A stretch of DNA of 64,000 nucleotides from Occultella glacieicola (GTDB taxonomy: Bacteria; Actinomycetota; Actinomycetes; Actinomycetales; Beutenbergiaceae). Location: positions 62,001-126,000 of the forward strand of contig NZ_SMNA01000003.1 of the NCBI RefSeq assembly GCF_004353825.1. Reading direction: 5' to 3'. The notes beneath the pieces were generated by a model, which was given only the letters and a program-made list of their open reading frames with translations, made no database searches and was not told the DNA's origin. Position numbers and translations under genes: made by a program. This document shows, piece after piece, positions 1 to 64,000 of the stretch; the stretch's first letter is position 1, and the number at the start of each line of letters is the position of its first letter.

Positions 1-1412
1 TCCTCACCGAGGTCGAGGTCGGCCAGCGAGGACAGGGTGCCGCGGATCGCGGTGGCGGCGGCCACCAGCGGGGACACCAGGTGGGTGCGGCCACCCTTGC
101 CCTGGCGGCCCTCGAAGTTGCGGTTCGAGGTGGACGCGGCCCGCTCCCCCGGCTTGAGCTGGTCGGGGTTCATGCCCAGGCACATCGAACAGCCGGCGTT
201 GCGCCACTCGGCCCCGAAGTCGAGGAAGATCCGGTCCAGGCCCTCGGCCTCGGCCTGTAGCCGCACCCGCGCGGAGGCGGGCACCACCAGGACGCGGACG
301 TCGTCGGCCTTCTTGCGGCCCTTGACGACCTTGGCGACCGAGCGCAGGTCCTCGATCCGCCCGTTCGTGCAGGAGCCGATGAAGACGGTGTCCACGTGGA
401 TGTCGCGCAGCGGCGTCCCGGGCACCAGGCCCATGTACTCGATGGCCCGCTCGGCGGTGGTGCGCTCGTTGTCGTCGCCGATCTCCTCGGGCACCGGCAC
501 GTTCGCCGACAGCGGCAGCCCCTGGCCCGGGTTCGTGCCCCACGTGATGAACGGCTCCAGGTCGGCGGCCTTCAGCACCACCTCGGCGTCGAAGGTCGCG
601 TCGTCGTCGGAGCGCAGCGTCCGCCAGTACTCGACGGCGGCGTCCCAGTCGGCCCCCTCGGGGGCGTGCGGGCGGCCCTTGAGATAGTCGAACGTGGTCT
701 GGTCCGGCGCGATCATGCCGGCCCGCGCGCCCGCCTCGATCGACATGTTGCAGATCGTCATCCGCGCCTCCATGGAGAGCTTGCGGATCGCCTCGCCCCG
801 GTACTCGAGCACGTAGCCCTGACCGCCGCCGGTGCCGATCTTGGCGATGATCGCCAGGATGATGTCCTTGGACGTCGCGCCGGGCGGCAGTTCGCCGTCG
901 ACCGTGATCGCCATCGTCCTGAACGGGGCCAGCGGCAGCGTCTGGGTGGCGAGGACGTGCTCGACCTCGCTGGTGCCGATCCCGAAGGCGAGCGCTCCGA
1001 ACGCGCCGTGGGTGGAGGTGTGGGAGTCGCCGCACACGACCGTGAGGCCGGGCATGGTCAGCCCGAGCTGCGGGCCCACCTGGTGCACGATGCCCTGGTC
1101 GGCGTCGCCGAGCGAGTGCAGCCGGATGCCGAACTCCTTGGCGTTGGCCCGCAGGGTGTCGATCTGGGTCCGGCTGGTCAGGTCCGCGATCGGCAGGTCG
1201 ATGTCCAGGGTGGGGGTGTTGTGGTCCTCGGTGGCGAGGGTCAGGTCCGGGCGGCGGACCGTCCGGCCGGCGAGGCGAAGGCCCTCGAACGCCTGCGGGC
1301 TGGTCACCTCGTGGACCAGGTGGAGGTCGATGTAGAGCAGGTCCGGAACACCGTCCGCTCCCTTGCGGACCACGTGGTCCTGCCACACCTTCTCAGCCAG
1401 AGTTCCGGCCAT
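1..1412 (-). CDS. leuC: 3-isopropylmalate dehydratase large subunit (3' end cut by window)
   Basis: LeuC is the [4Fe-4S] subunit of isopropylmalate isomerase, converting 2-isopropylmalate to 3-isopropylmalate in leucine synthesis together with LeuD. The reverse-strand frame starts [15 protein letters not shown] and continues [19 protein letters not shown], the usual start of actinobacterial LeuC. The frame stays open for 470 codons to the window edge, where it reads [15 protein letters not shown], so only a few residues and the stop are missing. The ATG at 1412 is preceded by AAGAAGG about 9 nt upstream. The gene is divergent from the IclR-type regulator at 1508, with a palindromic operator between them. 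leuD would be expected just beyond the left edge. A long competing frame antisense to this one is a GC artefact. Confidence 0.95.
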
Positions 1413-1476
1413 GTCACGTCACCTTCTTCGTTCTGAACCCCGTGGGTGTCGGGGCTGTGTTGCCATCCGGACTTGC

Positions 1477-1493
1477 GTCTCACGGTGCGAGAC
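1477..1493. promoter_or_regulatory. Candidate NdgR operator between leuC and ndgR
   Basis: A 17-bp near-perfect inverted repeat, GTCTCAC-GGT-GCGAGAC (arms match 6 of 7), lies midway in the 95-bp divergent region. For ndgR it sits just upstream of a -10 element (CAATAT, 6 nt before the ATG at 1508). For leuC it lies where -35/-10 elements would be expected. NdgR/AreB/LeuR proteins of the IclR family are known to bind the leuC-ndgR intergenic region in Streptomyces and relatives. The assignment of this particular palindrome is inference. Confidence 0.6.
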
Positions 1494-1507
1494 GGCAATA
1501 TCGACCT

Positions 1508-2230
1508 ATGGACAACTCTAGCGGAGTCGGCGTTCTTGACAAGGCGGCCATCGTCCTGGGTGCTCTCGAGGCGGGCCCCGCGACCCTGGCCCAGTTGGTG
1601 GCGGCGACCCATCTCGCCCGCCCCACGGCGCACCGCCTCGCGGTCGCGCTCGAACACCACCGCCTCGTCTCCCGCGACATGCAGGGCCGGTTCGTGCTCG
1701 GCCCACGCCTGGCCGAGCTCGCGTCGGCGGCCGGCGAGGACCGCCTGCTCGCCGCGGCAGGGTCGGTGCTGCTGGCCCTGCGCGACCACACCGGGGAGAG
1801 CGCGCAGTTGTTCCGTCGCCAGGGCGATCAGCGCATCTGCGTCGCTGCCGCGGAGAAGCAGATGGGCCTGCGCGACTCGATCCCGGTCGGCGCCACGCTC
1901 TCGATGCTGGCCGGCTCGGCGGCGCAGATCCTGCTCGCCTGGGAGGAGCCCGACCGTCTGCACCGCGGCCTGCACGGCGCGAAGTTCACGGCCACGATCC
2001 TGTCCGGTGTGCGCCGGCGCGGCTGGGCGCAGAGCGTCAGCGAGCGCGAGGTCGGCGTCGCCTCGGTGTCGGCGCCCGTGCGGGGCCCGTCCGGCCGGGT
2101 GATCGCCGCGGTGTCGGTGTCCGGGCCGATCGAGCGGATGACCCGCCAGCCCGGCCGCGTGCACGCGAATGCCGTGATGGCTGCCGCGAACCGGCTCACC
2201 GACGTGCTGCGCGCCACCGAGGACAGCTGA
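1508..2230 (+). CDS. ndgR: IclR-family transcriptional regulator, NdgR-like
   Basis: Regulator of leucine (and in streptomycetes wider amino-acid) metabolism. The 240-residue protein starts MDNSSGVGVLDKAAIVLGALEAG. Residues about 10-70 form the IclR winged helix (ATLAQLVAATHLARPTAHRL), and the rest is the effector domain, including MGLRDSIPVGATLSMLAGSAAQILLAW. An upstream GTG at 1442 would extend it through the operator. The ATG at 1508 is preferred because CAATAT lies exactly 6 nt before it, as in the other leaderless genes of this window. It is divergent from leuC, the classical ndgR-leuCD arrangement, so it most likely controls leuCD and itself through the palindrome at 1477-1493. Confidence 0.88.
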   Translation: MDNSSGVGVLDKAAIVLGALEAGPATLAQLVAATHLARPTAHRLAVALEHHRLVSRDMQGRFVLGPRLAELASAAGEDRLLAAAGSVLLALRDHTGESAQLFRRQGDQRICVAAAEKQMGLRDSIPVGATLSMLAGSAAQILLAWEEPDRLHRGLHGAKFTATILSGVRRRGWAQSVSEREVGVASVSAPVRGPSGRVIAAVSVSGPIERMTRQPGRVHANAVMAAANRLTDVLRATEDS

Positions 2231-2287
2231 GCCCTCCCGGCCCGGCCACACTCACCACTGTGCCATGGCGCTCGTGGGCGGCACGGC

Positions 2288-3283
2288 TCAACCCAGCAGT
2301 GCCGCGGCGGTGACCAGCACCTGGCGCTCCCGGGCCTCGTGCTCGCGCAGCCGGTCGGCGAGTTCGGCCAGGTCCTCCGGCGGCGGGCCGGGTTCGCCGA
2401 CGGCCCGCGCCACCGCGGCCGCGCTTCCGGCGGCGACCGCTGCGCGGTGCACGATCAGGGCCCGGTGGTCGACCGCGACGCCGGAGGCGTCCTCGTAGCC
2501 GCTCAGGAACGAGCGCAGGAGGCCGGGCGCCCCCGGGTTCGACGCCCAGTCGTCGAAGACGTCGCGGGTCGCCGCGGCCACGTCGGCCACCGCCGGCATC
2601 GGGCCCGACTCGTCGAGGTCGAAACACACCACGCGCTCGGAACGCCACCGGAGGTTGTCGAGCTCGAAGTCACCGTGCCCGACGACCGTCGGCCCGGTCG
2701 CCAGAGCCCGGGAGGCGGTTCGGACGGTCCGCGCGGCGGCGGCCACCCGAGGGTCGGGGTCCGCGCCGAGCGCCTCGAGGTCGGCGTCGTGTCGAGGCGA
2801 TTGTGCCGCTCCTGCCGCTCCTGCCGGTCCTGCCGCGCGATGGAACCCCGCCAGGGCCGTACCCCAGGCGAACGCCCGGGCCTCGTCGAGGTCGTCCACG
2901 TCATACTCCTCGCCCTCGACCCGCAGCACCGCCGCCGCCACCATCTCGCCGGCGGCGGTCGGCACCCGCTCGACGACCCGACCGGCGCGTGAGACCACCG
3001 GACCGGCCACCGCGGCGGACCGTTCTCGAAGCCGTTCCTGGAGGGCAGCGCCCTGGGCGAGCCTGGCTCCGGCCGGATCGGACGCCGGCGCGAACCGCAC
3101 GTACAGGACGCCGCGCTCGTCCACGCCATCGGGCAGCACGAACACGTGGCTGGCCGAGGATCGCCACCAGCGCAGCGACCCGGGGTCGAGCGCCCAGCGC
3201 CCGCCCACCCGGTCGGCGATCTCCGAGCGCCAAGCCTCGTCGACCGTGGCCCTCATCGCGGCGATCTCGCCGAGTCTCATCAT
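2288..3283 (-). CDS. Phosphotransferase of the aminoglycoside/choline kinase (APH) family
   Basis: A 331-residue APH-fold protein. The catalytic loop is visible near residue 200 as GHGDFELDN (HxDxxxxN), followed by the Mg-binding FDLDE about 15 residues later. The N-terminal lobe carries SSASHVFVLPDG, in the usual nucleotide-loop position, and LYVRF, in the usual lysine-strand position although the expected lysine is not obvious. The substrate cannot be told from sequence: the family includes drug kinases, choline kinases and metabolite kinases. The ATG at 3283 has CAGACT ending 7 nt upstream, which fits a leaderless transcript. In-frame ATGs at 3280 and 3256 are alternatives. It lies between ndgR (convergent) and the penicillin-binding protein, with no clear operon partner. 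Confidence 0.75.
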   Translation of the reverse strand: MMRLGEIAAMRATVDEAWRSEIADRVGGRWALDPGSLRWWRSSASHVFVLPDGVDERGVLYVRFAPASDPAGARLAQGAALQERLRERSAAVAGPVVSRAGRVVERVPTAAGEMVAAAVLRVEGEEYDVDDLDEARAFAWGTALAGFHRAAGPAGAAGAAQSPRHDADLEALGADPDPRVAAAARTVRTASRALATGPTVVGHGDFELDNLRWRSERVVCFDLDESGPMPAVADVAAATRDVFDDWASNPGAPGLLRSFLSGYEDASGVAVDHRALIVHRAAVAAGSAAAVARAVGEPGPPPEDLAELADRLREHEARERQVLVTAAALLG

Positions 3284-3372
3284 GGGCCCGAGTCTGTGGC
3301 GTGACCGGGCCGCGCGTCGACGTGATTTCCCCGGCCGCGACCGACGGGCCGGGACGGCGGCTCAGCCCTCGG

Positions 3373-5442
3373 TCAGCCCTGCGCGCCCTGGAGGAAGGCC
3401 GAGATCAGCGGCCCGGAAGTGGCCGACCCGTACGCGCCCACCTCCACGAACGCGGCGACGGCGAGATCGCCCTGGTAGGCGATCATCCAGGCGTGGGTCT
3501 GGTCGGCGTCGCCGAACTCGGCGGTGCCGCTCTTGGCGCCGACCTCCTCGCCGGGCAGGCCGCTCAACTGGGTCGCCGTGCCGTAGGAGACGACGGCGCG
3601 CATCGCCGCGCGTAGCTGGGCCGCCTCCTCGTTCGTGAGGGGCACGATCTCGTCCGCGGTGCCGTCGCCGGTCGCGTCGGTCGCGTCGTCGGTCGCCGCG
3701 TCCTCGTCGGTGGCCCCCTGCTCGTCGGTCGCCGCGGCGCCGTCCGTCGCCGCTTCGTCGCCCGGGGCGCTCGCGTCCTCGCCCTCGGCGGACGGCTCCC
3801 CCTCCGGGAGGTTGAGCAGGAACGGCTGCACGGTCGAACCGGCCGCCACGGAGGCCGCGACCGTGGCCATCGCCAGCGGCGAGGCGAGTACCTGACCCTG
3901 ACCGATCAGATCGGCGGCGTGCAGGGTCCCGGCGGCCTCGGTCGGCACCGACCCGAGGAAGCTCGGGAAGCCCAGCTCGGGGGTCGCGCCGAGGCCGAGG
4001 GAGGCCGCCGCGGCCGCGAGGTCGGCGGTCCCGATCCGGTCCGCCTCGGCGATCAGGGCCGTGTTGCACGAGTGGGCGATCGCCGTCTCGAGCGTGATGT
4101 CGCCGAGCCCGGCGGCCGGGTAGCCGGGGTAGTTGGAGAACTCCCGCCCGTCCACCGTGACGGTCTCGGTGCAGGAGACCGTGTCGTCGAGTTCCAGGCC
4201 CGAGCGCAACAGCGCGAGCAGCGTGACGATCTTGAACGTGGAGCCGGGCGCGTACTGGCCGACGGTCGCCGTCGACAGTCCTTCCCCGCCCGGGCCGCTG
4301 GCGGCGGCCAGGATCTCGCCGGTGGAGGGCCGGATCGCCACGAGTGCGCTGGCCGGGACGATCGGGGCGACGATCGACTCGGCGAGGATCTGCAGGTCGA
4401 TGTCGAGGGTCGTGGCCAGGGCCGTGCCCTGGACCGCGTCCGCCGCGTACACCTCGGTGACGGTCTCGCCGTCGACGAGGGAGACGACGGTGCCGCGGAT
4501 GCCGCGCAACTGGTCGTCGTAGGCGCGCTGCAGGCCGGACCGGCCGACCATGTCGCCCTCGACGACGAGGCCGTCGGACTCCTCGATGATCTCGGCGGTG
4601 GCCTCCCCCACCCGGCCGAGGATCGGCCCGGCGAAGCCCTCGGTCGGGCCGAGCTGGCGCTCGTCGGAGAGCATGTTCACCCCGGGCAGGGCGCGCACGG
4701 CGCTCAGGTCGATGGTGCCGGGGTCCTCCTGGGCCACGACCACGGCCTCCAGGTACGCGCGCGGGCCGGCCGCGAGGACCCGGTCGGCGTAGGCCTGCGG
4801 GTCGGAGAGCCCCACCGCCTCGGCGAGCGCGAGCGCGGCCGGCTCCCACTCGTCCGCGCCGATGAAGGTCTTGTCGATCCCGATCCGGAACACGTTCCGG
4901 TTCGTGACGATCACCGCGTCACCGCCACCGAGCACCTCTCCGCGGGCGGGCTGGGTGCGGGCCACGTCGTACACGCCGGTCTCGCCGAGCTCGGCGCCGA
5001 GCAGGTCGCGCGCCCAGGTGGCCGACCAGGTCTCGTCGGACTCGACCAGGTGCACCGAGACGGGGTAGGACCAGTCGTCCTCGGTCCCCTCGATGTCCCA
5101 GGTCCAGCTGAGCGCGGCGTCGGCGGCCCGGCCCTCGCCCTCGTCGTAGACGCTGCTCACCCAGGACACCTCGACCGCGCGCGGGATGCCCGCCAGCGCG
5201 CCGAGCACGGCCTCGGTGTCGGCGACCGCGAGGGCGCGGTCCTCGGTGGTCAGTGGGGCGTCGTCGTAGGTCCCGGCGGTCAGCGCGTCGGCGACGGCCA
5301 GTGCGGCGACCTCCTGCGGCGGGAGCGAGTCGTCCCCGCCGTCCGGGTCGGCGTCGGTGCAGGCAGCAAGGCCCCCGGCGACCAGGGCGAGGGTCAGCCC
5401 GATCCCGATCCGCCGGTCGAACCGAACCGAACCTGCCGCCAT
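3373..5442 (-). CDS. Penicillin-binding protein, lipoprotein transpeptidase with NTF2-like domain
   Basis: A class B PBP (689 residues) that crosslinks peptidoglycan outside the membrane. It begins MAAGSVRFDRRIGIGLTLAL, and a lipobox (GGLAAC) predicts lipid anchoring. Residues about 50-170 look like the MecA_N/NTF2-like domain (DALTAGTYDDAPL... SYPVSVHLV), followed by a dimerisation region. The transpeptidase domain has all three active-site motifs: STFK (SxxK), SCN (SxN) and KSGTAEFG (KSG). A Thr/Ala/Asp/Glu-rich insertion of about 60 residues lies between SxN and KSG (DNA about 3660-3800). The start was set at ATG 5442, with GAGGAGAG upstream. The reading frame stays open to 5667, but that would run through a terminator and a tRNA. 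By family, such MecA_N PBPs often have low beta-lactam affinity; that is not shown here. Confidence 0.9.
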   Translation of the reverse strand: MAAGSVRFDRRIGIGLTLALVAGGLAACTDADPDGGDDSLPPQEVAALAVADALTAGTYDDAPLTTEDRALAVADTEAVLGALAGIPRAVEVSWVSSVYDEGEGRAADAALSWTWDIEGTEDDWSYPVSVHLVESDETWSATWARDLLGAELGETGVYDVARTQPARGEVLGGGDAVIVTNRNVFRIGIDKTFIGADEWEPAALALAEAVGLSDPQAYADRVLAAGPRAYLEAVVVAQEDPGTIDLSAVRALPGVNMLSDERQLGPTEGFAGPILGRVGEATAEIIEESDGLVVEGDMVGRSGLQRAYDDQLRGIRGTVVSLVDGETVTEVYAADAVQGTALATTLDIDLQILAESIVAPIVPASALVAIRPSTGEILAAASGPGGEGLSTATVGQYAPGSTFKIVTLLALLRSGLELDDTVSCTETVTVDGREFSNYPGYPAAGLGDITLETAIAHSCNTALIAEADRIGTADLAAAAASLGLGATPELGFPSFLGSVPTEAAGTLHAADLIGQGQVLASPLAMATVAASVAAGSTVQPFLLNLPEGEPSAEGEDASAPGDEAATDGAAATDEQGATDEDAATDDATDATGDGTADEIVPLTNEEAAQLRAAMRAVVSYGTATQLSGLPGEEVGAKSGTAEFGDADQTHAWMIAYQGDLAVAAFVEVGAYGSATSGPLISAFLQGAQG

Positions 5443-5530
5443 GTCGCTCTCCTCGTTGTGGGCCGGCACGAGCGTAACCCGGCCCATACCGAGATCAGGC
5501 GCAGTGACGCGGGCGCGAGAGCGGACATGA

Positions 5531-5563
5531 CGAAGGCCCCCGCTCGATGAGCGGGGGCCTTCG
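5531..5563 (-). terminator. Rho-independent-type terminator after the tRNA-Gln/tRNA-Glu unit
   Basis: A perfect 15-bp inverted repeat (5531-5545 with 5549-5563, 3-nt loop) lies 5 nt past the 3' end of tRNA-Glu. There is no clear U-run, which is common for actinobacterial terminators. It also lies just before the penicillin-binding protein promoter. Confidence 0.85.
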
Positions 5564-5568
5564 GTTTG

Positions 5569-5641
5569 TAGCCCCGACCGGATTCGAACCGGCGCTACCG
5601 CCGTGAGAGGGCGGCGTCCTAGGCCACTAGACGACGGGGCC
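5569..5641 (-). tRNA. tRNA-Glu (anticodon CUC)
   Basis: A 73-nt cloverleaf read on the minus strand. The 7-bp acceptor stem (GGCCCCG/CGGGGCU) has a G-U pair at 1:72, the anticodon loop reads CCCTCTCAC with CTC as anticodon, the T-loop has GGTTCGAATCC, and the discriminator is A. CCA is not encoded. It lies 53 nt downstream of tRNA-Gln and is probably co-transcribed. Its charged form is the substrate of HemA at 62190. Confidence 0.97.
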
Positions 5642-5694
5642 GTGCACTGGAAGATCATAGCGGACACTCACAGGAGCGCTTGCCATGCCAACCG

Positions 5695-5766
5695 CTGGGG
5701 TACCAGGACTCGAACCTAGACTAACTGGACCAGAACCAGTCGTGCTGCCAATTACACCATACCCCA
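5695..5766 (-). tRNA. tRNA-Gln (anticodon CUG)
   Basis: A 72-nt cloverleaf on the minus strand. The acceptor stem pairs TGGGGTA with TACCCCA, the anticodon arm is ACTGGTTCTGGTCCAGT with CTG as anticodon, the T-loop is GGTTCGAGTCC, and the discriminator is G as usual for tRNA-Gln. CCA is not encoded. Most actinobacteria lack GlnRS and charge this tRNA with Glu through GltX before GatCAB amidation, so its nearness to gltX is fitting. The 119 bp between this tRNA and the next gene hold no feature I recognise beyond its likely promoter. Confidence 0.97.
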
Positions 5767-5885
5767 TGGGGGTATAACGTCCGGCCCGGATGCAGGCGTG
5801 CCGCACCCGAAACGTGAACGTCGTACCGGCGAGGAACTCTACCCGAGCCGGGCCTGTAGGCCAAAACCCGGGGCCGTGGGCAACG

Positions 5886-6878
5886 TCACACGGCGAGCAG
5901 CCCTTCGATGGTGGATCGGGTCACCCGCCGGTCGAGGAACTCCGCCACGCCGGCCTCGCTGCGGTTCCGCTCCTCGCCCCGCAGCCACGAGCGCACGTGT
6001 AGTTCCAGGATGTGACCGAGCACACACACCACCATCGAGAAGTCCCCCGGCTCGCGCAGCCGGGCCGGCCCACCGGCGTCGGCGTAGGCGTCGAGAAGGC
6101 GCCGGGCGCGGCCCGGGTCCACGCGCCCGGCGGCGTCGGTCGCGAACTCGGTGAGCACCATCGCGAGCTCGCCGGCCGGGTCGGCCGGGCCGGCGTTGTC
6201 CCAGTCGATCACGCACAACCGCCCGCCCGGTGTGGTGCGCACGTTGTCCGCCCACAGGTCCCGGTGGCAGATCCGAAGGCCCGACGGCGGCCGCACCAGG
6301 TCCTCGAGGTCGCTCACCGACGCGGTCACGGCGGTGAGGTCGGCGGCGAACGGCGCCCCGCCGTCGCTGGCCGCCCGGGCGAGCGCGGCCCAGGCTCGCT
6401 CCCCGACGGTCTCGGTGTACCACGGGTCCACCGCCTCCGTGGTGGGCGCACCGACGCGGTGCACGAGGCCGAGCACGCGCCCGACGGCGCCCGGGTCGAT
6501 GCCGAGGTCGGCGTCGTCGAGGTCCACCCAGGCGTAGACGCGGACCTGGGTGGGCGCGTCCGCGGGGCGTCCGGCAGCCAGATCGGTGAGCAGGTCCCCC
6601 GCCGTCGTCCGCAGCGCCGCCGGGGCGAGCACGCCCACGTCGATCGCGGCCCGGGTGAACGCGGCGTTGGCACGCATCTCACCCTCGTCCTGGGGGCGCA
6701 GTGGCACCTTGACCGCGTAGTCACCATCGCTGGTGCGCAGCCGCCACACGGCGCCCTGCATGCCGGTGGCCGTGGGACCGGTCAGGGACGCGACCGGGCC
6801 GAGCCGGTACCGCTGCGCGATCGTGGCCGCGTCCGCCCAGGTCAGCATCGGCACCCCGGGGTTCGGTGTGTCGTTCAC
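5886..6878 (-). CDS. APH-family phosphotransferase co-transcribed with a two-component system
   Basis: A 330-residue kinase-fold protein. The N lobe has TGMQGAVWRLRTSDGDYAVKVPL (split here as a nucleotide loop and the lysine strand AVKV). The catalytic loop is CHRDLWADN, and the metal site is VIDWDNAGPADPAGELAM. The protein is not closely similar to the APH-like gene at 2288. Its GTG start at 6878 overlaps the response-regulator stop by 4 nt (GTGA), so it is the last gene of a sensor kinase - regulator - phosphotransferase operon. The context suggests a response to a drug or envelope stress with inactivation of a small molecule. The substrate is unknown. Confidence 0.8.
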   Translation of the reverse strand: MNDTPNPGVPMLTWADAATIAQRYRLGPVASLTGPTATGMQGAVWRLRTSDGDYAVKVPLRPQDEGEMRANAAFTRAAIDVGVLAPAALRTTAGDLLTDLAAGRPADAPTQVRVYAWVDLDDADLGIDPGAVGRVLGLVHRVGAPTTEAVDPWYTETVGERAWAALARAASDGGAPFAADLTAVTASVSDLEDLVRPPSGLRICHRDLWADNVRTTPGGRLCVIDWDNAGPADPAGELAMVLTEFATDAAGRVDPGRARRLLDAYADAGGPARLREPGDFSMVVCVLGHILELHVRSWLRGEERNRSEAGVAEFLDRRVTRSTIEGLLAV

Positions 6879-7621
6879 CGGTCCCCTCCCTCGAGCAGGC
6901 CGAGATCGAGAGCCCGCAGCACCGCGCGGGTGCGGTCCCGGACGCCGAGCTTCGCGAACACGCTGGACAGGTGGTTCTTGACGGTGCCCGCGGCCAGGTG
7001 CAGGGCGGTGCCGATCTCGGCGTTGGAGTACCCGGCCGCGGCCAGTCGCAGGACGTCCAGCTCCCGCGCCGTGAGCGACTCCGGACGCTCGATCCCGGTG
7101 ACGGTGCCGGCTCGAGCGGCGGCCGCGCGGAACAGCCGGTCGGTCAGGCCGGGCTGGAGGAGGGTGCCGCCGCCGGCGAGGGTACCGATGGCGTCGACGA
7201 GTTGGTCCAGGGTGACGTCCTTGAGGAGATAGCCCTTCGCACCGGCGCGCAGGGCCCGGAGCACGAGCTCGTCGTCGTCGAACGTGGTCAGCACGAGGAC
7301 CGGGACGTCCGAGCCGAGTTCGGCGAGTGCCTCCAGGGTGGCGAGGCCGTCCCGACGCGGCATCCGCAGGTCGAGCAGCAGCACGTCCACGTCGGTGCCG
7401 CCGAGCAGCTCGAGGGCCTCGTCGCCGTCGCCCGCCTCACCGACCACGGTGACCTCGTCAGTGAGCGAGAGCAGGCTCAGGATGCCCTGGCGCACGAGCG
7501 TCTGGTCGTCGACGACCGCCACCCGGATCGGCACTCCGCGACCGACGCCGCCGCCGTCACGCGTCCCGTCGGGGTGCCGGCTCGCGGGATCGGCGCCCGC
7601 GCCGTCGGGCCGGCCCGTCAC
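6875..7621 (-). CDS. Two-component response regulator, NarL/LuxR type
   Basis: A DNA-binding regulator that pairs with the kinase encoded upstream. After a Gly/Asp-rich stretch of about 30 residues comes the receiver domain (IRVAVVDDQTLVRQGIL), with the phospho-acceptor Asp in VLLLDLRMP and the lysine in AKGYLLKDV. The C-terminal LuxR helix-turn-helix reads LTARELDVLRLAAAGYSNAE and AGTVKNHLSSVFAKL. The GTG at 7621 overlaps the kinase stop by 4 nt. A later GTG near 7534 (VPIRVAVVDD) would remove the low-complexity extension and is an equally good start. Likely targets are the matched palindromes at 8771 and 11310. Confidence 0.92.
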   Translation of the reverse strand: MTGRPDGAGADPASRHPDGTRDGGGVGRGVPIRVAVVDDQTLVRQGILSLLSLTDEVTVVGEAGDGDEALELLGGTDVDVLLLDLRMPRRDGLATLEALAELGSDVPVLVLTTFDDDELVLRALRAGAKGYLLKDVTLDQLVDAIGTLAGGGTLLQPGLTDRLFRAAAARAGTVTGIERPESLTARELDVLRLAAAGYSNAEIGTALHLAAGTVKNHLSSVFAKLGVRDRTRAVLRALDLGLLEGGDR

Positions 7622-8730
7622 GCCGGTCCCGCCGTCAGCAGCACCCGGAACCCCGCGCCGGGCTCGGAGGCCAGGGCGAGCGACCCACCGATCGCCTCGG
7701 CCCGCTCGGCCATCCCGCGTAGACCGTTGCCCCGCTCGATCGCCCCGGTACCGGAGCCGTCGTCCTCCGCCGACAGCCTGAGCCCGTCCTCATCGGAGCG
7801 GACGTCGATCCACAGCCGGGTGGCGCGCGCGTGCCGCAGGGTGTTCGTGAGGATCTCCTGGACGCAGCGCACCACGACCAGGGCACGTTCCTCGTCGAGC
7901 GGGCGCACCTCTGCCACGGACAGGCCGACCGACAGGCCCGGCACGTCGGAGACGATGGCACGTAGGGTCGGCTCGAGCCCGATCGGTGCGTCCCGCAGCT
8001 CGCCGACCGTCGCCCGCACGTCGGTGAGCAGGTCCTTGGCGATGCCGCGCGCTCGCGCAACGTGCTCCAGGCTCTCACCGGTACTCCGGTGAGCGGCCAC
8101 CTCAAGCTCGAGCGCCAGTGCGGTCAGCTGATGGCCGAGCAGGTCGTGCAGCTCCCGGGCGATCCGGAGCCGCTCGGCGGACCTGCTGGTCGTCTCCAAC
8201 ACGGCCGCCGTGGCGCGCAGTTCGGCGTGGGCCACGGCGAGTTCCTCGCGGGACCGTGCCTCCTTGCGTGCCGACCCGATCACCAGCGCCGCGAACGCCT
8301 GGAACGCGAAATAGGTGACCGTGGTGAGAACGACGTCCGGAACGCTCGCCCCGCTCAGGGCGCTGCCGATGGACACGGCGAGGGTCTGCGCCACGACCAC
8401 GGCCGCGACCCACCGGGGCTCGAGCCCGTAGGCGGCGGTTGCCGCGGTGACCACGAGCAGCACCGAACTCCACCCGAGCTGAGGTTCGGCCAGCCAGACC
8501 GTGATCCCACTGACCATCAGGATCGCGACCACCGGCCGCTCGGGCAGCAGCGCGCGGAAGAACATCTCGGTGTCCAGGGCGAACGTGAGCGCGAACACGG
8601 CGTAGGCGACCCACCAGACGACGGCCGAGGGGCCCTCGAGCGAGCCGGCGGCGAACGTCGTGACCCCGACGGCGAGCGTCGCGAGCAGCCCCGCGCCGGC
8701 GCTCATCCGTTCCGCCGTGCCAGGGACCAT
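7618..8730 (-). CDS. Membrane sensor histidine kinase, HisKA_3 (DesK/NarX-like) type
   Basis: Senses a signal at the membrane and phosphorylates the regulator at 6875. The N-terminal half has about five or six membrane segments (LLATLAVGVTTFAAG, VVWWVAYAVFALTFAL and on). Then follow the dimerisation helix with the phospho-acceptor histidine (RIARELHDLLGHQLTAL) and an HATPase domain with an N-box (EILTNTLRHAR), DDGSGTG and NGLRGMAERAEAIGG. The open frame runs to 11313, antisense to the sulfatase. I chose the ATG at 8730 (MVPGTAERMSAG), because TAGAGT ends 7 nt before it and an operator-like palindrome sits further upstream. An ATG at 8793 or 8781 would add about 20 residues but would overlap that control region. 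Confidence 0.88.
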   Translation of the reverse strand: MVPGTAERMSAGAGLLATLAVGVTTFAAGSLEGPSAVVWWVAYAVFALTFALDTEMFFRALLPERPVVAILMVSGITVWLAEPQLGWSSVLLVVTAATAAYGLEPRWVAAVVVAQTLAVSIGSALSGASVPDVVLTTVTYFAFQAFAALVIGSARKEARSREELAVAHAELRATAAVLETTSRSAERLRIARELHDLLGHQLTALALELEVAAHRSTGESLEHVARARGIAKDLLTDVRATVGELRDAPIGLEPTLRAIVSDVPGLSVGLSVAEVRPLDEERALVVVRCVQEILTNTLRHARATRLWIDVRSDEDGLRLSAEDDGSGTGAIERGNGLRGMAERAEAIGGSLALASEPGAGFRVLLTAGPA

Positions 8731-8737
8731 GCCCCGA

Positions 8738-8783
8738 ACTCTAGCCAGCAGCGACCACAGGGCGGATGTGCCATGAGTCATGG
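8738..8783 (-). promoter_or_regulatory. Sensor-kinase promoter with operator-like palindrome
   Basis: On the minus strand: a perfect palindrome CCATGA-C-TCATGG (8771-8783), overlapping a block GGCACATCCGCCC (8760-8772), then a -10 element TAGAGT (8738-8743) that ends 7 nt before the kinase ATG. The same block and a near-identical palindrome occur upstream of the ABC exporter at 11401, suggesting control by the same response regulator. Confidence 0.55.
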
Positions 8784-8877
8784 GTGCGCTCATCCCGCGC
8801 GGGTGATGCTCCGCACCCCGGGGGCACGGTCGGATGGTGGGTGATTGCCCAGCGTGTCGACCCGAGGGAGCACACCG

Positions 8878-11238
8878 ATGTCCGGCCAAGACACCCCATT
8901 CGAACTCAAGGTGGACCGGGACACCTATCCCCGTCCGGAGTACCGGTTCCCGAACGTGGACATCGGGACCTACGCGCAGGACTCGACGGCCGACTTCCCG
9001 CCGCCGCAGGGCGCACCCGAGGGCGCACCGAACATCGTCATCGTGCTGATGGACGACGTCGGCTACGGGCTGGCCAGCACGTTCGGTGGGCTGATCGAGA
9101 CGCCGACGTTCGACCGGCTCGCCGACGACGGGTTGCGCTACTGCCAGTTCCACACCACTGCGCTGTGCGCTCCGACCCGGGCCGCCCTGCTCACCGGCCG
9201 CAACCACCACACGGCGGCCAGTGGGGTCATCGGGGAGCAGGCGACCGGCTTCCCGGGCTACACGGGGATCATCCCGAGGAGTTGCGGGACGTTCGCCGAG
9301 ATCCTCTCCCAGAACGGCTACGCGACCGGCTGGTGGGGCAAGAACCACAACGTCCCGGACAACATGACCAGCTCCGCCGGCCCCTTCGACAACTGGCCGA
9401 CGAACATGGGCTTCGACTACTTCTACGGCTTCATCGCCGGTGAGACCGACCAGTTCTATCCGCAGCTCACCCGCAACACCACACCCGTGGAGCCGCCGAA
9501 GTCGCCGGAGGAGGGCTACCACCTCACCGAGGATCTCGCCGACGACTGCATCGGCTGGATGCGGACGCAGAAGGCGATCGCCCCCGACCGCCCGTTCCTG
9601 ACCTACTTCGCCCCCGGCGCCATGCACGCGCCGCACCACCCGCCGCTGGACTGGCGCGGCCGGCACGAGGGCAAGTTCGACTTCGGCTGGGACTCCTACC
9701 GGGCCCGCGTCTACCAGCGCCAACTGGAACTGGGCGTGATCCCGCCCGGGACCGACCTGACCGAGCGGCACGCCGAGATCCCCGCCTGGGACGACCATAC
9801 CGAGGACGAGAAACGCCTGTTCCGGCGCCAGTTCGAGAACTACGCGGACTACCTGGCGGCCACCGACCACCAGATCGGCCGGCTCGTCGACGAACTGGAG
9901 GCCATGGGCGAACTCGACAACACGCTCTTCCTCTACATCATGGGCGACAACGGCACCTCCGCCGAAGGCACCCTGATCGGCACCTTCAACGAGATCCACA
10001 CGCTCAACGGCTACCAGGAGCGGATCGAGGACCTGCTCCCCCACATCGACGAATGGGGGCTGCCCGGGTCGTCCCCGCACATGGCGGTCGGGTGGGCCCA
10101 CGCCGGCGACACACCGTTCCAGTGGACGAAGCAGATCGCCTCCCACTTCGGGGGCACCCGGAACGGCATGGTCGTGCACTGGCCCGCCCGGCTCGCCGAG
10201 CGGCGGGCCACCCGGTATCAGTTCCACCATGTGATCGACGTGGCCCCGACGATCCTTGAAGCCATCGGCATCAGTGAGCCCTCGATGCTGAACGGCATCC
10301 CGCAGAAGCCGATGGACGGCACCTCCTTCGCCTACACCTTCGCCGGCGACCCGGCGCAGAGCCGGCACCGGACGCAGTACTTCGAGATGTACGGCAACCG
10401 CGGCATCTACCACGACGGGTGGATGGCATCCTGCCGACACGGCCGGCTGCCCTGGATCAACGCGGGATCGTTCTCCTGGGACGACGACACCTGGGAGCTC
10501 TACAACATCGCCGACGACTTCTCGCAGGCCCATGACCTGGCCACCGAGCACCCGGAGAAGTTGGCGGAGCTGCAGACCCTGTTCACCGTCGAGGCCGCCA
10601 AGCACGACGTGCTCCCGCTCGACGACCGGTTCGCCGAACGGCTGGACGTGCGCCTGCGACCCAGTTACTTCTTCGGGCGCACCCACGTGAGTTTCCCGCC
10701 CGGGATGCCCAGGTTGCCCGAGGGCAGCGGGCCGAAGCTCAACAACGTGGACCACACGGTCACCGTTCCGGTCACGATCCCCGACGACGGCGCGGAGGGC
10801 GTCCTGTTCCACGTGGGCGGCGACACGGCCGGCTGGGCGCTGTTCGTGCGCGACGGCAAGCTCGTCTACCACTACAACTTCTTCAACCTCGAGCGGTACG
10901 AGGTGGTCTCCGACGTCGACGTGCCGCGGGGCCGGACCACCCTCGGCTTCACCTTCCGCTCCCTGCAGGCCGTGCCGGGCGGGCCGGCGGAGCTGGACCT
11001 GACCATCGATGGCGCGATCGTCGGCCACCTGAACATCCCCCAACAGGTCCGCGCCAGGTTCGGGGTGGAGAGCATGACGGTGGGCATCAACAGCGGGTCC
11101 CCCGTGGTCGAGTCCTACCGGGATCGACGCGGCTTCCCGTTCACCGGCCAGATCGACCGGGTCGACATCGAGTTCACGTCCGCAGCCGCGGACATCCCTC
11201 CGGAGGAGAAGGTCCAGCAGCACATCGCGATGGACTGA
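8878..11238 (+). CDS. Arylsulfatase (formylglycine-dependent, AtsA/AtsD-like)
   Basis: Hydrolyses sulfate esters. The 786-residue length equals that of the large mycobacterial AtsA/AtsD sulfatases. The metal-binding LMDDVGYG is near residue 60 and the CxPxR signature CAPTRAALLTGRN near residue 100; the Cys is the residue that would be converted to formylglycine. Further metal ligands are in MGDNGTSAEG. A C-terminal jelly-roll-like region follows (about 620-780). The ATG at 8878 has GAGGGAG 8 nt upstream; an earlier ATG-like start at 8845 lacks this. No secretion signal is seen. The maturase (formylglycine-generating enzyme) is not in the window. The gene separates the two-component operon from its probable target exporter and has no obvious link to them. 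Confidence 0.93.
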   Translation: MSGQDTPFELKVDRDTYPRPEYRFPNVDIGTYAQDSTADFPPPQGAPEGAPNIVIVLMDDVGYGLASTFGGLIETPTFDRLADDGLRYCQFHTTALCAPTRAALLTGRNHHTAASGVIGEQATGFPGYTGIIPRSCGTFAEILSQNGYATGWWGKNHNVPDNMTSSAGPFDNWPTNMGFDYFYGFIAGETDQFYPQLTRNTTPVEPPKSPEEGYHLTEDLADDCIGWMRTQKAIAPDRPFLTYFAPGAMHAPHHPPLDWRGRHEGKFDFGWDSYRARVYQRQLELGVIPPGTDLTERHAEIPAWDDHTEDEKRLFRRQFENYADYLAATDHQIGRLVDELEAMGELDNTLFLYIMGDNGTSAEGTLIGTFNEIHTLNGYQERIEDLLPHIDEWGLPGSSPHMAVGWAHAGDTPFQWTKQIASHFGGTRNGMVVHWPARLAERRATRYQFHHVIDVAPTILEAIGISEPSMLNGIPQKPMDGTSFAYTFAGDPAQSRHRTQYFEMYGNRGIYHDGWMASCRHGRLPWINAGSFSWDDDTWELYNIADDFSQAHDLATEHPEKLAELQTLFTVEAAKHDVLPLDDRFAERLDVRLRPSYFFGRTHVSFPPGMPRLPEGSGPKLNNVDHTVTVPVTIPDDGAEGVLFHVGGDTAGWALFVRDGKLVYHYNFFNLERYEVVSDVDVPRGRTTLGFTFRSLQAVPGGPAELDLTIDGAIVGHLNIPQQVRARFGVESMTVGINSGSPVVESYRDRRGFPFTGQIDRVDIEFTSAAADIPPEEKVQQHIAMD

Positions 11239-11309
11239 TCCCGGAGGCCGGTCCCGCACGGAGCGGGTGATCTCCGCTCGCCCGGTGGGGGGCCTGTGCG
11301 CACCCCGTG

Positions 11310-11374
11310 CCATTGGTCATGGGTCGGATCGGTGCCGTCCGGCACATCCGCCCGCTGCCGTCGATTCCTAGCGT
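11310..11374 (+). promoter_or_regulatory. ABC-exporter promoter sharing blocks with the sensor-kinase promoter
   Basis: Contains CCATTG-G-TCATGG (11310-11322, imperfect palindrome), a second inverted repeat GTGCCG-TC-CGGCAC (11332-11345), the block GGCACATCCGCCC (11341-11353) and a -10 element TAGCGT (11369-11374). A leader of about 20 nt with AAAGGAG then precedes the ATG at 11401. The 13-nt block and the TCATGG half-site are identical to those of the kinase promoter at 8738-8783. Confidence 0.55.
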
Positions 11375-11400
11375 GGTGATCGGTCGAAAGGAGACTGATC

Positions 11401-12129
11401 ATGACCGTGCTGGAGATGCGCGACGTGCGCAAGACCTACCCCGGGGTGGATGCCCTGGCCGGGCTCGACGTGGGCGTCGCCCGGGGAGAGATCGTGGCGC
11501 TGCTCGGGCCGAACGGGGCCGGCAAGACCACGACGTTCGAACTGTTGCTCGGTCTGGTCCGGCCCACGTCCGGGACCGTGCGCGTGTTCGGCCAGGAACC
11601 GGGTGGGCGGGTCCGGACCCGGATCGGGGCCATGCTGCAGGCCGCCGGACTCCCGGACCAGCTGCAGGTACGCGAGCTCGTCCGGCTCGTGGGACGCGGC
11701 TACCCGAGCGCGCTGCCGGTGGCGGAGGTCCTCTCCCGAACCTCGCTGACGAAGCGGGCCACCCGGGCCGTGAAGTCGCTCTCCGGCGGCGAGCGGCAGC
11801 GGCTGCTGCTCGCGCTCGCGCTGGTCGGCACCCCCGAACTGCTGCTGCTCGACGAGCCGACGGCGGCCATGGACGTGGCCTCCCGCCGCACCTTCTGGGA
11901 CCAGGCCCGGGCCAGCGTCGCCGGCGGTGCCACCATCCTGTTCGCCACCCATGACCTGACCGAGGCGGCCGCCGTCGCCGACCGGGTCGTGGTCGTCGCG
12001 GACGGTCGCGTGGTCGCCGACACCACCCCGGACGCCCTCACCCACCACGGCGACGACGACCTCGAGGAGGTCTTCCTCGCCCTGACCAACGAGAGTTCCA
12101 CCGCCGCCGGAGAAGGAGACGACCGATGA
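11401..12129 (+). CDS. ABC transporter ATP-binding protein (drug-export type)
   Basis: ATPase of an ABC-2 type exporter, 242 residues. It shows Walker A (GPNGAGKTTTFELL), the signature LSGGERQRLLLA, Walker B with LLLLDEPTAAMD and the switch His (FATHDLTEAAA). A good Shine-Dalgarno (AAAGGAG) precedes the ATG. It overlaps the permease by 4 nt (ATGA). With the upstream operator shared with the two-component system, it is a likely regulated target for export of an antibiotic, lipid or peptide. The substrate is unknown. Confidence 0.93.
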   Translation: MTVLEMRDVRKTYPGVDALAGLDVGVARGEIVALLGPNGAGKTTTFELLLGLVRPTSGTVRVFGQEPGGRVRTRIGAMLQAAGLPDQLQVRELVRLVGRGYPSALPVAEVLSRTSLTKRATRAVKSLSGGERQRLLLALALVGTPELLLLDEPTAAMDVASRRTFWDQARASVAGGATILFATHDLTEAAAVADRVVVVADGRVVADTTPDALTHHGDDDLEEVFLALTNESSTAAGEGDDR

Positions 12130-12968
12130 CCGCCACCCGAGAGACCAAGGCGGCCTCCGCCGTCGGGCAGGTCCGCCAGGGCGGCGCCCTGGGACTGATC
12201 GCCGTGAGCGCGGTCACCGAGGTGCGCTCGAAGCTGCGCACCCCCGAGTTCGCCGTCGGGGCCATCGCGATCCCGGTGCTGCTCTACGCCATGTTCGGGC
12301 TACCGAACGCCGGCGTGCTCCCCGGTGGGACCACCGTGCGGACGGCGTTCGTGGTCTCCATGGCCGCGTACGGTGTGATCTCGCTCGCGATCTTCACGTT
12401 CGGCGAGGACGTCGCCAAGGACCGCGGTCAGGGCTGGCTGCGCACGCTGCGGGCCACGCCCGTGCCGGTCTGGACCTACCTGGTCGGCAAGGTCGCCAGC
12501 GCGGTGGTCCTGGCCGCGCTGATCGTCGCGGCCATCGGTGTGCTCGCGGCGACCGCCGGGGGCGTGCGCCTGGATGCGGGAACCTGGGTCGCGCTCGCGG
12601 CCCTGATGATCGCCGGCGTGCTCCTGTTCGCTCCGCTCGGGTTCGCGATCGCGTTCCTGGTGCGACCGCGGGCGGCGGCCGTGATCTCGAACCTGATCTT
12701 CCTGCCGCTGGCGTTCGCGTCCGGCTTCTTCATGCCGCTGTCCGAACTGCCGGAGGTGCTCGGCGACATCGCCCGGTACCTGCCGACGTTCCACTACGGT
12801 CAGCTCGCCTACGCCGTGGTGATGCCGGCCGAGGACATCACGTACTGGACCGGGGTCGCCACCAGCCCGGCCTGGGTGCACCTGCTCTGGGTGTTCGGCA
12901 GCGCCGTGGTCCTCGGCGCGGCCGCCCTGATCGCGGCCCGCCGAGAGGCGGTCACGGCCAGGGGCTGA
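12126..12968 (+). CDS. ABC-2 type transporter permease
   Basis: Membrane partner of the preceding ATPase, 280 residues. About six hydrophobic segments are visible: FAVGAIAIPVLLYAMFGL, VVSMAAYGVISLAIF, AVVLAALIVAAIGVLAA, LAALMIAGVLLFAPLGFAI, ISNLIFLPLAFASGFFMPL and the C-terminal LLWVFGSAVVLGAAALIA. The loop SGFFMPLSELPEVLGDIARYLPTFHYGQL (given here as a landmark only) is typical of ABC-2 permeases. Its start overlaps the ATPase stop, so translation is probably coupled. Confidence 0.9.
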   Translation: MTATRETKAASAVGQVRQGGALGLIAVSAVTEVRSKLRTPEFAVGAIAIPVLLYAMFGLPNAGVLPGGTTVRTAFVVSMAAYGVISLAIFTFGEDVAKDRGQGWLRTLRATPVPVWTYLVGKVASAVVLAALIVAAIGVLAATAGGVRLDAGTWVALAALMIAGVLLFAPLGFAIAFLVRPRAAAVISNLIFLPLAFASGFFMPLSELPEVLGDIARYLPTFHYGQLAYAVVMPAEDITYWTGVATSPAWVHLLWVFGSAVVLGAAALIAARREAVTARG

Positions 12969-13002
12969 GGGGGCATCGCGCGAGCCGGTGCACAATGGGC
13001 CG

Positions 13003-13278
13003 ATGGACGCACCGGTCGCGCGACGCCTAGTGATCCGCGGCCTGGTTCAGGGCGTCGGGTTCCGCTACCGGTGCGTGCGTGCGGCCACGGAGGCAGGCGC
13101 CACCGGCTGGGTCCGCAATCGCACCGACGGCTCGGTCGAGGCCCACGTCGAGGGCCCGACGGCCGCCGTCGAGAACGTGCTCGCCTGGGCTCGGGTCGGG
13201 CCCGGCCCGGCCCGGGTGGACGCGGTCGAGGTCCGTGCGGTCGCTCCGGAGGGCCACCGCGAGTTCACGGTCCGGTGA
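13003..13278 (+). CDS. acyP: Acylphosphatase
   Basis: A small (91-residue) enzyme hydrolysing acyl phosphates such as carbamoyl and acetyl phosphate. The family signature is complete: RGLVQGVGFRYR, with the phosphate-binding loop and catalytic Arg, and GWVRNRTDGSVEAHVEG, with the catalytic Asn. The ATG at 13003 is preceded by CACAAT 6 nt upstream, consistent with a leaderless transcript. A GTG at 12988 would add five residues and overlap this element. The 3' end overlaps the convergent YjbR-like gene by 14 nt. Confidence 0.95.
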   Translation: MDAPVARRLVIRGLVQGVGFRYRCVRAATEAGATGWVRNRTDGSVEAHVEGPTAAVENVLAWARVGPGPARVDAVEVRAVAPEGHREFTVR

Positions 13279-13654
13279 CGGGCGCGGCCGGTGGTGGCCC
13301 CGGGCCGTCGGGATGGGTCAGGTCGTAGGCGCGGGAGACCTTCTGCGGGACGACCATGCGCCAGGCATCGACCACCAACTCGCGAGCCTCCGTCGGGTCC
13401 AGCTCGGCGAGGCGGGCGTGGACCCAGTGGAACCGCATGTCCGAGGCGGACGGCAACGCGAACTTGTCTGGCTCTCCGCCGACGAGGGCTGCCCGCTCAT
13501 CCCGGGGGAACGCGAACTCCATCACGACCTCGTCGAGCGAGAACGCCACGTAGACGATCTGCCCGACTCGGAACTTCAGCCGTCCCCGGACGTGGACCTC
13601 GTACGAGCGCTCCAGTTCGGTGCCCAGTGGACGAACATCCTCGACCTCAGCCAT
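13265..13654 (-). CDS. MmcQ/YjbR family protein
   Basis: A 129-residue protein of the MmcQ/YjbR (CyaY-like fold) family, annotated as DNA-binding though the molecular role is not established. Recognisable parts are RLKFRVGQIVYVAFSLDE, MEFAFPRDERAALV, FALPSASDMRFHWVHARL and the C-terminal EARELVVDAWRMVVPQKV, which resembles the family ending. The ATG at 13654 has GAGGAG 5 nt upstream. The frame is open much further upstream, but only as antisense to the MFS gene. Convergent with acyP, with a 14-nt overlap of coding ends. Confidence 0.8.
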   Translation of the reverse strand: MAEVEDVRPLGTELERSYEVHVRGRLKFRVGQIVYVAFSLDEVVMEFAFPRDERAALVGGEPDKFALPSASDMRFHWVHARLAELDPTEARELVVDAWRMVVPQKVSRAYDLTHPDGPGPPPAAPVTGP

Positions 13655-13740
13655 CTCACTCCTCGCCTGGTGTACCTGGATGGACCGTGGCGGGGGACCG
13701 GACTCATCGGGACCGCGCGAACGCGCCGGGCCGGGGTCCG

Positions 13741-14946
13741 TCAGGCGTCGGCGGCGGTGAGCTCGGTCGCTTCGGCCACGCTGTGCGGCCGTTCGGCCTC
13801 GTCGTCGACGTGGGCGAGCGTCCGGCGGCCCGCGGTGATGAGCACGGCTGCGGCGGTGACCGCCACGGCACCGACCCAGAACGGCAGGTGCACGCTGAGG
13901 TTCTCGCCCAGGTAGCCGGCGAGCCACGGTGCCACGGCTCCCCCGGCGAACCGGACGAAGCTGTAGGCGGCCGAGGCCACGCCGCGCTCCACGGGCGCCG
14001 CCTTCATCACGGTCTCGGTGATCAGGGTGTTGTTGACGCCGAGGCAGGCGCCGGCGAGGATCACGCCGATCGCCAGGGCCAGTTTGGAGTCCGTGAGGAT
14101 CGCCATCATGGCGAGGATCACTGCGAACGCGCCGAGCGCCCACGTGATCGGGCGGAGCGTGCCGAACCGGGCTTGCAGTCGCGGCGCGACGAGCACCGAG
14201 GTGATCGCCAGGAACGCACCCCAGCCGAAGAAGATCAGGCCGATCTGGAAGGCGCCGAGGTCGAGCGGGAACGGGGTGAACGCGAGCAGCGTGAAGAACC
14301 CGAAGTTGTACAGCAGGGCGGTCAGTCCGGTGATCAGCAGCCCCCGGTGACGCAGCGCCCTGAGCGGTTCGAGCACCGAGGTCGTCCGCTCTGCCTTCGG
14401 GGTGGCGGGCACCAGGAGGAAGGTGGCGATCAGGGCGATCGCCATCAGCACGGACACGCCGTAGAAGGGTCCGCGCCACGAGATGTGCCCGAGCAGGCCA
14501 CCGATGAGCGGTCCGATCGCGATGCCGACGCCGAGAGCGGCCTCGTAGAGGATGATCGCCTGCCCGACCGATCCCTTCGCGGACCTGACGATGGCGGCGA
14601 GCGCGGTCGCGACGAACAGGGCGTTGCCCAGGCCCCACACGGCGCGCCAGGCGATGATCCCGCTCACGGAGTCCTGGGAGCCGGCCATCCCGGCGCCGAC
14701 GATGATGATGGCCAGGCCGATCAGCATCGTGGTCTTGGCACCCAGCCGGCTCGAGACTGCGCCGGTGACCAGCATCGCCAGGCCCATCACGGCCATGTAG
14801 CTGGTGAACAGCAGCGACACCTGCGACGGGGTGGCACCGAGCTCGTCGGCGATCGGCTTGAGGATCGGGTCCACGAGCCCGATGCCCATGAACGCGATCA
14901 CGCTCGCGAATGCGATCGCCAGGACGGATCTGGGTTGACGCAGCAT
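13741..14946 (-). CDS. MFS transporter (drug-efflux type)
   Basis: A 401-residue, roughly 12-segment major facilitator protein. It starts MLRQPRSVLAIAFASVIAFM and shows the family features: DPILKPIADELGATPSQVSL in the first loop, SRLGAKTTMLIG (motif A region) and ALGVGIAIGPLIGGLLG (motif C-like, typical of antiporters). Only the last 40 residues are clearly cytosolic. AAGGAG lies 5 nt before the ATG. It follows the MarR regulator gene by 44 nt and is probably expressed from the same repressed promoter, suggesting inducible efflux of the MarR ligand. Confidence 0.9.
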   Translation of the reverse strand: MLRQPRSVLAIAFASVIAFMGIGLVDPILKPIADELGATPSQVSLLFTSYMAVMGLAMLVTGAVSSRLGAKTTMLIGLAIIIVGAGMAGSQDSVSGIIAWRAVWGLGNALFVATALAAIVRSAKGSVGQAIILYEAALGVGIAIGPLIGGLLGHISWRGPFYGVSVLMAIALIATFLLVPATPKAERTTSVLEPLRALRHRGLLITGLTALLYNFGFFTLLAFTPFPLDLGAFQIGLIFFGWGAFLAITSVLVAPRLQARFGTLRPITWALGAFAVILAMMAILTDSKLALAIGVILAGACLGVNNTLITETVMKAAPVERGVASAAYSFVRFAGGAVAPWLAGYLGENLSVHLPFWVGAVAVTAAAVLITAGRRTLAHVDDEAERPHSVAEATELTAADA

Positions 14947-14990
14947 GGTTCTCCTTGCTCGCCCGCGGCGTCCGCGGGATCGTGCCGGCC

Positions 14991-15443
14991 TCAGGCGGGG
15001 TCGGTGGGTGCGTGCGCCGGCGTGACCGCCGGCAGTTCGACGAGCCGACGCATGACGGCGACGCCCGCCTCGAGCGCGGCCCGTTCGCTTTCGCTGAGCT
15101 CGGCCAGGGACGGCTCGAGGGCCCGTTCACGGGCCCGGCGCACCTCGCGCAGGGCGACGCGACCCTGCTCGCTGAGTTCGACGAGCGCGGCGCGACCGTC
15201 GGTCGGGTCCGCGGTCCGCGTGACCCAGCCGAGTTCCTCGACCCGCTGCACCTGCGCCGTCATCGTCGGCTGGCTGCACCGGTCGGCGCGGGCCAGGTCG
15301 CTGATCCGGGCCGGGCCGGTGCGTTCGACGAGGGCGAGCAGCCGGGCCTGTGCGGCCGGGACGTCGAACTCCGCGCGGGCGGTGGCCCAGCGGTTCAGCA
15401 ACGCCACCGCGGCCAGCAGGTCGGGTCCGAGATTCGTGCTCAC
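14991..15443 (-). CDS. MarR-family transcriptional regulator
   Basis: A 150-residue winged-helix regulator: AQARLLALVERTGPARISDL, then a recognition helix (RCSQPTMTAQVQRVEELGWV) and the wing (RTADPTDGRAALVELSEQG). It is the first gene of a two-gene unit with the MFS transporter. The GTG at 15443 lies 8 nt after a -10 element that is embedded in a perfect 11-bp-arm palindrome (15453-15477), so autorepression is very likely. The inducer is unknown, presumably an MFS substrate. Confidence 0.92.
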   Translation of the reverse strand: MSTNLGPDLLAAVALLNRWATARAEFDVPAAQARLLALVERTGPARISDLARADRCSQPTMTAQVQRVEELGWVTRTADPTDGRAALVELSEQGRVALREVRRARERALEPSLAELSESERAALEAGVAVMRRLVELPAVTPAHAPTDPA

Positions 15444-15451
15444 GTGCCACC

Positions 15452-15480
15452 AACATACATAGGCATCCTATGTATGTCCA
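15452..15480 (-). promoter_or_regulatory. MarR-MFS promoter fully covered by a perfect palindrome
   Basis: On the minus strand, -35 TGGACA (15475-15480) and -10 TATGTT (15452-15457) are separated by exactly 17 bp. A perfect 11-bp inverted repeat, ACATACATAGG / CCTATGTATGT with a 3-bp centre (15453-15477), overlies spacer and -10. Its AT-richness stands out from the GC-rich surroundings. A MarR dimer here would block RNA polymerase. Confidence 0.85.
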
Positions 15481-15489
15481 CCGCCCGAG

Positions 15490-16485
15490 TCATCGGTCGA
15501 CGTCGGAGCGTGTGCCCACGGCCCCCTCGAGTCGGCCGATGATGGCGCGGCACCGGTCCAGGAACTCGGGCGGGCCGAGGATGTGGAACTCGGTCTCCAG
15601 GCCGAGCAGGTAGCCGAGGAAGCCCTCCACGTCGTCCCAACCGGCGCGCAGGATGCTCCACCCGCCCGCCGCGCCGTCCGGCGGGTCGGGGTCGACCTCG
15701 AGCTGCCCGGCGGTCGGCGCGACCCGGCCGGCCAGCGCCGCCGGGCCCCCACGCAGCCGGACGGTCACGTCGTACCGGTAGGGCGACCGGGTGATGGCTT
15801 CCTGCACGTAGGCGGCGGCGTCGGCGGCCGGGAGCGGGCGCGGCGTGTACCGGGCGCGCTCGCTGGGCCTGGTGCGGATCCGGTCCACGCGGAACGTCCG
15901 CCAGTCGGTGCGGACCGTGTCCCACGCGACCAGGTACCAGCGCTGCCCGGCGTCGACGAGCTGGTACGGCTCGACCAGCCGCCGGATCCGTTGCTCGTCG
16001 GCCCGCTCGTACTCGAAGGCGAGTTGCCGGCGCGAGGCGATGGCACCCGAGATCTCGGTCAGGTACGACGGGTCGACGGCGTCGGTCGCCCCACCGAGTC
16101 GGGTCACCGCCGCCTTCAGAGACGTGAACCGGCTGCGCAACCGGGCCGGGAGCACCTGCTCCAACTTGGTCAGGGCCCGCACCGAGCCCTCGGCGACGCC
16201 GGCCACCGGGCTGGCGGCCACGGCGGCCAGCCCGAGGGCCACCGCGAGCGCCTCGTCGTTGTCCAGCAACAACGGTGGCAACTGTGCGCCGGGCCCGAGC
16301 TGGTACCCGCCGGCCACCCCGGCGGTGGCCCGGATCGGGTAGCCGAGCTCGCGCAGCTTGTCGATGTCGCGGCGCACGGTCCGGTCCGTGACCCCCATCC
16401 GCTCGGCCAGTGCGGCGCCGGTCCACTCGCGCCGGATCTGCAGCAGCGAGAGCAGCTGCAGCAACCGCGCGGTCGAGGACATCAT
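15490..16485 (-). CDS. WYL-domain transcriptional regulator (YafY-like)
   Basis: A 331-residue regulator with an N-terminal HTH_11 winged helix (RLLQLLSLLQIRREWTGAAL, then VTDRTVRRDIDKLRELGYPI), the linker VAGGYQLGPGAQLPPLLLD, a WYL ligand-binding domain (RRQLAFEYE, RLVEPYQLVDAGQRWYLVAW) and a WCX-like C-terminus. The ATG at 16485 has TACGAT 6 nt upstream. It is divergent from three tiny genes. A weak inverted repeat (TGTCC at 16520 and GGACA at 16535) in the 95-bp gap could be its operator. Many WYL regulators control a divergent neighbour; that is inference here. Confidence 0.85.
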   Translation of the reverse strand: MMSSTARLLQLLSLLQIRREWTGAALAERMGVTDRTVRRDIDKLRELGYPIRATAGVAGGYQLGPGAQLPPLLLDNDEALAVALGLAAVAASPVAGVAEGSVRALTKLEQVLPARLRSRFTSLKAAVTRLGGATDAVDPSYLTEISGAIASRRQLAFEYERADEQRIRRLVEPYQLVDAGQRWYLVAWDTVRTDWRTFRVDRIRTRPSERARYTPRPLPAADAAAYVQEAITRSPYRYDVTVRLRGGPAALAGRVAPTAGQLEVDPDPPDGAAGGWSILRAGWDDVEGFLGYLLGLETEFHILGPPEFLDRCRAIIGRLEGAVGTRSDVDR

Positions 16486-16580
16486 GCGGCCATCGTAGAC
16501 GGGGATCTAGGACGGGAACTGTCCGTGATCGGAGGGACACTTGCAGGGCAGCAGGATCCAGTCGGACAGGCAGGAAGAAG

Positions 16581-16829
16581 ATGACCGAGATGACGCAGTA
16601 CACGGGCTTCCAAACTCAGGCGTTCTGGCCGTCGCGCGTCGAGGCCAACCGGGCCGACGCCGTCGCACGCGGGCCACGCAACACCCTGGCGGTCCGGTTC
16701 GGACGGGCCCTTGTGCGCCTGGGTACCGGCCGGCGCGGCCAGGCCCAGCGCCGGCTCCACCTGGATGCCGCCGAGGAGCGGATCGGCACCCTGGCCGCAC
16801 TGAGGGCGTCCGGCATCCCGCCGCTCTGA
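16581..16829 (+). CDS. Small basic hypothetical protein
   Basis: An 82-residue protein starting MTEMTQYTGFQTQAFWPSRV. The C-terminal half, VRFGRALVRLGTGRRGQAQR then LHLDAAEERIGTLAALRASG, looks helical, basic and possibly amphipathic. AGGAAG lies just upstream of the ATG. I do not recognise the family. It is the first of three short same-strand genes divergent from the WYL regulator and separated by about 60 and 25 nt. Confidence 0.55.
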   Translation: MTEMTQYTGFQTQAFWPSRVEANRADAVARGPRNTLAVRFGRALVRLGTGRRGQAQRRLHLDAAEERIGTLAALRASGIPPL

Positions 16830-16888
16830 AGCGGCACACCGACACCGCCGAGTGGACCCGAGCGGACACTGAGAGGACACCGAGCCAC

Positions 16889-17131
16889 ATGCACCCCTTC
16901 GCCCCGATCGCCGCGACCCGCCACGACGAACTGCTCGCCGACGTCGCGCGCCGGCGGCTCCTGGCCGAGAACCCCGACCGCGAAGTCCCCGCCCCTTGGC
17001 GCGTGACGGTCCGCCGGATCGCGGCGGCCTTCAGGCGCCGGCTGCCCCGTGCCTCGAGGAACGCCGCTCCCGTCGGCGAACAGTCCGCCATGGCCACATG
17101 TGAGCAGGACCTGTTCACCACGGCCGGGTGA
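16889..17131 (+). CDS. Small hypothetical protein, paralogue of the next gene
   Basis: An 80-residue protein starting MHPFAPIAATRHDELLADVA. Residues 1-52 align with residues 6-58 of the following gene: HP, IA, HDE, RR, LA, P-D, VP, W-VT, RR and AA are shared in order. The C-terminus contains a single Cys (MATCEQDL). GAGAGGA lies upstream of the ATG. The function is unknown. An ancient tandem duplication is likely. Confidence 0.55.
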   Translation: MHPFAPIAATRHDELLADVARRRLLAENPDREVPAPWRVTVRRIAAAFRRRLPRASRNAAPVGEQSAMATCEQDLFTTAG

Positions 17132-17155
17132 AGAACCGCAGAGGAGGACAGACCC

Positions 17156-17464
17156 ATGGGACACCGACCGGAACACCCCTTGGCCCTGATCGCCCGCATC
17201 CACCACGACGAGGCCGTGACCGCGGCCGAGCGTCGACGCCACCTGGCCGCGCACCCCGACCAGGTGGTCCCGCCGCGGTGGCTCGTCACGCTGCGCCGGC
17301 TCACGGCGGCGGTCCGGACCGGGCTCGAGCGCCGTGGGGCGCGGGGCGTGGGCGCCGGCGGCGCACGCACCGAGACCCGCACGGCGACCGCGGCCGCGAC
17401 CCGCAGTGGCGCCGCGAGCGCTGCCGGCGCCGAAGAGTGCGCCGGCGCAGCCTGCCGGGCGTGA
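17156..17464 (+). CDS. Small hypothetical protein, paralogue of the previous gene
   Basis: A 102-residue protein starting MGHRPEHPLALIARIHHDEA. A helical, Arg-rich N-terminal region of about 55 residues matches the preceding protein. The tail is rich in Ala, Gly, Thr and Arg and ends EECAGAACRA. A strong Shine-Dalgarno (AGAGGAGG) precedes the ATG, which argues that the gene is real. No known domain is recognised. It is convergent with the HAD hydrolase, 33 nt away. Confidence 0.6.
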   Translation: MGHRPEHPLALIARIHHDEAVTAAERRRHLAAHPDQVVPPRWLVTLRRLTAAVRTGLERRGARGVGAGGARTETRTATAAATRSGAASAAGAEECAGAACRA

Positions 17465-17497
17465 CCTCCGCGGCTCGCCGGGCCCGATCTCCGTGGG

Positions 17498-18271
17498 TCA
17501 GCCCAGGGCCAACCTGACCGACGCCAGTGCGTCGAGGCCCCCGATCACCGCGATGCCGTCGGCGGCCGCGGCGGCCGGGTCCTCGTCATGAGGCGCGCCG
17601 CGGCGCCGGCCGGGTCGGTCGAGCCACACGCCGTGCAGGCCGGCGTGCTGGGCTCCGCGGGCGTCGGTGTCGAGTTCGTCGCCGACGTAGATGGTCTCCT
17701 CGGGTGCGGTGCCGAGCAGCCGGCAGGCCTCGAGGAAGACCCGTCGGTCCGGCTTGCCGACCCCGAAATTGTCCAGCGAGACCAGCAGCGGCGCGAGGTC
17801 GTCGAGCCCGGTGGCCACGAGCTTGACCCGCTGCATGGCGGCCAGTGCGTTCGTCAGGCTGCCGGTGCGCAGCCCGGCCTCGCGGGCCGCGGTAACGGCG
17901 GGGACAGCGTCGTCGAACGCGGTCCAGGCGCGTTCGAACGCCGCGTCGTAGCGCTCGTTCCAGCGCAGGAACGTCGCGTCGTCGAGCACCGACCCGTCGT
18001 AGACCTCGTGCAACTGGTCCACGCGGGCGCGCCGCTGATCGAGGTGGCCGATCTCACCGCGGGTGAAGGCCCGGTAGTAGCGGCCGGTGTCGGCGCGCCA
18101 GGTCGCGAGCAGTCGGGGGTAGTCGGCCGCGGGCACGCCGGGCAGGAACTCGGCCGCGACCTCCGCGAGCGCCGCGGCGAACGCGGAGCGGGTGTCCACG
18201 AGGGTGTCGTCGATGTCGAACAGGACACCACGGACCACGCGCCTCGAGACGTCAGCTCCGCCGTCGGGCAT
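17498..18271 (-). CDS. HAD-superfamily hydrolase, subfamily IA
   Basis: A 257-residue phosphatase-like protein. It has motif I (LFDIDDTLVDTRS) with the nucleophile and acid Asp, motif II (TGSLTNA), the lysine of motif III (FGVGKPDRRVF) and motif IV (YVGDELDTDARGA), with a helical cap between I and II. The substrate is not predictable; IA members often act on phosphoglycolate or other sugar phosphates. The start codon overlaps the gltX stop by 1 nt (TGATG), so it is co-transcribed with gltX. Confidence 0.88.
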   Translation of the reverse strand: MPDGGADVSRRVVRGVLFDIDDTLVDTRSAFAAALAEVAAEFLPGVPAADYPRLLATWRADTGRYYRAFTRGEIGHLDQRRARVDQLHEVYDGSVLDDATFLRWNERYDAAFERAWTAFDDAVPAVTAAREAGLRTGSLTNALAAMQRVKLVATGLDDLAPLLVSLDNFGVGKPDRRVFLEACRLLGTAPEETIYVGDELDTDARGAQHAGLHGVWLDRPGRRRGAPHDEDPAAAAADGIAVIGGLDALASVRLALG

Positions 18272-19776
18272 CAGAGCGTGGCGCGCAGCGCCCGCAACCG
18301 CGCGAGCGAGGCGTCCCGGCCGAGGATCTCCATGGACTCGAACAGCGGCGGGGACACCCGGCGCCCGGTGACGGCCACGCGCAGCGGGGCGAACGCGAAC
18401 CGGGCCTTGATGCCCATGCCCTCCACGAGCGCCGCCTTGAGCGCCTCCTGCTGGGACTCCGGGGAGAAATCGGCGAGATTCGTCAGGACCTCGATGGCGG
18501 CGTCCAGGACCGCGGGGGCCTCGTCCCGCAGGGCGCCGCGCGCGTCGTCCTCGACCACGACCGCCTCGTCGGCCGTGAACAGGAAACCGAGCATCCCGGG
18601 TGCCTCACCGAGCAGGGTCATCCGCTCCTGGACCAGCGGGGCGGCAGCGTCGAGCAGGTCGCGGTGCTCGGGTGCCAGGTCCGCGTACGACCCCGCGGGC
18701 ACCAGGCCGGCGGCGTGCAGGTGCGGCACCAGCCGGTCCCGGAAGTCCTCCGGTGCGAGCAGGCGCAGGTGGGCGGCGTTGATCGCCTCGGCCTTCTTCA
18801 GGTCGAACCGGGCCGGGTTCGGGTTGACGTCGGCGATGTCGAACGCGGCGACCATCTCCTCGCGGGAGAAGATGTCGTTGTCGGGCGAGATCCCCCAGCC
18901 GAGCAGGGCGAGGTAGTTCAGCAGACCCTCCGGGGTGAACCCCCGCTCCCGGTGCAGGAACAGGTTCGACTCGGGGTCACGCTTGGAGAGCTTCTTGTTG
19001 CCCTCCCCCATCACGTAGGGCAGGTGCCCGAACGCCGGCATCACGCCTGCCACCCCGATGTCCAGCAGCGCCCGGTAGAGCACCACCTGGCGAGGTGTGG
19101 AGGAGAGCAGGTCCTCGCCGCGGAGCACGTGGGTGATGCCCATCAGGGCGTCGTCGACGGGGTTGACGAGGGTGTACAGGGGCTGGCCGTTGCCGCGCAC
19201 GATCACGAAATCCGGCACCGAGCCGGCCTTGAACGTGACATCCCCGCGGACCAGGTCCGTGAACGTCACCTCGTCCTGCGGCATCCGGATCCGCAGCACG
19301 GGCTCGCGACCCTCGGCCTTGAACGCCGCGACCTGCTCCGGGGTGAGGTCGCGATCGAAGCCGTCGTAGCCGAGCTTGGGGTCCCGCCCGGCCGCACGGT
19401 GCCGGGCCTCGACCTCCTCCGGGGTGGAGAACGACTCGTACGCATGGCCCGCCTCCAGGAGGCGCCGAGCGACGTCGGCGTACAGGTCCATCCGCTGCGA
19501 CTGCCGGTACGGCTCGTGCGGGCCGCCGACCTCCACGCCCTCGTCCCAGTCCAGCCCGAGCCACCGCAGCGCATCCAGCAGCTGCAGGTACGACTCCTCG
19601 CTGTCCCGGGCCACATCGGTGTCCTCGATCCGGAACACGAACGTGCCGCCGGTGTGCCGGGCGTAGGCCCAGTTGAACAGCGCGGTTCGGATCAACCCGA
19701 CGTGCGGGGTACCGGTGGGCGAGGGGCAGAAGCGGACGCGGATGTCGGAACCCGTGGGCGTGGCAGCGGTAGTCAT
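18271..19776 (-). CDS. gltX: Glutamyl-tRNA synthetase
   Basis: Charges tRNA-Glu (and, in organisms without GlnRS, tRNA-Gln) with glutamate; 501 residues, a class I synthetase. The HIGH-like motif is in [20 protein letters not shown] (PHVG) and the KMSKS-like motif is KLSKRD near residue 260. [16 protein letters not shown] is the conserved GluRS sequence. The ATG at 19776 ([14 protein letters not shown]) is preferred; a start at 19809 adds eleven residues that do not look like the family. TAGGCT lies 10 nt upstream. Products feed protein synthesis and the heme pathway at the right of the window. Confidence 0.97.
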
Positions 19777-19814
19777 GATGGCGCCCAGCCTAGCCGCGCG
19801 AACGGGCACGCCTT

Positions 19815-19917
19815 CGAGAGTGCTGTTCCGGCAGCCGACTCAGCACTCTGGGGCGATCGGCCAGGTCCGCCGTCCGTCGAGAGTGCTGTTCCGGCGGCCG
19901 ACTCAGCACTCTCGACG
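19815..19917. repeat. Two copies of a GAGAGTGCTG...CAGCACTCTC inverted repeat
   Basis: Copy 1 (19815-19850) and copy 2 (19875-19917) share CGAGAGTGCTGTTCCGGC, then AGCCGACT or GGCCGACT, then CAGCACTCT. Copy 2 is a perfect 14-bp inverted repeat (19875-19888 with 19904-19917) with a 15-nt loop; copy 1 has a 9-bp stem. They fill the gap between gltX and the 3' end of the gene at 19941. They could act as a terminator for that gene or be a dispersed palindromic (REP-like) element. Confidence 0.8.
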
Positions 19918-19940
19918 ACCGACCGGGCCCACTACCGCCA

Positions 19941-20288
19941 TCAGTTGTAGCGCTCGCCCGTTCCGGCGTCGAGCACGGCCCAGTCGGGCGCGCCGACGGC
20001 GGCCAGGGCGTCGAAGACCTCTCCGGTCGGTCCATTGACGAAGATCATCCGGACCTGACCGGCGTGGACGGTGAAACTGATGCTGTCGACGCCGTGCGGT
20101 ACGAGCACCCCGGTGCCCGCGTCGATGGACCCCTCGGCCCCGGTGGCCGCGAGCGCCTCGTTGAGCGTGCCCGCGAGGGCGTCCGGTTCCCCCATCGGCA
20201 GGTAGTGGCCGGCTTCCTCGTACAGCATCTCCGTGTACGGGTCCGCGATGCCCTCGGGGACCCGGTGGACCATGATCATGACGCCCAT
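19941..20288 (-). CDS. Hypothetical protein
   Basis: A 115-residue acidic protein starting MGVMIMVHRVPEGIADPYTE, with the segments SIDAGTGVLVPHGVDSISFT and VRMIFVNGPTGEVFDALAAV. No signal peptide or membrane segment is visible and I do not recognise a family. The ATG at 20288 has TAACCT 7 nt upstream (leaderless pattern). An ATG at 20279 is another possible start. Located between the FAH-family gene and the repeat pair. Confidence 0.65.
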   Translation of the reverse strand: MGVMIMVHRVPEGIADPYTEMLYEEAGHYLPMGEPDALAGTLNEALAATGAEGSIDAGTGVLVPHGVDSISFTVHAGQVRMIFVNGPTGEVFDALAAVGAPDWAVLDAGTGERYN

Positions 20289-20308
20289 GGTGGCGAGGTT
20301 AGCGGGTC

Positions 20309-21073
20309 CTAGCGGCGCACCACCGGGTTGCCGAGCACCCCGATCCCCTCGATCTCCACCTCGACGCGCTGCCCCTCGCGGATCGGGCCGACCCCGGCCG
20401 GGGTGCCGGTGAGGATGACGTCACCCGGCAGCAACGTGAACAGGGTGGAGGCGTAGGCGATCAGGTCCGGCACCGAGTGGATCATCTGCGCCGTGGAGCC
20501 GTCCTGACGAACCTCGCCGTCGACCCTCGCCCGGATCCGCAGGTCGGACACGTCGAGGTCGGTGACCAGCACCGGCCCGAGCGGGCAGGAGGTGTCGAAC
20601 ATCTTGCCGCGGGTCCAGGTCTTGTCCGCCCGCTGGGCGTCCCGGGCCGTGATGTCGTTCGCAGCCGTGTAGCCGAGGATCACCTCGTTCGCGCGCTCGG
20701 CCGGCAGGTCCTTGCAGATCCGGGAGATCACCACGGCCAGCTCGGCCTCGTGGTGCACGTCCTGGGAGTAGGAGGGCAGCACGATCGGGTCGTCCGGGCC
20801 CACGACGGTGGTGTTCGGCTTGATGAACACGAGCGGCAGTTCGGGGATCTCGTTGCCGAGCTCGGCTGCGTGCTCGGCGTAGTTGCGACCGAACGCCACC
20901 ACCTTCGAGCGCGGGATCACCGGCGCGAGCAGCCGCGTCGTCTCGATCGGCACCCGCTGACCCGTCGGGGTGAGCGGGGTGTAGAGGGGGTCACCGGTGA
21001 GGACCACCAGCTCCGAGCCCTCCACCAGGGCGTAGTGCGGGTCGTCTCCGGTGGTGAAGCGCGCGATCTGCAT
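20309..21073 (-). CDS. Fumarylacetoacetate hydrolase (FAH) family protein
   Basis: A 254-residue enzyme of the FAH superfamily, which cleaves or isomerises beta-diketo acids such as acylpyruvates. Conserved features are KVVAFGRNYAEHAAELGNE, FIKPNTTVVGPDDPI, the metal-binding HHEAELAVVI (ExE), YTAANDITARD and the ending LLPGDVILTGTPAGVGP. The ATG at 21073 has TAGGTT 7 nt upstream. A gltX-FAH gene pairing is common in actinobacteria, but the true substrate of this group is unclear. Confidence 0.9.
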   Translation of the reverse strand: MQIARFTTGDDPHYALVEGSELVVLTGDPLYTPLTPTGQRVPIETTRLLAPVIPRSKVVAFGRNYAEHAAELGNEIPELPLVFIKPNTTVVGPDDPIVLPSYSQDVHHEAELAVVISRICKDLPAERANEVILGYTAANDITARDAQRADKTWTRGKMFDTSCPLGPVLVTDLDVSDLRIRARVDGEVRQDGSTAQMIHSVPDLIAYASTLFTLLPGDVILTGTPAGVGPIREGQRVEVEIEGIGVLGNPVVRR

Positions 21074-21121
21074 AACGGCAAACCTAGTGCCGGGCCGGGG
21101 CCGCGGCGCACCAGGACCGGG

Positions 21122-21928
21122 TCAGACCCGGATCACCAGCTCCCCGTGCACCACCACGAACCAGCCGTCCTCCTCCTGGCCCCAGTCCCGCCAGGCCTGC
21201 GCCACCTCGGTGATGTCCGTCTCGGTCCCGATGCCGGCACCCAGGATCTGCCGGCCGAGCGAGGACTGCTCGAGCCGGTCGGCCCACAGGTTCGACCACC
21301 AGGTGCGCGCGTCGTCGTCGGCGTAGCACCAGGACCCGGTCGAGGCGGTGATGTCCTCGAAACCGGCCTCGCGCGCCCAGGCGAGCAGGCGCCGTCCGGC
21401 ATCGGCCTGGGCGTTGTTCTTCTCGGTGACCTGGTGGTAGAGCTCCTGCCACCGGTCCAGGCCCGCGCTGGCGGGGTACCAGGCCATCGCCGCGTAGTCC
21501 GCGTCCCGGACGGCGATCAGTCCGCCGTGGCGGGTGACCCGTGCCATCTCCTTGAGTGCCGCGATCGGGTCGCTGAGGTGCTGCAGCACCTGGTGGGCGT
21601 GCACCACGTCGAACGCGCCGCGCGCATACGGCAGGTTGTAGACGTCGGCCTGCTCGAAGAGGACGTTGTCGACATCGCTGGCCTCGGCGAGTTCGGACGC
21701 CTTCATGAGGACGTCGGTGGCCCGGTCGACCCCGAGCACCCGGCCGGGGCGGACGTGCCTGGCCAGGCCGACCGTGATGGTCCCGGGACCGCAGCCGACG
21801 TCGAGCACGTCGTTGCCCTCCTCGAGGTACGGGAGGAGGTAGCCGGCCGAGTTCTCCGCCGTGCGCCACCGGTGTGACCGCAGCACGCTCTCGTGATGCC
21901 CGTGGGTGTAGGTGTCGGCGCGCTCCAT
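21122..21928 (-). CDS. SAM-dependent methyltransferase (class I)
   Basis: A 268-residue Rossmann methyltransferase. Motif I is VLDVGCGPGTITVGLA near residue 42, motif II includes LGVDRATDVL, and motif III/IV includes FDVVHAHQVLQHL followed by EMARVTRHGGLIAVRDADY. The N-terminus (MERADTYTHGHHESVLRSHR) resembles UbiE/Coq5-like and other methyltransferases, but the substrate is not recognisable. The ATG at 21928 has TAAACT 6 nt upstream. Divergent from the DUF418-like membrane protein. Confidence 0.88.
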   Translation of the reverse strand: MERADTYTHGHHESVLRSHRWRTAENSAGYLLPYLEEGNDVLDVGCGPGTITVGLARHVRPGRVLGVDRATDVLMKASELAEASDVDNVLFEQADVYNLPYARGAFDVVHAHQVLQHLSDPIAALKEMARVTRHGGLIAVRDADYAAMAWYPASAGLDRWQELYHQVTEKNNAQADAGRRLLAWAREAGFEDITASTGSWCYADDDARTWWSNLWADRLEQSSLGRQILGAGIGTETDITEVAQAWRDWGQEEDGWFVVVHGELVIRV

Positions 21929-21999
21929 GGACCGAGTTTAGGGGCGAACTGCCCGTCCGGCCCGGTAAGTGGGCAGGGCACGTTCGTTAGCCTGAGCGG

Positions 22000-23445
22000 G
22001 TGAAGCGCATCGTAGGAGTCGATACCGCTCGGGGCCTGGCGGTGCTCGGCATGTTCGTGGCGCACCTGGGCCTGGAGCGTGACGCCGAGATCCTCTCGCC
22101 GACCGGCTGGTTCTTCGTCGCGGACGGCCGTCCGTCGGCGCTGTTCGCGCTCCTCGCGGGGATCGGGCTGGCCTTCATGACCCGCCGTGCCTATCCCGAC
22201 GACCTGCACGGCCTGCGGGTGCAGCGCACCCGCATCATCAAGCGCTCGGCGATCCTGTTCGTGTTCGGGTGGCTGCTCTGGTTCCTGGGTACCCCGGTCG
22301 CGGTCATCCTCGACTCCTACGCGTTCCTGTTCGTCCTCGCCCTGCCGTTCCTACGACTACGCCCGACGGCGGTGCTCGCCTGGGCGCTCGGCGCCGTGCT
22401 GGTCATGCCGCAGGTCGTGCTGCTGACCCGGTGGGCGGTGTTCGACAGCCCGGAACCCACGCTCAGCCTCCCGCCGTTCTTCGAGTTGCTCACCGGCTAC
22501 TACCCGGCGCTGAGCTGGACGGCCTACCTGCTGGTCGGCCTTGCGGTCGGCCGGCTGCCGATGCAGAAGGTCCGGGTCCAGGTCGGGCTGCTCGGCGCCG
22601 GTATCGCGATCGCCGCGCTCTTCTACGGCGCGGGGTACCTGCTGTGGTCGGGCCTGCCCGACCAGTTCGGGGTGGCGGCGAGTCTGACCAGCGTCGAACC
22701 GCACTCGGGCAGCACGTTCGAGATGGGCGGGAACATCGGTGTGGGGCTGGCCGTGCTGGGGCTGTGCCTGCTGCTGACCACCCACGTCACGGCGCTGCGG
22801 GTGGTCCTCACCCCGATCTCGGCGACCGGTGCGATGTCCCTGACCGTCTACAGCCTGCACATCGTCTACATCCGCATCCTCGGCAACGAGGCGGTCTGGA
22901 ACGCTCAGTCGAACTGGCCGCTGATCTGGCTGATCATCGGCACCTTCGTGTTCGCCACCCTCTGGCAACTGACCCTCGGGCAGGGTCCGCTGGAACGCCT
23001 GATCCACCGGATGATCCGCCCGCCACAGCCGACGGCACCGCACCAGTGGCCGCCGACGGGACCCGGCGGACCTGCCTGGCAGGGCGCCCCGCCCGGCCCG
23101 GGTGGACCGGCCGACTCGGGTGGACCGGCCGGCTCGGTGGGACCGGCCGGCTCGGGACAGCCCGGGTACGCCCCGGTCCCGGCGGGCGGCCCGCTCCCGC
23201 CACCACCGCCCGGACCGTACGGACCGGGCGCGAACTACGGTGCGCCCCACCCTCCCGTGCAGCCGTACGGCCAACCTGCCCCACCACGGTTCGTGCAGCC
23301 GGGCCATCAGCGGTACGGCCAACCGGGACCTGCCGGGCAAACCGGACCTGCCGGACCCGCCGAGCCGCCGGCCCCCTTCGACCGACGGCTTCCACCCGAA
23401 CAGCCCGCGGTGCCGCCCTACCCGGCCGCTCCCCCACCCCGATGA
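22000..23445 (+). CDS. DUF418-like multipass membrane protein with Pro/Gly-rich tail
   Basis: A 481-residue protein. The first 340 residues contain about ten membrane segments and begin KRIVGVDTARGLAVLGMFVA, the R-G-LA-hGMF pattern seen in DUF418/YeiB and related acyltransferase-like membrane proteins. Later segments include LSWTAYLLVGLAVGRLP and MSLTVYSLHIVYIRIL. The last 140 residues are low complexity (repeats of GGPAG, PPPPGPYGP, QPGPAG) and presumably cytosolic and disordered. The GTG at 22000 has TAGCCT 6 nt upstream. It overlaps the next gene by 4 nt. The function is not established. Confidence 0.8.
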   Translation: MKRIVGVDTARGLAVLGMFVAHLGLERDAEILSPTGWFFVADGRPSALFALLAGIGLAFMTRRAYPDDLHGLRVQRTRIIKRSAILFVFGWLLWFLGTPVAVILDSYAFLFVLALPFLRLRPTAVLAWALGAVLVMPQVVLLTRWAVFDSPEPTLSLPPFFELLTGYYPALSWTAYLLVGLAVGRLPMQKVRVQVGLLGAGIAIAALFYGAGYLLWSGLPDQFGVAASLTSVEPHSGSTFEMGGNIGVGLAVLGLCLLLTTHVTALRVVLTPISATGAMSLTVYSLHIVYIRILGNEAVWNAQSNWPLIWLIIGTFVFATLWQLTLGQGPLERLIHRMIRPPQPTAPHQWPPTGPGGPAWQGAPPGPGGPADSGGPAGSVGPAGSGQPGYAPVPAGGPLPPPPPGPYGPGANYGAPHPPVQPYGQPAPPRFVQPGHQRYGQPGPAGQTGPAGPAEPPAPFDRRLPPEQPAVPPYPAAPPPR

Positions 23446-24347
23446 GCGCAACCAGCCCGACCAGGTCGGCACCGGACACGACGGTCCTGGCGCCGCTGCA
23501 GTGGCGGGCGCTCGAGGCGAGCCATGCGGAACGTGCGGACGCCCACACGGCCGGACACCGCCGTCGGCGGTCCCGTCACGAGGCGCACCCGGTGCACGAC
23601 TTCCTGTTCACGTACTACCCGACCAAACCGGCCCAGTTGCGACGCTGGCACCCTGGGGCCGGAGTGACGCTCCTGGACGCGCCGGACCGGGCGAGCGCCC
23701 GCTGGTACACCCGCGGGCGTGTCCCCGGGTCGGCCACGGTGGACGTGGGCGGCTACCTGGAGCAACGGCGCGACACGGTGGTGTACGTGCATGACCTGCT
23801 CGGCGCGACCCGGTCCCGGCCCGGTCAGTACGGGTGCTTCGGGCTGCACGAATGGGCCATGGTCTACCGCCAGGATCGGGCGCAGGTGCGCCACCGCGGC
23901 GCCCCGCTCCGCCTGGGCGGCGAGGGCACCGACGCCGTGGTCGAGTCACACCAGTTGCGGTGCACCCACTTCGACGCGTACCGGTTCTTCACGCCCGGGG
24001 CCGTCGACCGCAACGCCCAGCCGCTGAGCCGCGCCGAGCAGCCGGCGAGCGAGCAGCCGGGCTGCCTGCACGCGGGGATGGACTGCTACAAGTGGGCCAC
24101 GAAACTCGGCCCCGTGGTGCCCGGCGACCTGCTCCTGGACACGTTCGAGCTGGCCTGGGACATCCGCGAGCTGGACATGCGTGCCTCGCCGTACGACCTG
24201 ACCGACTGGGGCTACGACCCGGTTCCGATCGAGACGTCCGCGGGCAAGGCGACCTACGTGGCGGCACAACGGGCGTTCGCGCAGCGGTCGGACGCGCTGC
24301 GGGTGCGCCTGCTCGAGGTGACGGGGGCCGTCCTGCACGGCGCGTGA
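23442..24347 (+). CDS. Putative 3-methyladenine DNA glycosylase (actinobacterial family)
   Basis: A 301-residue protein resembling actinobacterial proteins annotated as 3-methyladenine DNA glycosylase. Landmarks are EAHPVHDFLFTYYPTKPAQL, RRWHPGAGVTL, QYGCFGLHEWAMVYR, ESHQLRCTHFDAYRFF and PGCLHAGMDCYKWATKL. It is not related to the Tag protein at 25009. The catalytic assignment rests on database naming rather than on motifs I can verify, so it is tentative. The ATG overlaps the preceding stop (ATGA), which suggests co-expression with the membrane protein. Confidence 0.6.
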   Translation: MSATSPTRSAPDTTVLAPLQWRALEASHAERADAHTAGHRRRRSRHEAHPVHDFLFTYYPTKPAQLRRWHPGAGVTLLDAPDRASARWYTRGRVPGSATVDVGGYLEQRRDTVVYVHDLLGATRSRPGQYGCFGLHEWAMVYRQDRAQVRHRGAPLRLGGEGTDAVVESHQLRCTHFDAYRFFTPGAVDRNAQPLSRAEQPASEQPGCLHAGMDCYKWATKLGPVVPGDLLLDTFELAWDIRELDMRASPYDLTDWGYDPVPIETSAGKATYVAAQRAFAQRSDALRVRLLEVTGAVLHGA

Positions 24348-24403
24348 TCCACGCGCCGCTGGCGCTCCCCTGACCCGAAACGTCGATCGAACCCACCTCG
24401 CCG

Positions 24404-24949
24404 TCAGGCGCCGTAGCGCTCCCAGCTGACGACCTCGGAGATCGGCTTGCGGCCGGACAGGCTCGGCGCGGCCTGAGCCTGCGTGGCGTCCGTGTAGCCG
24501 AGCCCGATCGCGGACCAGGGCTCGAGGTCGGCCGGGATGCCGAGCAGGTCGCGGACCTGCTGCCGGTTCTCCGGGGTGCTGAACCAGGCAGTGCCGCTGC
24601 CGATCCCGAGGGCCTGGGCCGCCAGCATGACCCGCTCGGAGAGCCGGCCGTCGTCATAGGCGACCGACCGGCCCTCGCCCCTGACCGCGATCACGATCGA
24701 GGCGGTGACGCCCTCGAGGAAGCCGGCGAACGCGCCGGCCGCGGCGAGCCGGGCGTTGACGTCCGGATCGGTCACGACGACCAGGTGCCAGGGCTGGGTG
24801 TTCTTGGCGCTGCCGGTCCAGCGGGCGACCTCGAGCAGTTGTTCGAGGTCACCGCGGCCGATCGGGTCCGGGAGGAACTGGCGGGACTGACGCAGGCTGC
24901 GCAGCGAGGTGAGGACGGCTTCGGACTGGGAGTTCTCGTGGGTGCTCAC
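24404..24949 (-). CDS. Nitroreductase family protein
   Basis: A 181-residue FMN-dependent oxidoreductase. It has the N-terminal RSLRQSRQFLPDPI (FMN phosphate-binding Arg region), ARWTGSAKNTQPWHLVVVTD, and the C-terminal MLAAQALGIGSGTAWFST with GYTDATQAQAAP and GRKPISEVVSWERYG, typical of this family. The substrate is unknown. The GTG at 24949 has CAGGAT 6 nt upstream. It is convergent with the putative glycosylase and divergent from tag. Confidence 0.88.
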   Translation of the reverse strand: MSTHENSQSEAVLTSLRSLRQSRQFLPDPIGRGDLEQLLEVARWTGSAKNTQPWHLVVVTDPDVNARLAAAGAFAGFLEGVTASIVIAVRGEGRSVAYDDGRLSERVMLAAQALGIGSGTAWFSTPENRQQVRDLLGIPADLEPWSAIGLGYTDATQAQAAPSLSGRKPISEVVSWERYGA

Positions 24950-25008
24950 GACCCCATCCTGGGCCAGGCCGGGCGCCGCTGTCAGGGGCGGCGCCTACGA
25001 TCTCGCCC

Positions 25009-25569
25009 ATGGAGACGTTCCGCTGCTTCGGGACCGGCGATGCCCTCTACGAGGCGTACCACGACAACGAGTGGGGAGTGCCGCCGTCGAACAGTCCGGA
25101 CGAGCACGAACTGTTCGAACGGGTGAGCCTGGAGGCGTTCCAGTCCGGGCTGGCCTGGATCACGATCCTGCGCAAGCGGGAGGGCTTCCGGGCGGCGTTC
25201 GCGGGTTTCGACCCGGCCGCGGTCGCGGCGTTCGACGAGGGCGACGTCGCCCGCCTCATGGCGGACGTGGGCATCGTGCGGAACCGGGCGAAGATCGCCT
25301 CGACGATCGCGAACGCCCGCGCCCTGCTGGATCTGCACGAGCGCGGTCACACGCTGGCGGACGTGTTCGAGGCGCACCGCCCGCCCACCCGCGCACGGCG
25401 GGTGTCGCGGTTCGACCAGGTGCCGGCGAGTACCCCGGAATCGACCGCGCTGGCGAAGGACCTCAAGAAGCGCGGCTTCCGGTTCGTCGGGCCCACCACC
25501 GCCTACGCAGCGATGCAGGCGCTCGGGTACGTCGACGACCACCTGGAGGGCTGCCTCAGCGCGGCGTGA
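25009..25569 (+). CDS. tag: DNA-3-methyladenine glycosylase I
   Basis: Removes 3-methyladenine from alkylated DNA. 186 residues, matching Tag. It has YEAYHDNEWGVP (with the base-recognition Glu and the His of the zinc site), LFERVSLEAFQSGLAWITIL and VGIVRNRAKIASTIANA. The zinc ligands are Cys6 and the C-terminal HLEGC. The ATG at 25009 has TACGAT 7 nt upstream. Confidence 0.95.
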   Translation: METFRCFGTGDALYEAYHDNEWGVPPSNSPDEHELFERVSLEAFQSGLAWITILRKREGFRAAFAGFDPAAVAAFDEGDVARLMADVGIVRNRAKIASTIANARALLDLHERGHTLADVFEAHRPPTRARRVSRFDQVPASTPESTALAKDLKKRGFRFVGPTTAYAAMQALGYVDDHLEGCLSAA

Positions 25570-25624
25570 AGGCCGCTCGGCGTGGGTTCACCGCCCGTTC
25601 ACCCGGGGCGGAGATAATCGCGCC

Positions 25625-25648
25625 ATGCCCAGTTGGACCCTGCCTTGA
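25625..25648 (+). other. Seven-codon leader ORF overlapping the synthetase start
   Basis: ATG 25625 is preceded by GATAAT 6 nt upstream, the leaderless pattern of this window, and encodes MPSWTLP before TGA at 25646. It is out of frame with the synthetase, and its stop overlaps the in-frame TTG at 25645 (TTGA). This fits a translationally coupled minigene. A sequencing frameshift is the alternative. Confidence 0.45.
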
Positions 25649-28600
25649 CCCTGTTGGCCGCCGACCGGGCGCCCCTGCCACGCACCCTGGTGGACATCTT
25701 CAGCGACGTCGTCGCCCGGCACCCGGACGCGCCCGCGATCGACAACGGCGCCGAGATGCTCACCTACGCCGATCTCAGTGACGAGGCCGCGACGATCGCC
25801 GAGGTCCTCGCCCAGGCGGGCGTCGGCCGGGGGGACCGCGTCGGCGTGCGGATCACGTCCGGCACCACCGACCTGTACGCCGCGATCCTGGGGATCCTGT
25901 TCGCCGGCGCCGCGTACGTGCCGGTCGACGCCGACGACCCGGAGGAGCGGGCCCGGACCGTCTTCACCGAGGCCGGCGTGGCCGCGGTGATCGGCGACGA
26001 CCTCGTCGTGACCGCGCAGCGAACCGGCGACGGGCCGGTCGAGGTCTCGGGCCCCGAGCTGACCGACGACGCCTGGATCATCTTCACGTCCGGGTCCACC
26101 GGCACCCCGAAGGGCGTGGCCGTCTCGCACCGCAGCGCCGCCGCGTTCGTGGATGCCGAGGCGGACCTGTTCCTGCGGGCCGACCCCCTGCGCCCCGGCG
26201 ACCGGGTGATGGCCGGGCTGTCCGTCGCGTTCGATGCCTCGTGCGAGGAGATGTGGCTCGCCTGGCGGTACGGCGCCTGCCTGGTACCGGCGCCACGGTC
26301 CCTGGTCCGCAGCGGCATGGACCTCGGGCCGTGGCTGGTGGCGAACCGGATCACCGTGGTGTCCACGGTGCCGACCCTGGTCTCGCTGTGGCCGCCGCAG
26401 GCGCTCGACGACGTCCGGCTCCTCATCCTCGGCGGCGAGGCGTGCCCGCCCGAGCTCGGGGCCCGGTACGCGACCGCCACCCGGGAGGTCTGGAACACGT
26501 ACGGGCCGACGGAGGCGACCGTGGTCTCGTGCGCCGCGCGGCTGACCGGGCAGCCGCCGGTGCGGATCGGACTGCCGCTCGCGGGCTGGGACCTCGCCGT
26601 GGTCGACGACCGGGGGATGCCGGTGCCCGCGGGCGGCACCGGGGAGCTCATCATCGGCGGGGTCGGCCTGGCGCGCTACCTCGACGAGGCCAAGGACGCC
26701 GAGAAGTACGCCCCGATGCCCACGCTCGGGTGGGAACGGGCCTACCGCAGCGGCGACCTGGTCACCCACGAGGAGGAGGGCCTGCTGTTCGCGGGCCGCA
26801 TCGACGACCAGATCAAGCTCGGTGGACGGCGCATCGAACTCGGCGAGATCGATGCGGCGCTGCTGGACCTGCCCGGCGTGAACGGGGCCGCCGCGGCCGT
26901 GCGCTCCACCTCGTCAGGGAACCAGTTGCTCGTCGGCTACCTCACCGTCGACCCTGGCTTCGACGTTCAGGCGGCGCTGGCCCGGCTCCGCGAGAGCATG
27001 CCGGCCGCCCTGGTCCCGCGGCTCGCCCCGGTGGAGACCCTGCCCACCCGCACCTCCGGCAAGATCGACCGGGACGCCCTGCCGTGGCCGGTCCCGACCG
27101 CAACCCCGACGGCGGCCGAACGGTCCGCACTGGCCGGCACCGGTGCGTGGGTCGCCGGGCTCTGGGCGGAGATCCTCGCCGTCGAAGCCTCCGGCCCGGG
27201 CGACGACTTCTTCGACCTCGGCGGCGCCAGCCTCACCGCCGCCCAGCTCGTCGCCCGGCTGCGCGATCGCTACCCCGAGGTGACCGTTGCGGACGTCTAC
27301 GAGCAGCCGACCATCGGTGCGCTGGCCGCCTACCTCGACGACCTGGCGGCCCCCACCTCCCGCACGAACGAACCGGTGCACCCGGTGCCGGTGAAGACCC
27401 AGGTGGGGCAGGTGCTGGCCACGTTCGCGCTGCGCACCCTCGGCGGGATGCGCTGGCTCACCTGGATCGCGGCCGCCAACAACCTCGCCGCGACCGCCCT
27501 GGACCTGGCCTGGCTGCCGACGCTGTCCTGGTGGTGGGTGCTGGCCGGATGGGTCCTGTTCCTGAGCCCGCCCGGTCGGATCCTGCTCACCGCCGCGCTC
27601 GCCCGGATCATCCTGCGCGGCCTCACCCCGGGCACCTATCCACGTGGTGGCAAGGTGCACCTGCGGCTCTGGCTCGCCGAGCGGGTGGCGGAGGAGATCG
27701 GCGTGCTCAACCTCTCCGGCGCCCCGCTGATGACGTGGTACGCCCGGACCCTGGGCGCCACCGTCGAGCGGGGCGTGGACCTGCACACGATCCCGCCGAT
27801 CACCGGGATGCTGACGCTGCGCAGGGAGTCCTCGGTCGAGGCCGAGGTTGACCTGAACGGGTACTGGCTCGACGGTCACACCCTGCACCTGGGCCGGATC
27901 GAGGTGGGGCCCCAGGCCCGGATCGGGGCCCGGAGCATGCTGCTGCCGGGCACCGTGGTCGGCGCCCGTGCGGAGATCGGCGCCGGCTCACTGGTCTCCG
28001 GCGAGGTCCCGGCTGGCGAGGAGTGGTCCGGCTCCCCCGCCACCCACCGCCGGAAGGCGCGCGGCCCCTGGGGGGACCAGCAGCCCCGCCGGCACCGGGG
28101 CTGGCAGTTCGCGTACGGCCTCACCGCCGTCCTGCTCGCCGCCCTGCCGATGGCCGCCGTCGGCGTCGCGATCGCGGTCGTCGCCCCCGCGTTGCGCGGT
28201 GCACCGACCCTCGCCGAGGCCGCCCTGACCGCGCTGGCCTGGCTGCCGCCGGCCACGCTCGCCGGCCTGGTCTCGCTCGCCCTGCTGGTGCTGGTCGCGG
28301 TCCGGGCATTCTCGATCCGGCTCGACCCCGGCCCGCACCCCGTCCATGGGCGGGTCGCGTGGCAGGTGTGGAGCACGCTGCGGGTGTTGGACGAGGCACG
28401 CACCTGGCTGTTTCCACTGTATGCGAGCTGGCTGACGCCCACCTGGCTGCGACTCCTGGGGGCCCGGATCGGCAAGGACGTGGAGGCCTCCACGGTGTTG
28501 CTGGTCCCGTCGCTGACCACCGTGGCCGACGGCGCGTTCCTCGCCGATGACACGCTGCTCGGCGGTTACGAGCTCGGCGGCGGGTGGCTGCGCGCGGAGC

Positions 28601-29505
28601 ACGTGAAGATCGGCAAACGCGCGTTCGTCGGGAACTCCGGGATGACGGCGCCCGGCCGGAAGGTCCCCAAGCGGGGTCTGGTCGCGGTGCTGTCCGCCGC
28701 ACCGCGCCGCACCAAGGCCAAGTCCGGCACGTCCTGGCTGGGCAGCCCGCCCACGAAGCTGCGCCGGGCCGCTGCCGAGGGCGGCGAGGAACGCACGTAC
28801 GCCCCGCCGACGCGACTGCGGGTGGCGCGGGCCCTGGTGGAGGTGTGCCGGGTGGTCCCGGTGATGGTCGCGGCCGCGATCGGGCTGGGTGTGGTGGTGG
28901 CCGTGCAGGCCCTCGCGTTGTCCGTCCGGTGGCTGCCGGCGGCCGGAACCGGGGTGGTCCTGATCCTCGGCGGCGCCGTGGCCGCCGGCGTGACCGTGGC
29001 CGCCAAGTGGTTGCTGATCGGTCGGGTCCGGGTGGGCGACCATCCGCTGTGGAGCACGTTCGTGTGGCGCAACGAGCTCGCCGACACGTTCACCGAGGTG
29101 GTCGCCGCACCGTGGTTCGCCCGGGCCACCCTGGGCACCCCGGTGCTGAACCTCTGGCTGCGGCTGCTCGGCGCGAAGGTGGGCCGCGGCGTCTGGTGCG
29201 AGAGCTACTGGCTGCCCGAGATGGACCTGGTCGAGCTGCGTGACGGGGTCACCGTGAACCCCGGCTGCGTGGTGCAGACCCACCTGTTCCACGACCGGGT
29301 GCTCTCCCTCGAGCAGGTCAGCCTCCGCGCGGGTGCCACGCTCGGGACCCACAGCGTGATCCTGCCGTCGGCGACGCTCGGCCGGCACGCTACCGTGGGA
29401 CCGATGTCTCTGGTGATGCGCGGCGAGTCGGTGCCGGACAAGACCCGCTGGGTCGGCAACCCGATCGGGCCGTGGGACGAGGAGAACGTGCGGGTGGCCG
29501 GGTGA
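25645..29505 (+). CDS. Pls/PosA-type non-ribosomal peptide synthetase-like membrane protein
   Basis: A 1286-residue multidomain protein resembling epsilon-poly-lysine synthetase-type enzymes, which activate one amino acid and polymerise or transfer it at the membrane. An adenylation domain (about 15-495) shows FTSGSTGTPKGVAVSH, FDASCEEMW, NTYGPTEATV, GRIDDQIKLGGRRIELGE and SGKIDRDALP. A carrier domain carries its phosphopantetheine serine in FFDLGGASLTAAQL (about 529). The C-terminal half alternates membrane segments with left-handed beta-helix (hexapeptide) domains, e.g. LPGTVVGARAEIGAGSLVSG and PEMDLVELRDGVTVNPGCVV. No condensation or thioesterase domain is present, as in Pls. The start is uncertain: TTG at 25645 or 25633, with a 7-codon ATG ORF overlapping. 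The amino acid used and the product are unknown. Confidence 0.85.
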   Translation: MTLLAADRAPLPRTLVDIFSDVVARHPDAPAIDNGAEMLTYADLSDEAATIAEVLAQAGVGRGDRVGVRITSGTTDLYAAILGILFAGAAYVPVDADDPEERARTVFTEAGVAAVIGDDLVVTAQRTGDGPVEVSGPELTDDAWIIFTSGSTGTPKGVAVSHRSAAAFVDAEADLFLRADPLRPGDRVMAGLSVAFDASCEEMWLAWRYGACLVPAPRSLVRSGMDLGPWLVANRITVVSTVPTLVSLWPPQALDDVRLLILGGEACPPELGARYATATREVWNTYGPTEATVVSCAARLTGQPPVRIGLPLAGWDLAVVDDRGMPVPAGGTGELIIGGVGLARYLDEAKDAEKYAPMPTLGWERAYRSGDLVTHEEEGLLFAGRIDDQIKLGGRRIELGEIDAALLDLPGVNGAAAAVRSTSSGNQLLVGYLTVDPGFDVQAALARLRESMPAALVPRLAPVETLPTRTSGKIDRDALPWPVPTATPTAAERSALAGTGAWVAGLWAEILAVEASGPGDDFFDLGGASLTAAQLVARLRDRYPEVTVADVYEQPTIGALAAYLDDLAAPTSRTNEPVHPVPVKTQVGQVLATFALRTLGGMRWLTWIAAANNLAATALDLAWLPTLSWWWVLAGWVLFLSPPGRILLTAALARIILRGLTPGTYPRGGKVHLRLWLAERVAEEIGVLNLSGAPLMTWYARTLGATVERGVDLHTIPPITGMLTLRRESSVEAEVDLNGYWLDGHTLHLGRIEVGPQARIGARSMLLPGTVVGARAEIGAGSLVSGEVPAGEEWSGSPATHRRKARGPWGDQQPRRHRGWQFAYGLTAVLLAALPMAAVGVAIAVVAPALRGAPTLAEAALTALAWLPPATLAGLVSLALLVLVAVRAFSIRLDPGPHPVHGRVAWQVWSTLRVLDEARTWLFPLYASWLTPTWLRLLGARIGKDVEASTVLLVPSLTTVADGAFLADDTLLGGYELGGGWLRAEHVKIGKRAFVGNSGMTAPGRKVPKRGLVAVLSAAPRRTKAKSGTSWLGSPPTKLRRAAAEGGEERTYAPPTRLRVARALVEVCRVVPVMVAAAIGLGVVVAVQALALSVRWLPAAGTGVVLILGGAVAAGVTVAAKWLLIGRVRVGDHPLWSTFVWRNELADTFTEVVAAPWFARATLGTPVLNLWLRLLGAKVGRGVWCESYWLPEMDLVELRDGVTVNPGCVVQTHLFHDRVLSLEQVSLRAGATLGTHSVILPSATLGRHATVGPMSLVMRGESVPDKTRWVGNPIGPWDEENVRVAG

Positions 29506-30842
29506 GCGCACCACCGGGCGCCGACCCCTACGTACCCGGGCACGGCGACACCTCCTATTCGGTGCACGCCTACCAGATCGAGATCGACTACCGGCCCGGC
29601 GTGCACCACCTGGACGGCACCGCCGTCATCAACGCCGTCGCCCAGCAGGACCTGACCAGGTTCGCCCTCGACCTGCACGCTCTCCGGGTCACGAAGGTGC
29701 GTCTGGACGGCACCAGCGCGAAGTACACCCACCGCGGCGGCCGGCTCGTCGTCAAGCCGCGCGATCCGATCACGGCGGGCACCGCCTTCGTGGTGACGGT
29801 CTGCTACGACGGCCCACCGGAGACGGTGCCGGGCATCGACGGCGAGGCCGGTTTCGAGGAGCTCGAGGACGGAGCGATCGTCGCCTCCCAGCCGCACGGG
29901 GCGCCGTCGTGGTTCCCGTGCAACGACCGCCCCTCGGACAAGGCGAGCTACACGATCACGGTGACCGCGCCGAACGAGTACGTGGTGGTCGCCAACGGCA
30001 CCCTGACCGGCAACCGCCGCCGGTCCAGCCGTACCACCTGGACGTTCGAGGCGCCGGAGCCGATGGCCACGTACCTGGCCACGGTGCAGATCGGGCGGTA
30101 CACCCTCAAGGACGACGGCGGGTCCCCGGCCCTGCGGGTCGCGCAACCGGTCGGGTCGAACGGCCGGGTGAAGGCAACGTTCGCGCGCCAGCGGGAGATG
30201 CTCGCGCTGTTCGAGCGCCTCTACGGCCCCTACCCGTTCTCCTGCGGCTACACCGTGGTGGTCACCCCGGACGATCTGGAGATCCCGCTCGAGGCGCAGG
30301 GCCTGTCCATCTTCGGCACGAACCACCTGAGCACCGACTGGGAGACTCAACGCCTCGTCGCCCACGAGATGTCGCACCAGTGGTTCGGGAACAGCCTCAC
30401 GCTGATGAACTGGAGCGACATCTGGCTCCACGAGGGCTTCGCCTGCTACAGCGAGTGGTTGTGGTCGGAGGCCGGCGGCGGCCCGACGGCGGCCGAGCAC
30501 GCGGCCCGGCAGGCGAAGCGGCTCGCCGGCCTCGACCAGGATCTGGTGCTCGCCGACCCGGGCCCGGAGCTGATGTTCGACGACAGGATCTACAAGCGCG
30601 GCGCACTCCTCCTGCACGCGCTGCGGCTACGTGTCGGCGACGGGCCGTTCTTCGACCTGCTGCGGACCTGGGCCACCGCCAACCGGCACGGCGGCGTGAC
30701 CACGCGGATGTTCACGGACCTCGCCGAGGAGCTCGCTGGCGTGGACCTGGAGGAGTTCTTCACAGCCTGGCTCCGGAGCAAGCCGCTGCCAGGACTCGAC
30801 GAACCCGACCGAGCCCGACGCAAGGGTGACCGGCCTGCCTGA
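29502..30842 (+). CDS. M1-family metallopeptidase (aminopeptidase N-like)
   Basis: A 446-residue zinc peptidase of the short M1 type. The N-terminal beta-saddle has YQIEIDYRPGVHHLDGTAVI, followed by the exopeptidase-type region ASQPHGAPSWFPCNDRPSDK and EAQGLSIFGTN (the usual GAMEN loop position). The zinc site HEMSHQWFGN is followed by WLHEGFA (HExxH-18-E), and the downstream catalytic Tyr is probably in DDRIYKRGAL. The C-terminal helical domain is short. No signal peptide is seen. Its GTG at 29502 overlaps the synthetase stop (GTGA), so the two are coupled and may act together, e.g. in trimming or recycling the product. That link is inference. Confidence 0.9.
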   Translation: MSAPPGADPYVPGHGDTSYSVHAYQIEIDYRPGVHHLDGTAVINAVAQQDLTRFALDLHALRVTKVRLDGTSAKYTHRGGRLVVKPRDPITAGTAFVVTVCYDGPPETVPGIDGEAGFEELEDGAIVASQPHGAPSWFPCNDRPSDKASYTITVTAPNEYVVVANGTLTGNRRRSSRTTWTFEAPEPMATYLATVQIGRYTLKDDGGSPALRVAQPVGSNGRVKATFARQREMLALFERLYGPYPFSCGYTVVVTPDDLEIPLEAQGLSIFGTNHLSTDWETQRLVAHEMSHQWFGNSLTLMNWSDIWLHEGFACYSEWLWSEAGGGPTAAEHAARQAKRLAGLDQDLVLADPGPELMFDDRIYKRGALLLHALRLRVGDGPFFDLLRTWATANRHGGVTTRMFTDLAEELAGVDLEEFFTAWLRSKPLPGLDEPDRARRKGDRPA

Positions 30843-30916
30843 GCCGCGCCGAGCGCCCAGCGCGGGACGCTACGATGCACCCTTCACGGTGACTACGGGG
30901 CCACGAGGGGCGGCGG

Positions 30917-33900
30917 ATGCAGCGTTACACCTACGCGCTGCGGCGTACACGTGCCCGGTCCGCGATCGTGGCGGTCCTGCTCCTGATGGCCACGCTGGTC
31001 ACGGCGGCACTGGCCGGAACGGTGACCTACCTCGACACCGCGTCCGCTGCGGCGGTCCGGACCGTCCTGGCCGACGCCGGCGGTGCCCGGTCGACCGCCA
31101 CGGTGCAGACGCGCCTCGACGGCGACGGGGTCGACCAGGACACGGCCGCACGTGCGGTGATCGCGGCGGAACTGCCCGACGACGCACTCGTCTGGCGCAC
31201 CCTGCGTACCGTCGGGGTTCCGGTCGCCTCGGGTGCGACGTCCGACGGCACCGGCGCGGACGCCGACCCGGCCGGCGGTTCCGAAGCGACCCTCGTGCTG
31301 GGCGTCGACGAGTCGATCACCGATTTCGCGGACCTGACCGAGGGCGCGTGGCCGACCGAACCCACCGAGGCTGCGCTGCAGGCGGACGCCGCCGAGGTCC
31401 TCGGTCTCGAGGTCGGCGACGTGATCGGCCTCGGCGTCGAGGATGCCCAGGCCTCCCTGACGCTCGTGGGAACGTGGCGGGCCACCGATCCGGAGCACCC
31501 GCACTGGTCCGGCGAGGCACTCGCTGCCGGCGGCACCGACCCGATCACCGGTGAGTTCGGTCCCTTGATCGTCACGACGCCGGCTCTCGACCAGCTCGGC
31601 TCCGTGCCACACGTCCGGTGGACCATCACGCCTCCCCCGACCGTGACCGATGCGGACCTGCCGGGGTGGCGCACGGGTCTGGCCGGGCTCGAGCAGGCCA
31701 TGAACGACGCGGGGGTGGACGTCCGCGGGCTCACGGTGACCGGTGGGCTGGCGAGCACGCTCGACGACGCCGCGTCCGGCCTCGCCGCTGTGGACGCGGC
31801 GACCACGATCCCGCTGGTGATCGTCGCCCTCGTCTCGCTCGTGGCCGTCTGGCAGATCGCCCGGCTCCTCGCCGCCCTGCGTGAGCGCGAGACCCGGGTG
31901 CTGCGCTCGCGTGGAGCGGCGAACGACCAGATGATCAGGATGAGCGCGGCCGAGGCCGCGCTCCTGGCCGTGCCCGGCGCGGCGCTCGGCGCCGTGATCG
32001 TGCTGCTGTCCTTCGGACCTCGCGCGGGGGCACGCCCGCTCGCGATCGTGGCCATCGCAGCGGCGGTCGCGCTGGTCACGGCGCTGATCCTGACCGGGGT
32101 GGGCACCATTGCGGCCCTGCGTGGCCTGCGGCCGACCTCGGAGAGCGGCCGTTCCTCGACCATCATGGCCGGCGGCGCGCTGGTGCTGGTAGTACTCGCC
32201 GCGGCGTTCACGCTGTGGCGCTTCACCCTGAACGGTTCGCCGCTCGTGCCGGGCACGGCCGTCCCGGATCCACTCGCCGTGGTCGGCCCCGCGCTCGGAC
32301 TGCTCGCGGTCGCGCTCATCGCGGTGGCGCTGGCCGGGCCGGTCACGGCGTGGCTCGCCTCCCGGGCGGCACGCGGCCGCTCCTACTCCCCCGCGATGCC
32401 GCTGCGTCAGACGGCCCGGCGGATCGCCCTGAACGCGGTCCCGGTGATCCTCGTGGTGCTCGCTACCGCGATCACCACCCTCGCGGCCGGGTACGCGGGC
32501 ACCTGGACGCAACTTCGAACGATGTCCGCCCAGGTGGGCAACGGCGCGGACGTCCGGGTGACCTACGACTCCCGGGTGGCGGGGGCGAGCCCGCGGGGGG
32601 TGAACTCCTACGTGGACCTGCCCGACGTCGTCGGGGCGACCGGGGTGCTGCAGACCTCGATGCGTCAGGAGGAACTCGACGGGCAGCTCACGGTGATGCC
32701 GGCCGCCGACCTCGGCGTGGGCTCGGCCCCGAGCACGGTCCTGGACCCGGCCGCCGTGGCCGACCTCCTCGGCGCGGACCCCGACGTGCTGAGCGGACCA
32801 GAGGTGCCGGCGGGCGCCGCCGAACTGTCACTGACCACCACAGTGGCGGCCCGGTCCAGCGACCTCAGCGACCGACCGAGCCGACAGGTCCAGTTCGCCC
32901 TGTGGCTGTTCGACGGTGTCGAACTCGTGCGCCTGCAGTCCGACGTGACGATCGCGCGCGCCGAGGGTGCCTTCGAGTTCAACGAGGAGAACCAGAGCGC
33001 ACAGATCGTCACGGTCCCCGGACAGGGCGATCCCGTGACCACCACCACGACCCTCGTGGTGCCGGCGGGCTCCTGGCGTCTGGTGGCCGTCGACGCCGTC
33101 ATCGACTCCGGATGGGTCGTCACCGACTACGACCTCGCCGTGGACTCTCTCACGGCGGAGGGCATCGACCTGCTCGCCGACGTCGGTGCGGACTGGACCC
33201 CGGACACCCTCCCGCTGGCTGATCCGACCTCCACGATCACCCCCGGCGACGACGGTGTCCTGTCCGCCTCGGTGCTGAGCATCGGGCCCGAGATCGGCTT
33301 CGCCGGGCGCACGCAGCGCGCCGAACCGGTCCGGTTCATGCCGGCGGTCACCGAGCGGCCCACCCTGCCGGTCGTCACCACGCCCACCTGGGAGGGACTG
33401 ATCCTGCCCGGCGGCACCGATGTGCTGGTGAACGGCGTCACGGTGCGCATGGAGGCCGCGGGCGAGGTTGCTGTCGTGCCTGGCAACTCGAACCCGGCGG
33501 CGGCCCTGGCGGACCTGCCCACGTTCACGGGCTTGATGCTGCGGTCCACCGAGAACGTGCCGGCGATCACCGAGATCTGGATGGACGCGGAACCCGGAGC
33601 GGCGGCCGAGGTGGCGACGGCGGCTGGTGCGGTCGCCGACGCACGCGCCGAGGTGCAGCTGGGCTCCGACGGCTCCGCCGATCCGATCGCCGCGCCCGCG
33701 CGCACCGTGTACTGGGTGGCCGCGGTGTGCGCGCTGCTGCTGGCGATCCCGGCGGTCGCAGCTGTCGCGCTGACCCAGGCCGCAGCTCGCCGGGGTGAGG
33801 TGGTGGTGCTGCGCGCCGTCGGGGTCGGGTCGGGTCAGCAAGCCAGGTCACGACGTCAGGAACTGCTGGGACTCGAACTCGGCGCCGTCCTGGCCGGCAT

Positions 33901-34123
33901 CGCGGCCGGGGTCGGCGTCTCGTGGCTCGTCATGGTGGACCTGGTCCGCTCGACCACGCCCCAGATCTCCGAGGCGGTGCCGCTCGGGCTCCGATTCGAC
34001 CTGCCGCTCGGCCTCGCCCTGCTCGGCGTGATCGTCGCGACCGTGGCCGGCGTGGCGTTCTGGTACGGCCGCCGCGTGCGAGCCCAGGCCCTCGACACGA
34101 CGTGGCGGGAGGAGATCCGATGA
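30917..34123 (+). CDS. FtsX/MacB-type ABC transporter permease, large
   Basis: A 1068-residue permease with two FtsX-like cores. The N-terminal segment is RSAIVAVLLLMATLVTAALA. After a large extracytoplasmic domain (about 45-295) come segments near 298-320, 343-365, 375-395, 417-437, 452-478 and 505-530. A second extracytoplasmic domain follows (about 535-925), then three C-terminal segments (931-955, 986-1010, 1029-1051). GAGGGG lies 7 nt before the ATG. First gene of a four-gene operon whose members all overlap by 4 nt. The large outside domains fit mechanotransmission or lipoprotein/peptide handling rather than simple small-molecule import. Substrate unknown. Confidence 0.88.
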   Translation: MQRYTYALRRTRARSAIVAVLLLMATLVTAALAGTVTYLDTASAAAVRTVLADAGGARSTATVQTRLDGDGVDQDTAARAVIAAELPDDALVWRTLRTVGVPVASGATSDGTGADADPAGGSEATLVLGVDESITDFADLTEGAWPTEPTEAALQADAAEVLGLEVGDVIGLGVEDAQASLTLVGTWRATDPEHPHWSGEALAAGGTDPITGEFGPLIVTTPALDQLGSVPHVRWTITPPPTVTDADLPGWRTGLAGLEQAMNDAGVDVRGLTVTGGLASTLDDAASGLAAVDAATTIPLVIVALVSLVAVWQIARLLAALRERETRVLRSRGAANDQMIRMSAAEAALLAVPGAALGAVIVLLSFGPRAGARPLAIVAIAAAVALVTALILTGVGTIAALRGLRPTSESGRSSTIMAGGALVLVVLAAAFTLWRFTLNGSPLVPGTAVPDPLAVVGPALGLLAVALIAVALAGPVTAWLASRAARGRSYSPAMPLRQTARRIALNAVPVILVVLATAITTLAAGYAGTWTQLRTMSAQVGNGADVRVTYDSRVAGASPRGVNSYVDLPDVVGATGVLQTSMRQEELDGQLTVMPAADLGVGSAPSTVLDPAAVADLLGADPDVLSGPEVPAGAAELSLTTTVAARSSDLSDRPSRQVQFALWLFDGVELVRLQSDVTIARAEGAFEFNEENQSAQIVTVPGQGDPVTTTTTLVVPAGSWRLVAVDAVIDSGWVVTDYDLAVDSLTAEGIDLLADVGADWTPDTLPLADPTSTITPGDDGVLSASVLSIGPEIGFAGRTQRAEPVRFMPAVTERPTLPVVTTPTWEGLILPGGTDVLVNGVTVRMEAAGEVAVVPGNSNPAAALADLPTFTGLMLRSTENVPAITEIWMDAEPGAAAEVATAAGAVADARAEVQLGSDGSADPIAAPARTVYWVAAVCALLLAIPAVAAVALTQAAARRGEVVVLRAVGVGSGQQARSRRQELLGLELGAVLAGIAAGVGVSWLVMVDLVRSTTPQISEAVPLGLRFDLPLGLALLGVIVATVAGVAFWYGRRVRAQALDTTWREEIR

Positions 34124-36846
34124 GGTTCTCCCTGATGCGCCGCCAGGCGGCCAGTTCACCCGGTGCGTCGATCGCGCTCGCGCTGATCGTCCTGGTCGCG
34201 GCCGGCCTGTTCACGGCCTGGCCGCGCCTGCAGCAGACCACGTTCAACGACGAGATCAACTATCAGATCGAGCAGACTCCGGCACCGGTCCGCGCGCTGA
34301 CCGGTGCCTACAGCGGCTGGTTCCTCGACCAGGGTCCGGACTCCTGGTCGCGGCTCGATGCGTCGCTGGCCGACGCCGTGGCCGGGGGCGGCCCCGCGCT
34401 TGCCGCGAGCGCAGGCATGCCGCGCTATTCGGTCACCTCGGACGAGCCGGTCCTGCCGACCCTGCCGAACGGGCTGCCCACGGATCTGGTGGGTGCCGGT
34501 CTGCGGCTGCGGTTGGATCCCGGCATCGCCGAGCATGTCCGGCCGGTCGAGGGAGACCTCCCGGCCCCATCGCCGGTGGACGACCTCCTCGACGCCGTGC
34601 AGACGCAGGAGGGGTGGGAGGCGGTCCTGGCAGACGGCTTCCCGGCCACGGACATCATGCTGTCGGTGGAGAGTGCCCAGCGGATGGGTCTCGCGGTCGG
34701 GGACATCCTCACGCTGCCGCAGGGATTCAGTGGTGGCGCGGAGATCCCGCTGCGGTTGAGCGGGATCTTCGAGCCGGCGGACCCGGCCGACCCCCAGTGG
34801 GAGTTCCAGCTGAACACGGTGCGACCGCTGATCATCGACGATCCCAACACCGGTCTGCACCTGACCGCGACCGGATACGTGAACCCGGACACGGTCGGAT
34901 GGCTGAACGCCACCGGGCTGGCGGTGATGAGCGCGGAGTTCTGGATCCCCATCGAGGCGACCACGACGGACACCCCGGCACTGATCGCGGACCTGCGCTC
35001 CTTCACCGGCACGCCCCAGAATCTCGAGTACTCCAGCCAGGGTCCACCTGTCGAAGTCCGGTTCGCCAGCGGCCTGACCGACGTCCTCGCCGGTGCGACG
35101 GCCCGCTGGCAGGGCACCGCGGCAGTGCTGACCATGGTGGCGGCCGGGCCGGCGGGCGTCACCTTCGCGATCCTCGCGCTCGGGGCCCGGCTCGCCGTGT
35201 CAAGGCGCCGGACCACGCTGGCGCTGGTCAGCGCGCGCGGCGGCTCCGGCGCCCAGGTCCGGGGCATGCTCGCCGTCGAGGGTCTCGTGCTCGGCCTACC
35301 TGCAGCGGCGCTCGGTGCCGCGGTTGCGACGCTCGCGGTGCCCAGTCCGCAGCCGAGCTGGACCGACTACCTGTTGCCCGCCGCAGCCGCTCTCGCGCCG
35401 GCCGTGTTCCTCGCCACGACGCCGGTGCCGAGCCTGCGGGCATCCCGGCCGGATCTGAGCGCCAGGTCCACGAGCCAGTGGCGGTGGGTCGTGGAAGTGG
35501 TGGTGCTTGCCCTGGCGGCCGCGGCGCTCTACCTGATGCTCCAGCGCGGGATCGGGGACGCGACGGCGCAGGCGGACCCGGTCGCCACCGCCACGCCGCT
35601 GCTCCTGGCCCTTGCGGCTTGTGTGATCGCGCTGCGGCTGTACCCGGTCCCGCTCCGGATGGTGCATGCCCTGACCCGGTCCCGGCGGCGGCTCGGCGGC
35701 TTCCTCGGGTCCGCTCGCGCGATCCGGGAGGGGTCCGCGGGAGTAGTGCCGATGCTGGCTCTGATCGTGGGGATCTCGATCGCGGTGTTCTCCACCACGA
35801 TGATCACGACGCTGCGTGCGGGGACGGACAGTGGCGCCCTGGCGGACGCGGGTGCGGACATCCGGATGTCCGGCCCGGTGTACTCCGAGGAGTTGATCGC
35901 GCAGATCGCCGCCACCGAGGGCGTGACGGACGTCGCGGCGGTGACCACGATCCCGAACACGCCGCTCAGCGAGGACGGCACCATCCGCCGACTCGACCTG
36001 TACGCCGTCGACTCCGACGCCCTCGCCCGGGTCCAGGAGGATGTCCCCGGCGCGTTGGACGTCTCCGAACTCGCCACGCCCGACGGCGATACGCTGCCGA
36101 TCGTGGTGTCCACCGGACATGAGGTGGAGACCGACGTACCCCTCGAACTCGTCTTCTCGGACGCGGTCCCGGTGAGCGTCGTGGGGCAGGCGGAGGCCGC
36201 ATCGGGCGTGGCGGAGGGCAGGTCCTGGGCGATCGTGGACCTCGACCTGCTCCGCGAGGCCACCGGGCAGAACCTGTCCCCCAGGCTGCTGCTGGTCGAC
36301 GTCGCCGACGACGCGGACCCAGCGCTCGTCGCCGGGGCCTTGCACGACGTCGTCAGCGGCGAGGGTCAGGTCACCTCGCCGGCGCAGAATGCGGCCGATG
36401 TCTTCGCCTCGCCCAGCGCCGGGTCGATGATCCGTGGCTTCGTGATCGCCCTCGTGGTCTCGGTGCTGCTCTGCATCGTGGCGCTGGTGATGACCCTGGT
36501 GCTCGCGGCACCGGCGCGGGGCCGCTTGATGGCCGTGCTGCGCACCCTCGGGGTCGGCCCCGGTCTGGCTCGGAGCCTGGTCGCCTGGGAGACGGCGCCG
36601 CTGACGGTGGTGGCGATCGTGGTCGGCGCCGCGCTCGGGCTGGCACTGCCCCAGCTCGTGGGCGCCACGGTGGATCTGCGACCCTTCACGGGTGACGACG
36701 CGCAGCCGCCGATCATCTATGACCCTCTGCTCCTGGTCGGGGTGATCGCCGGGGTCGTGGCGATCCTGACCGGTTGCGTCGTACTCGCCAGCGGGATCGC
36801 CCGCCGACTGTCCTTGTCCGTGCTGCGGATCGGAGATGCCCAATGA
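34120..36846 (+). CDS. FtsX/MacB-type ABC transporter permease, second subunit
   Basis: A 908-residue partner of the preceding permease with the same layout. One N-terminal segment (ASIALALIVLVAAGLFTAW) and an outside domain are followed by segments around 340-540, including TMVAAGPAGVTFAILALGA, LGLPAAALGAAVATLAV and VVEVVVLALAAAALYLM. A second outside domain follows GVVPMLALIVGISIAVFSTT, then three C-terminal segments (FVIALVVSVLLCIVALVM and on). The ATG overlaps the upstream stop (ATGA). The two large permeases probably form a heterodimer. Confidence 0.87.
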   Translation: MRFSLMRRQAASSPGASIALALIVLVAAGLFTAWPRLQQTTFNDEINYQIEQTPAPVRALTGAYSGWFLDQGPDSWSRLDASLADAVAGGGPALAASAGMPRYSVTSDEPVLPTLPNGLPTDLVGAGLRLRLDPGIAEHVRPVEGDLPAPSPVDDLLDAVQTQEGWEAVLADGFPATDIMLSVESAQRMGLAVGDILTLPQGFSGGAEIPLRLSGIFEPADPADPQWEFQLNTVRPLIIDDPNTGLHLTATGYVNPDTVGWLNATGLAVMSAEFWIPIEATTTDTPALIADLRSFTGTPQNLEYSSQGPPVEVRFASGLTDVLAGATARWQGTAAVLTMVAAGPAGVTFAILALGARLAVSRRRTTLALVSARGGSGAQVRGMLAVEGLVLGLPAAALGAAVATLAVPSPQPSWTDYLLPAAAALAPAVFLATTPVPSLRASRPDLSARSTSQWRWVVEVVVLALAAAALYLMLQRGIGDATAQADPVATATPLLLALAACVIALRLYPVPLRMVHALTRSRRRLGGFLGSARAIREGSAGVVPMLALIVGISIAVFSTTMITTLRAGTDSGALADAGADIRMSGPVYSEELIAQIAATEGVTDVAAVTTIPNTPLSEDGTIRRLDLYAVDSDALARVQEDVPGALDVSELATPDGDTLPIVVSTGHEVETDVPLELVFSDAVPVSVVGQAEAASGVAEGRSWAIVDLDLLREATGQNLSPRLLLVDVADDADPALVAGALHDVVSGEGQVTSPAQNAADVFASPSAGSMIRGFVIALVVSVLLCIVALVMTLVLAAPARGRLMAVLRTLGVGPGLARSLVAWETAPLTVVAIVVGAALGLALPQLVGATVDLRPFTGDDAQPPIIYDPLLLVGVIAGVVAILTGCVVLASGIARRLSLSVLRIGDAQ

Positions 36847-37862
36847 CCACCACCGACACGACGACGCCCGCCGCCGAGGCGCCACCGCGCGGCGGGGAGA
36901 TCGTCTGCGAGGACGTGGTGCGGATCTTCTCCGCGGACGGCATCGAGGTACAGGCGCTGCAGGGCCTCAACCTGCACGTCGCGGCCGGCGACCTGGTCGC
37001 GATCGTGGGCGCGTCCGGTTCCGGCAAGTCCACGCTGCTGACCATCCTCTCCGGCCTGGACACCCCCACGGCCGGGAAGGCGAGCGTGGCCGGCACCGAC
37101 CTGCTCACCATGCGCGGGCGGGCCCGGGTGAACTACCAGCGGCACACGGTCGGGTTCGTCTGGCAGCAGACCTCACGGAACCTGCTGCCCTACCTCACCG
37201 CCCTGGAGAACGTGTGCCTGCCGATGTCCCTGGCCGGCACGGCGTCGGTCCCCCACGCCGAGCACCTGCTCCGCCTGCTCGGGGTGGAGCACTGCCGCGA
37301 CCGCAAGCCGACCGAGATGTCCGGCGGTGAGCAGCAGCGGGTCGCGATCGCGGTCGCCGTGGCGAACTCCCCGAAGGTGCTGCTCGCGGACGAGCCCACC
37401 GGCGAACTCGACGAGGCCACGAGCGTGGAGGTCCTCGAGACGATGCGGGCGGTGAACGCCGAACTGGGCGTGACCGTCCTGATCGTGACGCACGACCCGA
37501 CGGTCTCCGAGCACGTCCGGCGCACCGTGCAGATCCGCGACGGGCGCACCTCCACCGAGGTGCTGCGCCGCCGGGAGACCGACGAGCATGGCCAGGAACA
37601 GCACATCGCCGAGGAGTTCGCGGTGCTGGACAAGGTGGGCCGGATGCAGCTGCCGCACGACTTCGTCGACGCCCTCGAACTGAAGCAGCGGGTGCGGCTC
37701 GCCCTCGAGCCGGACCACGTGGGCGTCTGGCGGGACACCACGGACGACCCGAAGCCGACCGACCAGGGTGAGGCTGCGCCGTCGGGCGCCTCGAACGACG
37801 GGAGCGACGACGCGAACCGCGCCGAGCCGAGCGAGCGACCCGAGCCGGAGGGGACCCGATGA
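36843..37862 (+). CDS. ABC transporter ATP-binding protein with C-terminal extension
   Basis: A 339-residue MacB/LolD-type ATPase. It has Walker A (GASGSGKSTLL), the Q-loop region VWQQTSRNLLPYLT, the signature MSGGEQQRVAIAVAVA, Walker B with VLLADEPTGELD and a switch His (VTHDPTVSEH). Beyond about residue 240 is an extra acidic, Pro/Ser-rich region of about 100 residues, including VGRMQLPHDFVDALELKQRV. This resembles extensions of some actinobacterial FtsX-partner ATPases. It overlaps both neighbours by 4 nt. Confidence 0.92.
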   Translation: MTTTDTTTPAAEAPPRGGEIVCEDVVRIFSADGIEVQALQGLNLHVAAGDLVAIVGASGSGKSTLLTILSGLDTPTAGKASVAGTDLLTMRGRARVNYQRHTVGFVWQQTSRNLLPYLTALENVCLPMSLAGTASVPHAEHLLRLLGVEHCRDRKPTEMSGGEQQRVAIAVAVANSPKVLLADEPTGELDEATSVEVLETMRAVNAELGVTVLIVTHDPTVSEHVRRTVQIRDGRTSTEVLRRRETDEHGQEQHIAEEFAVLDKVGRMQLPHDFVDALELKQRVRLALEPDHVGVWRDTTDDPKPTDQGEAAPSGASNDGSDDANRAEPSERPEPEGTR

Positions 37863-38575
37863 CCACGGCGACCACCGCCCTGACGGCGACCGGGATCAGC
37901 CGCGTCTACCCGAGCCCGTCCGGTGACGTGCAGGCCCTCGAGGACGTCAGCCTCGATCTGCACACCGGCGAACTGCTGGTGGTCCGCGGACCCTCGGGCT
38001 CGGGCAAGACCACGCTGCTGAACATCCTCGGCGGCCTGGACGCCCCGACCGCCGGCACCGTGCACCTGGGGACGCGGGAACTGACCGCGATGGCGGAGGC
38101 GCACGCCCTCGACGTACGTCGCCGGGAGCTGTCCTACATCTTCCAGTCCTTCGGGCTGATCCCGGTGCTGTCCGCCGCCGAGAACGTCGAGGTGCCATTG
38201 CGACTGCTCGAGACCGAGCCGAAGGAGCGCGATGAGCGAGTCGCCGCCGCGCTCGAACTCGTGGGGCTCGGGGCGCACGCTAACCAGCGCCCGTACGAGC
38301 TCTCCGGCGGGCAGCAGCAACGCGTCGGGATCGCCCGCGCGCTGGTGACCGAGCCGCAGATCCTGATCGCGGACGAGCCGACCGGCCAGCTCGACTCCGG
38401 CACCGCGGCGACCATCATGGAACTGCTCTCCGACCTCACCCATGCCCGCGGGTTAGCGGCCGTGGTCTCCACCCATGACCCGCTGCTGATGGCCCGTGCG
38501 GACCGGGTGGTCGAGCTGCACGACGGCCAACTGCGACGGCGCGGGCGGCACACCTCGGATGCCGTGACGGAATGA
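37859..38575 (+). CDS. ABC transporter ATP-binding protein (MacB/LolD type)
   Basis: A 238-residue ATPase with Walker A (GPSGSGKTTLLNILGG), FQSFGLIPVLSAAENV, the signature LSGGQQQRVGIARAL, Walker B with LIADEPTGQLDS and STHDPLLMARAD. It is closely related to the preceding ATPase but lacks the extension. Two different ATPases with two different permeases suggest a heteromeric (2+2) exporter. Last gene of the overlapping operon; the surface protein begins 63 nt downstream. Confidence 0.93.
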   Translation: MTTATTALTATGISRVYPSPSGDVQALEDVSLDLHTGELLVVRGPSGSGKTTLLNILGGLDAPTAGTVHLGTRELTAMAEAHALDVRRRELSYIFQSFGLIPVLSAAENVEVPLRLLETEPKERDERVAAALELVGLGAHANQRPYELSGGQQQRVGIARALVTEPQILIADEPTGQLDSGTAATIMELLSDLTHARGLAAVVSTHDPLLMARADRVVELHDGQLRRRGRHTSDAVTE

Positions 38576-38638
38576 GCCGATCGGTGGCAGGATGAGCCAC
38601 CGTGGTGCGCCCGGCGCGCGCCCGGCTGAGGAGATGCC

Positions 38639-40093
38639 ATGCATGGATCGCGACGACGTGCCCGGGTCGAGCTGCTCGTACTGGGGGCTCTCGCGGCCGC
38701 GGTCGGGGCGACCGCCACGGCGGATCCGGCGATCGCCGACGGGCCGACCACTTTCACGTCCTCGGACGGACCGATCCTGGTCCCGGCGGCGCAGCTTGAG
38801 CTCGACTATCAGCCGGCGGCCCCCTTCCCGTCCGTGATCACCGTGAGCGGCCTGGATGGGCCGGTCGTCGACGTGAGTGTGACGCTGCAGGGCATCAGCC
38901 ATGAGTTCTTCGGCGATGCGGATGTGCTGCTCGAGAGCCCGTCGGGCGACAACCTCGTGGTGCTCTCCGACACCCTCGGGTACGCGAACGACCTGACGTT
39001 CACGCTGACGGACGCTGCCACCGAACCGGTCCCCGACATCCTCGACCCTGCCGGCTCCTACCTGCCCACTGACGTGGACGTCATCCCGCCCGTCGAGGAC
39101 ATCTTCTCCCCGGGCCCGGACCCGTCGGAGCACACGACGTTCGCGGACGCGTTCGCCGGCACAGACCCGAACGGGTCGTGGAGCCTGTACGTGATCGACG
39201 ACACCGGGTTCGACTCCGGCTCCCTCGCGGGCTGGTCCCTCACCATCACCACGGCGAGCGTCGACGCCGGCGGGCCGTACGCGATCGACGAGGGCAGCCC
39301 GCTGACCCTCGCGGCGACCACGGACCTGCCTGGCGCGACGCTGACCTGGGATCTGGACGGCGACGGCGGCTTCGACGACGCCACTGGCGCTACGCCGACC
39401 CTGGACGCGGCCGCCCTGGAGGGGCTCGGGCTCGCGGACGGCCCGGCGACCGCGACGTTCGCGGTATCCGCCACCGATGGCGTCCTGACCGTCACCGACA
39501 CGGCGGACGTCACCGTCATCAACGTCGCACCGACAGTCACGGTCTCCGCGCCGGCGACGGTGGGCCTGAACGAGCCGTTCCTCGTCACGGTCACCATCGA
39601 CGACCCCTCCGTCGCCGACCGGGATGCGGGATTCGGCGCCCTCGTGGGTGTGTACGCCGACCTGCAGGCCACCTGCTCACCACCCGTCGACCCCGCCGAC
39701 CGGCCCGCCGACGTCACCAACCCGCTCGAGTTCGACGCGACTGCCGGCACCGCGGAGCTGGAGTTCACGCTCACCTCCGGTGACCCGTATGCGGCTTGGG
39801 TCGAGGTGACCGACTCCGACGGTGCCACGAGCGCGGCCTGCACCACCTGGCTCGTGCTCGAGGATCCCGGACCCACCGCCGAGCCGGCCACGCCACCGGC
39901 GACGAACGAGGCGGCGGCGACGAATGGGGGGCCAAGCGCCACTCCTCAGGCTCGGTCAGGCGGCGACGACGACCTCGCGGCTACCGGCTCCCCCGCAGCC
40001 CTTCTCGGTGCGGTCGCACTCGGGCTCGTGGCCGCGGGCCTCGCACTACGCCGCCGGGCGAAGACCTCGCACCGCCACGATCCGGCCGCCTGA
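38639..40093 (+). CDS. Sortase-anchored surface protein with proprotein-convertase P-like domain
   Basis: A 484-residue secreted protein. It has a signal peptide (RRRARVELLVLGALAAAVGA, cleavage near ADPAIADG) and a P-domain-like beta-sandwich (about 50-205) with DVSVTLQGISHEFFGDADVL, PSGDNLVVLSDT and the family-like ending GSWSLYVIDDTGFDSGSLAG WSL. A PKD/Ig-like repeat region follows (DAGGPYAIDEGSPLTLAATT and onward), then a Pro/Thr/Ala linker. The C-terminal sorting signal is LAATG, a hydrophobic segment (LLGAVALGLVAAGLAL) and RRRAK. LAxTG is the motif for class E sortases of high-GC actinobacteria. AGGAGATGCC precedes the ATG. It is likely co-transcribed with the ABC operon. No protease domain is present, so the P-domain is probably an adhesive or binding module. 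Confidence 0.85.
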   Translation: MHGSRRRARVELLVLGALAAAVGATATADPAIADGPTTFTSSDGPILVPAAQLELDYQPAAPFPSVITVSGLDGPVVDVSVTLQGISHEFFGDADVLLESPSGDNLVVLSDTLGYANDLTFTLTDAATEPVPDILDPAGSYLPTDVDVIPPVEDIFSPGPDPSEHTTFADAFAGTDPNGSWSLYVIDDTGFDSGSLAGWSLTITTASVDAGGPYAIDEGSPLTLAATTDLPGATLTWDLDGDGGFDDATGATPTLDAAALEGLGLADGPATATFAVSATDGVLTVTDTADVTVINVAPTVTVSAPATVGLNEPFLVTVTIDDPSVADRDAGFGALVGVYADLQATCSPPVDPADRPADVTNPLEFDATAGTAELEFTLTSGDPYAAWVEVTDSDGATSAACTTWLVLEDPGPTAEPATPPATNEAAATNGGPSATPQARSGGDDDLAATGSPAALLGAVALGLVAAGLALRRRAKTSHRHDPAA

Positions 40094-40128
40094 CCGCCAG
40101 GGCGGCGACCCTGGCGTACCGTGATCGG

Positions 40129-40521
40129 GTGCCCACCACCCTCACCATCTCCGCGGTGTGCTTCACGTCCGACGACCACCTGCTGACCGTCCGCAAGCGC
40201 GGCACCTCCCGCTTCATGCTGCCGGGCGGCAAGCTCGACCGCGGGGAGTCGCCTGCGCAGGCCGCGGTCCGCGAGGTCGCCGAGGAGTTGGGCATCGAAC
40301 TCGACGAGGCGGACCTGGTGCCGCTCGGGACGTTCCGCGAGGAGGCCGCGAACGAGCCGGACACGCACGTGGATGCGACGATCTTCACCGCCGCGCTGAC
40401 CGGCGACCCCGACGCGACCGGTGAGATCGCCGAACTCCGCTGGACCCCGATCGCCGCGGCACCCGCGGACCTGGCCCCACTGCTGGCCAGGCACGTGTTG
40501 CCGGCGCTACGCGCTCGCTGA
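40129..40521 (+). CDS. NUDIX hydrolase
   Basis: A 130-residue NUDIX enzyme cleaving nucleoside diphosphate derivatives. The complete box is GGKLDRGESPAQAAVREVAE then ELGI (Gx5Ex7REVxEELGI). FTSDDHLLTVRKRGTSRFML precedes it, as usual. The GTG at 40129 has TACCGT 6 nt upstream. A MutT/8-oxo-dGTP or ADP-ribose role cannot be separated by sequence. The 3' end overlaps the convergent gene by 15 nt. Confidence 0.92.
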   Translation: MPTTLTISAVCFTSDDHLLTVRKRGTSRFMLPGGKLDRGESPAQAAVREVAEELGIELDEADLVPLGTFREEAANEPDTHVDATIFTAALTGDPDATGEIAELRWTPIAAAPADLAPLLARHVLPALRAR

Positions 40522-40947
40522 CCGGCGCAGCAGCGCCCGGAACTCGGCGTCGTGGGCGTCCACCGGCTCATCGCCGTCGGTCGTGACGAAGAACGCCAGG
40601 TAGTCGCTCGACGGCTCGGCGTCGGCGAGCAGTTCGCGCCAGGACCACAGGTTCGGGTGATCCACATGCGTGGCCGCCTCCGCCGGGGCGAGCAGCACGG
40701 CGGCGGCAGCAAGTTGCTCGCGGGTCAGCGGGTAGGTGCCGGTTCGGTCGATGTATCCGCACACCGAGGCCAGCACGACCGCCGGTAGACGATGGGAGCT
40801 TCCGACGGCGTTGACGGCACCGAACGTGAGCTCGCCGGAGTCCACGCGCGCGATCCCGTAGGCCGCGGGAGCCACGTACCCCGGGATGGTGGCGGCCAGA
40901 TCGCGGCGGGCCGCGGCCAGTTCGGAGTCGGTGCGCCACGCCTGCAT
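40507..40947 (-). CDS. Hypothetical protein
   Basis: A 146-residue soluble protein from MQAWRTDSELAAARRDLAAT, with VNAVGSSHRLPAVVLASVCG, HPNLWSWRELLADAEPSSDY and LAFFVTTDGDEPVDAHDAEF. I do not recognise the family. GGGGA lies 6 nt before the ATG at 40947. An ATG at 40965 (MKRGSPMQ) is an alternative start. A -10-like CATAAT is at 40989-40994. Convergent with the NUDIX gene, with a 15-nt coding overlap. Confidence 0.7.
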   Translation of the reverse strand: MQAWRTDSELAAARRDLAATIPGYVAPAAYGIARVDSGELTFGAVNAVGSSHRLPAVVLASVCGYIDRTGTYPLTREQLAAAAVLLAPAEAATHVDHPNLWSWRELLADAEPSSDYLAFFVTTDGDEPVDAHDAEFRALLRRSASA

Positions 40948-41058
40948 GGGAGATCCCCGTTTCATGCCGAGCCGGATGGGAGGTGACGATTATGTCCGGT
41001 GGGACCGACACCGGTCACCCCCGGTTCCAGGGACCGGGACCGGGAGCCCTGACGTCGA

Positions 41059-41886
41059 TCAGGCCGGAACGGTCACGTCCACAACCACGGGGAAGTGGTC
41101 ACTCGGGATTACCGCGGTGGTGGGCCGGACCGTCTCGTAGGCGTGCACGGTGACGCCGCCCCGGACGAAGACGTGGTCGATCCGGGCGTTCGCCTCCTCG
41201 AGCGCCGCACCGGGGGTCCAGTCGTGGAACGTGCCCGCCGGGCCCGTGGGCAGGGCGCGCGACGTGCTGCGGGCCTCCTGCCACCCAGCCTGCCGGGTGT
41301 CCGTCAGAGTCGTGGAGCGGGGACCGGCGTTGAAGTCCCCGAGCAGGACGTGGGCGGGCCCGGCGCCTCGCGCTGCCACGGCCCGCGTCCGCCGGTGCAC
41401 GACGGCGAGCTGGCGTCTACGCAGGGACTCGTCCAGGTGGTCGAGGTGGACGTTCCAGACGTGCAGGCCCCGGCCGGGCACCTCGTCGCCCGGCAGTCGC
41501 ACGTGCGCCCAGGTGCAGATCCTGGGCAGCGCCCCCGCGTTGAAGCCGCTCGGGGACTCCGGGGTCGCGGAGAGCCAGAACGTACCGCCGTCCAGGACGG
41601 TCAGATCCGAGCGGACCAGCAGGGGCACCGCCTCACCGGCCCGAGCGCCGTCGTCACGACCGACGCCCAGCACCGTGTAGTCGGGTAGGTCCGCGGCCAG
41701 GTCGTCACGCTGTCCGGCGAGCACCTCCTGCAGGGCGACGACGCCCGCGCCCGAGGCCGTGATCTGGTCGGCGACGGCGGCGCGGCGCCCGGCCCACGCC
41801 GCCCGCGGATCGTCCACGTCGTCGAACTTGACGTTGAAGGTCATGACCCGCAGGGGCGCCGCCGCGGGCAGGGACTCGTCGGGCAT
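41059..41886 (-). CDS. Endonuclease/exonuclease/phosphatase (EEP) family hydrolase
   Basis: A 275-residue EEP-fold metal-dependent hydrolase. The motifs are RVMTFNVKFDD, VVALQEVLAGQRDDL (metal Glu), WNVHLDHLDESLRRRQ, LLGDFNAGP, RIDHVFV and the C-terminal SDHFPVVVDV with the catalytic Asp-His. No signal peptide is seen. The substrate could be a phosphodiester of lipid, sugar or nucleic acid; such single-domain proteins are often misnamed endonucleases. The ATG at 41886 has TACGCT 7 nt upstream. Divergent from the DNA ligase across 62 bp, both with leaderless-type promoters. Confidence 0.88.
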   Translation of the reverse strand: MPDESLPAAAPLRVMTFNVKFDDVDDPRAAWAGRRAAVADQITASGAGVVALQEVLAGQRDDLAADLPDYTVLGVGRDDGARAGEAVPLLVRSDLTVLDGGTFWLSATPESPSGFNAGALPRICTWAHVRLPGDEVPGRGLHVWNVHLDHLDESLRRRQLAVVHRRTRAVAARGAGPAHVLLGDFNAGPRSTTLTDTRQAGWQEARSTSRALPTGPAGTFHDWTPGAALEEANARIDHVFVRGGVTVHAYETVRPTTAVIPSDHFPVVVDVTVPA

Positions 41887-41948
41887 ACGCACGAGCGTAG
41901 GTGAGTGGTCCACCACCGACTGTCAGGGGCTCGCGCCACAATGGGGTG

Positions 41949-43526
41949 ATGCGACTCGCTGAGCTGGTGTCCACGTCGGCCGCGGTGGCCTCGACCCGGT
42001 CCCGGAAGGCGAAGGTGGCCGCCCTCGCCGGGACGTTGGCGCGCGCCGAGCCGGAGGAGCTCGAGACGGTGACCGCGTACCTGTCCGGGACCCTGCGGCA
42101 ACGGCGCGTCGGCGTGGGGTGGCGGTCGCTGGCGGACCTGCCGGAGCCCGCCGGGTCGCCGTCCCTGGGTGTCACCGAGGTGCACGAACGTCTCGATGAG
42201 ATCTCGCGGTTCACCGGGGCCGGCTCCCAGTCGGCTCGAGCCGCCGCCGTCGCCGGCCTGTTCGAACGGGCGACGGCGGAGGAGCAGTCATGGCTACGGG
42301 GCGCCATCACCGGTGAGGTGCGGCAGGGCGCCTCCGATGCGCTCGTGCAGGACGCGGTCGCGGCCGCGGCGGGCGTTCCGGTGGCGCAGGTACGCCGGGC
42401 CGCCATGTTCGCGGGCGCCACCCTGCCGGTCGCCGTCGCGGCCCTGAGCGGCGGTTCCGCGGCTCTCGAGGAGTTCCGTCTCGAGGTGGGCCGCCCGGTT
42501 CTGCCGATGCTCGCCTCCAGTGCCCCCGACCTGTCCGGGGCGTGGGAGAAACTCGGCGGGCAGGCTCCGCTCGCGGTGGACCACAAGCTCGACGGGATCC
42601 GGATCCAGGCTCACAAGGACGGCGAACGGGTGCTGCTCGTGACCCGCTCCCTGGAGGACATCACCGACCGGCTGCCCGGTGTGGCCGCCGTGGTGCGGGC
42701 GCTGCCGGCCGACCGGGTCGTGCTCGACGGCGAGGCCCTCGCCCTCGGACCGGACGGACGGCCCAGGCCGTTCCAGGAGACCGCGTCGATCACCTCCACC
42801 GGGATCCCTGTGGACGCGGGCCCCACCATCGCCGCCGGTGCCGACACCGGCCCGGAAGCCGGCGCCGTACCGGTCGCCGTGATCACGCCCTACTTCTTCG
42901 ACCTCCTCCTGCGCGATGACCTCGATCTCCTCGACGCACCGGCGGCGCAGCGTTGGCGCCACCTCGAGGACCTCGTGCCGGCAGCCCACCGGGTGCCCCG
43001 ACTGGTGACCGCCGACGCCGTCGCCGCGGCCGGGTTCCTCGCCGAAGCCCTCGCAGCGGGCCAGGAGGGCGTCGTCGTCAAGTCCACCGACGCCCCGTAC
43101 GCCGCGGGCCGGCGCGGATCGGCCTGGGTGAAGGTCAAGCCGGTGCACACGCTGGACCTGGTGGTCCTCGCCGTCGAACGCGGCAACGGACGACGGCGTG
43201 GCTGGCTCTCGAACATCCACCTCGGTGCGCGGGATCCGAGCACCGGCGGCTTCGTGATGCTCGGCAAGACGTTCAAGGGGATGACCGACGAGATGCTCGC
43301 CTGGCAGACCGCCCGGTTCGAGGAACTGGCCACCTCCCGGGACGACTGGGTGGTGCACGTGCGGCCCGAGCAGGTCGTCGAGATCGCCTTCGACGGGATC
43401 CAACGGTCCACCCGCTACCCCGGTGGCGTCGCGCTCCGGTTCGCCCGGGTGGTGCGCTACCGCGACGACAAGAGTGCCGCCGAGGCCGACACGATCGAGG
43501 ACGTGAGGGCCATGTACCAGGGTTGA
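41949..43526 (+). CDS. ATP-dependent DNA ligase (LigB-like)
   Basis: Seals nicks using ATP. The 525-residue size and domain order match mycobacterial LigB. An N-terminal helical domain (about 1-190) is followed by the adenylyltransferase domain, with the nucleotidyl lysine in motif I, AVDHKLDGIRIQAHKDG (about residue 214). Further motifs are RVVLDGEALAL (III-like), YFFDLLL (IIIa), EGVVVKS (IV) and SAWVKVKP (V). The OB domain includes GRRRGWLSNIHLGARDPSTG and VVEIAFDGIQRSTRYPGGVA, then LRFARVVRYRDDK. The ATG at 41949 has CACAAT 6 nt upstream. Probably an accessory repair ligase beside the essential NAD-dependent LigA, which is not in the window. Confidence 0.94.
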   Translation: MRLAELVSTSAAVASTRSRKAKVAALAGTLARAEPEELETVTAYLSGTLRQRRVGVGWRSLADLPEPAGSPSLGVTEVHERLDEISRFTGAGSQSARAAAVAGLFERATAEEQSWLRGAITGEVRQGASDALVQDAVAAAAGVPVAQVRRAAMFAGATLPVAVAALSGGSAALEEFRLEVGRPVLPMLASSAPDLSGAWEKLGGQAPLAVDHKLDGIRIQAHKDGERVLLVTRSLEDITDRLPGVAAVVRALPADRVVLDGEALALGPDGRPRPFQETASITSTGIPVDAGPTIAAGADTGPEAGAVPVAVITPYFFDLLLRDDLDLLDAPAAQRWRHLEDLVPAAHRVPRLVTADAVAAAGFLAEALAAGQEGVVVKSTDAPYAAGRRGSAWVKVKPVHTLDLVVLAVERGNGRRRGWLSNIHLGARDPSTGGFVMLGKTFKGMTDEMLAWQTARFEELATSRDDWVVHVRPEQVVEIAFDGIQRSTRYPGGVALRFARVVRYRDDKSAAEADTIEDVRAMYQG

Positions 43527-43549
43527 GTCCAGGGCAACAGTCGGGCGAA

Positions 43550-43643
43550 CTGGCGGACGTCGCGGGAGCATCGAGCCTACGTATGTCGCGGACTGGGGAA
43601 GCACCGAGCCCAGGTACGTCGCGGACCGGAACCGTCCGCGACG
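43550..43643. repeat. GTCGCGG direct repeats ending in a 10-bp-arm palindrome
   Basis: Between the ligase and the next gene, GTCGCGG recurs near 43559, 43584 and 43618, separated by related spacers (GAGCATCGAGCCTACGTAT and GCACCGAGCCCAGGTAC). The last copy forms a perfect inverted repeat, CGTCGCGGAC-CGGAACC-GTCCGCGACG (43617-43626 with 43634-43643). This could terminate the ligase transcript, be an operator for the hydrolase at 43663, or be a dispersed repeat. Confidence 0.6.
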
Positions 43644-43662
43644 CTCGAGTAGCGTCCTGCCC

Positions 43663-44580
43663 ATGGACGTCGACCGGACCCCGATCCACAAGCGTGGCCT
43701 GGTCGGGTTGCTGTGCACGCCACGCACCGACGCGCCGGCTCCCGGCGTCCTGCTCGTGGGCGGGTCCGAGGGCGGCCGACACGACCGGGACGCCACGGCC
43801 CTGGCCGCCGAAGGGTTCACCGTCCTCGCGCTGTCCTACTTCGGGGACCGCGGCCTTCGCCGTGGCCTGGTGGACGTCCCGCTCGAGCTCTTCTTCCGGG
43901 GATTGGACCTCCTGGGATCGGTGAGCGAGGGCCGCACGCTCGGAATGACCGGCGGATCCCGGGGCGGCGAGGCCGCCCTCCTGGTCGCCGCGCACGATGA
44001 GCGGGTCGGCGCCGTGGCGAGTATCGCCGGCAGCGCGGTGATGACTCAGGGCATCGACTACGGCGCCGGATTCCTCCACCAGATCCTGCGTCGGGAGGTC
44101 GCATCCTGGACGCTCGGCGGCGAGCGACTCCCCTACCTCCCGTACGCGAACCTGGAGGAGATCGACCGGCTCGTCGACGACGCCGAGCCAGTGCCGCTCG
44201 GCGTCGCATTCCCGCCGGTGCCCACCGACCCCGCTGAACTGGCCCGGGTGAGCATCCCCGTGGAGCGGATCAACGGGAAGGTGCTTTCGATCTGCGGCGA
44301 CGCCGACGCGATGTGGCCGAGCGGCCCATACACCCAAGTTGCGGTAGACCGGCTGGCCGCGCACGGCCGCGCCGGCGACATCGAGCATCTGGTACTGGCC
44401 GGCGTGGGCCACCCGATCGCCGGTCCACCCGGGCAGCCGTTCACGAGCACCAGGTCGCCCGGCCCCGGTGTGACCTTCGAGATGGGTGGATCACCACGCG
44501 CGAACACCGCTGGGCGCTCGGAGGCGTGGCGTCGCACGGTCGAGTTCTTCCGGCGAGAACTGGCGCCGGACCCACGGTGA
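43663..44580 (+). CDS. Alpha/beta hydrolase, BAAT C-terminal (acyl-CoA thioesterase) type
   Basis: A 305-residue hydrolase like the catalytic domain of bile-acid-CoA:amino-acid N-acyltransferases and acyl-CoA thioesterases. It has GVLLVGGSEGGRHDRDATAL, FTVLALSYFGDRGL, the nucleophile elbow GMTGGSRGGEAALL (Ser or neighbouring residue), an Asp in SICGDADAMWPSG and a His in LAGVGHPIAG. There is no N-terminal BAAT domain. The ATG at 43663 has TAGCGT 7 nt upstream. The acyl substrate is unknown. Confidence 0.85.
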   Translation: MDVDRTPIHKRGLVGLLCTPRTDAPAPGVLLVGGSEGGRHDRDATALAAEGFTVLALSYFGDRGLRRGLVDVPLELFFRGLDLLGSVSEGRTLGMTGGSRGGEAALLVAAHDERVGAVASIAGSAVMTQGIDYGAGFLHQILRREVASWTLGGERLPYLPYANLEEIDRLVDDAEPVPLGVAFPPVPTDPAELARVSIPVERINGKVLSICGDADAMWPSGPYTQVAVDRLAAHGRAGDIEHLVLAGVGHPIAGPPGQPFTSTRSPGPGVTFEMGGSPRANTAGRSEAWRRTVEFFRRELAPDPR

Positions 44581-44748
44581 ACTGAGCGGCCGGCTGCAGC
44601 CGCGCCGGGGATCCATGGCCCTCCAGGTCGCCGGCGCCATTCGGGTCTCCGCGTGGCCCGCTCCCGCGACACCCGGAGCGCTATCGACCTTCCCCCGGTG
44701 CCTCGGCCCCTCTTCCCTTTGTGGGTGACTTCGCATAGAATAGTACAC

Positions 44749-47529
44749 ATGTTCGATTCCGACGGCGGGGAGGGTGGCTCGCAGGCTGTGGCGCCTGCGC
44801 GGGGCTGCTGTGCGGATTGCGCCGGGGCCGGTCGGGAGCCGGTGCGGGTGGTCGATCTGTCGGCGCTGGACGAGGCCGCGTTGGCGGGCCTGTCGGAGCA
44901 GGAACTGGCCGAGGTGGCCGCGTTCGAGCGGGAGCTGGAGTATCAGGACTGGTTCGCCGATTTCCTCGACCCGGACGAGGGTCTGGTCTACGACGAGGGC
45001 TGTGTCGTCGGCGAGGAGGACCCCGGCACCACCCGCACCCGCACCCGCACCGGCACCGTCACCGTTGCCGGTGAGGGTGCGGGTCGTGAGTCTCGGGACC
45101 GGGACGACCTGCCCCGGGTGGACGCGCAGGCGTTGGCGTCGCGGGCGGTGGATGGGTTCCTGCTCGATGAGCTGGCCCGGGCGGATCTGTCGGGGATGCA
45201 GGAGTACGAACTGGTCGATGCGTTGGGGTGCTACCGGCGGTTGGAGTCGGTGGCCTCGGCCGGGGTCCGGGAACTCGCCGCCGAGCTCGCGGGACGGGCG
45301 CCGATGGTGATGGCCCGGCCGCGAGCGGTGGGTAAGGAACTGGTGTTCCGGGAATCGCTGGCCGCCGATGAGATCGCCCCGAAGGTGGGGTGTTCGAAGC
45401 AGGAAGCCAACCGGCTGGTCCAGGTCGGCCGGTTCCTGGAGGGGATCGCGGCCCCGACCGGGGACGCGTTGCGCCGTGGTGAGATCGACGCCGGCAAGGC
45501 CGACGTGATCGCGGTCGCGGTGTCGGTGCTGGAAGCCGACGCGGCATTCAAGGTTCAGGACGAACTGCTACCGAAAGCCAGGCTATGGACCCGGCACCGG
45601 GTCGCCCAGGAAGTCGCGAAACTCGTCGCTGCCGCCGACCCCGCCCAGTTCACCCAGCGGACCACGCGCGCCAGTAGGCGTCGGTACGTGGGACGGGCCC
45701 GGGTCGACGTCGACGGGATGGCCTCGCACTCGATGTACTGGCCGGCCGCGGATGCCCTCGCCTTGGACCTGCTCCTGGACAGTGCCGCCTCCTCGGCCAA
45801 GGCCGCCGGAGACCAACGAACCCTGGAACAACTACGCGCGGACGTCCTGGCCGACCTCGCCGCGCACGGCCTGAACACCGGCAACATCGGCGACCTGACC
45901 GGCTTCACCTTCCAACTCCAAACCGCACCCTGCACCCACGAACCCGGACACCACCACGACCACGACAACAACATCGAGCCCGGCGGCGAGGTCGGTGCCG
46001 GCGAGCACCACAGCGCCGACGAGCCCCAGCGCGGCGGCACGAGCGGGCACAGCGACGGCAGCGGACACAGCGACGGCGGCCGGCGCAGCGACAGCGACCG
46101 GCGCAGCGACAGCGGCCGGCGCAGCGAGACGGCCGGGCCTGAGCAGCTCGAGCCGCGAAGCGACGAGCACACCGGCAGCGGCACGACCGGAGGCGAGGCC
46201 GACCGCAGCGGTGCAACCGGAGACGAGGCCGGCCGCAGCGAGCCCGAGCGCAGCGGCGCGACCGAAGGCGAGGCCGCCGGCACCAGCACGAGCGGAGACG
46301 AGACCGACGGCAGCGAGCCCGCGGATGCGGCCGTCGGACCGGCCGAGGAAACACCCACAACCGAGTCCGCAGATCGGGGCCCGGGAACTGAGACTTCCAT
46401 CGGTGCCGGGCTCGCAGAGCCCGGCACCGCCCCGACGAGCGCACCCGAGACCGGGACCACGGCGACCACGGCGCCCCGCAGTCTCCTCGAAAGCGCATCC
46501 CAGGGCGAGAGCACACCCGACGGCACACCGACCGGCGGATCCGAGGACACCGACCCGCCCGTCGGCCATCCGGCAGGCGAGTCCGAGGGGACCGGTGCGC
46601 CCGGCGACAGCCCGACCGGCCTATCCGAGGACAGCGCTGCGCCCAGCGACGCCCCGACCGGTGAGTCCGAGGCCACCGGTGCGCCCAGCGACAGCCCGAC
46701 CGGCCTATCCGAGGACAGCGCTGCGCCCAGCGACGCCCCGACCGGTGAGTCCGAGGCCACCGGTGCGCCCAGCGACGCCCCGACCGGTGAGTCCGAGGGG
46801 ACGGGTGCGTCCGCGGCCGGCCCGACGGGCGCCGGCGCCGACACCGCTGAGCCCGGCACGACACCGGGTGGGTTCCTGGGGTCATGGCACGGGGCGGGCA
46901 CCGGGACCGACCCACGGGTCTTCACCCCGGCACGAGGTCAGGGACTACCCCGCGTCTGGCCAGTCGGGGTCCTCGGCGGCCGCCGCGCCCAGATTCTCAT
47001 CCGGGTCACCCTCAACACCCTGATGGGCGCGGACGAACCCGCCGACATCGAAGGACTGGGCCCGATCCCGGCCGACGTCGCCCGCGCATTCGCCGCCGGC
47101 GGCACCTGGCGACGCCTCGTCACCGACCCCACCACCAACCGGGTCACCGACTACGGCGCGACCCGCTACGAACCCCCACAGAACATGATCGACCGGATCA
47201 AGGAGAACGAACCCCACTGCACCGCCCCCGGCTGCACTGCGACCGCGCGGATGACCGAACTCGACCACCGCATCCCGTTCCCGCTGGGGCACACCAGCGA
47301 TGACAACCTCGACCCCAAGTGCCGGCGCTGCCACGTCCTGAAGACCCACGGCGACTTCGAGGACGAAGTCGACCACCACGGCAACCGGTTCTGGAGAACC
47401 CCCACCGGTCACGTCTACATGCGCACCCCCGACGGCACCATCACCGAACTCCCCAGAACCCGACCCGCGAGCACCCCAGGCCCCACCTACCGCACCGCTC
47501 CCGACCTCAACGAACCAGCACCCTTCTGA
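44749..47529 (+). CDS. DUF222/HNH endonuclease-domain protein with long repetitive linker
   Basis: A 926-residue protein of the actinobacterial DUF222-HNH (13E12-repeat) family. The DUF222 region is about 130-395 (LARADLSGMQEYELVDALGC onward). Residues about 400-715 are low complexity: His/Ser/Asp/Arg repeats (GGRRSDSDRRSDSGRRSE), then Glu/Thr/Gly/Ser stretches, then at least six 14-residue repeats of the form TGxSExxxAPSDxP. The C-terminal HNH nuclease has CTAPGCTATARMTELDHRIP, PLGHTSDDNLDPKCRRCHVL and K-THGDF, with the zinc Cys pairs and DH present. The ATG at 44749 follows TAGAAT by 7 nt in an unusually AT-rich patch. Usual family members are about 400-550 residues, so the linker is exceptional. 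The 168 bp before it hold only this promoter. Confidence 0.88.
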   Translation: MFDSDGGEGGSQAVAPARGCCADCAGAGREPVRVVDLSALDEAALAGLSEQELAEVAAFERELEYQDWFADFLDPDEGLVYDEGCVVGEEDPGTTRTRTRTGTVTVAGEGAGRESRDRDDLPRVDAQALASRAVDGFLLDELARADLSGMQEYELVDALGCYRRLESVASAGVRELAAELAGRAPMVMARPRAVGKELVFRESLAADEIAPKVGCSKQEANRLVQVGRFLEGIAAPTGDALRRGEIDAGKADVIAVAVSVLEADAAFKVQDELLPKARLWTRHRVAQEVAKLVAAADPAQFTQRTTRASRRRYVGRARVDVDGMASHSMYWPAADALALDLLLDSAASSAKAAGDQRTLEQLRADVLADLAAHGLNTGNIGDLTGFTFQLQTAPCTHEPGHHHDHDNNIEPGGEVGAGEHHSADEPQRGGTSGHSDGSGHSDGGRRSDSDRRSDSGRRSETAGPEQLEPRSDEHTGSGTTGGEADRSGATGDEAGRSEPERSGATEGEAAGTSTSGDETDGSEPADAAVGPAEETPTTESADRGPGTETSIGAGLAEPGTAPTSAPETGTTATTAPRSLLESASQGESTPDGTPTGGSEDTDPPVGHPAGESEGTGAPGDSPTGLSEDSAAPSDAPTGESEATGAPSDSPTGLSEDSAAPSDAPTGESEATGAPSDAPTGESEGTGASAAGPTGAGADTAEPGTTPGGFLGSWHGAGTGTDPRVFTPARGQGLPRVWPVGVLGGRRAQILIRVTLNTLMGADEPADIEGLGPIPADVARAFAAGGTWRRLVTDPTTNRVTDYGATRYEPPQNMIDRIKENEPHCTAPGCTATARMTELDHRIPFPLGHTSDDNLDPKCRRCHVLKTHGDFEDEVDHHGNRFWRTPTGHVYMRTPDGTITELPRTRPASTPGPTYRTAPDLNEPAPF
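46530..46812 (+). repeat. 42/84-bp in-frame tandem repeats in the DUF222-HNH linker
   Basis: Units of 42 bp encode TGESEATGAPSDSP-like and TGLSEDSAAPSDAP-like 14-mers. Two near-identical 84-bp units occupy 46620-46703 and 46704-46787 and differ by only a few bases. Degenerate units flank them. The near-identity points to recent slippage or unequal crossing-over. Confidence 0.9.
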
Positions 47530-47553
47530 GCCGGCAGCAGGGCACTCCCGAGC

Positions 47554-47964
47554 TCAGTTGTCGCTGGGCAGGAACAGGGCGACGACCGCGGCCAGCGCGG
47601 CCGGGAGGAAGAAGACGCCGATCCCGAGCAGCGTGAAGATGGCGAACGCGAACAGCAGCACGGCCGTGAGCACCGCGGTGATCCGACCTCGGAGCAGTAG
47701 GGGCAGCCCGGCCAAGAGCACCGGGATCGCGAGTGCGACGAGCACGCCCGGGCCGCTCAGGGCGATCAGACTGATCCGCTCGATGTCCGCCGGGGAGTCA
47801 GCGGTGCCCTGGTCCGGGACCAGGAAGATCGGCACGAGGACCAGGGCCACGAACGCGGCCACGGCAAGCCCTAACGCGACCTTGTGCGCGAACCGACGGG
47901 TCAACGGCGGTCGGCGATGGCGACCGTCGTCGCGCTTGCCGGTACCGGCCGGAATCGTAGGCAT
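47554..47964 (-). CDS. Small four-helix membrane protein, paralogue of 50014
   Basis: A 136-residue protein with a basic N-terminus (KRDDGRHRRPPLTRRFAHK) and about four membrane segments: VALGLAVAAFVALVLVPIFL, LVALAIPVLLAGLPLLL, AVLTAVLLFAFAIFTLLG and FFLPAALAAVVALFL. It aligns with the 130-residue protein at 50014: SGPGVLVALAIPVLL matches NGPGALVPMLVPVLL, and LPAALAAVVALF matches APAAIAAVVALL. The function is unknown. The ATG at 47964 has TAAAGT 6 nt upstream. Confidence 0.75.
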   Translation of the reverse strand: MPTIPAGTGKRDDGRHRRPPLTRRFAHKVALGLAVAAFVALVLVPIFLVPDQGTADSPADIERISLIALSGPGVLVALAIPVLLAGLPLLLRGRITAVLTAVLLFAFAIFTLLGIGVFFLPAALAAVVALFLPSDN

Positions 47965-48000
47965 GGTTCGACTTTAGCGATCTCCCGGACCCATCTACTG

Positions 48001-48060
48001 CAATCAAACGGTTGCGTTCGCGCACGTCACGACGTAGGCTTAGGTGCAACCGAATCATTG
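48001..48060. promoter_or_regulatory. Long interrupted inverted repeat upstream of the SRPBCC-ArsR operon
   Basis: CAATCAAACGGTTGC (48001-48015) and GCAACCGAATCATTG (48046-48060) are inverted copies matching at 12 of 15 positions, 30 bp apart, in the 191-bp divergent region. A TGCGAT motif recurs further on (48059 and about 48078). It is a plausible operator for the ArsR-type repressor encoded at 48644. No -10/-35 pair could be assigned with confidence. Confidence 0.35.
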
Positions 48061-48155
48061 CGATAGATACTCGGATTGGTGCGATCCACGTGATCGAGGC
48101 CCAGCCGGACAGATGTCGCTCCACGATTCGACCCATCGAAACCTGAAGGAGCCCC

Positions 48156-48647
48156 ATGCGCACCGACCGCGCAGTCGCCGATCTCGACGCCGGCACCATC
48201 ACCCGCACGATCCGGATCGAAGCGCCGATCGCGACCGTCTGGACCGCGCTCACCTCGCCCGAGCACATCGCCACCTGGTGGGGCCACCCGTCGGAGTTCC
48301 CGGACGGCTGGCGGGTCGGCTCGCTCGGCCACTTCCTCTGGGAGAACCACCGGTTCGAGGTCCGCATCGACGAGCTCGACCCACCCGCCACGTTCGCGCT
48401 CACCTGGGGTGACCTGGACACCACGCTCGAGGGATCGGCGGCGGCGACATCGGTCCGGTTCACGCTCGCTGGGGACGCCGGCTCCACCACCGTCACCGTC
48501 CTCGAGACCGGCTTCGACCGGCTCGACGTCGCCGCGCGGCGCGCGGCGATGGAGGAGAACACCGGCGGTTGGAACACCGTGCTGGACGCGTTGCGCGACT
48601 TCAGCACGGGGCGGGTCACTCCTGCGGACCTGCGGTCCGAGGGATGA
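48156..48647 (+). CDS. SRPBCC (AHSA1-like) domain protein
   Basis: A 163-residue START/Bet v1-fold protein: TITRTIRIEAPIATVWTALT, SPEHIATWWGHPSEFPDGWR, FEVRIDELDPPATFALTW and LETGFDRLDVAARRAAMEEN, ending GGWNTVLDALRDF. These proteins bind hydrophobic ligands in a cavity. GAAGGAG lies about 5 nt before the ATG. The pairing with an ArsR regulator that overlaps its stop is very common, and the two probably respond to the same ligand or stress. Divergent from the small membrane protein. Confidence 0.9.
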   Translation: MRTDRAVADLDAGTITRTIRIEAPIATVWTALTSPEHIATWWGHPSEFPDGWRVGSLGHFLWENHRFEVRIDELDPPATFALTWGDLDTTLEGSAAATSVRFTLAGDAGSTTVTVLETGFDRLDVAARRAAMEENTGGWNTVLDALRDFSTGRVTPADLRSEG

Positions 48648-48979
48648 CTCCGCCCACCGAGCTCGACCCGGTGCCGCTGTGTGCCGCATTGGCTGACGCG
48701 ACCCGGTGGGAGATCCTGGCCGTGCTGGGCGACCGGGATGCCTCCGCGAGCGAGCTCGCCGAGGAACTCCCGGTGTCACGGCAGGCGATCGCCAAGCACC
48801 TGCAGCAGCTCGCGGCGGTCGGGCTCGTGGAGCCGATCCGGGCGGGCCGGGCCATCCGCTACCGCGCGCTCGGGGCCCGACTCGGCCAGCTCGCCAGCCG
48901 TTTGGAGACCATCGGCCGTGGCTGGGATGCCCGCCTGTCCCGGCTCAAGGACGTCGCGGAGGCGCTGGACCAAGACTGA
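48644..48979 (+). CDS. ArsR-family transcriptional regulator
   Basis: A 111-residue winged-helix repressor: LCAALADATRWEILAVLGDR, DASASELAEELPVSRQAIAK (recognition helix), HLQQLAAVGLVEPIRAGRA and IRYRALGARLGQLA. No Cys-rich metal site is visible, so it belongs to the SRPBCC-linked, non-metal ArsR group. The ATG overlaps the SRPBCC stop (ATGA). Autoregulation through the inverted repeat at 48001-48060 is possible. Confidence 0.9.
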   Translation: MTPPTELDPVPLCAALADATRWEILAVLGDRDASASELAEELPVSRQAIAKHLQQLAAVGLVEPIRAGRAIRYRALGARLGQLASRLETIGRGWDARLSRLKDVAEALDQD

Positions 48980-49059
48980 CCGCGGCCTGGCGTCGGCCCG
49001 TCGACCACACGCCCGACGTGGCCCCGGCAACCTCAGGCCCCGGCGACCTTCCGCCGACG

Positions 49060-49884
49060 TCAGTGCCCGACGACGTCCGAATCGGCCACGTCCGCGTCGC
49101 CGGAGTCCAGGGCGTCGATCCCCGCGATCTCCTCGTCGGTCAGCTCGAAGTCGAAGATCGAGATGTTCTCGACGATCCGGCCAGGATCCGCCGACTTCGG
49201 GATCGGGAGGGCCCCGGTCTGGGTGTGCCAGCGCAGCACCACCTGGGCCGGGGTGCGCCCGTGCGCCTGCGCGGCCCGGGTGATCGCGGGTTCGGCGAGC
49301 AGGTCACCGGCCTTGCCGAGGGGCGTGTAGGCCTCGGTGAGGATGCCGTGCTCGGCATGGAAGGCCAGTTCGGCTCGGCGCGGATTGCGGGGGTCGCGCT
49401 TGATCTGGTTCACCTCCGGCACCAGGCCGGCATCGAGGAGGGCCTGCAGGTGCGCCGGCTTGAAGTTGGAGACCCCGACGGCGCGGATCAGCCCCTCCTC
49501 CCGCAATGCCACCAGACCCTTCACGGCGTCCACGAAGCCCCCGAACGCGGGCCGGGGCCAGTGGGCCATGAACAGGTCGATGTAGTCGACACCAAGTCGT
49601 CCGGTGCTCGCCTCGAACGCGCGCCGGACGCCGTCGTAGGAGTGCCACTGCTCGTTGAACTTCGTGGTCAGGAACACGTCACCGCGGTCGATCCCGGACC
49701 GGCGCACGCCCTCCCCCACGCCGGCCTCGTTGCGATAGTTCTCGGCGGTGTCGATCAGGCGGTAGCCGGCCCCGATCGCCGACTCGACGGCGGTGGCGAC
49801 GTCGCCGTCGTCCATGGGCCAGGTGCCCAGCCCGAGCGCGGGGATCGTGGTGCCGGAGGTCAATGTCAGCGTGGGGGCAGTCAT
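49060..49884 (-). CDS. Aldo/keto reductase
   Basis: A 274-residue NADPH-dependent reductase (AKR5/2,5-diketo-gluconate reductase type). The catalytic tetrad is seen in GYRLIDTAENYRNE (Asp, Tyr), LTTKF (Lys) and DLFMAHWPRP (His). The coenzyme site includes GVSNFKPAHL, EVNQIKRDPRNPRR and PIPKSADPGRIVENI. After VNQI, the usual VHP segment is replaced by KRDPRNPRR, which is unusual and may alter the active-site edge. The ATG at 49884 has CAGACT 7 nt upstream. Confidence 0.92.
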   Translation of the reverse strand: MTAPTLTLTSGTTIPALGLGTWPMDDGDVATAVESAIGAGYRLIDTAENYRNEAGVGEGVRRSGIDRGDVFLTTKFNEQWHSYDGVRRAFEASTGRLGVDYIDLFMAHWPRPAFGGFVDAVKGLVALREEGLIRAVGVSNFKPAHLQALLDAGLVPEVNQIKRDPRNPRRAELAFHAEHGILTEAYTPLGKAGDLLAEPAITRAAQAHGRTPAQVVLRWHTQTGALPIPKSADPGRIVENISIFDFELTDEEIAGIDALDSGDADVADSDVVGH

Positions 49885-50013
49885 GGGTTCGAGTCTGTCA
49901 CCCTCACGCGAACCGGAACCAGTGGGACCACATCGTGACCCGTCGCTCCGATCCGGTGCCGGGCGACCTCCGCCGTCAGCCCGGTGCCGCGGCCGGAACG
50001 CAGCGGCACCGCG

Positions 50014-50406
50014 TCAGCGGCGCCGCGCCAGCAGGGCCACGACGGCAGCGATCGCAGCGGGTGCGTAGAACAGTCCGATCGTGGCCCCGCCGAGGACCAT
50101 CAGGAAGACGAGCAGCGCCGCGCACGCAATGGTCACCCCGGGCAGCCGCCCACTGGGCACCAGCAGTGGCACCGCGGTCAGCAGCACCGGCACCAACATC
50201 GGGACCAGCGCACCGGGGCCGTTCACCTCGAGCAGCGTGGCGGTGATGTCCTCGGTCCCGTCGGGAGTGCTTCGGGTGCCGGAGTAGAGCGGCAACACCA
50301 GCAACACCACGATCGCCGCGCAGGCCAGGCCGAACGCGACGAACTGCCACACCCGCGCAGGGGTGCGGTACGGGATCCGGACCGTGGCGCCGTCGACCGA
50401 ACTCAT
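50014..50406 (-). CDS. Small four-helix membrane protein, paralogue of 47554
   Basis: A 130-residue protein with hydrophobic segments VWQFVAFGLACAAIVVLLVL, LVPMLVPVLLTAVPLLV, IACAALLVFLMVLGGATIGL and APAAIAAVVALL. An external loop contains SGTRSTPDGTEDITATLLEV. It resembles the 47554 product across its length. The role is unknown. It lies 21 nt upstream of the LCP stop only by coordinate: both are on the minus strand, so this gene is downstream of the LCP gene and could be co-transcribed with it. Confidence 0.75.
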   Translation of the reverse strand: MSSVDGATVRIPYRTPARVWQFVAFGLACAAIVVLLVLPLYSGTRSTPDGTEDITATLLEVNGPGALVPMLVPVLLTAVPLLVPSGRLPGVTIACAALLVFLMVLGGATIGLFYAPAAIAAVVALLARRR

Positions 50407-50427
50407 GGTCCCAGCATCCCACCGCGG

Positions 50428-51771
50428 TCAGCAGGCGACGGTCAGATCCTCGGCGCTGGCGCCCGCGGTGCCCGCCTCGGAGGGCGTCTGCGTAGCACCT
50501 TCGTCCGGATCGGGCAGCGGCGCGTCCTCGGCGCTCGGCGCCTGCGTCGGCGTCCCGTCGGCACCGGGTGTCGCGGCCCCCGACGCTCCGTTACCGGTTC
50601 CCTCGTCGCCGGCGAGGATCGGCTCGTCGGCAGCCATCGCCGCCCAGATCTCGTCCACCTCGCTGGTCCAGACCAGCCGGTTCGGGTCGGGTGCGTAGGC
50701 CCCGTACGGGGTGGTGAGGAACGTGACGTCGTCCGCCGAGAGCGACCGCAGGCTCAGGGCGAGGCCCGCCATTCCGGTCAGTGAGGACAGGTTCTCGCTC
50801 ATCGTCAGCGATCCGAGGGCGGCGTTGACCATTCCGTACAGCGCCGGGCCGTCGGCGAGGATGTTGCGCGAGAGCACCTCCGCGACCATCGCGGACATGA
50901 GCCGCTGCTGGCGCTCGATCCGACCGGGGTCGGAACCGTCGCCCACACCTACCCGAGCCCGGGCGTAGCCGAGCGCCTGCTCGCCGGTGAGGGTCTGCTC
51001 GCCGGCGTCCAGGAACAGATGCGCCTTCGGGGCGGAGATCGCCTCGGGGATGCAGATGTCGACGCCGCCGAGCGCATCGACCATCTCGATGAAGCCGCCC
51101 ATCTCGACGAGCACGAACCCGTCGATGGTCAGTCCGGTCGCCGACTGGGCGAGGTTGATGTCACAGGCGACGGCGGTCTCCGTGTCTCCGCCGACGAGCC
51201 ACCCGTTCGCGAACGCGGCGTTGTACATCCCGTACCACCCGTGGATGGTCTCGCCGGACGTCGTCGGACAGTCCGGGATCTGCACCATGATGTCGCGCGG
51301 GATCGAGACCAGTTCCACCCGGGACCGGTCGGCGGCGATGTGGGCCACGATGTGGGTGTCCGCCAGCACCGAGTCGAACCCGTCGTCGACCGCCCCGTCC
51401 GCGCGACTGTCCGAGCCGATGATCAGGATGTTCAGCGCGGTCCCCGCGTTCGGGTCCGCCGGCGGCGCCGGGGTCACCGGTGCCCCCTCGGCGTCGGTCG
51501 GCTGATTGATCAGATCGTCGACCCGGATCACATCAACCTCGGCCTGCAACTGTGCATACACGGTGCCGCCGAACGTGGCCGCGAAGGCGAACGCCCCCAC
51601 CACGGCGACGGCGGCTGTCCGCAACCGGTGCCGGCGGACCCTGCGAGCGTGCCGAGGGCGTCCCTGCCGGACCCGTTGAGCGGGGGGTGCGGAGTTCGGC
51701 GCGCGATCGAGCGCGGGGCGGCCCGATCGTCGGATCGCGACCGTCGACCTGGCGTGGCGGGCGTGCGGCAT
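50428..51771 (-). CDS. LytR-CpsA-Psr (LCP) family cell-wall glycopolymer transferase
   Basis: LCP enzymes attach glycopolymers such as arabinogalactan or teichoic acids to peptidoglycan. 447 residues: an Arg-rich cytosolic start, one membrane anchor (AAVAVVGAFAFAATFGGTVY) and the LCP domain with LNILIIGSDSRADG, DSVLADTHIVAHIAADRSRV, ELVSIPRDIMVQIPDC, GGFIEMVDALGGVDICIPEA, GYARARVGVGDGSDPGRIER and QRLMSAM. The Arg and Asp residues for polyprenyl-phosphate binding are present. The tail after about 375 is Ala/Gly/Pro/Glu-rich and ends in Cys. The ATG at 51771 follows TAGGAT by 8 nt. A start at 51882 is possible but poorly supported. The 131 bp upstream hold no other feature. Confidence 0.92.
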   Translation of the reverse strand: MPHARHARSTVAIRRSGRPALDRAPNSAPPAQRVRQGRPRHARRVRRHRLRTAAVAVVGAFAFAATFGGTVYAQLQAEVDVIRVDDLINQPTDAEGAPVTPAPPADPNAGTALNILIIGSDSRADGAVDDGFDSVLADTHIVAHIAADRSRVELVSIPRDIMVQIPDCPTTSGETIHGWYGMYNAAFANGWLVGGDTETAVACDINLAQSATGLTIDGFVLVEMGGFIEMVDALGGVDICIPEAISAPKAHLFLDAGEQTLTGEQALGYARARVGVGDGSDPGRIERQQRLMSAMVAEVLSRNILADGPALYGMVNAALGSLTMSENLSSLTGMAGLALSLRSLSADDVTFLTTPYGAYAPDPNRLVWTSEVDEIWAAMAADEPILAGDEGTGNGASGAATPGADGTPTQAPSAEDAPLPDPDEGATQTPSEAGTAGASAEDLTVAC

Positions 51772-51902
51772 CGCCCTTGATCCTAGGAGTTCCGGGCGTC
51801 GCTCCACGCTCTCTGACGGGGGCGTGCCGTGGACGGTTTGTGGAGGAGTGTCGCCGTCCACGTCACGTGGTGCCGCTCGCACGCCCCGTGGGGCGATCGC
51901 GC

Positions 51903-52265
51903 TCAGTCAGATGGCTGGCCGGCGCCGTCGCCCTCGGCCGAGACAGCCCCGGACGGCACGAGCTTGAGGCCGATGACGGCGCCGATGATGCCGAGCAGGA
52001 AGACCACCTTCCACACCGAGACCGACTCCGCGCCGGTGGCGATCGCATACGTCACGGTGAGCGCGGCACCCACCCCGGTCCAGACGGCGTACGCAGTCCC
52101 GATCGGGATGGATCTCATCGCCCGGCCGAGGCCGAGCATGCTGAGCGTGAGGGCGACGAGGAACACGACCGTCGGCGCCGGTCGGGTGAAGCCGTCGGAG
52201 GCTCCGAGCGCGGTCGCCCACACGGCTTCCAGGACGGCGCTGCCGAGCAGGATGAGCCATGGCAT
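51903..52265 (-). CDS. Small multidrug resistance protein, Gdx-type partner subunit
   Basis: A 120-residue, four-helix SMR transporter: MPWLILLGSAVLEAVWATAL (membrane Glu), GFTRPAPTVVFLVALTLSML, SIPIGTAYAVWTGVGAALTV and WKVVFLLGIIGAVIGLKLV. It has a short polar tail beyond the usual length. It is similar to, but distinct from, the upstream SMR gene, from which it is separated by 1 nt. Paired SMR genes normally make an obligate heterodimer. The riboswitch upstream of the pair suggests export of guanidinium. Confidence 0.9.
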   Translation of the reverse strand: MPWLILLGSAVLEAVWATALGASDGFTRPAPTVVFLVALTLSMLGLGRAMRSIPIGTAYAVWTGVGAALTVTYAIATGAESVSVWKVVFLLGIIGAVIGLKLVPSGAVSAEGDGAGQPSD

Positions 52266-52266
52266 C

Positions 52267-52581
52267 TCAGCTCACCACCTTGAGGCCGACGACGCTCCCG
52301 ACGAGCAGCACCAGCAGCGCGATCCGGGCGATCGACGCCGGCTCCTTGCCGGCGAGCATCGCCCACACCACGGTCAGCGACGCACCGATGCCGACCCAGA
52401 CGGCGTAGGCCGTCCCGGTCGGCAGGCTGGTCATCGCGTAGGCGAGGCCGGCCATGCTGGCCACCATCGCGACCACGAACAGGATCGTCGGACGCACCTT
52501 CTTGAAGCCGTCGGACGCCGACAGCGCCGAGGCCCAGACCGCCTCGAGCATTCCGGACAGGACAAGAATCAACCAAGCCAT
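52267..52581 (-). CDS. Small multidrug resistance protein, Gdx (guanidinium exporter) type
   Basis: A 104-residue SMR protein very like Gdx/SugE: MAWLILVLSGMLEAVWASAL (central Glu), SDGFKKVRPTILFVVAMVAS, MAGLAYAMTSLPTGTAYAVW and VGIGASLTVVWAML. The G-TAYAVW-GIG motif separates Gdx-type from EmrE-type proteins. These antiport guanidinium for protons. AGAAGG lies 6 nt before the ATG and directly follows the riboswitch-like structure at 52594-52635, so translation is probably ligand-controlled. First gene of the SMR pair. Confidence 0.92.
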   Translation of the reverse strand: MAWLILVLSGMLEAVWASALSASDGFKKVRPTILFVVAMVASMAGLAYAMTSLPTGTAYAVWVGIGASLTVVWAMLAGKEPASIARIALLVLLVGSVVGLKVVS

Positions 52582-52593
52582 GATGGGCCTTCT

Positions 52594-52635
52594 GAGTCAG
52601 TCTTGTCGCTTTGCGGGTACTGCTCCCTCGTCCGC
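52594..52635 (-). promoter_or_regulatory. Candidate guanidine-III (ykkC-III) riboswitch
   Basis: On the minus strand the conserved blocks GCGGACGAGG, then TACCCGC, then GACAAGACTG appear in order within 42 nt, as I recall them from the Thermobifida fusca guanidine-III RNA. Pairing fits the H-type pseudoknot. GCGG (52635-52632) pairs with CCGC (52616-52613). GAGCAGT (52625-52619) pairs with ACTG-CTC (52601-52594) with one bulged A (52597). The Shine-Dalgarno AGAAGG of the SMR gene follows directly. Guanidine-III elements occur mainly in actinobacteria upstream of SMR exporters. The rest of the 174-bp gap after hemL holds no clear feature. Confidence 0.85.
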
Positions 52636-52755
52636 AGACCCTCGTCGGGCCTCATCAGCCAGGGTAGCCGACGGGCCCGACGGCGTCCCTGTGGGTTTAC
52701 TCACCGCCTCACCCTGGTCGGTGGTCGGCGTGGCCCGCGGCCAGGCCCGTGCGGG

Positions 52756-54063
52756 TCAGCCCGGCGTCGCCGCGGCGGCAGCCCTGGCGGCCGCCGGCAG
52801 GGCGGCGAGGATCTGCTCCACGGACGCGTCGTCGTGGGCGCCCGAGACGAACCAGGCCTCGAACGCCGACGGCGGCAGGTTGACCCCGGCGTCGAGCATC
52901 GCGTGGAAGAACGGCGGGTAACGCCACGTCTGCGCCGCCTTCACCTCCTCGTACGTGCGCGGACCGGGGCCGGACCAACCCTGCCCGGCCGCGGTGCCGA
53001 ACGCGAACGAGAACAGGTTGCCGGCGCGCTGGACGGCGACCGGCACGCCCTCGGCGGCCAGGGCGGCCGGCACGGCGGCCGCGATCGTGTCGGCGACGGC
53101 GTCCACCCGGGCATACACCCCGCCGTCGACCAGGCGCAGGGTCGCGGCCCCGGCTGCGACGGCCACCGGGTTCCCGGACAGGGTGCCGGCCTGGTAGACC
53201 GGCCCGGCCGGGGCGAGCATGCGCATCACGTCCGCGCGCCCGGCGAGGGCGGCCACCGGCAGGCCACCGCCGATGACCTTGCCGAACGTGAGCAGGTCCG
53301 GCGTCCAGCCGCCCTCGAGGCCCCACCACCCGGCCGGCCCGACGCGGAACCCGGTGAGTACCTCGTCGGCGATGAACAGGGCACCCTCGGCGTGGGCGAT
53401 CTCGGCGACCGCGGCGTTGAAACCAGAGTCCGGCGCCACCACCCCCATATTCGCGGCCGCCGCCTCGGTGATCACGGCGGCGATCCGGCCGGGGTGGGCG
53501 GCGAAGGCGGCCCGCACGGCGTCGAGGTCGTTGTAGCCGATCACGATGGTCTGCTCGGCGAACGCGGCCGGTACGCCGGCGGACCCGGGCAGGGACAGGG
53601 TGGCGACCCCGGACCCGGACTCGGCGAGCAGCCCGTCGGAATGGCCGTGGTAGTGCCCGGCGAACTTGACGATCAGATCCCGGCCGGTGTAGCCACGCGC
53701 CACCCGCAGTGCGGTCATCGTGGCCTCGGTGCCGGTGGACACGAGCCGGACGAGTTCGGCCACCGGCACCCGCTCCCGGATGAGTTCGGCCAGCTCCACC
53801 TCGCCCGGGGTGGGTGCCCCGAACGAGAGTCCGCGGGCGGCCGCCTCCTGCACGGCGGCGACGACCTCCGGGTGGGCGTGCCCGAGCAGCGCCGGCCCCC
53901 ACGAGCCGACCAGGTCCACGTACTCACGACCGCCGGAGTCGGTGACCCGCGGCCCGCTCGCGGAGACCAGGAACAGCGGGTCCCCGCCGACGCCGTTGAA
54001 GGCCCGCACGGGTGAGTTCACGCCGCCGGGGATGACGGCGGCGGCACGTTCGACCAGGTTCAT
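52756..54063 (-). CDS. hemL: Glutamate-1-semialdehyde 2,1-aminomutase
   Basis: A PLP enzyme making 5-aminolevulinate from the product of HemA; 435 residues. Family features are [87 protein letters not shown] and the PLP lysine in [21 protein letters not shown] few Ala-rich residues end the protein. The ATG at 54063 overlaps the hemB stop by 4 nt. Last gene of the minus-strand heme operon. Confidence 0.97.
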
Positions 54064-55040
54064 CGGGGGTCCGTTCCTCGGGTGAGTTGCTCGGCCAGTT
54101 CCACGGCCCAGTAGGTCAGCACGGCATCGGCACCGGCCCGCTTGATGGACAGCACCGTCTCGGCGATCGTGCGGTCCCGGTCCAGCCAGCCGTTCGCGGC
54201 GGCGGCCTCGACCATCGCGTACTCGCCGGACACCTGGTAGGCCCAGACCGGAACCGGGGAGGTGGCGGCGACGTCGGCGAGCACGTCCAGGTAGCTGAGC
54301 GCGGGCTTGACCATGACCACGTCGGCGCCCTCGGCGACGTCCAGGCCGGCCTCGCGAACGCCCTCACGGCGGTTCGCCGGGTCGAGCTGGTAGCTGCGCC
54401 GGTCCCCGGTGAGCTGGGAGTCGACCGCCTCACGGAACGGCCCGTAGAACGCTGAGGCGTACTTGCCGGCGTAGGCGAGGATCGCAACGTCGGTGTGCCC
54501 CTGCGCGTCCAGGGCGTCCCGGACGGCGGCGACCTGCCCGTCCATCATGCCGCTCAGGCCGAGCAGCGCGGACCCGGCGCGGGCCTGGGCCAGGGCCATG
54601 TCGGCGTACCGGAGCAGGGTGGCGTCATTGTCGACCCGGCCGCCGGCGTCCAGGACGCCGCAGTGGCCGTGGTCGGTGAACTCGTCAAGGCACAGGTCCG
54701 TCTGGACGACGACGGCATCCCCCACCTCCGCGGCGACGGCGGCGGTGGCCACGTTCAGGATTCCGTTCGGGTCGGTCGCGCCGGTTCCGGTCGCGTCCCG
54801 GACCTCGGGCACGCCGAAGAGCATCAGCCCGCCGACCCCGGCCTGCGCCGCCTCGGTCGCAGCCCGGCGCAGCGAGTCCAGGGAGTGCTGGAGCACGCCC
54901 GGCATCGAGGCGATCGGCCGGGACTCGGCGGCCTCGATGACGAACATCGGCAGCACCAGGTCACTCGGGTGCAGGCGCGTCTGCGCGACCAGGCGGCGCA
55001 TCGCCGGGGTGCTGCGCAGGCGGCGGGGTCGGATCCTCAA
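54060..55040 (-). CDS. hemB: Porphobilinogen synthase (ALA dehydratase)
   Basis: Condenses two 5-aminolevulinates to porphobilinogen; 326 residues. It has [20 protein letters not shown], the metal-site region [20 protein letters not shown], the Schiff-base Lys region [20 protein letters not shown], and [20 protein letters not shown] (second Lys) with YQVSGEYAM. The start is TTG at 55040, overlapping the hemD stop by 4 nt (TTGA); it reads MRIRPRRLR, a normal HemB N-terminus. Confidence 0.97.
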
Positions 55041-55792
55041 CTGACGTCCTCCAGTGCCCCGATCAGGGCGTCGACGGTGCGTTCGGGTGCGACCACGTCC
55101 GCGCGGAGCCCGACGGCCGCCGCGTCCCGCGCGGTCACCGGGCCGAGGCAGGCGATGGTCGTGGTCGTGGGCATCGCGAACCGGGCCAGGGACCGGGCCA
55201 CGGATCCGCTGGTGACGAGCACGGCGTCCGCGCGGCCGGCGGCGAGGCCCGCAATGTCGTCCTCGGGCACCGCCAGTTCCTGCACGCGGTAGCCGATCAC
55301 GGTGTCCACCCGGTGGCCCCGTGCGCTCAGCCCGTCCGCGAGTGTGTCCCGGGCGAGGTCGGAGTGCAGCACCAGCACCCGGGACGGCGAGCCGGTCCCC
55401 GCCGGTCCGCTCGTGGCGGCCTCGATGCCGGCGAGTCCCCAGGCCCGCAGCAGTCCCTCGGCGCTGAAGTCCGCCTCCGGCACCAGGTCGACGGCGAAGC
55501 CCGCGCCCTCGAGTGCCGCGGCCGTGGCGGGGCCGACCGCGGCCACCCTGGCGCGCACCTCGGCGGCGGACTCGAGCACGCCGACGGTGGCGGCGGAGGT
55601 CACCACGAGCCAGTCGTAGTCGCCGGCGGTGAGCCGGCCCACGGCGTCGCGGACCTGCGGGGTGTGCAGCGGCCGGGCGGCCACGAGCGGCACCACCCAG
55701 CCGGTGGCGCCCCGCTCGGCGAGCAGATCGCAGACCCGGGCGCCCCAGCTACCGCCCCGAGGGACGAGCACGGTGCGTCCGGCGAGCGTCAT
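55037..55792 (-). CDS. hemD: Uroporphyrinogen-III synthase
   Basis: Cyclises and inverts ring D of hydroxymethylbilane; 251 residues. This family is poorly conserved, but [60 protein letters not shown] and [20 protein letters not shown] are typical, and the position between hemC and hemB confirms it. It begins 5 nt after the hemC stop and overlaps hemB. It is a stand-alone gene, not fused to a methyltransferase as in some actinobacteria. Confidence 0.92.
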
Positions 55793-55797
55793 GACCC

Positions 55798-56736
55798 TCA
55801 GCCCGCGATCCAGGCGCCGGCACCCGCGGCCAGCAGATCCGCGGCGACGGCGCGGCCGAGCGCCGCGGCCTCGTCCGGACGGCCGGTCGCGGCGGCGGTA
55901 CGGGACTCACCCCCACCGGGGCGGTAGGCCGTCCCGGAAACGGTCAGGACGCCGTCGCTCGCGGTGGCCGTGGCCCCGACGGGTGCGGCACAGCCGGCCT
56001 CGAGGGCGGCGAGCAGGGCCCGCTCGGCGGTGACCGCGGCCCAGGCGTCGGAGTCGTGGATGCCGGCGAGCGCCGCGGCCAGGGCGGTGCCGGTGGCGTC
56101 GGTCTCCCGGATCTCGACGGCGAGCGCACCCTGGCCGGGCGCGCCCGGCCAGGTGTCGAGGTCGAGTTCGGCGGTGATCGCATCGGCGCGCCCGATCCGG
56201 CGCAGCCCGGCGGCGGCGAGGATCACGGCGTCGAGTTCACCGTCGGCGACGAAGCCGAGCCGGGTGTCGACGTTCCCGCGGATGTCCACGACCTCCAGGT
56301 CCGGCCTGGCGGTGTGCAACTGCGCGGCCCGCCGCGGGGACCCGGTGCCCACCCGAGCCCCGGGCGGCAACGTGGCCAGGGTGAGCCCGTCGCGGGCGCA
56401 GAGGGCGTCGCGGGCGTCCTCGCGGACCGGGGTCGCGGCCACGACCAGCCCCGGGTGCGGGGTCGTCGGCAGGTCCTTGAGGGAGTGCACCACGGCATCG
56501 CACTCCCCCGCCAGCAGCGCGGTCCGCAAGGCGGCGGCGAACACGCCGGTGCCGCCGAGGGAGGCCAGTGAGGCCCGGTTGCGATCGCCCTCGCTGGTCA
56601 TCGGCACCAGTTCGGTGGCCAGTCCGGCGACGGTCAGGGCGGCGGCCACGGTCTGCGTCTGGGTCCGGGCGAGCCGGGACGCGCGGGTGCCGATGCGGGC
56701 CACTGTCCCGACGTGCCGCCCGGCCGTGTCGGTCAC
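55798..56736 (-). CDS. hemC: Hydroxymethylbilane synthase (porphobilinogen deaminase)
   Basis: Polymerises four porphobilinogens; 312 residues from GTG 56736 (VTDTAGRHVGTVARIGTRAS). Conserved parts are RIGTRASRLARTQTQTV, AVVHSLKDLPTTPHPGL, VGTGSPRRAAQL, DLEVVDIRGNVDTRL, APGQGALAVEIRE and the dipyrromethane cofactor Cys in LEAGCAAPVGA. The GTG overlaps the hemH stop (GTGA). An ATG at 56802 would extend it into hemH without family support. Confidence 0.96.
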   Translation of the reverse strand: MTDTAGRHVGTVARIGTRASRLARTQTQTVAAALTVAGLATELVPMTSEGDRNRASLASLGGTGVFAAALRTALLAGECDAVVHSLKDLPTTPHPGLVVAATPVREDARDALCARDGLTLATLPPGARVGTGSPRRAAQLHTARPDLEVVDIRGNVDTRLGFVADGELDAVILAAAGLRRIGRADAITAELDLDTWPGAPGQGALAVEIRETDATGTALAAALAGIHDSDAWAAVTAERALLAALEAGCAAPVGATATASDGVLTVSGTAYRPGGGESRTAAATGRPDEAAALGRAVAADLLAAGAGAWIAG

Positions 56737-57950
56737 GGCGCCAGCCCGGCCACCGCCGGCCGGAAGCCCCGCCGGGCGTTCTCGCAGCACCCGGGACGGC
56801 ACACGTCGTACCAGGGACCGAGGGAGGTCAGCGCGGGCCGGTCCGCGACCGAGGTGCCCCGGAGCCGTTCGACGACGAGGTCCACCAGGCCGCTGACGAA
56901 CCTGGGGTGGATGCCCGGGGTCGGCACCCGGACGGCGTCGATCCCGTGTTCGCCGGCGGTCTCGAGGGCCTCGGTGTCCAGGTCCCAGGCGACCTCCATG
57001 TGGTCGGAGAGGAACCCGAGCGGCACGATCACCACACCGTCGACGCCCTTGGCCGGGAGTTCGGCGATGGCGTCGTTGACGTCCGGCTCGAGCCAGGGCT
57101 GGCTGGGCGGGCCGGAGCGGGACTGGTAGACGAGCTGCCAGGGAGTCTCCGGTTCGCCGATCGCCTCCATGACCACCTCGGCGACCGCACGGTGCTGCGC
57201 GGCGTACGCGCCGCCGTCGCCCAGGCCGAGTTCGGCGGGGCCGGAGCGCTGCGCGTCGCCCATCGGGATCGAGTGGGTCGCGAACAGCACCTCGATGGTG
57301 CTCGCGCCGTGCTCGCGCAGCGTGGCCAGGCCGGCCGCGACACCGTCGACGAACGGGGCCACGAAGCCCGGGTGGTCGAAGTACTGGCGCACCTTGTCGA
57401 TCTCGAGGACGTCGCCGAGGCCGGTGTCCTCGAGCGCGTCGGCGAGGTCCTCGCGGTACTGCCGACAGCTGGAGTAGGAGGAGTACGCGCTGGTCGGGAT
57501 GGCGAGCAGGCGGCGGTGCCCCGCGGCGTCCGCCTCCCGGAGCGCGTCATTGAGGTAGGGGTCCCAGTTCCGGTTGCCCCAGTGGACCGGCAGGTCGAGG
57601 CCGCGTCCGGCGAGCTCGGCCTCGAGGGCGGCCTTGAGCTGGCGGTTGTGGCCGTTGATGGGGCTGACGCCCCCGAACGCCCGGTAGTGGTGGGCGACCT
57701 CCTCCAGCCGCTCGTCCGGGATGCCGCGCCCGGCGGTGACGTTGCGCAGGAACGGCAGCACGTCGTCCTGCCCCTCCGGTCCGCCGAACCCGGCCAGCAG
57801 GATCGCGTCGTAGGCGACCGGTTCGGTGACGTGCTCGGGACCGGTCCGGGCGGCCGGCGTGGCCGCCGCGACGACGGCGCCCGGCGCCATCGGCGCGGAG
57901 GTGGCGGGAGCAGGTTTGCGGCCGCGCGGGGCGCGCGCGTCGACGCTCAC
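56733..57950 (-). CDS. hemH: Coproporphyrin III ferrochelatase
   Basis: Inserts Fe2+ into coproporphyrin III, as expected for a species with HemQ. 405 residues from GTG 57950 (VSVDARAPRGRK), with an unusually long, Ala/Pro-rich N-terminal extension of about 45 residues before YDAILLAGFGGPEGQDDVLP. An ATG at 57890 would give a shorter form. It has HYRAFGGVSPINGHNRQLKA, the catalytic His region VLFATHSIPMGDA, SRSGPPSQPWLEPDVND and VVIVPLGFLSDHMEV. Cys residues in SSCRQYRED and the C-terminal CRPGCCENAR fit the [2Fe-2S] cluster of actinobacterial ferrochelatases. Both ends overlap the neighbouring genes by 4 nt. Confidence 0.95.
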   Translation of the reverse strand: MSVDARAPRGRKPAPATSAPMAPGAVVAAATPAARTGPEHVTEPVAYDAILLAGFGGPEGQDDVLPFLRNVTAGRGIPDERLEEVAHHYRAFGGVSPINGHNRQLKAALEAELAGRGLDLPVHWGNRNWDPYLNDALREADAAGHRRLLAIPTSAYSSYSSCRQYREDLADALEDTGLGDVLEIDKVRQYFDHPGFVAPFVDGVAAGLATLREHGASTIEVLFATHSIPMGDAQRSGPAELGLGDGGAYAAQHRAVAEVVMEAIGEPETPWQLVYQSRSGPPSQPWLEPDVNDAIAELPAKGVDGVVIVPLGFLSDHMEVAWDLDTEALETAGEHGIDAVRVPTPGIHPRFVSGLVDLVVERLRGTSVADRPALTSLGPWYDVCRPGCCENARRGFRPAVAGLAP

Positions 57951-58660
57951 GCGAGCACCCGCGCGAGTTCGGCGGCGCTGACCCGGCGGCCGGTGTAGAA
58001 CGGGGTCTCCTCGCGCACATGCAGTCGGGCATCGGTGTAGCGCAGGTCTCGCATCAGGTCCACCAGGTTCGCCAGGTCGTCGTCCTCGAGGGCAAGGATC
58101 CACTCGTAGTCGCCGAGCGCGAAGGCGGCCACGGTGTTGGAGAGCACGGACCGGAACTGCGAACCGCGGCGGCCGTGGTCGGCCAGCATCTGGCGGCGTT
58201 CGTCCTCGGGCAGCAGGTACCAGCCGTGCGAGCGCACGAACGGGTAGACGGTCAGCCAGCCGGCAGGGTCCTTGCCGCGCAGGAAGGCGGGCACGTGCCT
58301 GGCGTTGAACTCCGCCTCCCGGTGCATGCCGAGCGTGTTCCAGGTGGGCAGCAGGGTGTTCAGCAGCGCGGTGCGGCGCAGGTCCCGCAGTCCGGCCTGG
58401 AGGTCCTCGGCGCGGTTGCCGTGGATCCAGATCATGGCGTCCGCGTCCGCCTTGATGCTGGAGACGTCGTACAGCCCGCGGGTGGTGACGCCGGCGGCGG
58501 CCAGACGCTCGATCGTGGCCTCGACCTCGGCGACGGCGTCCTCGGAGACGTCGGGGTCGCGGTGGGGGTCACGGCGCAGGACGGCCCACAGGGTGTACCC
58601 GGAGGGGTTCTCCTCGGCGCCCGCGTGCGGAGGGTTGGAAACGTTGCTGTCGGTGGTCAC
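57947..58660 (-). CDS. hemQ: Coproheme decarboxylase (chlorite-dismutase-like)
   Basis: Final enzyme of the coproporphyrin-dependent route (HemQ/ChdC), converting coproheme to heme b. 237 residues: SGYTLWAVLRRDP, RGLYDVSSIKADADAMIWIH (including the catalytic Tyr candidate region), GMHREAEFNARHVPAFLRGK, PAGWLTVYPFVRSHGWYLLP and RRQMLADHGRRG, ending in DYEWILALEDDDLANLVDLM and REETPFYTGRRV. The GTG at 58660 has TATGGT 6 nt upstream, so a new leaderless transcript may start here inside the heme locus. A start at 58696 is less likely. Confidence 0.96.
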   Translation of the reverse strand: MTTDSNVSNPPHAGAEENPSGYTLWAVLRRDPHRDPDVSEDAVAEVEATIERLAAAGVTTRGLYDVSSIKADADAMIWIHGNRAEDLQAGLRDLRRTALLNTLLPTWNTLGMHREAEFNARHVPAFLRGKDPAGWLTVYPFVRSHGWYLLPEDERRQMLADHGRRGSQFRSVLSNTVAAFALGDYEWILALEDDDLANLVDLMRDLRYTDARLHVREETPFYTGRRVSAAELARVLA

Positions 58661-58705
58661 CCGATCACCATAAACCCGCACCAGAATGCCGATCACGACG
58701 GTTCG

Positions 58706-60223
58706 TCAGAACCCCGAGACCCGCTCCCCCGCGGCCCGTGCGTCCGCGATCACCGACGCCAGACCCGTGCCCGCGATCCAGGTGCCGGCCAGGTCGAGCG
58801 AGTCGTCCGTGGCGACCGCTGCGCGCGCCCGGTCGACGTGGTGTGACATCCCCCACGCCCGCACCGGGCGGGGCAGGACCAGGGACACCCGGGCATGGTC
58901 GACGAGCGCGCGCGACCCGAGCGTGATCCCGAGCAGCCGGCCGGCATCGGCGAGCGCGAGCGTGGCCCGGGCCTCCGGGTCCTCGCCCGCGATCCCGGCC
59001 GCATAGGAGAGCCGGATGATGGCCCGGTCCGGGCCGGCCGCCTGCCCGAGCCAGTCCCACTTGGCGCTCGCGTAGGTGAGCGCCTTCGCGCCGCGACCGG
59101 GCACGGCCACGAGCACGCCCGCGCGGGGGTGCTCGGGCAGTGCGGACGCGTCGAGCATGAGGGTGACCAGGTCCACGCCCGACGGCGAGGGCCAGTCCGC
59201 CGCCAGCGTCGCCAGGGACCGGGTCGCGCCGCGTGGGGCGCCGCCGGCGCCCGGGCGTGGCGCCCACGGGGCGTGCTCGGGAACCGGGCGCAGGAACGCC
59301 CAGGCATGCGGCGCACAGGCGAGCAGCACCCGGTCCGCCCGTAAGGTGGCGGACGCGGTGCGCACGATCCAGCCACCGCCGTCGGGCGTGAGCGCGGCGA
59401 CCGCGGCGTCCGTCCGCAGGTCGGCGCCCAGCCGGGTCAGGTCGGCGACGAGGGCGGCGACGAGCCGGTGGATGCCGCCGCGCAGGCCCTGCACGGCGCT
59501 GCCGGCCGGTGCGGCAGCGCGGATTCCGGCGAGGGCGGCGGCCAGCGACCCGGTCTCGGCGACCCGGTCCAGGACGCCGGGGAGCAGGTCGGTGGCGGCC
59601 AGTTCCTCGGGTTCGACCGAGTGCACGCCGCGGACCACCGGGCGCAGCAGCCGGTCCGTGACCGCCTCCCCCATGCGGGCCGTGACCAGGGCGGCCAGGC
59701 TGATCGGAACACGTCCCGACGATGCCGCGACGGACGCGCCGACGCCGGGCCGGGCGCCGGTCACCTCGACGGGCAGTTCCAGGTCCCGGCGCGCCCGGGC
59801 CAGACCGTCCGCGCCGAGGACCTCGGCCAGGCCGGGCGCGTCGAGTTCGGTCGGGATGCCCAGCACCCCGGTGGCGGGCATCGGCCGGGAGACCCCGTCG
59901 TGATGGACCCGAGCGGGCACGCGGGTCGGCGTCACGATCTGGTCCGCGAGGCCGAGGTCACCCAGGAGCGCGGCGACGGTCCCGCCCCGCGTCGCGAAGC
60001 TCTCGGCACCCGCGTCCAGGGCCACCCCACCCACCCGGTGCATCCCGACCATGCCTCCGAAGGAGGTGGCAGCCTCGAGGACCGTCACGGACCGACCGGC
60101 GCGGGCCGCCTCCCAGGCCGCCACCAGTCCGGCGACGCCGCCGCCGATGACCACGAGCTCGGCCGTCGACGAGATGTCCGACGCTTCCGCGGCAGTTGCT
60201 CCGGCGGTCTCGGCGGTGCTCAT
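58706..60223 (-). CDS. hemY: Coproporphyrinogen III oxidase (HemY/HemG-like FAD enzyme)
   Basis: A FAD-dependent oxidase. With HemQ present, it should oxidise coproporphyrinogen III to coproporphyrin III (CgoX) rather than protoporphyrinogen IX. 505 residues: an N-terminal Ser/Ala/Thr tail of about 25, then the FAD fold [40 protein letters not shown] and ESFATRGG. Other parts are [14 protein letters not shown] and the C-terminal FAD contact [20 protein letters not shown]. The ATG at 60223 overlaps the hemE stop by 4 nt. Confidence 0.95.
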
Positions 60224-61326
60224 CGGCCGGAGGCGGCGTGCACCGTCTCCACGATCCGGGTGAGCACGGTCGGGTCGGTCTCGGGTGGCACCCCGTGTCC
60301 GAGGTTGAGCACGTGCGCCGGGGCGGAGGTGCCGCGGGCGAGCACGTCCTGGACATGCGCCTCCAGCACCGGCCATGGGGCGGCGAGCAGGGCCGGGTCG
60401 ACGTTGCCCTGCAGCGGCACCCCGGGCAGGGCCGCGGCGGCCGTGTCCAACGGGGTGCGGTAGTCGACGCCGACCACATCCACACCGACCTCGTGCATGG
60501 CCCCGAGCAGGTGCCCGGTGCCGACCCCGAAGTGCACCGTCGGGACCCGGCCGTCGTTCGAGGCCGCACCGGCCACCTGGAGCTCGCGGACCGGCGCGAG
60601 CGCGGCCGCCGACTGCGGCGCCACCCGCGCGCGGTAGTCGGCCAGGGACAGGCCGCCGGCCCAGGAGTCGAACAGCTGGGCCGCGGACGCACCGGCCCGG
60701 ACCTGCGCGAGCAGGAACGCACCGGTGAGCTCGGCGAGCCAGGACATCAGGTCGGCCCACACCTCGGGGGCGCCGTGCATGAGCGTGCGTGCGGCCAGCT
60801 GGTCCTTCGACGGGCCACCCTCCACCAGGTAGGCGGCGAGCGTGAACGGCGCCCCGGCGAACCCGATCAACGGGGTGCCGCCGAGTTCGCGGACCAACTG
60901 TCCCACTGCGGTGGTGACGGGCTCGAACAGACCGCCGGGGACGCCGTCGGGCGTGAGCGCGCGAAGCGCGGCGACATCCGCAGCGGTCCGGACCGGGTTC
61001 GCCAGCACCGGACCCTTGCCGGGCACGATGTCCACGTCCACGCCGATCAGGCGCAACGGGACCACGATGTCGCTGAAGAAGATCGCGGCGTCCACGCCGT
61101 GTCGACGAACCGGCTGCAAACTAATCTCGGTGACCAGATCCGGTTCGAGGCACGCCTGAAGCATCCGGGTCCCGGTGCGCAGGGCGCGGTACTCCGGCAG
61201 CGAGCGACCGGCCTGCCGCATGAACCACACCGGCGTGACCGGCGGGCGCTCGCCGGAATAGGCGCGGACGAGGGGCGAGGAGGCCGTGGCACCCGTGAGC
61301 GGGTGGTCGGCGGGCAGGAGGCTCAC
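60220..61326 (-). CDS. hemE: Uroporphyrinogen decarboxylase
   Basis: Decarboxylates uroporphyrinogen III to coproporphyrinogen III; 368 residues from GTG 61326 ([12 protein letters not shown]). Signature sequences are [57 protein letters not shown] and [16 protein letters not shown]. The start is chosen because CAGAAT ends 7 nt before the GTG; a start at 61386 adds unrelated Arg/Gly-rich residues. First gene of the minus-strand heme operon. Confidence 0.96.
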
Positions 61327-61451
61327 GCGTCTGATTCTGACATCACCGGCACGAGTGTCGTGACCACGGCCCGCATGGCTGCGCACGGAGGCCCCTTGCT
61401 GCCCGCCGTCGGCACGCTCACACTGGACGTCGAAGCCTTGGAGGCGATCCC

Positions 61452-62144
61452 ATGACCCTGTTCGGGCTCATCCCCGGCGCCGGCTGTGACCCTGCGTACT
61501 GGGCCCCCACCCAGAGAGCACTGGACGCGCTCGGGTTCGACTCGGTCGCCGTCGACCTGCCCAGCAGTGACGATGGCGCCGACTTCAACACCTACGCCGA
61601 CGTGACCGTGGACGCCCTGGCTGGGCATGCCGACGTGGTCCTGGTGGCGCACTCGTTCGGCGCCTTCACCGCTCCACTGGTGTGCGCCCGGCGCCCCGTC
61701 GACCTGCTCGTGCTGCTCTCTGCGATGGTGCCGCAACCGGGCGAGTCACCTGCGGACTGGTGGGCCGCGACCGGCCAGGAACAGGCCCAGGCAGACGCGG
61801 CCGCGGCGGCCGGTCGGCCGGGCGAGGAGTCCATGGCCGACGTCTTCTACCACGACCTCACCCCGGCCCAGTCGGAGCAGGCTCAGTTGTGGGATCGGCC
61901 ACAGTCAGCAACCCCGTTCGAACAGACGTGGCCGATGACGCACTGGCCGGAGGTCGCCACCCACGTGCTCGGGTTCGCCGAGGACCGCCTCTTCCCGCTG
62001 CCCTTCCAACGGCGCGTGGCCGCGCAGCGACTCGGTCTCCGGGTCACCGCCGTGCCGGGCGGGCACATGGGCATGGTGTCCCGACCGGGTCCACTCGCCG
62101 CGGCGCTGCGCTCCTGTGTCGGGTCCATCTCCACCACGATCTGA
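61452..62144 (+). CDS. Alpha/beta hydrolase
   Basis: A 230-residue hydrolase of the esterase/hydroxynitrile-lyase-like group. It has [20 protein letters not shown] (oxyanion region), [20 protein letters not shown] (nucleophile elbow AHSFG), [20 protein letters not shown], Asp in [11 protein letters not shown] and His in [13 protein letters not shown]. The substrate is unknown. It lies between hemE and hemA, on the hemA strand, 45 nt upstream of hemA, but is not a known heme gene. The 125 bp between it and hemE hold the hemE promoter and nothing else I can name. Confidence 0.87.
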
Positions 62145-62189
62145 CAACCTGTTCGCACGTTGGAAACGCGACGGTCGTAGCATGGCCGC

Positions 62190-63464
62190 GTGCTGGTGTG
62201 CGTGAGTGCGAGTCATCGAACCGCGAGCTTCGCGGTCCTCGAACGACTCACGGCCGCCCATCCGGACCCGGCCGCACACCTCGCTGACGACGGGGTGCAG
62301 GGCGCCGTGCTGGTCACCACCTGCAACCGGGTCGAGGCCTATCTGGACGTCGCGGCCCAGACCGAGGCGCAGATCGACGCGGCGGTGAGCACCGCCATCG
62401 AGCGCCTCGCCACCGCGGCCGGAATCGATCCCGGCGAACTGCGCGCCCGGTCCCGGACGATGAGCTCCAGCCGGGTCGCCGCGCACCTGTTCGCGGTCGC
62501 CAGCGGCCTCGACTCCGTGGTGGTCGGCGAGGACGAGATCGCCGGTCAGGTACGCCGTGCCCTGGCCGATGCCCGCGCGGCCGGCGCCACCACGACCGCC
62601 CTGGAGCGCCTGTTCCAGATGGCCTCGACCACCTCGCGCGGGGTGAAGAACACGACCGGGATCAACGCGGCGGGACGGTCCATGGTCCGCCTGGCCCTTG
62701 ACCTCACCGAGAGCCGGATCCCGCAGTGGGCCGGCGCCCGGGTGCTGATCATCGGCACCGGCGCCTACGCACGCACCACGCTCGCCGCGCTGCGCGAGCG
62801 CGGGGTGAGCACCGTGGACGTGGCCTCCCCGTCCGGGCGTGAGCAGCAGTTCGCGAGCCGGGAGGGGGTGCGACCGGTCGGTGCGGGCGAGGTGCCGGCC
62901 GCGCTCGGCCGGGCGGACCTCATCATCACCTCCACGAACCAGGTCGCCCTGGACGCCGGGCGGCTCGCACCCGCCCGCCGCGGTGAGCGGCCCCTGCTGA
63001 TCATCGACCTCGGGCTGCCCGGCAACGTCACCAAGGACGTCACCGGGTTGCCCGGCGTGGATCTGCTCGACCTGGAGACGATCAGCCTGCACGCCCCGGT
63101 CGCGGAACTGAACGCGAGCGCCCAGGCCCACGACCTGGTGGCTGCCGCGACCCGGGAGTACGAGACCCGCACCGCCGCCGAGACCGCGGCTCCCGCGATC
63201 GTGGCCTACCGCGGTCGCATCGAGGAACTCCTCGAGGCCGAACTGGCTCGAGCCCGCGCCCGCGGTGAGCACACCGAGGAGGTGGAGCGCGCGCTGCGGC
63301 ACTTCGCCGGCGTGTTGGTGCACTCCCCCACGGCCCGGGTCCGCGACCTCGCCACGCAGGGCCGGTTGCCGGAGGCAACGGATGCGCTCGCCGCCCTGTA
63401 CGGCCTGCACGTGCCGCCCCATGACGAGAAGACGCTCGGGATGACCTACCGCCGCATCGGTTGA
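62190..63464 (+). CDS. hemA: Glutamyl-tRNA reductase
   Basis: NADPH-dependent reduction of Glu-tRNA to glutamate-1-semialdehyde, the first and usually regulated step of C5 heme synthesis; 424 residues. The N-terminal catalytic domain has VSASHRTASFAVLERL and the nucleophile Cys in VLVTTCNRVEAYLDV. The conserved stretch SGLDSVVVGEDEIAGQVRRA is followed by the nucleotide domain (GARVLIIGTGAYARTTLAAL) and the dimerisation helix. The GTG at 62190 has TAGCAT 6 nt upstream. It is separate from, and opposite to, the other eight heme genes. Confidence 0.96.
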   Translation: MLVCVSASHRTASFAVLERLTAAHPDPAAHLADDGVQGAVLVTTCNRVEAYLDVAAQTEAQIDAAVSTAIERLATAAGIDPGELRARSRTMSSSRVAAHLFAVASGLDSVVVGEDEIAGQVRRALADARAAGATTTALERLFQMASTTSRGVKNTTGINAAGRSMVRLALDLTESRIPQWAGARVLIIGTGAYARTTLAALRERGVSTVDVASPSGREQQFASREGVRPVGAGEVPAALGRADLIITSTNQVALDAGRLAPARRGERPLLIIDLGLPGNVTKDVTGLPGVDLLDLETISLHAPVAELNASAQAHDLVAAATREYETRTAAETAAPAIVAYRGRIEELLEAELARARARGEHTEEVERALRHFAGVLVHSPTARVRDLATQGRLPEATDALAALYGLHVPPHDEKTLGMTYRRIG

Positions 63465-63521
63465 GGCGACCGGGGGCCCTGACTCCCGCGGGCGAGCCGG
63501 CGCAGGGTGAATGATGGGCTC

Positions 63522-64000
63522 GTGACCGGCCACGACTGGACCCTGCGGCACCCGACCCGCAACGCCGCCCACCGCGGGGCGGCAGGCACGCAAGTCCGCG
63601 CCACGTCGCTCGCTCGGCACCTTCATGACGCCGTACCGGGACCCGGTCGCGCACCTCACCGAGCAGAACGCCGACCGGGTGCCCGACCTCGTGCCGCTCC
63701 GGATGGCGCGGATGCTGCAGGACCCGTTCGCGTTCTACCGCGGGAGCGCGGGCCTGATGGCCCTCGACCTGGCCGACGCCGCACCATGGGACTGGGACCT
63801 CAAACGCCTGGTGACGAGCGCCGTCGTCAGGGGACGCCACGCCGGGTACGACGGCGCCGACATCGAGCGGACCGCCCGCGAGGCCCTGCGCACGTACGCG
63901 ACGGCCCTCGCCGATATCACTGCCCTCTCGCCGACGGCGCGCTACTTCATGCACACCGGGACCGCCAAGGCCGGGCGATGGCTCGACAAGGCCACCCGCA
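63522..64000 (+). pseudogene. DUF2252 family gene, degraded (frameshift plus internal deletion), cut by window edge
   Basis: The GTG at 63522 opens VTGHDWTLRHPTRNAAHRGA, with an HPT motif usual near DUF2252 starts. The DUF2252 match then continues in another frame: GRQARKSAPRRSLGTF, DPVAHLTEQNADRVPDLVPL, RMARMLQDPFAFYRGSAGLM and ALDLAD. It joins directly to APWDWDLKRLVTSAVV, with no room for the roughly 40 residues that carry GDxHxxNFG and FDxNDFDE in intact members. So the sequence shows a frameshift near 63580-63600 and an in-frame deletion near 63779. The C-terminal part stays open to the window end. AATGAT lies 6 nt before the GTG. DUF2252 proteins are kinase-like and of unknown role; this copy is probably inactive. 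Confidence 0.7.

Follow-up and report, generated by a model that had tools for sequence, protein, structure and literature searches.

A guanidine-III riboswitch, very probably with ON control, ahead of paired Gdx-type SMR genes in Occultella glacieicola

The window analysed here, a 64,000-nucleotide stretch of an Occultella glacieicola contig (NZ_SMNA01000003.1, positions 62,001 to 126,000), carries on its minus strand two adjacent SMR genes, SMR1 and SMR2, with a single nucleotide between the stop codon of SMR1 and the start codon of SMR2 (Table 1). They are the sole PF00893 matches in the genome (cut-off 23.7 bits). Ahead of SMR1 lies a leader with a Guanidine-III element, and the three other genomes of the genus that were examined also have such an element, between the same neighbours as in the window: a class-III aminotransferase gene upstream, which we take to be hemL, and a LytR-CpsA-Psr gene downstream.

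Table 1. Features of the leader and of the exporter gene pair, in window positions.
Feature	Position	Strand	Basis
-10-like element TACCCT	52661..52666	-	TANNNT position relative to GGACGA
Candidate anti-Shine-Dalgarno strand UGAUGAGGCC	52648..52657	-	Complementary to Shine-Dalgarno/start; overlaps P0 5' strand
P0 hairpin: AGGCCC 52652-52647, loop GACGA, GGGUCU 52641-52636	52636..52652	-	Within RF01763 match
Aptamer, H-type pseudoknot	52594..52636	-	RF01763, 49.1 bits; pairs read from sequence
Segment GGACGAGG	52633-52626	-	Sequence
Segment TACCCG	52619-52614	-	Sequence
Segment GACAAGAC	52607-52600	-	Sequence
P1, 5 bp	U52636-G52632 with C52616-A52612	-	Read from sequence
P2, 7 bp, A52597 bulged	G52625-U52619 with A52601-C52594	-	Read from sequence
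Shine-Dalgarno AGAAGG 52593-52588, spacer CCCAUC 52587-52582 (6 nt), A of start codon	52581..52593	-	Sequence
SMR1, Gdx-type subunit, 104 aa	52267..52581	-	PF00893 78.7 bits; 6wk5 E 5.3e-22; charge bias +4
SMR2, Gdx-type subunit, 120 aa	51903..52265	-	PF00893 74.6 bits; 8vxu E 5.2e-20, 6wk5 E 1.4e-19; charge bias -1

Judged by their sequences, SMR1 and SMR2 are most likely guanidinium exporter subunits. Their best solved-structure matches are 6wk5 and 8vxu, both SMR proteins, with EmrE worse by more than 10 orders of magnitude, and 6wk5 is Gdx-Clo according to a table in the available text of PMC9574504. Residues E13, W16, S42, Y59 and W62 are present in both proteins, as is a G64-x-G66 motif; the five residue positions are those of PMC7695847, in which W16 is the Gdx marker (glycine or alanine in Qac). 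Gdx-Clo has the same five residues and the helix 3 GXG in common with both proteins, over a nearly full match length. In contrast to Gdx-Clo, the proteins here are encoded by two neighbouring genes and have charge biases of opposite sign, and both miss the NCBIfam SugE equivalog cut-off (NF008512, the best NCBIfam model for either, at 95.6 and 78.1 vs 126 bits), a value that is an annotation threshold and not a definition of Gdx. The first-pass annotation of this DNA had called the genes a Gdx-type SMR pair, and the Pfam matches, structure matches and signature residues agree with it.

Paired (heterodimeric) Gdx genes make up about 20% of Gdx transporters (PMC9574504, available text). Both the adjacency and the opposite Arg/Lys bias of such pairs are found here, with a value for SMR2 (-1) that is weak and was computed, like the others, within loop limits of our own choosing. 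In 31 pairs from related loci (window included, SMR1 additionally limited to 108 aa), the charge bias of SMR1 exceeded that of SMR2 every time and SMR2 was negative in 29; the mean for 147 single SMRs was +1.0. We infer that SMR1 and SMR2 assemble as a heterodimer.

In an Rfam search of the 64-kb window, RF01763 (Guanidine-III) matches the minus strand from 52656 to 52591 over the full length of the model (positions 1-67), with 49.1 bits against a gathering cut-off of 36 and an E-value of 3.7e-7. When the search is restricted to 1 kb the E-value becomes 5.8e-9, and no second match there reaches E 1. The earlier proposal of a guanidine-III element at this place had been staked in part on a significant ykkC-III covariance match, and this score bears that part out. 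The 5.3-Mb genome holds a single RF01763 match at E 0.001 and, at the same threshold, no guanidine-I or guanidine-II element. The only other Rfam matches in the window at gathering threshold are two tRNAs, which lie as a pair on the minus strand (5569-5641 and 5695-5766) with 53 bases between them.

All three core segments defined by the Rfam consensus are intact, namely ACGA (52631-52628; also given in PMC2864571), ACCCG (52618-52614) and ACAAGA (52606-52601). The three longer segments in Table 1, which the first-pass annotation had reported in the expected order and pairing, do lie so on the minus strand, where a complete P1/P2 pseudoknot can be read. It was equally right to place the Shine-Dalgarno against the aptamer, as AGAAGG follows directly 3' of P2; 12 nt separate the last aptamer base, 52594, from the ATG start codon at 52581. 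The extent given earlier, 52594-52635, covers the minimal aptamer but omits the outer P1 pair, U52636-A52612, and the whole of P0; U52636 is able to pair in P0 or in P1. Among the related leaders described below, a P0 helix of at least five pairs occurs in 166 of 185 (the window has six), and one P1 pair is of a standard type in 188 of 191 (C-G 162, G-C 22, T-A 3, G-T 1) and broken in 3, a variation among standard types that makes good covariation for the pseudoknot.

Here, we propose, with a probability of roughly 0.9, that the element is a guanidine-III riboswitch with ON control of the exporter pair. As it belongs to the Guanidine-III family, its ligand would be guanidinium, the ion of a toxic waste molecule, guanidine; this assignment comes from earlier publications about the class. 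The ON direction would likewise carry over from that work, being stated, together with a ribosome-site model, in the available text of PMC5696562 and PMC12186494. The class was found in potential 5' leaders of emrE/SMR or speB-type genes (PMC2864571), and the window element also lies before an SMR gene by Pfam. That this is an already-known riboswitch class before a known kind of target is well supported, with any novelty only in the proposed output wiring.

The aptamer of Thermobifida fusca (structure 5NWQ; PMC5696562, available text) has the same P1/P2 pseudoknot, core order, position before SMR genes and proximity to a ribosome-binding site. The differences lie in the details: P1 is UGCGG/CCGCA here vs CCGG/CCGG, the commonest form in the 191 leaders, and the Shine-Dalgarno comes directly after the aptamer, as opposed to 16 nt away in T. 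fusca (same source). The window also differs from the T. fusca aptamer and the class in having a bulged A in P2 and a linker complementary to the P0 5' strand.

Guanidine-III before SMR genes is ordinary and widespread in actinobacteria. At E 0.001 or better, the Guanidine-III model has matches in 13 of 24 family genomes (9 above the cut-off), in 191 of a 396-genome sample of the order (181 above) and in 51 of a 396-genome sample of the phylum (42 above), in samples that overlap and include the window's genome. The comparative leader set was drawn from 250 loci, those of the order comprising 100 fetched among the matches listed in addition to the loci that the order search gave; 202 were kept, and 191 after removal of 11 identical leaders. 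The 185 leaders with linkers of 14-32 nt served for the pairing and folding tests unless a smaller n is stated. Of the 48 loci dropped, 44 were without the core motif in the scanned stretch, one was under the score limit and three were without a start codon. Since 25 of them stem from the Rfam searches and hold an RF01763 match (L006, L009 and L013 of the window's family included), the kept set leans to standard cores.

Paired SMR genes were counted in 39 of 202 loci at first and in 34 of 191 after exclusion of second genes of at least 150 aa or more than 60 nt off, counts that may be too low because recognition of the second gene relied on a short residue pattern. A P1 of the form GCGG/CCGC or GCGG/CCGT goes with paired genes in 23 of 23 loci and a CCGG/CCGG P1 in 11 of 162, and the two loci with a GCGG/CCGG P1 have a single SMR. 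This association is mostly shared ancestry, as all 34 paired loci fall within one 37-member clade of the SMR1 tree.

The wider set also holds loci with other targets or other cores. At L185 (1001-1590) and L228 (1001-1611), from different families of the order, Guanidine-III stands directly before a GNAT acetyltransferase gene (PF00583, 73 and 63.9 bits). GNAT enzymes with guanidine-IV variants and a canavanine-selective GNAT have been described (PMC9788692 and PMC10416765, available text), and the words acetyltransferase and GNAT are absent from the literature checked for them. At L127 a Guanidine-III match of 55.4 bits precedes a gene for a 'putative small multi-drug export protein' (PF06695, 52.2 bits), which is not an SMR by the Pfam scan. 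L122 has an arginase-family gene after the element (PF00491, 256 bits) and L133 an arginase-family-like gene that resembles that of L122 by eye only; such targets fit the speB link of the class (PMC2864571). Within the window's family, the Guanidine-III scores of L006 (1501-1567, minus strand) and L009 (1501-1568) exceed the cut-off, at 47.1 and 42.4 bits. Both elements lie before an SMR-like reading frame, have a 3' core that deviates from the usual GCGACAAGAC and are possibly a variant aptamer. At L013 (1501-1562, minus strand), a sub-threshold Guanidine-III (28.4 bits) is followed by an apparent SMR gene which, by eye, is reduced to its ends.

Where might the transcript begin? The pattern TANNNT at -36 to -32 from GGACGA occurs 68 times in the 191 leaders and is rare elsewhere, and the window has it at -33. 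A consensus scan of the window leader found no sigma-70 type -35/-10 pair. From the position of TACCCT (52666-52661), the transcript probably starts around 52653-52655, where the 5' strand of P0 has its foot.

If the element is a riboswitch, how might it act on the exporter genes? In the mechanism that we propose, the leader without ligand would adopt a fold that pairs the Shine-Dalgarno and start codon, the most likely partner in the genus being the P0 5' strand. Rising guanidinium would stabilise the P1/P2 pseudoknot, and P0, whose 3' strand abuts P1, would close and stack on P1, with release of the Shine-Dalgarno. The co-transcribed SMR1 and SMR2 would then form an antiparallel heterodimer that exports guanidinium in exchange for protons. 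Translational release of exporter expression is, in our judgement, the rather likely mode of control, as it fits both the short distance between aptamer and Shine-Dalgarno and the prediction in the literature. In that prediction, the bound ligand probably makes the ribosome site accessible because it destabilises structures that compete, which are unnamed in the available text of PMC5696562.

Both P0 strands were tried as a family-wide anti-Shine-Dalgarno and rejected, having failed a partner-swap control in 113 representatives (for the P0 3'/P1 5' strand, -8.63 in native pairing vs -8.47 when swapped, a value equalled or bettered by 1045 of 5000 permutations; for the P0 5' strand, -7.21 vs -7.13 and 1708 of 5000); P0 was kept as a candidate for the window's genus only. 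The P2 3' strand (GAC and the next bases) behaved differently against the nine pre-start bases, with a native value of -5.47 vs -4.79 when permuted; no permutation of 5000 was as good in 167 leaders, and 46 of 5000 were in 72 strictly chosen ones. In within-locus shuffles, this strand fell in the best tenth at 61 of 185 loci, while three other segments did so at 11 to 19. Pairing drops when the register is slid (0.27-0.44 vs 0.70 in register, first six pairs), a slide of -3 giving 0.66 with only three countable pairs. Covariation is confined to the fourth and fifth of seven possible pairs, which are kept in 128 and 144 of 185 leaders vs 109.5 and 119.8 permuted, with several pair types; the first three are uninformative, their left side being invariant, and the sixth and seventh are not above permutation (427 and 322 of 1000). 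A competing helix between the P2 3' strand and the pre-start bases of related leaders is suggestive only, because the signal is gone in swaps within one P2 class (737 of 5000, n = 167; 2375 of 5000, n = 72), the P2 base behind it has undergone only 11 changes on the SMR1 tree of 181, the last two pairs stand at permutation level, and at least four contiguous pairs in register are found in only 69 of 185 leaders.

Folding programs gave no clean switch. The plain fold of the leader is no stabler than shuffles (z 0.00, in a program without pseudoknots), and blocking the aptamer in silico took the mean chance of a free Shine-Dalgarno in 185 leaders from 0.54 to 0.39, with a rise in 49 only, and that of the window from 0.33 to 0.26. 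Taken at face value, the aptamer-blocking folds run against a simple ON-switch model in these 185 leaders, and as pseudoknot-free programs that include no ligand they neither refute nor support the switch.

In the window's genus, the P2 3' strand pairs hardly at all with the pre-start bases, with values of -0.2 to -0.9 in the four loci vs a median of -5.7 elsewhere. The candidate anti-Shine-Dalgarno strand of Table 1 would pair with 52589-52581 on the minus strand, and its first bases may precede the transcript start; a start at 52655 would leave this OFF helix without its outer pairs. The duplex of the window's P0 5' strand with the Shine-Dalgarno/start region comes to -14.2 kcal/mol (0.1% of 2000 shuffles as good) and ranks 7 among 185 loci, and those of the three congeners come to -19.2, -18.5 and -14.9 kcal/mol, with the congeners at ranks 1, 2 and 6. 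The helix has 10 bp in one congener vs 9 bp and a bulge in the window. On swapping, -14.2 was reached by 1.0% of pairings when start regions of the genus were given P0 strands from other loci, and by 3.9% when P0 strands of the genus were set against the start regions of other loci. Energies as strong are found outside the genus at L018, L079 and L224, among the first seven, so the match is not unique to the genus, and the self-complementary GGCC makes matches between P0 5' strand and start come easier.

For the three congeners, folding predicts the OFF fold as the minimum, 0.7 to 3.6 kcal/mol below the P0-forced fold. In the window the predicted minimum is instead the P0 hairpin (-24.3), because a linker base present in the congeners is missing and the OFF helix is bulged; the window's Shine-Dalgarno is also able to pair into the coding start. 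The window's own copy of the switch may, on these folds, be leakier than those of its congeners. We offer the P0 5' strand as the OFF partner of the start region in the genus as a tentative assignment, for which four related loci are little evidence. A terminator-like hairpin match (52590-52575, minus strand) lies over the Shine-Dalgarno end and the start codon, one found vs a shuffle mean of 0.1; the poor U run of its tail makes a terminator less likely than a further means of concealing the start region.

Several other readings bear on these results. The main effect of the element could be on transcript stability, with a bound pseudoknot near the 5' end blocking RNase E scanning and Shine-Dalgarno pairing playing a minor part. 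RNase E protection has been reported for guanidine-III (Richards and Belasco 2021, cited in the available text of the review PMC12186494), the aptamer and P0 sit where the transcript is predicted to begin, and the folds described above show no clean switch. However, the Shine-Dalgarno directly adjoins P2, and in relatives the complementarity between pre-start bases and P2 3' strand exceeds that of shuffles, which protection alone would not need; we regard stability as an unlikely main effect, if one to be taken seriously. A far less probable reading is that the window uses the helix of its relatives and not the P0 5' strand: complementarity in one register recurs across related leaders, but the near absence of that pairing in the four loci of the genus speaks against it. 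Least probable of all is that the aptamer has changed its ligand by drift or ceased to function, since the core segments of the window are intact and its neighbours are guanidinium-type exporters, even though the family includes relatives whose cores are altered.

Returning to translational control of the exporter pair, the two candidate helices can be joined in one model, which we hold to be doubtful as it stands. The platform of the class would be the P2 3' strand, shared by the pseudoknot and the pre-start helix, and in this genus it would be replaced by capture through the P0 5' strand, with the aptamer kept and the output rewired. The literature searched, part of it as partial text and with the main biochemical paper (Sherlock and Breaker 2017) outside the search, holds no description of either output wiring.

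We present a testable model of how the guanidine-III class reaches the ribosome site, a point left open in the available text of the crystal-structure paper, along with what appears to be the same sensor with a rewired output in the window's genus. For the exporter pair itself, the riboswitch points to the probable substrate and to the signal that probably controls the genes, both of which are less certain from the protein sequences alone.
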